Made by a program: the position numbers and the translations under genes
In this document: positions 1 through 23,139 of the stretch, piece after piece
How positions within the stretch are numbered: position 1 is the first letter of the stretch
Layout: each line of letters begins with the position of its first letter
The notes under the pieces: model-generated
The model's input: only the letters and a program-made list of their open reading frames with translations
Databases searched by the model: none
What the model was told of the DNA's origin: nothing
Source of the DNA: a virus
DNA: 23,139 bases
Direction: 5' to 3' (one strand)
Virus record (IMG/VR): IMGVR_UViG_3300034198_030459
Span: 1-23,139 of that record

Positions 1-142
1 AATCGACCTCAAGTGTATACGCTGTAAGAATCCTAGCTAGTTACGCGGCTCCGTGTGCAACGCGTAACTTCAAAAAAAAATAAATTTTATTTTTTGGCAA
101 TATGTCATAATGTGAAAAAACAAATAATATTAATGGCAACCA
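1..142. other. GC-richer leader with hairpin upstream of the clamp gene
   Basis: The first 70 bases are visibly richer in G and C than the rest of the window. They contain a perfect 9-bp stem, AGTTACGCG (39-47) with CGCGTAACT (61-69), around a 13-base loop. No T-run follows the stem on either strand, so it does not look like an intrinsic terminator. A frame entering from the left edge ends at 38-40 and reads D-L-K-C-I-R-C-K-N-P-S, which could be the tail of an upstream gene, but 12 codons cannot prove this. Bases 70-142 are A/T-rich and should hold the clamp gene's promoter. I see CATAAT at 106-111 but no convincing -35. Confidence 0.3.
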
Positions 143-1246
143 ATGAAATTTATAATATCGAGAGATAATTTGAACCATGGCTTAAATGCCGTAGTTTCGG
201 TAATACCATCTAAACCGTCTCATCCTATATTGGCTACAATTCTTTTAGAAGCTAAAAATGATGCAGTGGTATTTACGGGATTTGATTTGGTTACAAGTAT
301 TCGAGTAAAAATTGATGCAATAGTAGAAAAAACTGGAACAATTGCATTGCCTATAGCAAGTTTAAAACCATTAATATCGAGAATAGAAGAACAAAATATT
401 ACAATTGAAGTAGTAGACAACATTGCTGTTATTACAACAAATTCTGGAAGTTTTAGAATTTCTGCTAGTGACCCATTTTATTATCCAGAAATAAAATTAC
501 CTGAAATTGATTATGAGATTGAATTAAATACTGAAATTTTTGTAGAAGGTTTAAATAATGTAGGATTTGCTTGTAGCAGAGATGATACAAAACAAATATT
601 AACTGGTATAAGTATTACTTGTAAAAATGGAAAATTAGAATTTGCGGCTACAGATGGTCATAGATTGGCAGTATCTAGTGTAGATATTGAAAATATGGTA
701 GAAAATTTTAAAATAGTGTTACCTTTAAATGGTGCAAGAGAAATCATTAAATTAATTAAAGGTAATGAAAATTTTAAATTAAAAGTTAGCAAAAATAAAC
801 AAATCCAGATTGATATTGGCGATGATAGAATTATTACAAGGTTATTAGCTGGAGATTATCCTAATTATAATCAGTTAATTCCAATAAATTGGGCAATATC
901 ACAAAAATTTGAAAAAAAACAACTAATTAGTAAAATTGAAATTGTTCAGATTATTGCAGATGCTAAAAACCATTTGGTAAAATGGAATATTGATAAAAAC
1001 CATTTAACTTTAGAAGCAGCTAATGAAGGCGACAATGCTTTGGAAACAATTAAATATTTGGAAAAAGATTTTACTCCAATAACAATTGGATTTAATTCTA
1101 AATATTTATTAGATGGTCTAAAAATGATACCTGGTAACAACATTCAAATTAATTTAAATAAACCAAATACACCTGTAGTGTTTAATGGTGATTATCAAAA
1201 ACACGAATACAAATATTTAGTAATGCCAGTTCAAATACTCAAATGA
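143..1246 (+). CDS. dnaN: DNA polymerase III beta subunit (sliding clamp)
   Basis: This 367-residue protein is a bacterial-type sliding clamp, a ring that encircles DNA and tethers the replicative polymerase. Visible family marks are the N-terminal start MKFIISRDNL, the SKPSHPIL stretch near residue 23, FAATDGHRLAV at about 167-177, an LLAGDYPNY motif in the third quarter, and the C-terminal YLVMPVQI. The SKPSHPIL and VMPVQI variants are the forms I associate with cyanobacterial DnaN. Length is close to the usual 370-385 residues for three clamp domains. The stop overlaps the next start as ATGA, so the following gene is probably co-translated. No clamp loader or polymerase lies in this window, so it may recruit host Pol III or a phage polymerase encoded elsewhere. 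Confidence 0.93.
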   Translation: MKFIISRDNLNHGLNAVVSVIPSKPSHPILATILLEAKNDAVVFTGFDLVTSIRVKIDAIVEKTGTIALPIASLKPLISRIEEQNITIEVVDNIAVITTNSGSFRISASDPFYYPEIKLPEIDYEIELNTEIFVEGLNNVGFACSRDDTKQILTGISITCKNGKLEFAATDGHRLAVSSVDIENMVENFKIVLPLNGAREIIKLIKGNENFKLKVSKNKQIQIDIGDDRIITRLLAGDYPNYNQLIPINWAISQKFEKKQLISKIEIVQIIADAKNHLVKWNIDKNHLTLEAANEGDNALETIKYLEKDFTPITIGFNSKYLLDGLKMIPGNNIQINLNKPNTPVVFNGDYQKHEYKYLVMPVQILK

Positions 1247-1908
1247 TACAAAAACCAAAAATTGTACCCAAACCAGCAAATACTCCACAAGATGAACTAT
1301 ATTATCAAGCTCATGGCTATTTGTTTAATGTAGTAAAAATGAAAATTGAAAAAAATTTAAAGGGGTACAATCAAAGAACATTTAGTATTTATTTGGATGA
1401 TTATTCTTATGAATTAGTATTTAGACAAGGTATAGATTATTCAAAATTAAAACACGCTTTAATTAGTCAATTATTAAACAAACCAGAAGAGCCATTATGG
1501 TTACATTGTTATCCTCAATATTCCCATAAAGATAAAAAATTTTATTTTTGTTTAATTTATTTTTCTACAAACAAACCTTCAGAAGCAATAGATAAAATAT
1601 TTTATTTAAAAGGCATTTGGCAACATATACCTGTTTTAAAAAACAATTATTTTACAGTTTACAGAAATAATAAATTAGATACTGAAGTTTTTATAAAAAA
1701 TCTGCATCTTCCTTTAAATTGGTCAAAAAAAGCATGGTCTGTTAATAATAAAAACATTAAAGCAAAATTTAATGTGATTTTGGGAAAATTTGAAAACAAT
1801 CAATTAAACCATCATTTAACATTATCAGAATCTAATAATATTCCAAAACGATTAAAAAATAATAAAATTAAAAAAAAGAAAAAATTATATATAAAATTAA
1901 AAAAATAA
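1243..1908 (+). CDS. Conserved-looking hypothetical protein coupled to dnaN
   Basis: A 221-residue protein of unknown function that starts inside the dnaN stop (ATGA), implying translational coupling. The middle contains F-Y-L-K-G-I-W-Q-H-I-P (about residues 122-132) followed by FTVYRN. I loosely associate this KGxWQxIP pattern with conserved cyanobacterial hypotheticals, without an assigned role. The last 20 or so residues are almost all lysine, leucine and isoleucine, a basic tail that could contact nucleic acid. No signal peptide or membrane segment is evident. The gene ends four bases from the stop of the convergent minus-strand gene. A role in replication is only suggested by its neighbour. 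Confidence 0.7.
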   Translation: MIQKPKIVPKPANTPQDELYYQAHGYLFNVVKMKIEKNLKGYNQRTFSIYLDDYSYELVFRQGIDYSKLKHALISQLLNKPEEPLWLHCYPQYSHKDKKFYFCLIYFSTNKPSEAIDKIFYLKGIWQHIPVLKNNYFTVYRNNKLDTEVFIKNLHLPLNWSKKAWSVNNKNIKAKFNVILGKFENNQLNHHLTLSESNNIPKRLKNNKIKKKKKLYIKLKK

Positions 1909-1911
1909 TAA

Positions 1912-2322
1912 TTAAAAATTATCTGAAATAAAATTTGACAAATAACCAGCGTTAGCTAATTTTTCTTGAAAAGCTGGAACCGCACCTTCTGTAATCCAAC
2001 GTCTAGGAGGTATTATTGTTTCGTTTTCGTTATCTAATATTGCACCTTCATGTACGATAGAAGCATATTCCATTGTATAAGTGTAAGTTGTTTTAAATTG
2101 AGAATCGTTATGCCATTGTAAACTATTAATTAAATATCCTAAATCTACAATGTCTCTAGGAGAAGATACAATTTCTTTATTTTTTCTAATAGTATATCTA
2201 GATTTTAACCATACCCATTTTTTTTCACGCATTTGATTTTTTTGTTCGTTTGCAAATTCTTCAACAATAAATTCAAAAGCTTGATCTATTGAACTTTCAA
2301 GATTTGACCAATTTAAACTCAT
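1912..2322 (-). CDS. HK97 gp10-like tail completion / head-tail joining protein
   Basis: The 136-residue protein shows the pattern of the HK97-gp10 family: VDLGYLINSL (about 59-68) resembles the common D-T-G-x-L-x-x-S-I segment, YASIVHEG (86-93) is the usual Y-A-x-x-V-H-E-G turn, and PPRRWI (105-110) matches the P-x-R-x-F/W segment before the C-terminal helix. Members join the tail tube to the head or help complete tails in siphoviruses. Its position downstream of terminase genes on the same strand agrees. It overlaps the upstream gene by four bases (ATGA). The assignment rests on motif spacing only, and the order of neighbouring structural genes is unusual because no portal or capsid gene is in the window. 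Confidence 0.55.
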   Translation of the reverse strand: MSLNWSNLESSIDQAFEFIVEEFANEQKNQMREKKWVWLKSRYTIRKNKEIVSSPRDIVDLGYLINSLQWHNDSQFKTTYTYTMEYASIVHEGAILDNENETIIPPRRWITEGAVPAFQEKLANAGYLSNFISDNF

Positions 2323-2594
2323 TTTATGTTACCAATTTTTTTTAAAATACTTGTAAGTTGAGCTTTTTCAGTTTTTGATAATAAATTGGCAGCTTGTTGT
2401 AAAATTTCTTTTCCAAAATGTTCTTTAAAAGAATTACGTAAAATATCAATTTGTTCTATTTGATTTAATGAAATATTATCTGTTGGATTAATATAATTTA
2501 TATCATCATCATCAGAACCATAACATTTATCATGTTCAGTTAAATTAAGAACATATGAAAATTCTTTAGCAATATGAATTGTTAATGGATTCAT
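2319..2594 (-). CDS. Small hypothetical acidic protein of the late block
   Basis: A 91-residue protein of unknown function. It has an acidic patch (four aspartates in a row near residue 28) and a predicted helical C-terminal half with regularly spaced leucines and lysines. Its start overlaps the stop of the 27-residue membrane peptide upstream (ATGA), and its stop overlaps the start of the gp10-like gene in the same way, so it sits inside a translationally coupled minus-strand run. Position next to the gp10-like gene makes a head/tail assembly or chaperone role possible, but no motif supports this. Confidence 0.6.
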   Translation of the reverse strand: MNPLTIHIAKEFSYVLNLTEHDKCYGSDDDDINYINPTDNISLNQIEQIDILRNSFKEHFGKEILQQAANLLSKTEKAQLTSILKKIGNIK

Positions 2595-2674
2595 TGTAAA
2601 TTGTCAATATATTTTATTATTATAAAACTAACTAACATAGATATTAACAAAATTATTAAACTAGTTGCAAACAT
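2591..2674 (-). CDS. 27-residue single-pass membrane peptide
   Basis: A short frame begins with ATG two bases after the stop of the 158-residue gene and ends in a TGA that overlaps the ATG of the next gene. It encodes 27 residues, of which positions 2-19 (F-A-T-S-L-I-I-L-L-I-S-M-L-V-S-F-I-I) are almost entirely hydrophobic, followed by a short polar tail (K-Y-I-D-N-L-Q). This is a plausible single membrane span. Exact tiling between two genes with overlap at one end argues that it is translated. No Shine-Dalgarno sequence is seen, so reinitiation from the upstream gene is the likely route. Function unknown; a lysis-associated peptide is one possibility. Confidence 0.5.
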   Translation of the reverse strand: MFATSLIILLISMLVSFIIIKYIDNLQ

Positions 2675-2676
2675 GA

Positions 2677-3153
2677 TTAAAAATTATACATTTTAGGAGG
2701 AGAAGCCGTACCTACAATTAAAGCTTGAGTAACAACATCTCCAATATCTTTTATAGATCTTTCTAAAATTTCTTTATCTGTTTTACTAAGTTGTTCAATG
2801 TTAAGATATTGACAAGATAAAGATTCAATTAAAACAGAATACATTGACTGTTCATCGTAAACAAAATTATCAATTGTATCTAAACTTCTAATTTTAATTT
2901 GTTCAGGAATAGTTTCATAATTTTTTTGTTTAAAAAATTTAGCAACTTGAGAACTACGTAAAATTATTGATATTTTTTCATAGCCATTTAAATTAAATTT
3001 TAAAATATAATCTGTTAACAATTGGCGAAGATTGTTACCTTTTCTAAAACCTTTAAGATCGTAAGAATTATTTTCAAAACATATAGCTGCTACAGCTAAT
3101 ATATTAATGTTATTAGCTGAAGAACCAACTGAAAATACTAAAGCTTTGTTCAT
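2677..3153 (-). CDS. Hypothetical protein, first gene of a minus-strand operon
   Basis: A 158-residue protein I do not recognise. The N-terminal part alternates strands and helices (ALVFSVGSS, ILAVAAICF, KISIILRSS) in a way reminiscent of an alpha/beta or RNase-H-like fold, but I cannot point to catalytic residues. There is no signal peptide. It is the promoter-proximal gene of the run leading to the membrane peptide, the 91-residue protein and the gp10-like protein. A TTGTAT-17-TAAAAT promoter with a palindrome in its spacer lies just upstream. Confidence 0.6.
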   Translation of the reverse strand: MNKALVFSVGSSANNINILAVAAICFENNSYDLKGFRKGNNLRQLLTDYILKFNLNGYEKISIILRSSQVAKFFKQKNYETIPEQIKIRSLDTIDNFVYDEQSMYSVLIESLSCQYLNIEQLSKTDKEILERSIKDIGDVVTQALIVGTASPPKMYNF

Positions 3154-3172
3154 TTAATTAATATATATACTT

Positions 3173-3201
3173 ATTTTAACAAATTTGTTATAATAATACA
3201 A
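3173..3201 (-). promoter_or_regulatory. Sigma70-like promoter with palindromic spacer for the 2677-3153 gene
   Basis: On the minus strand, TTGTAT (3201-3196) and TAAAAT (3178-3173) are separated by exactly 17 bases. The predicted start of transcription is about 13 bases before the ATG. A perfect 14-bp palindrome, TAACAAATTTGTTA (3177-3190), fills most of the spacer, where a repressor would block RNA polymerase. A plus-strand TATAAT at 3189-3194 shares this interval and could serve the divergent gene at 3224, though its -35 is poor. Confidence 0.45.
3177..3190. repeat. 14-bp perfect palindrome, candidate operator
   Basis: TAACAAATTTGTTA is its own reverse complement. It sits between divergent genes and between the -35 and -10 boxes of a minus-strand promoter candidate. 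In AT-rich DNA short palindromes do arise by chance, but length and placement make it a reasonable operator candidate. Confidence 0.4.
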
Positions 3202-3223
3202 AATTAAAAAATCAATTTATCAA

Positions 3224-3652
3224 ATGAAAATTGAAATTGAAATCAAACCAGAATTAGAGCATAGATTTAATCAATTTAAAAATGAAAGAAAAATTGAAGA
3301 TAATTCAGAAGCAATAAATGCAATGCTTAATTGTAGATATCTTTATAATACTAAAGAAGATTATATTAATACAGATTTTGGTAAAGTTTATTATAGAAGA
3401 AATACCAAAAAATGGCATTCTGAAGGAGAAAAAGAAAATTATATAACTTGGAATCACTACGAAATATTTATTTATTTAGATAATAATTTTAAAGCTATTG
3501 CCAATTCTCTTTATCAAGGAGATGTTGACAAATTATACGAATATGTTTCTGAAAAAATTGATTTAAAATTAAATTTAGATCAGCATATATACAATTATCC
3601 AAAACATATTATACATTTTTATTTAGTTGAAGAATCTCCAATTGGATATTAA
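3224..3652 (+). CDS. Hypothetical protein with possible ribbon-helix-helix-like N-terminus
   Basis: A 142-residue protein of unknown function on the plus strand, opposite to its late-gene neighbours. The first 35 residues (beta-like KIEIEIKPEL, then two helices ending SEAINAML) have the rough shape of a ribbon-helix-helix DNA-binding unit, but I cannot confirm it. The centre is rich in tyrosine, tryptophan and lysine, and the C-terminus (IIHFYLVEES) looks like a strand. It starts opposite a divergent minus-strand gene with a palindrome between them and overlaps the end of the convergent membrane-protein gene by 30 bases. It may be a separately expressed accessory gene. Confidence 0.55.
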   Translation: MKIEIEIKPELEHRFNQFKNERKIEDNSEAINAMLNCRYLYNTKEDYINTDFGKVYYRRNTKKWHSEGEKENYITWNHYEIFIYLDNNFKAIANSLYQGDVDKLYEYVSEKIDLKLNLDQHIYNYPKHIIHFYLVEESPIGY

Positions 3653-3844
3653 ATAAATAGCATCTACAATTAAATAAAAAATGCTTAATATTTTCATTTC
3701 AATATAAAGTTGATTTATACTAAATAAAAATAACAAATCAGATATAAATCTAATAAAAATTCCCATATTTTGGTTATTATTAATTAATAAAAAATAACCA
3801 AGAAAATTTAATGATATTGCAATTTTACGCAATATTGAAATCAT
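3623..3844 (-). CDS. Small polytopic membrane protein
   Basis: The 73 residues contain about three hydrophobic stretches (roughly 8-22, 28-45 and 52-68) separated by short polar turns, so an inner-membrane protein is likely. The pattern G-Y-F-L-L-I, then N, G, R and a second hydrophobic block resembles small PnuC-like membrane proteins of other phages, but the match is too weak to name. Its start lies inside the last 20 bases of the methyltransferase gene, implying coupling. The 3' end overlaps a convergent gene by 30 bases, which is odd but seen in tightly packed phages. Confidence 0.45.
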   Translation of the reverse strand: MISILRKIAISLNFLGYFLLINNNQNMGIFIRFISDLLFLFSINQLYIEMKILSIFYLIVDAIYLISNWRFFN

Positions 3845-4631
3845 TGCAAATTAATCTTTTTTCAATAATTTCTATATAATTTTTACTAATTTCGCTACCA
3901 ATATAATTTCGATTCATTTTTTTGGCTACAACTGCTGTAGTTCTTGTACCCATAAAAGGATCGTAAATAATATCATTTTCTTTTGAAAAATTTTTTAAAA
4001 TTATATTAATTAATTTTTCTGGAAATTTAGCACCATGTCCTTTAACGTTTAATTTTTCTCTATTAATATTCCAAACATCATCAAGTGTACCTCGTTTAAA
4101 AGTAGCGGAACGAAATTGACGACTAATTGGATAATCTTTTTCAAATACAAGAATTAATTCAGAACGTCTATTTAATACTTGTTTTCCAATAGCTGGTTGA
4201 GCGTATTGTTTATCCCAAACAATTATATCTTTTAAATTTTCAGAAAAATCTCCAATTATTTTAAAAAATGCTCTTTTACTTCCAGTAACTATTTGAATGT
4301 TATAAAAAATAAGATTACTAATTCTTAATAATTCTGTAATGACGTTACTATGAAATTTATAATATTCATCAATAGGAAAATTATCAGAAAAATCTTCATA
4401 TTTAGTGCTAATTTCTTTAACAATTTGTCTTGAACAATATTTACCTTTTTGTATACGCAAATTCATATTATATGGTGGTGATGTAATTACCACGTTTACA
4501 TAATTATCTGGTATACGTTTCATAGTATCTAAACAAGATTCATGAAAAATTTTATTTAGTAAATCCACGTTATATTTACATTTTTGATTTATATTAAAAA
4601 TAACATTAAAACAATAGCCTCCAATTACCAC
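3825..4631 (-). CDS. Site-specific DNA methyltransferase (N6/N4 type, SPPY motif)
   Basis: This is a beta-order amino-methyltransferase: catalytic motif IV TSPPY at about 50-54 comes first, and the AdoMet-binding motif I DPFMG near residue 224 (YDPFMGTRTTAV) comes last. IGSEISKNYI follows motif I as in pfam N6_N4_Mtase enzymes. The SPPY form fits N4-cytosine or N6-adenine methylation. No restriction endonuclease lies beside it, so it is an orphan enzyme, probably protecting phage DNA or affecting regulation. The frame opens with GTG at 4631. A second GTG at 4568, just before L-L-N-K-I-F-H-E-S, would remove an unlikely cysteine-containing leader and is an equally good start (247 residues). A symmetric divergent promoter lies upstream. 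Confidence 0.85.
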   Translation of the reverse strand: MVIGGYCFNVIFNINQKCKYNVDLLNKIFHESCLDTMKRIPDNYVNVVITSPPYNMNLRIQKGKYCSRQIVKEISTKYEDFSDNFPIDEYYKFHSNVITELLRISNLIFYNIQIVTGSKRAFFKIIGDFSENLKDIIVWDKQYAQPAIGKQVLNRRSELILVFEKDYPISRQFRSATFKRGTLDDVWNINREKLNVKGHGAKFPEKLINIILKNFSKENDIIYDPFMGTRTTAVVAKKMNRNYIGSEISKNYIEIIEKRLICNDFNIA

Positions 4632-4668
4632 ATTAGAAGCCTAAAACGTTACTAAACCATTGTTGGAT

Positions 4669-4684
4669 TGTTATAATTATAACA
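4669..4684. promoter_or_regulatory. Perfectly symmetric bidirectional extended -10 element
   Basis: TGTTATAATTATAACA is a perfect 16-bp palindrome. On each strand it reads TGTTATAAT, an extended -10 (TGnTATAAT). It lies between the minus-strand methyltransferase and the plus-strand repeat protein, so one element could drive both. The predicted leader is about 38 bases to the methyltransferase GTG. The -35 matches are weak on both sides (TTACTA on plus), as is usual for extended -10 promoters. It could also be a repressor site. Confidence 0.45.
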
Positions 4685-4710
4685 TTTTTAAATAATAGAA
4701 TTATTATTGA

Positions 4711-4719
4711 TGATATAAT
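4711..4719 (+). promoter_or_regulatory. Extended -10 promoter candidate for the LRV repeat gene
   Basis: TGATATAAT matches TGnTATAAT and ends 32 bases before the ATG at 4752. No good -35 is seen at the right distance. It may act with, or instead of, the symmetric element at 4669-4684. Confidence 0.35.
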
Positions 4720-4751
4720 TAAATTTTTAATGTTTATGAAAAAGCTTTATT

Positions 4752-5414
4752 ATGAATAAAGTGATTAATTTTAATACATCAACAAAAATGTTAGAACAAT
4801 TATTTACCGATAAAGATATTTCAATTCGTGGAGAAGTAGCATCTAATTCCAATACATCAGTAAACCTATTAGAATTGTTATCTACTGATAAAAATGAGTG
4901 GGTTCGTAGTAATGTGGCATCTAATTCCAATACTCCTACAAATTTATTAGAAAAATTATCTACTGATGAACATAGTTGGGTTCGTGATAACGTAGCATCT
5001 AATTTCAATGCACCAGTAAGTTTGTTAGAAAAATTATCTACTGATAGAAGTAAAAATGTTAGACGTAATGTAGCATCTAATCCCAATACGCTAGTAAACT
5101 TGTTAGAACAATTATCTAATGATGAAAATGATTGGGTTCGCTGTAATGTGGCACGTAATCCCAATACACTAGCAATTATATTAGAAAAATTATCTACCGA
5201 TGACAATGATTCAGTTCGTAGTAATGTAGCATCTAATTCTATTACGCCAATAAATTTGTTAGAAAAATTAGCGAATGATAAATATATTTTGGTTCGTGCA
5301 GAAGTAGCACGTAATCCCAATACACCAGCAATTACATTAAAAAAATTATCTAATGATTCAGAAGAATACGTCCGTCTATGTGCAACAAACAATCTGTGTC
5401 AACAAAACAAATAG
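4752..5414 (+). CDS. Leucine-rich-variant (LRV) repeat protein
   Basis: The 220-residue protein consists almost entirely of eight tandem 26-residue repeats from residue 9 to 216. The consensus is T-P-x-N-L-L-E-K-L-S-T-D-x-x-x-x-V-R-x-N-V-A-S-N-P-N. This pattern (LLxxLSxD..., VRxxVAxNPN) is typical of the LRV family, an all-helical solenoid used for protein-protein contact and common in cyanobacteria. No catalytic domain is fused to it. The gene lies on the plus strand within a minus-strand late block, has its own promoter candidates, and ends three bases from the terL stop, so it looks like an independently expressed accessory gene. A 221-residue open frame on the opposite strand is the mirror of the repeats and is not a gene. 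The partner is unknown. Confidence 0.8.
   Translation: MNKVINFNTSTKMLEQLFTDKDISIRGEVASNSNTSVNLLELLSTDKNEWVRSNVASNSNTPTNLLEKLSTDEHSWVRDNVASNFNAPVSLLEKLSTDRSKNVRRNVASNPNTLVNLLEQLSNDENDWVRCNVARNPNTLAIILEKLSTDDNDSVRSNVASNSITPINLLEKLANDKYILVRAEVARNPNTPAITLKKLSNDSEEYVRLCATNNLCQQNK
4776..5399 (+). repeat. Eight degenerate 78-bp tandem repeats inside the LRV gene
   Basis: Each 78-base unit encodes one 26-residue LRV repeat. Recurrent words such as GTAGCATCTAAT, CCCAATAC and GAAAAATTATCTAC recur at that period. Divergence is greater at variable codons than at the conserved leucine, valine-arginine and asparagine positions, so the repeats are old or selected rather than freshly duplicated. Confidence 0.75.
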
Positions 5415-5417
5415 AAA

Positions 5418-6863
5418 TTAGCTGAAGCTAGAACTAGCAACAGTCAAACCAAATGATATTGCCATAATTACGTCATCATTTTGACCAGTAAGAGCTTCTA
5501 GTTTACCTTCGTTGTTTCTAAAAGATTGAAATTCGTTAGTAACAATTGAATCATTTGGTAAAATTAACATATTGCGTTCTAGAGTTAATAGTAATCTATT
5601 AATCATTACAGGTTTGCTAGAACCTGTAGTTTTTATAGCATCAATATTAGTTCCAGAATTTTCACCGCATAATTTTTCATAATAAAGTTGACCACCGCTA
5701 TTAACTTCTATACCAACAGCTACAGGATTATATTTTTGAATTAATTTGGAAAAATTATATAAATTAACTTCATTTGCTTTTTTTCTGGCCCTATACATAT
5801 CAACTAAATAAAATTTTTCACCAGAGGATTTTAAAACAATTGCTACAGTATAATCTGTACCTTGTAAAGAAGTATCTATACCAATATAATAAGAAGCATT
5901 GTAATCAATTTCTCGTTCCCAAGCACCAAAATTAGCACGTTTAATTAATTCATCATCAAATACGGTAGTGGCAGCATTTACAAATGATAAATTATATTCT
6001 TGATCTACAATTTCTTTTGTTAAACCAAATTGGTCTTGTAAATTTTCTAAATATGTTTCTTTTTGCAATTTAAATTTTGGATGGTCTAACCAATGTGTAA
6101 TAAACACTGACCAACCCTTTTCATTAGTCCAATATTGAGTAGGAGATATTTTTTCGTTTTTAATTTGTTCACAAATATCTAAAATATTTTTATTACCATT
6201 ATTGGACGATATACGATCCCAATACCAGCCAGATTGACCATTAGGTGTAGATAAAATTATAATTCTAGCTTTATCTCCCATAACAGTTGTACAAGGTATA
6301 GCAGATTTATAAATCTCTTCAATATCTGTTACAAAAGAACTTTCATCAAATAACAAATCGCTAACAGATTCTAAACCTCTAGCACCATTTGGCGTAGAAT
6401 TTCTAAAAAGGATACGACCACCATTAACAAATTCTAAATCTGTTAAAGAATCAGTCATAACAGAACAATATTTATAAAGATATTCAATAGTTCTTCTTAA
6501 ACGTTTAGCAATGTTAGAAGTATCGGATTGACTTTTAGAAAAAATTACAGCTAAATAGCCAGGATTTTTAATTGCCTTATACAAAAAATAATTAGTAACA
6601 GTTTCGGTTAATCCAAGCTGTCTAGTTTTAGTAATAATGGTTGTAGTATGAGTTTGAATTTGTTCTATAAGTTTTTCTTGATAAGCATAAGGGTCAAATT
6701 TTATTAAACCATCACCACTTCTAATTGTACAAATGCGAGCAAAATCAGCCCAATTATCTGGAACAGATAAAAGTTTTCCATTGTTGTTGTTTGTTGGTCT
6801 AAAATTCTGTTTATAATTTTTGTTAAGCGAATAGGAATGTAATTTGGATCTGTTGCTACTCAT
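5418..6863 (-). CDS. terL: Terminase large subunit (TerL)
   Basis: The 481-residue packaging motor has both expected domains. The ATPase half carries the variant Walker A RQLGLTE (81-87), where leucine stands in the usual lysine position of RQxGKT, a Walker B with catalytic glutamate at LLFDES (D173, E174), and the coupling motif LSTPNG (204-209). The nuclease half shows the RNase-H-fold acidic residues in YIGIDTS (D330), GIEVNSGG (E386) and QNDDVIMA (D463/D464). Length is normal. The ATG overlaps the small-subunit stop by eight bases, so the two are coupled. It docks on the portal, cuts concatemeric DNA and drives it into the head. Confidence 0.93.
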   Translation of the reverse strand: MSSNRSKLHSYSLNKNYKQNFRPTNNNNGKLLSVPDNWADFARICTIRSGDGLIKFDPYAYQEKLIEQIQTHTTTIITKTRQLGLTETVTNYFLYKAIKNPGYLAVIFSKSQSDTSNIAKRLRRTIEYLYKYCSVMTDSLTDLEFVNGGRILFRNSTPNGARGLESVSDLLFDESSFVTDIEEIYKSAIPCTTVMGDKARIIILSTPNGQSGWYWDRISSNNGNKNILDICEQIKNEKISPTQYWTNEKGWSVFITHWLDHPKFKLQKETYLENLQDQFGLTKEIVDQEYNLSFVNAATTVFDDELIKRANFGAWEREIDYNASYYIGIDTSLQGTDYTVAIVLKSSGEKFYLVDMYRARKKANEVNLYNFSKLIQKYNPVAVGIEVNSGGQLYYEKLCGENSGTNIDAIKTTGSSKPVMINRLLLTLERNMLILPNDSIVTNEFQSFRNNEGKLEALTGQNDDVIMAISFGLTVASSSFS

Positions 6864-7416
6864 TTTGTTGTTTTTCTAAAAGTAGATCTTTAATTCCAGT
6901 AATATCTAAATATTGATTAATGGCTTTTTCATTAGATTCTGTAAGAATGCTATCAATTTTGGCAATATTGACACCATCAATTGTTTTTTCATAATCCAAT
7001 TTAACAAAACCATAATTATGTTTAAATTGAGAACTAAGAATTTCATGACGGTCTAAAGTTTCTAGTACTAATTTTATTCTTCTTTCAACAATGTCAAAAT
7101 ATAATTGTTTTTCTGCTTCTAACAACAATTTTGCTTGTTGAGTTTTAAAAGCTTCTGATCTTTCTCTCCATTGCCAACGAATAGCTATTTTGATCCATTG
7201 AATTGGAGCTGGCACCTTACTATTATTTTTTAACGCTTTAATCGCTACAGGATCGTTAAGAGTTTTTTGATGTTGTAAATAATTTGTATAAGCCACACTT
7301 AACGATTCTTCGTCAATAATTCCTGGCAAATAAAATTGTACAAAACGCAAATACCAATCTATAGGCTCGTTTTGTAATTGCCCCCAAAATTCTGTTTTGT
7401 TTTCGACCTTTTCCAT
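6856..7416 (-). CDS. Terminase small subunit-like protein (TerS)
   Basis: The 186-residue protein lies directly before terL with an eight-base overlap. The region around residues 70-95 (PIQWIKIAIRWQWRERSEAF) has the W-x-W-R-E-R-x-E-A-x pattern common in phage small terminases and their N-terminal relatives, followed by long charged helices suitable for oligomerisation. The frame can be opened two codons earlier at a GTG (7422). I prefer the ATG at 7416 because AGGGTGA sits at a proper distance before it. Small terminases recognise the packaging site. Assignment rests on position plus this motif. Confidence 0.65.
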   Translation of the reverse strand: MEKVENKTEFWGQLQNEPIDWYLRFVQFYLPGIIDEESLSVAYTNYLQHQKTLNDPVAIKALKNNSKVPAPIQWIKIAIRWQWRERSEAFKTQQAKLLLEAEKQLYFDIVERRIKLVLETLDRHEILSSQFKHNYGFVKLDYEKTIDGVNIAKIDSILTESNEKAINQYLDITGIKDLLLEKQQNE

Positions 7417-7449
7417 GCTCACCCTAAAATAAATACTAATACTAACATA

Positions 7450-7662
7450 TTACAACGTATTTAGTACATTTTCCCATTCTTCAACGTTTATTTGTAATTT
7501 TCTGGCTGAAACTCTACGCCAAGATTTTCCTTTAACAAATTTTGCTTTTTGAGGAAAACTTTCAGATTGCCAAATTTGACGATAAATCAATTGTGCATCA
7601 TAATTAAAATATTCTGAAGCCTCTCTAATTGATATCCACTCTTTCATTACAAACTTAACCAT
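7450..7662 (-). CDS. Excisionase-like / AlpA-like helix-turn-helix protein
   Basis: The 70-residue protein begins E-W-I-S-I-R-E-A-S-E-Y-F, the start of a MerR/AlpA-type winged helix found in excisionases, and continues through a second helix (AQLIYRQIW) to a basic wing with KSWRRVSARKLQINVEEW, again typical. It is divergent from int across only 47 bases, as for xis-int pairs. It could equally be a regulator of the late operon, as it is the first gene before terS. A second ATG five codons in (7647) would also work as start. Confidence 0.65.
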   Translation of the reverse strand: MVKFVMKEWISIREASEYFNYDAQLIYRQIWQSESFPQKAKFVKGKSWRRVSARKLQINVEEWENVLNTL

Positions 7663-7709
7663 ATCAAGTATTTTGTTGTTTATTAATATTAATTATACCA
7701 AAATTAAAA

Positions 7710-8813
7710 ATGATAGAAAAAATAGAAAAATTAAATAATAAACTAAATAAAATTAAATTAAGAATTAAAGGTAATAAAATTTATTTAAGGGGTACGTTTC
7801 CAGCCAAACCAAATGATGGATTATTGCCCAAACAATATGAATTGTCTACAAAATTAAATGCAGATGACTATGGAATTAAAATAGCATTTGCTAGAGCGCA
7901 AGATATGGAATCTAAATTAATATTAGATAAATTTAAATGGGACGATTACATTGAAGCGGGAGAAATGGGAGAAAAACCTATCAGTAAATGGATAGAAGAA
8001 TTTGAAACAAATTATTGGTTAACTCATGATTTTACTCCAAATCGCTATATTACGTTAAAAAATAATTATTTACAATATTTTAAACATTTACCTTTAGACA
8101 AACCATTAAATCAAAAAATTATTGAGCCATTGTTAGCAGAAAGTTTACCATCATCAGCTAAAAGAAAAACTAGTTTAATTGCTTATAAAGCTCTATTAAA
8201 TTTTGCCAAAATAAATCACAATTTAGATAAATTTAAATCTTCATATAAGCCAAAAATTAAAAGAGAAATACCTACAGATAAAGAAATTGAAGATATTGTA
8301 GAATCTATTCCAAAAGAAATGCAATGGTCATTTGCCATGTTAGCTACTTATGGTTTGAGAATACACGAGCTAGCTAAAATAGACATTAATAAAATTAAAC
8401 AAGAACCTCATGTGATATATGTAGCCGAAGAAACCAAAACAAAAAGTAGAGCAGTTTATCCTGTTCCTCCACAATGGGTTAACAAATGGTCGCTTTGGAA
8501 TAAGCATTTACCAGAAAATGTTAAAGAAAAAGATTTACCAAATTGCTTTTTTGGCAATTATATGGCTTGTCGATTTAGATATATGGCTTATCGCTATTCA
8601 AACAGACAAAAATTTAGTCAATATTTTTTTAGAGACGCTTATGCCATTCGATGCAATTTATATGGTATCGATAGTTCAATTGCTTCAAAATGGATGGGAC
8701 ATTCTTTAACTGTTCATTTCAATAGCTATTTAAAATATTTTGATGAAATTCATCATCAAAAAACATGGGATAAAATGAAAGAACAATATTTTAAAAAAAA
8801 CGAGGCAGAATAA
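7710..8813 (+). CDS. int: Tyrosine recombinase / phage integrase
   Basis: The 367-residue enzyme integrates and excises the phage genome by strand exchange. The C-terminal catalytic half shows box I GLRIHEL (R217), a likely beta-hairpin lysine in EETKTKSRAV (K243 or K245), box II F-F-R-D-A-Y-A-I-R with R308, W-M-G-H with H331, and the nucleophile Tyr340 in H-F-N-S-Y. The usual box II histidine, three residues before the arginine, is tyrosine (Y305). I recall the same YxLR form in integrases of cyanobacteria, whose MGHS...H...TYHRW ending is also close to this one. The N-terminal 190 residues would bind core and arm sites. Repeats and inverted repeats follow directly downstream, where attP is often found. 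Confidence 0.9.
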   Translation: MIEKIEKLNNKLNKIKLRIKGNKIYLRGTFPAKPNDGLLPKQYELSTKLNADDYGIKIAFARAQDMESKLILDKFKWDDYIEAGEMGEKPISKWIEEFETNYWLTHDFTPNRYITLKNNYLQYFKHLPLDKPLNQKIIEPLLAESLPSSAKRKTSLIAYKALLNFAKINHNLDKFKSSYKPKIKREIPTDKEIEDIVESIPKEMQWSFAMLATYGLRIHELAKIDINKIKQEPHVIYVAEETKTKSRAVYPVPPQWVNKWSLWNKHLPENVKEKDLPNCFFGNYMACRFRYMAYRYSNRQKFSQYFFRDAYAIRCNLYGIDSSIASKWMGHSLTVHFNSYLKYFDEIHHQKTWDKMKEQYFKKNEAE

Positions 8814-8820
8814 CTACCTC
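8793..8820 (-). terminator. Intrinsic terminator on the minus strand, over the int stop
   Basis: Read on the minus strand, GAGGTAG (8820-8814), loop TTATT, CTGCCTC (8808-8802) forms a 7-bp stem with one mismatch, followed by G and eight Ts (8800-8793). It would stop leftward transcripts before they run antisense through int. The last int codons and its stop encode the same bases. Confidence 0.6.
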
Positions 8821-8900
8821 ATAACAAACAACCAATAGTAAAATTGTATCATGTTTATATTAAAAAAACACATTAGGGAAAAATTAGGGAAACAAATTTT
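8793..8900 (-). ncRNA. Candidate ~105-nt small RNA, antisense to the int 3' end
   Basis: A minus-strand promoter (TTGAAC-17-TACAAT at 8935-8907) predicts a transcript start near 8900. The minus-strand terminator ends at 8793, giving an RNA of about 105 bases. It would carry two UUUCCCUAA motifs near its 5' end and would cover the last few codons of int in antisense. No good reading frame lies in it. This is inference from paired promoter and terminator signals, and AT-rich DNA gives many false promoters. Confidence 0.35.
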
Positions 8901-8906
8901 GAAATT

Positions 8907-8935
8907 ATTGTATAGTAATAGTTTTGACTGTTCAA
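8907..8935 (-). promoter_or_regulatory. Minus-strand sigma70-like promoter downstream of int
   Basis: TTGAAC (8935-8930) and TACAAT (8912-8907) on the minus strand are 17 bases apart. It would fire toward the int 3' end and meets an intrinsic terminator after about 105 bases. Confidence 0.45.
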
Positions 8936-8952
8936 CTTATTTCTCTGTAAAT
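8924..8952 (+). promoter_or_regulatory. Plus-strand sigma70-like promoter, back-to-back with the minus one
   Basis: TTGACT (8924-8929) is followed after 17 bases by GTAAAT (8947-8952). The two -35 boxes of the divergent promoters are adjacent, in TTGACTGTTCAA, so the pair would compete for polymerase. A plus transcript would soon run into the hairpin at 8982-9026. Confidence 0.35.
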
Positions 8953-8975
8953 TATGTAAAAATATTTTACATAAT
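8951..8975. repeat. 11-bp perfect inverted repeat, 3-base spacer
   Basis: ATTATGTAAAA (8951-8961) and TTTTACATAAT (8965-8975) are perfect reverse complements around ATA. The tight spacer suggests a protein dimer site or a recombinase core rather than an RNA hairpin. Confidence 0.5.
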
Positions 8976-8981
8976 ACAATC

Positions 8982-9026
8982 AAAACCCTTATTAATACAT
9001 TAAAAGTTGTATATAATAAGGGTTTT
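8982..9026. terminator. Long hairpin, possible bidirectional terminator
   Basis: AAAACCCTTATTA (8982-8994) pairs perfectly with TAATAAGGGTTTT (9014-9026). The arms continue inward as ATACA / TGTAT with one bulged base. The A-run before CCC and T-run after GGG give the signature of an intrinsic terminator on both strands, though the stem has little GC. It may instead be part of the attachment site. Confidence 0.5.
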
Positions 9027-9225
9027 ATAATTTATTTAAACGAAACGTATTACAGTAAATAAATAAATAAGTTTAGTTATTATTAAATTTTTTAGGGAAG
9101 TTTTAAGCAAATTAGGGAAATTCTAGGGAAAAAAATTAGCATACTTTTTACATACTTAAAATTGTAGATTTTTTAATATATTTTTATTAATATATTAAAA
9201 TTCACTTTTTTTTTATTTTTACTGC

Positions 9226-9254
9226 TTGACTATAGTATGGCTGTAATATAAAAT
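9226..9254 (+). promoter_or_regulatory. Promoter for the gene at 9288
   Basis: TTGACT (9226-9231), 17 bases, TAAAAT (9249-9254), with a predicted start near 9261, about 27 bases before the ATG. Confidence 0.5.
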
Positions 9255-9287
9255 TTATTAAGTCTTAATTACTAATCATATTATTTT

Positions 9288-9515
9288 ATGAATCAAAGTT
9301 TAGTTGCAATTTATTTGTATAGAATTAAAGATGTTATAAACGAACAAATGTTTTTAACAGACAACAAAAAAACCAACGATCAATTGTTGGAATCGCTGGT
9401 TTTATTGGATAAATCTATTGATCAACTATATTCTAGACATCTTGAATCTAAACATAAACAGCTATACAAGTTAATAATTCAAGATGGAGAACAAGATTTA
9501 AAAATCTTGGAATAG
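9288..9515 (+). CDS. Small helical hypothetical protein
   Basis: A 75-residue protein of unknown function, largely helical with heptad-like leucines (LLESLVLLDKSIDQL near residues 29-43), which could form a coiled coil. A good promoter sits upstream but no Shine-Dalgarno sequence is visible. The last 18 bases overlap the end of the convergent HTH regulator gene. Location between the attP-like region and regulator genes suggests an early or lysogeny-linked role, which is only a guess. Confidence 0.5.
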   Translation: MNQSLVAIYLYRIKDVINEQMFLTDNKKTNDQLLESLVLLDKSIDQLYSRHLESKHKQLYKLIIQDGEQDLKILE

Positions 9516-9881
9516 ATTATCTGATATGTTTGTTTTTTCTCCCAATAATTCTTCTGCGCAATCAGGATCGGCTTCTAGAACATCATCTAAATCTGATAAC
9601 AATTTTTCCCATTGATAAAAAAACTCTCTTCTAATGTTTGGGGTTAATGCTGTTAAAATTTTAGCTAAAACGCTTACACGCATATCCCCAACATTTAATT
9701 TTTTAATTCTAGTTATATCATTTTGGGTAACATGAGCAGTTTCAGCAAGTTCTTTATTAGTAAACCATTGTATTGGTTGAAGAATTTGTCCTAATATTAC
9801 ATAAGGATTGGGATAACCTCCAAGTTCTAACAAAATACCCTTTTTTAAAGGTATTTTTTCTTTTTTCTGTTGTTTAAGCAT
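9498..9881 (-). CDS. XRE-family (Cro/CI-like) helix-turn-helix regulator
   Basis: The 127-residue protein has an HTH near residues 41-78: T-N-K-E-L-A-E-T-A-H-V-T-Q-N-D-I-T-R-I followed by the fourth and fifth helices (MRVSVLAKILTAL). The A at helix 2, the small turn residue and the I-x-x-I recognition helix fit the Cro/CI fold. The acidic C-terminal part (DLDDVLEADPDCAEELLGE) is not a CI-type LexA-like autoprotease, so RecA-driven cleavage is not expected. It lies downstream of a second, smaller XRE gene on the same strand. Two AATACC/GGTATT inverted repeats, one upstream and one over its first codons, are candidate operators for autoregulation. Confidence 0.75.
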   Translation of the reverse strand: MLKQQKKEKIPLKKGILLELGGYPNPYVILGQILQPIQWFTNKELAETAHVTQNDITRIKKLNVGDMRVSVLAKILTALTPNIRREFFYQWEKLLSDLDDVLEADPDCAEELLGEKTNISDNLFQDF

Positions 9882-9926
9882 TATTAATCACATATTCAAA
9901 TAATAATACCATTTTAAAGGTATTTT
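9833..9926. promoter_or_regulatory. Pair of candidate operators (AATACC...GGTATT)
   Basis: Copy A has AAATACC (9833-9839) and GGTATTT (9850-9856). Copy B has AATACC (9905-9910) and GGTATT (9919-9924). Both include the same 15-base word TTTTAAAGGTATTTT (9843-9857 and 9912-9926), 69 bases apart. B lies in the upstream region of the 9498-9881 regulator and A within its first codons, as expected for autoregulation or looping. The arm spacing differs by two bases, which weakens the case. Confidence 0.4.
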
Positions 9927-9969
9927 ATTTTTTAGTAAAGTGTTTAAATACATTTATACGACATAATTT

Positions 9970-10179
9970 TTATATTAAATTTAATAAATCATTTATATCG
10001 CATTGAAAATAATCACAAAGCGTTTCTATTGATTCGTTTTCAATGCGAACAAATTTATTATTATAAATTTTATTGATTGTTGTAGTGGACAAGCCTGTGG
10101 CTTTAGCAAGATTAAATTGATTAATTGGTGGATTTTGAGAAGCCATTAAAATAGGCAAACGAGATTTAATTTTTTTCAT
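9970..10179 (-). CDS. Small Cro-like XRE regulator
   Basis: The 69-residue protein is a nearly complete Cro/CI HTH domain: M-K-K-I-K-S-R-L-P-I-L-M, then N-L-A-K-A-T-G-L-S-T-T-T-I-N-K-I-Y-N-N (HTH, about 23-41), then S-I-E-T-L-C-D-Y-F-Q-C-D-I-N-D-L-L, the standard end of XRE proteins. A frame can be opened from TTG at 10206, but the ATG at 10179 matches the normal start of the family, so I use it. It is divergent from the gene at 10267 and could repress the strong promoter located there, acting as Cro or CI of the switch. Confidence 0.8.
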   Translation of the reverse strand: MKKIKSRLPILMASQNPPINQFNLAKATGLSTTTINKIYNNKFVRIENESIETLCDYFQCDINDLLNLI

Positions 10180-10206
10180 TGTTACCGCACTAAATATTGT
10201 GCCCAA

Positions 10207-10236
10207 TTGACATATTATATTATTTTAGTTTAATAT
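10207..10236 (+). promoter_or_regulatory. Strong plus-strand promoter for the gene at 10267
   Basis: A consensus -35, TTGACA (10207-10212), is followed after 18 bases by TAATAT (10231-10236). The predicted start is near 10243, with AAAGG before the ATG at 10267. The promoter adjoins the XRE gene, a natural target for that regulator. Confidence 0.6.
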
Positions 10237-10266
10237 ACAAAAATAAATTAAGCAAATAAAGGTTAT

Positions 10267-10530
10267 ATGTTTAGCGAAAATTCTTTTGAAGCAAATCCAT
10301 CAATGATGATTAATGGAATTTTAATAGCTCCTAAAGCTGAGTTGTATTTGGGAATTGATGTTTGGGGTCGTTATATAATTTTTTGGAACGTTTATGACAA
10401 TGAAGGTTTTGATTTAGAGTTTGTTTTTGAAAAAGGAACAACCTATGAAGAGGCACGCTATAAATATTTAAATTTAATAGATTTGTATAAAAACGATACA
10501 AGACTTAAAAATAAGTTTGTTTACATTTAA
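10267..10530 (+). CDS. Small hypothetical early protein
   Basis: An 87-residue protein of unknown function driven by the best promoter in the window. The middle (AELYLGIDVWGRYIIFWNVYDNEG) reads as a beta-hairpin rich in aromatic residues, followed by a helix (TYEEARYKYLNLIDLY). No catalytic motif or membrane span is seen. As the gene divergent from a Cro-like regulator it occupies the place of an early lytic or switch gene. It ends before a terminator-like hairpin at 10628, so it may be transcribed alone. Confidence 0.6.
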   Translation: MFSENSFEANPSMMINGILIAPKAELYLGIDVWGRYIIFWNVYDNEGFDLEFVFEKGTTYEEARYKYLNLIDLYKNDTRLKNKFVYI

Positions 10531-10546
10531 AAAATATAATATAGTG

Positions 10547-10614
10547 ATAATAGCTCAAATCAATTAAATTAATTTAATTTAAAGTTGATTTAAACTAATA
10601 ACTTTTGCTATTAT
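10547..10614. repeat. Nested inverted repeats with an 18-bp palindrome
   Basis: ATAATAGC (10547-10554) pairs with GCTATTAT (10607-10614); inside it AAATCAA (10557-10563) pairs with TTGATTT (10585-10591); and AATTAAATTAATTTAATT (10562-10579) is a perfect palindrome. The arrangement may be a structured RNA 3' end of the upstream gene or an initiation/binding region ahead of the primase. The sequence is A/T only at the core, so chance is not excluded. Confidence 0.4.
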
Positions 10615-10627
10615 TACTATACTTACT

Positions 10628-10668
10628 AAGTCAATATCTCGTGTTGTTGAGATATACAAGACTTTTTT
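10628..10668 (+). terminator. Terminator-like hairpin before the primase gene
   Basis: AAGTC (10628-10632) and ATATCTC (10634-10640), loop GTGTTGTT, then GAGATAT (10649-10655), an ACAA bulge and GACTT (10660-10664), running into a total of six Ts to 10668. It would end transcripts from the 10267 gene. Confidence 0.45.
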
Positions 10669-10678
10669 GACCATTTTT

Positions 10679-10707
10679 TTAGAAAATAACAATTAAATAA
10701 ATATAAT
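10679..10707 (+). promoter_or_regulatory. Promoter candidate for the primase-helicase operon
   Basis: TTAGAA (10679-10684), 17 bases, then a perfect TATAAT (10702-10707). The start would be near 10714 and the ATG is at 10737. It lies directly after the terminator-like hairpin and could drive the long plus-strand run. Confidence 0.45.
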
Positions 10708-10736
10708 TTATAAAACATAAATACCATATTGGCGTA

Positions 10737-13700
10737 ATGAACATAACCATTAGAGACATAGTTAAAAAATTGCCAATATTGGATGGAAGGTTAATGCCAA
10801 ATATGGCAGGAACTAAAGAACCTCACAGAATTAACGGAAAAGTAGTTCAATATAAAATTGATGATTTTTTGTTAAATTATCCAAATCCTTATGCTGTAGC
10901 TATAAAAACAGGAAATGGGTTACTAGCAATTGATGTTGATGGAAAAGAGCAATTAAAAAAAGCACAAGAGTTATTTGGCGAAGATCCTTTTGGGAAAACT
11001 ATTAAAACAACATCTGGAAAAGAAGACAGATTTGTAGCATGGTATAAATACGATCCTCAAATTAAGCTATGCGGTTGTGATATTGATGGGTTGGAGTTTA
11101 AAATCAATTCCAATCAGACTATTTTTGGAATGCATAAAGATAATTTGCAATATCATTTTGTAGAAGGATATGGTCTTGATGATGTCGAATTAGCAGAAGT
11201 TCCAGAAAATATTTTAAATTTTTTAAAAAAGAAAGTATACGAGAAAAATCAATATAAACAATCTATAAATACAAATAAACCTAAAATTACAAATCCAGAA
11301 ATTGAGGTAGATCTTGAAAGAATACTTTCAGTAAAAAATAAAGAACGTTTAAAATCTATTGTTGAAAATCGTAATGTTAATCTTCATGCTTTTGGTTTAG
11401 ATGCTTTAGGTTGCGAATATTGGATAAATCAAAGAGGTTATAAATTAATTTCTAAAACTGCTTATGATTTGTTTAAACAAGCCAATTTAAATTGTTCAAA
11501 AGGCCCACTTGATGATATTGAATTAAAAAATATATGGGATAGTATTTTAAAAAGCAATCCCAGACCATCTATAGCTGAATACATATTAGAAGAAATTGTA
11601 AAAAATCCACCAAGACAAAAATCCACATATACATATTTAAAACCAGTAAATCATAAAGAAGAAAATTCTGAAAATAATCTTAAAGTTTCTGAAGACAAAG
11701 AAATTGAGGATGATGAGCAAGAAAAATTACCAGAAGTTCCTCAATTTATAAATAACAAAAATAATAGAGTTATTGAGCACAATGGCAGATTTGGTCATTG
11801 GATAATGAAAAATGAATTAAAAACAGAACGAGATCCAGAAACTGGAAAAGAAATTCAATCTGCTAGTAAACAAATTAAAGTTCCTCATTTTGAATATTTA
11901 ACAGATTATAAATTTGATATTGTCAATATTTTAGATGATTTGTCTGGCGAGGGTAATTCGGCATTGGAGCTGAAAATGAAACAAGTTAGTAAAAAAAGAA
12001 CTGTAAATGTAATTTTAATGGATAAGGATAAACATGATACTAGAACTTTATCTAGAGCATTAAGTAAAGGATATGGTGGGGTTTTATTTGATAAATTAAA
12101 TCATCATCAGTATAACGATATAATTGATACAAAAATTCAACAATTTATTGAACAAGGAGGTAAACCTAAAACATTAGCAACTTGTCGAGGTAAACAAGAT
12201 AATGGATATTGGATTTTTGAAAACATTCAATTTGATTCTAATGGAGATGTTTGTACAGAAGAGAAAAGTGGATTAGTATTTAATCCAATACAGATTGATG
12301 GAGATGCCATACCATCTCCGAATATTTTAAAACCTGATAGTGAAATTTTAGGAAAAGTAATGAAACTTACTGCTGAATATGCTGGTTCAGCAATTTATCC
12401 TACATTATTGTTAATAGCAGCTCAAATAATGGGAGTTCATTATAAAGAGAGAGTAGAAAGTTCTACAACTTTTCCTTTAGTAAATGCTATTGGGATGTTG
12501 CATACGGGAAAAACAACTGCTGCTTTAATTGGTCAAGCTTTAGTTGGTTTATATAAAATTACTAATGCTCAAATTTCTACAATTAGTGAATCTGCTTTAT
12601 TTGAAAGAGCTAAAACACTTTCTGGAATTTCAATATGGGTAGACGATCCTCAAAAAGATGAAAATTTTTCTAAAAATCTTTTAGGGTTAACAAATAATGG
12701 TGCTAGGGTAGTTCGAGGTAATAGCCAAAAACCATGTAGTGGAACTATTATTACTTCTAATCATGCTTTAGGTGAAGACAATTCAGCAGTAGTTTCTAGA
12801 ACTATATATATACCATTTAAAAAAGTGAAAAATATTAATATAGAAGCTTTTGATGAACTTCAAAAAATATTACATTTAGCTTCTGGAGCATTTAATACAT
12901 TTATTAAATGGGGTTATGACAAAGAATCGATATATAAATTAAAAAAAGAATTTCAAGAATATTTGCCAACTGCTGTAGATAGAGTAGCGTTAAACATAGC
13001 AAATTTAGCTTACTATGCTTTTAAATTAGCTCCTTATGCTGGCATAAGTGAACAAGATTTAAAAAATTACATTATTGAAACTATTTGTAGAGATGCAGAT
13101 CAATTACAAACTGAAGATAATTTTTTAATAGATTTTCTTAAAAAATTAGAAACCTTAAGAGAGAAAAATTTAATAGGCCCTTGGAATTATAAATTTATAA
13201 GTAAAAGAGGAATTGGTGAAAATGTTTTAGCAATTAAATTAGATTCTGTATGGTCAGTTTTTAGTAAAGAATATGAGAAAAAGACATCTTATAATTTAAC
13301 AATAATTAAAAGTTTGTTGGATATTAATTTTACTAAAAAAAATGCAAAACATATTTTTGTTGACGATATAAAAAGTTATCAATTATGGGTACAAAAAATG
13401 ATTTCAGAACAAACTTATTCGATTAAAACTGAAATAGGAACTTCATTTTGTAAAAGATTTAATTGTATTGAAATTTATGTCGATAGAATTCCCGAAATGG
13501 TTGGATTTTATGATAATGATATAAGTTTAGAAGATCATGAAAATAATAATAGAAAAGTTGTATCGATTATAAAAAATAAATCTGATGAGGATATTTTATT
13601 TGAAAAACTTAACAAAATTGATAATGAAAAAGATTTTATTAATTTAACAAAAAATTATGATGATTTTGGCAATAATCCATTAGTAGTTAAAGTATTTAAC

Positions 13701-13775
13701 AAATTAGATAATAAAAAAGTACAATTTTTTGCTCAAACATTAATAAAAATTGGAAATACAACATGGAAAGCTTAG
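10737..13775 (+). CDS. Primase-polymerase / ATPase fusion replication protein
   Basis: A 1012-residue replication protein. The N-terminal ~180 residues look like a prim-pol domain: AGTKEP near 24-29 corresponds to the usual P-x-K-x-P segment, GLLAIDVDG (61-69) holds the metal-binding D66-x-D68 pair, and GLEFKINSNQTIFG (118-131) fits the third motif. The second motif reads T-T-S-G-K-E-D-R-F and lacks the histidine usually seen there. A PriCT-like helical segment follows (about 215-280), then a linker rich in Glu/Lys. The C-terminal half has a P-loop, GMLHTGKTT (586-594), and Walker B SIWVDDPQ (D636, D637), as in DUF927-type helicase-like ATPases. It probably primes and unwinds phage DNA. The next gene starts inside its last 13 bases. 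Confidence 0.8.
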   Translation: MNITIRDIVKKLPILDGRLMPNMAGTKEPHRINGKVVQYKIDDFLLNYPNPYAVAIKTGNGLLAIDVDGKEQLKKAQELFGEDPFGKTIKTTSGKEDRFVAWYKYDPQIKLCGCDIDGLEFKINSNQTIFGMHKDNLQYHFVEGYGLDDVELAEVPENILNFLKKKVYEKNQYKQSINTNKPKITNPEIEVDLERILSVKNKERLKSIVENRNVNLHAFGLDALGCEYWINQRGYKLISKTAYDLFKQANLNCSKGPLDDIELKNIWDSILKSNPRPSIAEYILEEIVKNPPRQKSTYTYLKPVNHKEENSENNLKVSEDKEIEDDEQEKLPEVPQFINNKNNRVIEHNGRFGHWIMKNELKTERDPETGKEIQSASKQIKVPHFEYLTDYKFDIVNILDDLSGEGNSALELKMKQVSKKRTVNVILMDKDKHDTRTLSRALSKGYGGVLFDKLNHHQYNDIIDTKIQQFIEQGGKPKTLATCRGKQDNGYWIFENIQFDSNGDVCTEEKSGLVFNPIQIDGDAIPSPNILKPDSEILGKVMKLTAEYAGSAIYPTLLLIAAQIMGVHYKERVESSTTFPLVNAIGMLHTGKTTAALIGQALVGLYKITNAQISTISESALFERAKTLSGISIWVDDPQKDENFSKNLLGLTNNGARVVRGNSQKPCSGTIITSNHALGEDNSAVVSRTIYIPFKKVKNINIEAFDELQKILHLASGAFNTFIKWGYDKESIYKLKKEFQEYLPTAVDRVALNIANLAYYAFKLAPYAGISEQDLKNYIIETICRDADQLQTEDNFLIDFLKKLETLREKNLIGPWNYKFISKRGIGENVLAIKLDSVWSVFSKEYEKKTSYNLTIIKSLLDINFTKKNAKHIFVDDIKSYQLWVQKMISEQTYSIKTEIGTSFCKRFNCIEIYVDRIPEMVGFYDNDISLEDHENNNRKVVSIIKNKSDEDILFEKLNKIDNEKDFINLTKNYDDFGNNPLVVKVFNKLDNKKVQFFAQTLIKIGNTTWKA

Positions 13776-13999
13776 AACCTAGTTTAGAAGAATTATTAAA
13801 ATTAGCATCACCTCATCAAATTGAACAATATAAATATTTACAAAAAACTTATGGAGAAACAATAGATAAAGATGTAGGTTGGAGATATTTGTATATTTCA
13901 GTATTAAAAAAATTACCCAATGATAAATATGAATTTGACTTTAACGCAAACAATCCCTTCCTTATCAAAGAAATTTTCTGGCTCTGTTACCAAAAATAA
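13763..13999 (+). CDS. Small hypothetical protein, paralogue of the next gene's N-terminal region
   Basis: A 78-residue protein. Residues about 10-50 (L-L-K-L-A-S-P-H-Q-I-E-Q-Y-K-Y-L-Q, then Y-G-E-T, then W-R-Y-L-Y-I-S-V-L-K) align with the N-terminal third of the following protein (L-I-N-K-A-T-Y-G-Q-K-K-E-A-L-R-L-Q-N-L-Y-G, R-Y-L-H-I-A-V). The first 13 bases overlap the primase gene. Its last 80 bases overlap the next gene in a different frame, and that part of the protein (F-L-I-K-E-I-F-W) is likely unconstrained tail. A run of seven As at 13906-13912 precedes the overlap, so a frameshift or a sequencing indel could link the two genes. Confidence 0.5.
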   Translation: MESLEPSLEELLKLASPHQIEQYKYLQKTYGETIDKDVGWRYLYISVLKKLPNDKYEFDFNANNPFLIKEIFWLCYQK

Positions 14000-14654
14000 A
14001 AAAACTAAATTAAAACCTTTTTTTGATTTAATAAATAAAGCAACATATGGTCAAAAAAAAGAAGCTCTTCGTTTACAAAATTTATACGGAAGGGATTATG
14101 CTCATAGATATTTGCATATAGCCGTAACAAGATCTGCTATTCAAAATTACAAAAATACAAATAAAAATTGTAATTTTGAAATATGGGATCAAAATGAATT
14201 GTTAAATGAACTTCCTAGTTATTGGGAAGATTTAGTTAATGAATACATGAAAAATAAAGGAGCTATTATATTAAATAATTTGTTTGAATATTTATTTCCT
14301 CAAGCAAATGAAATTTTTATGCCTTTAGAAAATGAAAAAGAAATTATTCCAATAATAGATCCCTATGACGAATTAAGAACTAAACAATTTTTGCAAAATA
14401 AATTAATTGAATGGAATTGGATACCAAATAAAAAACAAAAAGTTTTTTTTCATCCTTCTTTAAAATATGAAACAATTGTATTAATAGGAATTAATTTAAT
14501 AGAATTTGATTTAAAAACTTTTGTTAAAAGTTTAGATTTTGAAATAAACATAGAGCTTTTTAAATACATCGCTAATGTGCTTGACAAAGCTGGATTTGAA
14601 TCTATTAAATATGAAAAAAACAATTATATTTACCGTAAACCATTATTTATATGA
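13920..14654 (+). CDS. Hypothetical protein between primase and nrdA
   Basis: A 244-residue protein of unknown function. Its N-terminal region (about 35-75, KATYGQKKEALRLQNLYG... RYLHIAV) resembles the preceding 78-residue protein. The rest contains alternating acidic and aromatic segments and a C-terminal helix-strand region (LFKYIANVLDKAGF, then NYIYRKPLFI), with no motif I recognise. The stop overlaps the nrdA start as ATGA. A second in-frame ATG lies nine bases after the first. Location between replication and nucleotide genes suggests an early function. Confidence 0.6.
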   Translation: MINMNLTLTQTIPSLSKKFSGSVTKNKKTKLKPFFDLINKATYGQKKEALRLQNLYGRDYAHRYLHIAVTRSAIQNYKNTNKNCNFEIWDQNELLNELPSYWEDLVNEYMKNKGAIILNNLFEYLFPQANEIFMPLENEKEIIPIIDPYDELRTKQFLQNKLIEWNWIPNKKQKVFFHPSLKYETIVLIGINLIEFDLKTFVKSLDFEINIELFKYIANVLDKAGFESIKYEKNNYIYRKPLFI

Positions 14655-16840
14655 CAATCGTAACTCATCGTAACGGAAAAACTTCACCAGTTGACATAAA
14701 CAAAATTCGTATTGTAATCAATTGGGCTTGTAGAAATTTAAACAATATCAATCCTATAGAATTAGAATCAGTATTTTCTACAAGATTAAAAGAAAATATA
14801 ACAACTAGAGAGATACAACAAAATTTAATTAATCATGCTTTAGAGTTATGTACTCCTCAAGAATCAAATTGGAGATATGTAGCTGGAAGATTGCATATTT
14901 GGTCATTATGGAAAGATATTAAAGCAATTAGAGAAACAGATTTTTTTGAAGACGTATATGTAGATAGTTTTCATGAAATAAAAATTAAAATTGCAAAAGG
15001 TATATATAAAGAAAATTTAATTGATTCATATACATTAGAAGAAATTCATATTGCTTGCGGTTGGATAAATCAAGAATTAGATTGTGATTATGATTATGCT
15101 GGAGCCAAATTATTAACAGATAGATATTTACTTAAAAATGAATTGCCTCAAGAAGCATATTTAGTTAGTGCTCTTATTTTGGCTAAAGATTATTCTGAAG
15201 AACATCGATTGCAATTTGCTAAACAAATTTATGAAGCAGTAGCTAAACGTAAAATTTCTTTAGCTACGCCAATGTTGGCAAATCTTAGAAAACCTAATAG
15301 TTCAGTTACTAGTTGTTTTATTTTGGATACTGATGATTCTATTGAATCTATTACTCATTCTTGGAAACAAGCCGCTAAAATTTCGGCACAAGGCGGAGGA
15401 ATAGGTATTAGGTTATCTAAAATTAGAGCTAAAGGTTCTGAAGTAAACGGCAGAGAAAATTCAAGTGGCGGAGTAATACCTTGGGTCAAAATTCTTAATG
15501 ATATAGCATTAGCCGTAAATCAAGGTGGTAAAAGAGCTGGTGCTATTACAATTGCATTAGATTCGTGGCATTTAGATTTACCAGAATTTTTAGATATACA
15601 AACCGAACATGGAGATCAAAGATTAAAAGCATTTGATATTTTTCCTCAAATAGTCTGTAGTGATTTATTTATGAAAAGAGTAATAAATGATCAAATATGG
15701 ACACTTTTTGATCCTCATGAAGTAAAACAACAATTTAATTATGATTTAGCAAATTTATGGGGAACCAAATTTGAATCTGTTTATACCGAACTTGAAGCTA
15801 ATTTGGGTAGCAAAATTAAATTATATAAATCTGTAAAAGCTAAAGATTTATTTAAAACAATCATGAGAATGCAAATTGAAACAGGGTTACCTTATATTGC
15901 ATTTAAAGATACTATAAATGAAGCTAATCCAAATAAAAATTTAGGCATTATACCATCAGTAAATCTTTGCACAGAAAGTTTTTCAATTGTATCTATAGAT
16001 GAAGCTCATTGTTGTGATTTAGTATCTCTTAATTTAGCCAACATAACAGATGAAGAATTAGGATCAATTACCGAATTAGCAGTAGAAATATTAGATAATT
16101 CGCTAGATATTGCATCCCCACCAATTAAAGAAGCTAAATTACATCATGATAAATATCGAGTAATAGGAGTTGGAACTATGGGTTTAGCTGATTGGTTAGC
16201 TAAAAGAAAATTAACTTATCGTTCTAACCAAAATGAAATTAATGAATTGTTTGAAAATATTTCATATTATGCTTTTAAAGCATCAATAAATTTAGCAAAA
16301 ACAAGAGGCCCATTTTTGGCTTATAAAAAAAGCGAATTTGCCAAAGAATTAATTAATTGTAAATCTTTTGAATGGTATGAAAACAATGCTAAATATTTTA
16401 GAAGATGGAAAAGATTATTTAATGAATTGAAAGAATATGGCATTAGAAACAGCCAAATTTTAGCTATAGCTCCAAATACATCATCTTCCTTAATACAAGG
16501 CTGTAGTGCTTCAATTTTGCCCATATACAACAGATTTTTTTATGACAAAGCAAAAGGTAATGTGCCAATAGCTCCTCCATTTATTGAAGATTATTATTGG
16601 TTTTATGAAGAAAATAAAAATTTAGATCAACAAATAATTGTAAATACTGTAGCTAACATTCAAAAATGGATAGATACTGGTATTTCTATGGAATTGTTAT
16701 TTAATTTAAATTCTGGAATTACTGGTAAAGATATTTATAAAATTTTAATATCTGCATGGCAACAAAAAGTAAAAGCAATTTATTATATAAGAACAGTTCA
16801 AAAAGATAATTTTGAGGAGTGTACAGCTTGTGCAAACTAA
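14651..16840 (+). CDS. nrdA: Class I ribonucleotide reductase, large (alpha) subunit
   Basis: The 729-residue enzyme reduces ribonucleoside diphosphates to deoxy forms. An ATP-cone covers the first ~95 residues (VTHRNGKTSPVDINKIR), so overall activity control by ATP/dATP is likely retained. Active-site residues are visible: C222 in TSCF, N438-C440-E442 in NLCTES with the thiyl cysteine at 440, and C455 in CCDLVSLNL pairing with C222. The radical-transfer tyrosines are Y711-Y712 in IYYIRT. The C-terminal tail ECTACAN gives the shuttle pair C724/C727. Length matches class Ia enzymes. It is the start of an nrdA-to-nrdB segment with four small genes in between. Confidence 0.95.
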   Translation: MTIVTHRNGKTSPVDINKIRIVINWACRNLNNINPIELESVFSTRLKENITTREIQQNLINHALELCTPQESNWRYVAGRLHIWSLWKDIKAIRETDFFEDVYVDSFHEIKIKIAKGIYKENLIDSYTLEEIHIACGWINQELDCDYDYAGAKLLTDRYLLKNELPQEAYLVSALILAKDYSEEHRLQFAKQIYEAVAKRKISLATPMLANLRKPNSSVTSCFILDTDDSIESITHSWKQAAKISAQGGGIGIRLSKIRAKGSEVNGRENSSGGVIPWVKILNDIALAVNQGGKRAGAITIALDSWHLDLPEFLDIQTEHGDQRLKAFDIFPQIVCSDLFMKRVINDQIWTLFDPHEVKQQFNYDLANLWGTKFESVYTELEANLGSKIKLYKSVKAKDLFKTIMRMQIETGLPYIAFKDTINEANPNKNLGIIPSVNLCTESFSIVSIDEAHCCDLVSLNLANITDEELGSITELAVEILDNSLDIASPPIKEAKLHHDKYRVIGVGTMGLADWLAKRKLTYRSNQNEINELFENISYYAFKASINLAKTRGPFLAYKKSEFAKELINCKSFEWYENNAKYFRRWKRLFNELKEYGIRNSQILAIAPNTSSSLIQGCSASILPIYNRFFYDKAKGNVPIAPPFIEDYYWFYEENKNLDQQIIVNTVANIQKWIDTGISMELLFNLNSGITGKDIYKILISAWQQKVKAIYYIRTVQKDNFEECTACAN

Positions 16841-16841
16841 T

Positions 16842-17156
16842 ATGTTGGAAACAATTTTGTTTAATATGTCAAATTTAATTTGTTTTATTTTGGGATTTGC
16901 TGTCAAATTTTATTTGGATTTACAATTTAATAAATTTTCCAATCAAGTGCAACAAATTTTGACATCAGATCAATATGTCGGAGAAAATCAAGAAGAAATT
17001 GAAGAGATTAGATCTGATATTATCGTTTTAGGTGAAAAAATTTTAGAAAACGCACAATCTATGGAACCAGAAGGAGATCCATTTAATTATAAATTACCAG
17101 CTAGTGTAATTAATAACTTAGATGAATTGTATACTGAATATCACGAATATTTTTAA
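16842..17156 (+). CDS. Membrane-anchored coiled-coil hypothetical protein
   Basis: A 104-residue protein beginning at the ATG one base after the nrdA stop. A TTG at 16812 inside nrdA could open the frame earlier but is less likely. Residues about 5-26 (ILFNMSNLICFILGFAVKFYLDL) form one membrane span or signal anchor, then a glutamate-rich helix (NQEEIEEIRSDIIVLGEKILENA) likely forms a coiled coil. Topology with the bulk in the cytoplasm is probable. Function is unknown; tight linkage to nrdA suggests co-expression only. Confidence 0.6.
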   Translation: MLETILFNMSNLICFILGFAVKFYLDLQFNKFSNQVQQILTSDQYVGENQEEIEEIRSDIIVLGEKILENAQSMEPEGDPFNYKLPASVINNLDELYTEYHEYF

Positions 17157-17167
17157 AGGATAAAATT

Positions 17168-17407
17168 ATGATTTTTGATGCAGTAAAAATGGATGATTTG
17201 CATATAATTAAAAATTATATAAAATTAGACATAGAAAGAAGTAAAAGTAAAATATTTTTATTATCAGCTCAATTAGTAGAAACTACCGATAAAGGAGAAT
17301 ATGATACTCGTGAAAATATTATTGCCAATATAAAATGGGAACATGAACATATAAACAAATTATTGATTGATTTGGATGATTTAAGAGGCAAGGAAAAATT
17401 ATGCTAA
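17168..17407 (+). CDS. Small helical hypothetical protein
   Basis: A 79-residue protein preceded by a good ribosome site (AAGGA, seven bases before the ATG). It reads as two long amphipathic helices (DDLHIIKNYIKLDIERSKSK and NIKWEHEHINKLLIDLDDL), a helical-hairpin or coiled-coil layout. No known motif. Its last seven bases overlap the next gene, which has its own AGGA. Confidence 0.6.
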   Translation: MIFDAVKMDDLHIIKNYIKLDIERSKSKIFLLSAQLVETTDKGEYDTRENIIANIKWEHEHINKLLIDLDDLRGKEKLC

Positions 17408-17703
17408 TTGAATTAATTCAAGAAATGATAGATACAGCTTTTACAGAAGATCCTAAAATTTTTGATGATAAACCTAATTTAGATAGATATTTTGCTGTTC
17501 AATCTTTTATTGTAATGAAAATTAATCAATTAATTGGTGAACTAGATACTGATAAATTAACAATCAATGAAAAAAAATTATTTGATTATATTGATAACAA
17601 ATTAAATTGTTATCCTCTTGAACTTTACGAACCAACATATTATTTAGTTTCAGAAAATCAACTATTAAATTTAAAAGAATTAATAAAAAATGTTTCCACC
17701 TAA
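17401..17703 (+). CDS. Small hypothetical protein between nrdA and nrdB
   Basis: A 100-residue protein, acidic and mostly helical, with an AGGA ribosome site six bases before the ATG and a seven-base overlap with the preceding gene. No membrane span, zinc site or known motif is visible. The final part (ENQLLNLKELIKNV) is a leucine-rich helix. Its 3' end overlaps the NblA-like gene by 14 bases, so the two are likely co-translated. Confidence 0.6.
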   Translation: MLIELIQEMIDTAFTEDPKIFDDKPNLDRYFAVQSFIVMKINQLIGELDTDKLTINEKKLFDYIDNKLNCYPLELYEPTYYLVSENQLLNLKELIKNVST

Positions 17704-18022
17704 ATTTGTTCCGCTTGATTTAGATCAAGAATTTGAATTGTTTAAATTTAAACAAAAAGCAACATCAATGTTACATATTGATTTAGTAAAATCAATTTTG
17801 ATAAATGTTACTCAAATGCACAATTTTAGAAATTTAATAGAAAATAAAAATAAAATTAGTATGGAACAACAGCTTCACATAAAAGGAATTGAATTGTATT
17901 ATAAAACATATCCTAAAGATATTTTAATTGGTTGTGCCTATTATTATATGAAACAAAAAATGTTATTTCAAAATATGTTAAGTAAACAAAAAACTACAAA
18001 TGAAAACAACAATATTATTTAA
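17690..18022 (+). CDS. Tandem NblA-like protein (phycobilisome degradation family)
   Basis: The 110-residue protein contains two units of equal length that align with each other without gaps: residues 11-50 (L-D-Q-E-F-E-L-F... ending F-R-N-L-I) and 58-97 (M-E-Q-Q-L-H-I-K... ending F-Q-N-M-L). Each has the layout of NblA/Ycf18: a starting L-x-E-Q-E/Q-F/L, a hydrophobic helix, a short turn, then a helix ending in a hydrophobic pair. NblA is normally a ~60-residue two-helix protein that dimerises, binds phycobiliproteins and brings the Clp protease to the antenna. Phage copies are known, for example in Microcystis phage Ma-LMM01. A two-unit form would be a covalent dimer. Similarity is judged by eye, so another helical-hairpin family is possible. 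The gene overlaps nrdB by 23 bases. Confidence 0.5.
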   Translation: MFPPKFVPLDLDQEFELFKFKQKATSMLHIDLVKSILINVTQMHNFRNLIENKNKISMEQQLHIKGIELYYKTYPKDILIGCAYYYMKQKMLFQNMLSKQKTTNENNNII

Positions 18023-19022
18023 TCCAAAAGGTAACGATGTCGAAAAACAAGTATTTAATGGTAATACTACTGGAATGTGCCAACTTAATAATTTGGCTTA
18101 TCCTTGGGCTAGAAATTTATGGGATCAAATGCGATCTCAATTTTGGCAACATCAAAAAATTGATCTCACTAATGATGTAGTAGATTATAACAATTTAACT
18201 AATGAAGAACGAAATGCTTATAATAAAACGCTTGGGTTCTTGGTATTTCTTGATTCGATACAAATCAACAATTTACCTTATTTAAAAGGGCCTATAACAG
18301 CTCCAGAGATTGGATTATGTATATCTGAACAAACTGCTCAAGAAGCTTTGCATAGCGCTTCATATCAATACATAATCGAAACAGTAATACCTAAAGAACA
18401 ACGAAATAAAATGTATGAGCTTTGGAGGGAAGACAAATTATTACAACAAAGATGTTGTTTAATATCTGGAATTTACCAAGAATATATTAATAATCAAACG
18501 TTAGAAAATTATTTAAAAGCGTTAATAGCCGATTACATATTAGAAGGATTATATTTTTATGCTGGTTTCAATTTTTTTTATACCCTTGCTTCTCGTTCAC
18601 TTATGTCTGGAACTGCTGATATTATTAAATTAATTCACAGAGACGAATTAAGTCACGTTCGTATTTATCAAGAATTAGTAAATGAAGCATATTTACAATA
18701 TCCTGATAATGAAGTTTGGAATCAAGTTCATAATATGTTTGAAGAAGCTATTATTAACGAAATAACGTGGAATAATAGCATTTGCCAAAATGCTATATTA
18801 GGAATAACAAAAGAATCTACAAAAGAATATGTATATTATTTGGCAAACGTTAGATTAAAAGGCATTAAATTTAATAAATTTAAAGAAGATTATAAAAATC
18901 CTTATCAACATCTTGAAAGATTTAGTGATTTATCTAATCAAGCTACAACCAAAACTAATTTTTTTGAATCTACGGTTACTTCATATCAAACTTCTAGTAC
19001 CATAAAAGAATGGGATTTTTAA
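18000..19022 (+). CDS. nrdB: Class I ribonucleotide reductase, small (beta) subunit
   Basis: The 340-residue ferritin-like subunit holds the metal cofactor and radical for NrdA. Metal ligands are visible: D85 in LDSIQ, E115 and H118 in EALHSASY, E182 in LEGLYFYAGF, and E216 and H219 in RDELSHV. The radical tyrosine Y122 is present, so a tyrosyl radical of class Ia/Ib type is expected rather than the Phe-bearing class Ic. The C-terminal tail IKEWDF should dock on NrdA. The start lies inside the NblA-like gene, and the following gene begins directly after the stop. Confidence 0.95.
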   Translation: MKTTILFNPKGNDVEKQVFNGNTTGMCQLNNLAYPWARNLWDQMRSQFWQHQKIDLTNDVVDYNNLTNEERNAYNKTLGFLVFLDSIQINNLPYLKGPITAPEIGLCISEQTAQEALHSASYQYIIETVIPKEQRNKMYELWREDKLLQQRCCLISGIYQEYINNQTLENYLKALIADYILEGLYFYAGFNFFYTLASRSLMSGTADIIKLIHRDELSHVRIYQELVNEAYLQYPDNEVWNQVHNMFEEAIINEITWNNSICQNAILGITKESTKEYVYYLANVRLKGIKFNKFKEDYKNPYQHLERFSDLSNQATTKTNFFESTVTSYQTSSTIKEWDF

Positions 19023-19298
19023 ATGAAAGATATAGTTAATATAGATTTTAATTACATTGAAAAAGATTTTAAATGGACAAATTATCACGACATTTATGAC
19101 ATTTTAGAATTTTTATTTGTCACTCTTGAAAAAGTTCAACAAGAATATATGATTTATTCAGACGAAATAGCAGAAGAAAATGGTTATAATCGCAATATTA
19201 ATGAAGAAATTTATAATCTGACTTTATCTAAAGGCAGAAAAGATTTGTTAAATAGTTTAATAAACGAACTAGAAAAAATTATTGATAAAGAAATATAA
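19023..19298 (+). CDS. Small acidic hypothetical protein, paralogue of the 19395 gene
   Basis: A 91-residue protein beginning directly after the nrdB stop. It is helical and acidic. The part from D-I-L-E-F-L-F-V-T-L-E-K to the end aligns with the 84-residue protein at 19395: both have a helix of L-x-F-L-x-x-L, a stretch ending D-E/V-A, and a shared T/S-K-G-x-K-D-L-[LI]-x-x-L-I-N motif near the C-terminus. Function is unknown. The pair may form homo- or heterodimers. Confidence 0.6.
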   Translation: MKDIVNIDFNYIEKDFKWTNYHDIYDILEFLFVTLEKVQQEYMIYSDEIAEENGYNRNINEEIYNLTLSKGRKDLLNSLINELEKIIDKEI

Positions 19299-19302
19299 AA
19301 TT

Positions 19303-19395
19303 ATGACAATTGGCTGGATATTATTTTGGATGTTATTTATAATTTTAAATTCAATAATTGTTAAAATTTTGGATAATTTAATGAGGAACTATTAA
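19303..19395 (+). CDS. 30-residue membrane peptide
   Basis: A short frame starting four bases after the previous stop and ending in a TAATG that overlaps the next gene's start. Its 30 residues are mostly hydrophobic (I-G-W-I-L-F-W-M-L-F-I-I-L-N-S-I-I-V), then a short basic tail (K-I-L-D-N-L-M-R-N-Y), consistent with a single membrane span. Overlap with the next start and exact fit between two paralogous genes support translation. No known family; a span this short could be a lysis or regulator peptide. Confidence 0.45.
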   Translation: MTIGWILFWMLFIILNSIIVKILDNLMRNY

Positions 19396-19649
19396 TGAAA
19401 TCTTTTAGATTAGACAAACTTATTAACAATGAATATATTTTAATTAATTCTGATACATTATTAGCATTTTTATTAAAATTAAATGATTTAATTGAAGAAG
19501 AATTTAATGAAATATCTAATGATGTAGCCGATCATGCGATATCACAAAACGATTCTGATTTTAATACGTTGCTTAATAATTTAATAAAAACTAAAGGTGC
19601 TAAAGATTTAATATTTAAACTTATTAATCAAATTAACGATAGATTTTAA
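19395..19649 (+). CDS. Small acidic hypothetical protein, paralogue of the 19023 gene
   Basis: An 84-residue protein with GAGGA before its ATG. It resembles the protein at 19023 (L-L-A-F-L-L-K-L-N-D-L near residues 23-33, and T-K-G-A-K-D-L-I-F-K-L-I-N at 66-78). The two are separated only by a 30-residue membrane peptide, so this looks like an old local duplication. Function unknown. A terminator-like hairpin follows at 19711. Confidence 0.6.
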   Translation: MKSFRLDKLINNEYILINSDTLLAFLLKLNDLIEEEFNEISNDVADHAISQNDSDFNTLLNNLIKTKGAKDLIFKLINQINDRF

Positions 19650-19710
19650 TATTTGACCTGAGAAAGTCATTAAAAGTCTCGCCCTGTTCTTTTTTGTTGT
19701 TTGATTTTTG

Positions 19711-19736
19711 GCGTAGCAAGACTACGCTTTTGTTTT
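19711..19736 (+). terminator. Intrinsic terminator inside the long plus-strand run
   Basis: GCGTAG (19711-19716), loop CAAGA, CTACGC (19722-19727), followed by TTTTGTTTT (19728-19736). A six-base GC-rich stem with a T tract is the cleanest intrinsic terminator in the window. It ends one base before the ATG of the cysteine-rich gene, so expression of later genes would need read-through or their own promoter. Confidence 0.7.
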
Positions 19737-19958
19737 ATGAAACAAATATGTCCCGTATGCAAGGTATGTATTAATAATGGTATTGTAGAAACATCATTAG
19801 GTTTACCAATGACTAAAGAAATGTTAAAATCAAAGGTTTGTTTTTATGCAAAACGTGAAGGATGTATTAACGATTATATTGGAAAAGTTAATCCTTTTTT
19901 TGAATCCGTCCAAAAAGAATTTGAAGGAAGAACTTTCTCAGACTTTGATAGATCTTGA
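19737..19958 (+). CDS. Small cysteine-rich protein, possible zinc-binding
   Basis: A 73-residue protein with C-P-V-C-K-V-C (C5, C8, C11) and later C35 and C43, suggesting a zinc knuckle or ribbon. The frame remains open 12 codons upstream, but that part runs through the terminator hairpin, so I start at the ATG of M-K-Q-I-C. No Shine-Dalgarno sequence is present because the T tract abuts the start. The second half overlaps the following frame for 113 bases. Function unknown; moderate to low certainty. Confidence 0.45.
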   Translation: MKQICPVCKVCINNGIVETSLGLPMTKEMLKSKVCFYAKREGCINDYIGKVNPFFESVQKEFEGRTFSDFDRS

Positions 19959-20247
19959 AAAAATTTATGAACGAACTGAAAATAAAATTAACGAATTAGA
20001 AAAACTTGAAAAAAATAATAAATTATCTTTTCAGGTAACTAATAATTATCAAAATCACAAATTTGAATTTGATGTATTATTAGAAAATGATAGCGATAAT
20101 GTATTATTAATAACCAAACGATTTGATGATTATGATACTGGAAGATATTTAATGAATTTAAATACTTTTATCATGACACGCAAAGCAGCCAAAACATTAT
20201 CAACTTATCTTTTTCAATGTTCACATATTGAGCCTGATAAATTATGA
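19846..20247 (+). CDS. Hypothetical protein with coiled-coil N-terminus
   Basis: Up to 133 residues. The first 25 overlap the cysteine-rich gene in another frame and may not be translated, since TTG codons at 19900 or 19921 are alternative starts. The region L-S-Q-T-L-I-D-L-E-K-I-Y-E-R-T-E-N-K-I is a coiled coil, followed by an all-beta-looking part (KFEFDVLLEN, NVLLITKRF) and a C-terminal helix. No recognised family. The stop overlaps the next small membrane gene (ATGA). Confidence 0.5.
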   Translation: MQNVKDVLTIILEKLILFLNPSKKNLKEELSQTLIDLEKIYERTENKINELEKLEKNNKLSFQVTNNYQNHKFEFDVLLENDSDNVLLITKRFDDYDTGRYLMNLNTFIMTRKAAKTLSTYLFQCSHIEPDKL

Positions 20248-20393
20248 ATGATTACATCAAAACAGTATTAGCAACGATGACTGGAGTTTTAGCAGCATTT
20301 TATGTTCATGCTATATTTAACAAATTAATGCCTCCAGCATATCCCGATAATATAGTAAAAATCCCTAATCTTTATTATCAACAAACTAAATGA
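20244..20393 (+). CDS. 49-residue membrane protein
   Basis: This short gene overlaps the previous stop (ATGA) and the start of the kinase gene (ATGA). Residues about 5-25 (I-K-T-V-L-A-T-M-T-G-V-L-A-A-F-Y-V-H-A-I-F) form a likely membrane span, followed by a proline-containing polar tail (N-K-L-M-P-P-A-Y-P-D-N). It could be an anchor peptide with a periplasmic or cytoplasmic tail. Coupling at both ends is good evidence of translation. Function unknown. Confidence 0.55.
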   Translation: MNDYIKTVLATMTGVLAAFYVHAIFNKLMPPAYPDNIVKIPNLYYQQTK

Positions 20394-20923
20394 CTAGTAT
20401 TTTAATTGAAGGTATTGACGGTAGCGGTAAAACAACTTTAGCTAAAACATTAGCAGAAGAATTAAATTTTTATTATTTAAAATTTCCTACAGAATTTTAT
20501 TATAAAAATGCGACTAAATCAGCTTTAGCTAATGCTCATTTGCATATGGTTGATTTTTATAATAATGCTGAATTTATTTTAATTAATGATGTAGTGTTAG
20601 ATCGTTATTTACCTTCTCATTTAGCTTATGAAATTTTAACTAATGGAGGCCCAGATACTAAAAATTGGTTAGATATTTCTGTTAATCTTCCAATACCAAA
20701 TTATACATTTTATTTAAACATAGATGTAAAAAATGTTTGGAAACGATTAGAAACTAGAGAAACTTTAACGTTTGAAGAATCTATAACAAATTTATATTTG
20801 GTACAACAATCATATAAAAATGTTATTAAAGATTTAGAAAACAAACAATGGAATATTTGTAATTTAAATGGAAATAAATCAATTGAAAAAAATTTGTATG
20901 AGATTTTAACAATATTAAAATAG
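20390..20923 (+). CDS. Deoxynucleoside monophosphate kinase, thymidylate-kinase-like
   Basis: The 177-residue P-loop kinase has Walker A G-I-D-G-S-G-K-T-T (8-16) at the N-terminus, as in thymidylate kinases (EGIDGSGKTT). L-D-R-Y-L-P-S-H (D71-R72-Y73) is the DR[YS] motif after a hydrophobic strand, and the lid segment near 118-128 has R-L-E-T-R-E. Length is slightly short of bacterial Tmk (about 205). It probably turns dTMP into dTDP, fitting with ThyX and NrdAB, but a broader dNMP or deoxynucleoside specificity is possible. It starts in the stop of the membrane peptide. Confidence 0.8.
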   Translation: MTSILIEGIDGSGKTTLAKTLAEELNFYYLKFPTEFYYKNATKSALANAHLHMVDFYNNAEFILINDVVLDRYLPSHLAYEILTNGGPDTKNWLDISVNLPIPNYTFYLNIDVKNVWKRLETRETLTFEESITNLYLVQQSYKNVIKDLENKQWNICNLNGNKSIEKNLYEILTILK

Positions 20924-21378
20924 TGAATACTGATACATTATATTGTAGATGGAAACATCGAGAAACTAGGATTCCTATTGTTATAGGAAAATTAACTTTT
21001 GATGGAGAATTTTACAAATATTGTTATACTCAAGGTGTAAGAAATGCTTTTACTCAAGATCCTCTTTTTGATTTAATTAAAGAATTTCCACAGACTGATA
21101 ATTTATATATAAAAAATACAATGTTTCATTTTTTTTTATATAGAATTAGACAGCGTAAAGGTAAAGGATATTACAAATATTTAAAACAATTAGGTTTAAA
21201 ACCTGATGAAAATAGTCACATGAATCTTTTAAGAGCATCTAAAGGTGTTCCTTGGAATGCTTTTCAAACTGGTTTCAATAGTAATTTTGATATCGTTTAT
21301 GTTGAACCTGAAGAAGCAGAATTAGATTCTAAATATTTGCCATATTCTAATGATTTACGTAGCGTCTTATTTCAGTGA
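20923..21378 (+). CDS. HIRAN-associated-like N-terminal protein
   Basis: A 151-residue protein opening with GTG in a TAGTG overlap with the kinase stop. The first third (L-Y-C-R-W-K-H-R-E-T-R-I-P-I-V-I-G-K-L-T-F-D-G, then F-Y-K-Y-C-Y-T-Q-G) resembles the N-terminal region of cyanobacterial proteins of the pattern L-A-W-Q-D...W-F-P-I-G-R-L...Y-x-F-x-Y-T-x-G, which usually carry a HIRAN domain after it. Here the protein ends where the HIRAN half would start, so it appears reduced. A link to HipA N-terminal-like folds is also possible. Its 3' end overlaps the next gene by 29 bases. Confidence 0.4.
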   Translation: MNTDTLYCRWKHRETRIPIVIGKLTFDGEFYKYCYTQGVRNAFTQDPLFDLIKEFPQTDNLYIKNTMFHFFLYRIRQRKGKGYYKYLKQLGLKPDENSHMNLLRASKGVPWNAFQTGFNSNFDIVYVEPEEAELDSKYLPYSNDLRSVLFQ

Positions 21379-21718
21379 TCCTTGTTATTTTCACGGAAAA
21401 TTAGTGCCTATATCTTTTCCAGCTCATATTGGGTTTAATTATAAATTAGAACCAGAACTTAAAATTTTTAGTCCATCTAATTTTTTGCGTAATTATAAAT
21501 TTTATAAAATTCCTCAAAAAGATTATGCAAAACATTATAAAAAAATATTAAAAATGGATTTAATAAAAATTTGGTTAAATAGTATTAAACCTGATGACGA
21601 TATTACATTAATGATATGGGAAAAAATAGATGAATTTTCACATGGTGATTTAGTTCTTAAGTTTGTCAAAAAATATAAACCAAATTGTTATGGAGGAAGA
21701 AACGTATGTTTAAATTAA
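21350..21718 (+). CDS. DUF488-like protein with altered active motif
   Basis: The 122-residue protein begins M-I-Y-V-A-S-Y-F-S, the usual start of DUF488 relatives, with a K-L-V-P-I-S strand after it and, late in the sequence, L-M-I-W-E-K-I-D-E-F-S-H-G-D-L-V near residues 85-100. In the family this part normally reads L-x-C-x-E-x...F-C-H-R. Here both cysteines and the arginine are replaced (I, S and G), while the Glu and His remain. G-G-R at the end also fits. Function of the family is unsettled. The start overlaps the preceding gene. Confidence 0.5.
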   Translation: MIYVASYFSDPCYFHGKLVPISFPAHIGFNYKLEPELKIFSPSNFLRNYKFYKIPQKDYAKHYKKILKMDLIKIWLNSIKPDDDITLMIWEKIDEFSHGDLVLKFVKKYKPNCYGGRNVCLN

Positions 21719-22206
21719 CATCAATACAGCAATTTTTAGAATTAACTGAAGGCGATTGGTATAGTCAAAGACGTTATTATTATTTAACAAATAATAAAGT
21801 TTGTGAATTTACTTCTAATTTGTCAGTAACATTTTTACCTTGGTTTTCTAAAGAATTAGATAAATTATCAATTGCTCATAAAGCAATAAACTTAAAATTT
21901 ACTTGCGGAGCAATTCTTGAATGGGAAACTTTTAATATTGATAATAATTTAATATCTAATGGCAAAATTATTATGGGAGTAAATCTTGATAGTATTTATC
22001 GAGATAAAGGTTATGGAACTGATAAACCTGTAGTTAGCAGATATATTCTTAAAGATAATTCTTTAATTTTAAAAACTAATTATGATAATAACGATTACAC
22101 GGAAACCATAAAAATGTTATCTCCAATTTATCGAACAAGACAAACTGAAATGAAAACAAAAGATAAATTTTTAATGATTGGTCAATATTTAGAACAAAAG
22201 CTTTAA
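21706..22206 (+). CDS. CpcS/CpeS-like phycobilin lyase
   Basis: The 166-residue protein matches the S-type bilin lyase fold (a lipocalin-like barrel): E-G-D-W-Y-S-Q-R-R (15-23) at the N-terminus, V-N-L-D-S-I-Y-R-D-K-G-Y-G-T-D-K-P-V-V (92-110) in the middle, and Y-R-T-R-Q-T (142-147) followed by I-G-Q-Y-L-E near the C-terminus. Such lyases attach phycobilins to cysteines of phycobiliproteins. Known cyanophage bilin genes are pebS, pcyA, ho1 and cpeT. The frame opens seven codons earlier at 21685, but GGAGG (21692-21696) stands before the ATG at 21706, which I take as start. It overlaps the DUF488-like gene by 13 bases and ends the long plus-strand run. Confidence 0.75.
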   Translation: MFKLTSIQQFLELTEGDWYSQRRYYYLTNNKVCEFTSNLSVTFLPWFSKELDKLSIAHKAINLKFTCGAILEWETFNIDNNLISNGKIIMGVNLDSIYRDKGYGTDKPVVSRYILKDNSLILKTNYDNNDYTETIKMLSPIYRTRQTEMKTKDKFLMIGQYLEQKL

Positions 22207-22223
22207 CATATTTTATAAAACAT

Positions 22224-22244
22224 ATTTAATTAGGGAAATTAAAT
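22224..22244. repeat. AT-only inverted repeat with AGGGA loop
   Basis: ATTTAATT (22224-22231), AGGGA, AATTAAAT (22237-22244) lies between the convergent lyase and thyX genes. The loop is part of a sixth TTAGGGAAA copy (22230-22238), otherwise clustered near int. The stem has no GC, so it is a weak terminator at best. Confidence 0.35.
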
Positions 22245-22282
22245 TTAAAAACTTTATCAGGTAAGGCTTTTGGTATTGTTGC

Positions 22283-23020
22283 CTAAAAACTCAAACTAGA
22301 TTTTGACCAATACTTGTTACGATAATATTCAGCAAGTTCTGGCATCCATTTGGTAAATTCAATAAAAATATATTCACAAAGTGTTTGAATTTCTATTTGA
22401 GCATCTTTGGCAGTACGCATATTAAAAAAATGTAATAATGACCTTGCATTGCAACTAAAAGTATAATTTTGTCTAATATTTTGACTAAGGTATTGACGAG
22501 CCATTTCTGGAGGCATACCTTGAGCAAGGTTGTTGACGTATGATACAGCCGATTGACGAGTATTCCAAATATCGTTTTGTCTCATATCGTCGTTATATTC
22601 AAAATAATGACCAACTCTATCTTTATATTTACCAATTGGTCTAAAATAAAAAACCTCTTCAATTTCTCGTAAATTTTCCACAACTTCTATTACTCTTTGT
22701 CCTGTATAGCGCTGAGATTGTACATCAAAACTAGCTAACCGATGGGTTCTATGCTGAACCATAACATCATGAGGAAATCCTCCAATGGCAATTACTATAT
22801 GAGCATGTTCTAATGGCCCTGCATGAGGTCGATGATTATGTAATAAATTTTTTTCAATTAAAGACCAAGCTTTTTTTTCATCGGGCCAGATTTCGTTATC
22901 CCATTCGTCACCAATAAAATTTTCACTATAATCACCGTGAGCTGGTATCCAAATTGTTGAATATGGATTTAAAGTAGCAGATATGGTTTTTGTTTTGAAA
23001 TATAAGTCAGATATAATCAT
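22283..23020 (-). CDS. thyX: Flavin-dependent thymidylate synthase (ThyX)
   Basis: The 245-residue enzyme makes dTMP from dUMP using FAD and methylene-tetrahydrofolate. The signature is at residues 90-105, H-R-T-H-R-L-A-S-F-D-V-Q-S-Q-R-Y. It matches the ThyX pattern R-H-R-x7-S except that the first arginine is threonine (T92-H93-R94-x7-S102). S-F-D-V-Q-S-Q-R-Y-T-G is the FAD/dUMP-binding segment. The C-terminal half (A-R-Q-Y-L-S, F-S-C-N-A-R-S-L-L-H-F-F-N-M-R) carries the usual N-x-R-x-L-x-x-F-x-x-x-R binding residues. It is divergent from dut across only 23 bases, an arrangement that would supply dUMP and then dTMP. Confidence 0.92.
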   Translation of the reverse strand: MIISDLYFKTKTISATLNPYSTIWIPAHGDYSENFIGDEWDNEIWPDEKKAWSLIEKNLLHNHRPHAGPLEHAHIVIAIGGFPHDVMVQHRTHRLASFDVQSQRYTGQRVIEVVENLREIEEVFYFRPIGKYKDRVGHYFEYNDDMRQNDIWNTRQSAVSYVNNLAQGMPPEMARQYLSQNIRQNYTFSCNARSLLHFFNMRTAKDAQIEIQTLCEYIFIEFTKWMPELAEYYRNKYWSKSSLSF

Positions 23021-23043
23021 TAAAGAAAGTATTTTTTGTTAAT

Positions 23044-23139
23044 ATGTTAAATTTTTTACGCTTACCTCATTGTCCCACATTACAATTAACCAAACCTGGG
23101 CACAAATCCGATGCTGGTTATGATATCCATTTAGCCGAA
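23044..23139 (+). CDS. dut: dUTP diphosphatase, N-terminal fragment
   Basis: Only the first 32 codons are inside the window. The sequence reads L-P-H-C-P-T-L-Q-L-T-K-P-G-H-K-S-D-A-G-Y-D-I-H-L-A, which fits the start of trimeric dUTPases: a first strand, then motif 1, S-x-A-G-Y-D-I/L. The enzyme hydrolyses dUTP to dUMP, the ThyX substrate, and keeps uracil out of DNA. The ATG at 23044 is chosen as the start of the conserved strand; no ribosome site is clear. Its promoter would have to overlap the thyX start. Confidence 0.7.
   Translation, partial: MLNFLRLPHCPTLQLTKPGHKSDAGYDIHLAE

Follow-up and report, generated by a model that had tools for sequence, protein, structure and literature searches.

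Here we present a viral protein of 110 residues in which two units derived, by profile comparison, from NblA, the phycobilisome proteolysis adaptor of cyanobacteria and phages, follow each other in one chain. The protein is encoded in a 23,139-base virus record (IMGVR_UViG_3300034198_030459; this whole stretch is hereafter referred to as the window), between the genes for the large and small subunits of ribonucleotide reductase (nrdA and nrdB; Table 1). An ortholog with the same tandem architecture occupies the same place in a second virus. In both proteins each of the two units is homologous to NblA and is predicted to fold as a helical hairpin. We put at roughly 60% the probability that the chain is a pseudo-dimer predicted to act as a Clp adaptor, one that would feed a component of the host antenna to the protease during infection.

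The nrdA–nrdB locus

In addition to nrdA and nrdB, the window encodes thymidylate kinase, thyX, a DNA polymerase sliding clamp, a large terminase, an integrase and repressor-like HTH proteins. Bases 12000–23000 share DNA with no phage in the phage collection (megablast). Window nrdB matches that of the Microcystis phages Ma-LMM01 and MaMV at 39% (tblastn), and the nrdB of the second virus (L001; see below), which is 76% identical to window nrdB, shares 54.6% identity with the nrdB of a Nostoc plasmid. The host of the window virus is therefore likely to be a cyanobacterium, as judged from these nrdB matches.

Table 1 Features of the nrdA–nrdB segment of the window (feature, position, strand, basis)
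nrdA, ribonucleotide reductase large subunit	14651..16840	+	Pfam Ribonuc_red_lgC 2.6e-135, ATP-cone
Small ORF, hydrophobic N-terminus, between nrdA and the double-NblA gene	16812..17156	+	L001 counterpart, blastp
Small ORF overlapping the start of the double-NblA gene	17401..17703	+	ORF list
Gene for the tandem NblA-like protein, 110 aa	17690..18022	+	ORF and translation; syntenic ortholog in L001
NblA-like unit 1, residues 7–52	17708..17845	+	hhalign and gapless register
NblA-like unit 2, residues 55–99	17852..17986	+	hhalign; HMMER domain in L001
nrdB, ribonucleotide reductase small subunit	18000..19022	+	tblastn: top phage matches annotated nrdB

The double-NblA gene overlaps both the 3′ end of the small ORF before it and the start of nrdB, sharing 23 bases with the latter. 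Neither of the two small ORFs in Table 1 has a Pfam match. The first of them is 38% identical over 102 aa to its L001 counterpart (blastp), and no L001 counterpart was found for the second or for ORF 17168–17407 (blastp, ORF comparison).

Further features lie elsewhere in the window. Two adjacent ORFs in different frames (13763–13999 and 13920–14654) overlap by 80 bases and contain similar motifs. Their counterparts in L001 (4231–4527 and 4385–5143), also in different frames, overlap by 143 bases and contain similar motifs as well (QLEQYEYLQKTY...YRYLHVAILRK and QQQEASRLQQ...HRYLQVSVTRK). This pair (window 13763–14654; L001 4231–5143) looks like a duplicated domain split by a frame change. A second overlapping pair, kept in both viruses (window 19701–19958 and 19846–20247, 113 bases shared; L001 9946–10248 and 10106–10504), encodes a short CPVCxVC protein and a protein of ~133 residues of unassigned function. 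Window ORF 4752–5414 is built from repeated units of ~24 residues (NPNTxxxLLEKLSTDxxxxVRxNVASN) that resemble leucine-rich variant or HEAT-like repeats.

An ortholog in a second virus

A scan of viral_contigs with nrdB identified the viral contig IMGVR_UViG_3300025390_000524 (L001), which encodes, between nrdA and nrdB (L001:7679–8023), a 114-residue ortholog with 36% identity to the window protein (blastp E 2e-23). On the strength of this syntenic ortholog, sequence comparison indicates that the double-NblA gene is conserved as a protein-coding unit. The family found comprises these two members. Direct search with the window protein returned no homolog in viral_contigs and matches at chance level only among phages, and the L001 protein had no match among phages and plasmids. 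Scans of viral_contigs with the protein alignment, nrdB, an nrdA fragment and the CxxC neighbour gave the L001 contig as the sole near relative. A search of genome_contigs with the two-sequence alignment or the nrdA fragment gave no match, and hence a cyanobacterial prophage copy was not found. Three marginal matches of the L001 protein were taken as chance: phrog_2862 (E 0.098), which was sought in 12 records and was absent, and Pfam Bud3_N and OB_RNR_1st (E 0.05–0.08).

Two units in a common register

The original prediction had aligned residues 11–50 of the window protein with residues 58–97. In the window protein alone, the best 40-residue ungapped self-match lies at offset 47 with a shuffle p of 0.26, and 5 of 46 residues are identical between the units (5–7 of 46 within either protein). 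Once L001 is added, the best 40-column self-match reproduces the proposed register exactly (column shuffle p = 0.005; p = 0.048 with the hydrophobic pattern also kept), and offset 47 gives the sole positive score among offsets 38–55 (over 41 columns). The best local score of half against half, taken on its own, is non-significant (p 0.14). The repeat is thus weak in a single sequence; the evidence is much stronger from NblA profiles, which both halves fit independently and in one shared gapless register.

Single-sequence searches with Pfam NblA (PF04485; curated cut-off of 25 bits) score the window protein at 8.4 bits and the L001 protein at 11 bits, below the cut-off. NblA is the only Pfam match of the window protein (E 4.1), in its first half (residues 10–29); in the L001 protein the match (E 0.62) falls in the second half (residues 57–79). 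Neither match counts alone, yet they lie in opposite halves and share a register. NCBIfam gave no match. Across the 2,220 ORFs of all loci, a local profile of seven NblAs ranks the true NblAs first, followed directly by the L001 protein (E 0.0023) and then by the window protein (E 0.0034), with the next ORF at E 1.3. A wider profile that includes viral NblAs (HMMER) gives the L001 protein E 2e-4 with two in-register domains (profile 7–45 and 2–44; 8.5 bits for unit 1 and 11.9 bits for unit 2) and the window protein E 0.12, likewise with two domains.

We also scored every gapless register against an alignment of 20 NblAs. For the window protein, registers 6 and 53 score best, and for the L001 protein, registers 8 and 55; the two are 47 apart in each protein, and the third best is far lower. 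None of 100,000 shuffles equalled both registers; holding fixed the hydrophobic pattern, in which the hairpins themselves are encoded, raised this to 42–43 of 100,000. Ungapped, window unit 1 is identical to the viral NblA of contig L023 at 15 of 48 positions.

Each half was also compared separately, with alignments made from the ortholog pair. With hhalign, the first halves match the 20 NblAs at Prob 88.6 (E 2.7e-6, 46 columns) and the second halves at Prob 70.4 (E 3.9e-5, 45 columns) or, with L001 first, Prob 63.5 (E 6.8e-5), whereas 13 other ortholog pairs from neighbouring genes of the same two viruses, used as controls, reach Prob 2.0 at most. Each unit aligns to 43–46 columns of the NblA core. 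Homology to NblA, as seen at the level of sequence, is thus carried by the ortholog pair and not by the window protein by itself.

The second unit of the window protein is the weakest piece. Its HMMER domain score is 3.5 bits, and 938 of 10,000 pattern-preserving shuffles equal its score with the wider profile; both results would suit a protein in which unit 1 alone descends from NblA and unit 2 is an unrelated helical extension. We regard such an origin as highly improbable: L001 unit 2 outscores unit 1 and begins LTFEQEL, the paired second halves retain their hhalign match, and the predicted helix boundaries recur with a period of 47 (see below).

Convergence of the whole protein, in which two amphipathic hairpins without NblA descent would perform another job in a nucleotide operon, is also unlikely. 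The weak single-sequence scores and the low identity between the units of a protein fit this explanation, as does the finding that about 4–5% of pattern-preserving shuffles score as well as the better of the two units in each protein. However, both units keep the same 47-residue register in both viruses, the control pairs stay at the hhalign background, and nblA of Ma-LMM01 lies in the same nrdA–nrdB position. The prediction of two NblA-like units in one chain is supported by the separate profile matches and by the hairpins described below, but not in the sense of plain NblA. Because the scores are far below the Pfam cut-off and NCBIfam gives no match, we refer to the units, which profile comparison marks as remote NblA relatives, as NblA-derived.

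Predicted fold

AlphaFold2, with the two sequences as input, predicts four helices in the window protein (residues 11–24, 29–50, 58–70 and 76–108; pLDDT 82.6, pTM 0.73) and in the L001 protein (residues 13–28, 31–52, 60–75 and 78–112; pLDDT 90.4, pTM 0.81); the lower-ranked models are much worse, down to 57 and 43. In both orthologs each unit is predicted to form a hairpin in which helix A is short and helix B longer, and the starts of helices 1 and 3, as well as those of helices 2 and 4, are 47 residues apart in both models. The two helical hairpins that the original prediction anticipated are thus present in both models. Among the matches listed by Foldseek and VIA for the two models there is no NblA chain. 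Helical bundles such as 2nsf (VIA/Foldseek, Z 6.8 and 6.6) have scores that are common among helical models and were set aside.

N-terminal motif and C-terminal tail

Of the N-terminal L-x-x-EQ motif of NblA, all four units have the invariant Gln and the Leu/Ile; the Glu is present in both second units and replaced by Asp in window unit 1 and by His in L001 unit 1. The Asn at column 42 is also common to all four units. The C-terminal hydrophobic-x-Lys/Arg tail, by contrast, is kept in none of the four units: column 47 reads K, Q, R and Q, versus L/I/M in 20 of 20 NblAs, and column 49 reads K, T, D and Q, versus K/R in 16 of 20 NblAs, the Lys in window unit 1 being the sole remnant. In Anabaena NblA the equivalents of these columns are presumably Leu51 and Lys53, residues that reportedly, in work by Bienert from 2006, matter for phycobilisome binding. 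For NblA, ClpC binding is reported to involve the conserved N-terminal motif, and phycobiliprotein binding a motif at the C-terminus (PMC4103541; PMC7760959).

Because the tail is missing, it is conceivable, although we think it rather unlikely, that the double NblA keeps ClpC docking and has lost phycobilisome binding. It would then be a ClpC decoy that spares the antenna, or an adaptor retargeted to another host protein, and would block or redirect the host Clp protease during infection with no bleaching. The uneven conservation of the two motifs agrees with this, given the reported division of NblA into an N-terminal ClpC-binding and a C-terminal phycobiliprotein-binding part (PMC4103541). 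In addition, the period of 47 puts the end of unit 1 where the tail would begin. On the other hand, the tail loss is read from a remote alignment, and a shifted binding site could lie in the long last helix, which extends to residue 108 in the model. We know of no NblA-derived ClpC decoy.

A probable adaptor in a single chain

We favour a double NblA-derived Clp adaptor directed at the antenna. Its ancestor would have arisen in a cyanophage by the joining of two NblA units head to tail. NblA dimers form four-helix bundles (PMC7966870), and the single chain, with its two helix-loop-helix hairpins, probably reproduces such a dimer within one molecule. Expression is probably early, together with the surrounding nucleotide-metabolism genes, and the N-terminal EQ-type motifs have probably been retained as docking sites for ClpC, the Clp chaperone of the host. 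Thus equipped, the protein would most likely feed a component of the host phycobilisome to the Clp protease during infection. The antenna is the likeliest cargo, since phage NblAs cause loss of phycobilin when expressed (PMC9602691); its breakdown would release amino acids and lower light stress.

As protease adaptors go, NblA is very small, and there are two competing proposals for the way in which its dimer contacts ClpC and the phycobilisome (PMC4103541). A naturally occurring pseudo-dimer with unlike units in one chain would allow each binding site to be mutated separately, which is impossible in a homodimer. The two proteins would also add to the viral nblA set forms that escape ordinary family searches, in lineages in which nblA is carried together with nucleotide-synthesis genes.

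Comparison with known NblA systems

In Ma-LMM01, nblA (gp005) lies between nrdA and nrdB; it overlaps nrdA and, like nrdA, is transcribed early (PMC4103541). The location between the ribonucleotide reductase subunits is thus not new. In T7-like cyanophages and in contigs L023–L025, an nblA precedes a class II ribonucleotide reductase by no more than about 1.5 kb, and in PaV-LD (L038, 4385–4549) nblA and the thymidylate kinase gene share a few bases. By this analogy, the window gene sits at an expected position for a cyanophage nblA. Prediction of nblA in many cyanopodoviruses is attributed to Nadel et al. 2019 in PMC9602691. The nblA ORFs of S-TIP37 (L007, ~1480–1704) and S-RIP2 (L008, ~1432–1707), both preceding the gene for the class II ribonucleotide reductase, are unannotated in the public records.

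All other NblA proteins compared contain one unit each. We found no earlier report of a double NblA in the literature searched, which covered few subscription papers. As far as we found, therefore, the tandem single-chain form of NblA is new and the nrdA–nrdB placement was already known.

Among known systems, NblA/Ycf18 (PF04485) shares with the window and L001 proteins the core alignment, the Leu/Ile and Gln of L-x-x-EQ, the Asn at column 42 and, in the predicted fold of each unit, a short helix A followed by a longer helix B. It differs in being a single chain of ~60 residues that acts as a dimer, as opposed to 110 residues with two units in the window protein; the window and L001 proteins, for their part, are far below the family cut-offs and do not keep the tail. 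Ma-LMM01 NblA resembles them in gene position and in overlapping a ribonucleotide reductase gene, but it is a single unit of 79 aa with a Pfam match at 1.1e-13, and two further genes separate nblA from nrdB. The NblAs of the T7-like phages S-TIP37, S-RIP2 and S-SRP01 and of L023–L025 are closest in unit-level sequence and are encoded near a class II ribonucleotide reductase, with the T7-like proteins also sharing a PP segment before the EQ motif. These, too, are single units, and most of them score at or above the Pfam cut-off (S-RIP2, at 24.2 bits, is just below). Finally, in Synechocystis PCC 6803 two unlike NblA chains pair as an NblA1/NblA2 heterodimer, which the title of Baier 2014, as cited in PMC7966870, calls essential. 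There the two chains are separate proteins, whereas in the window and L001 proteins the two units share one chain.
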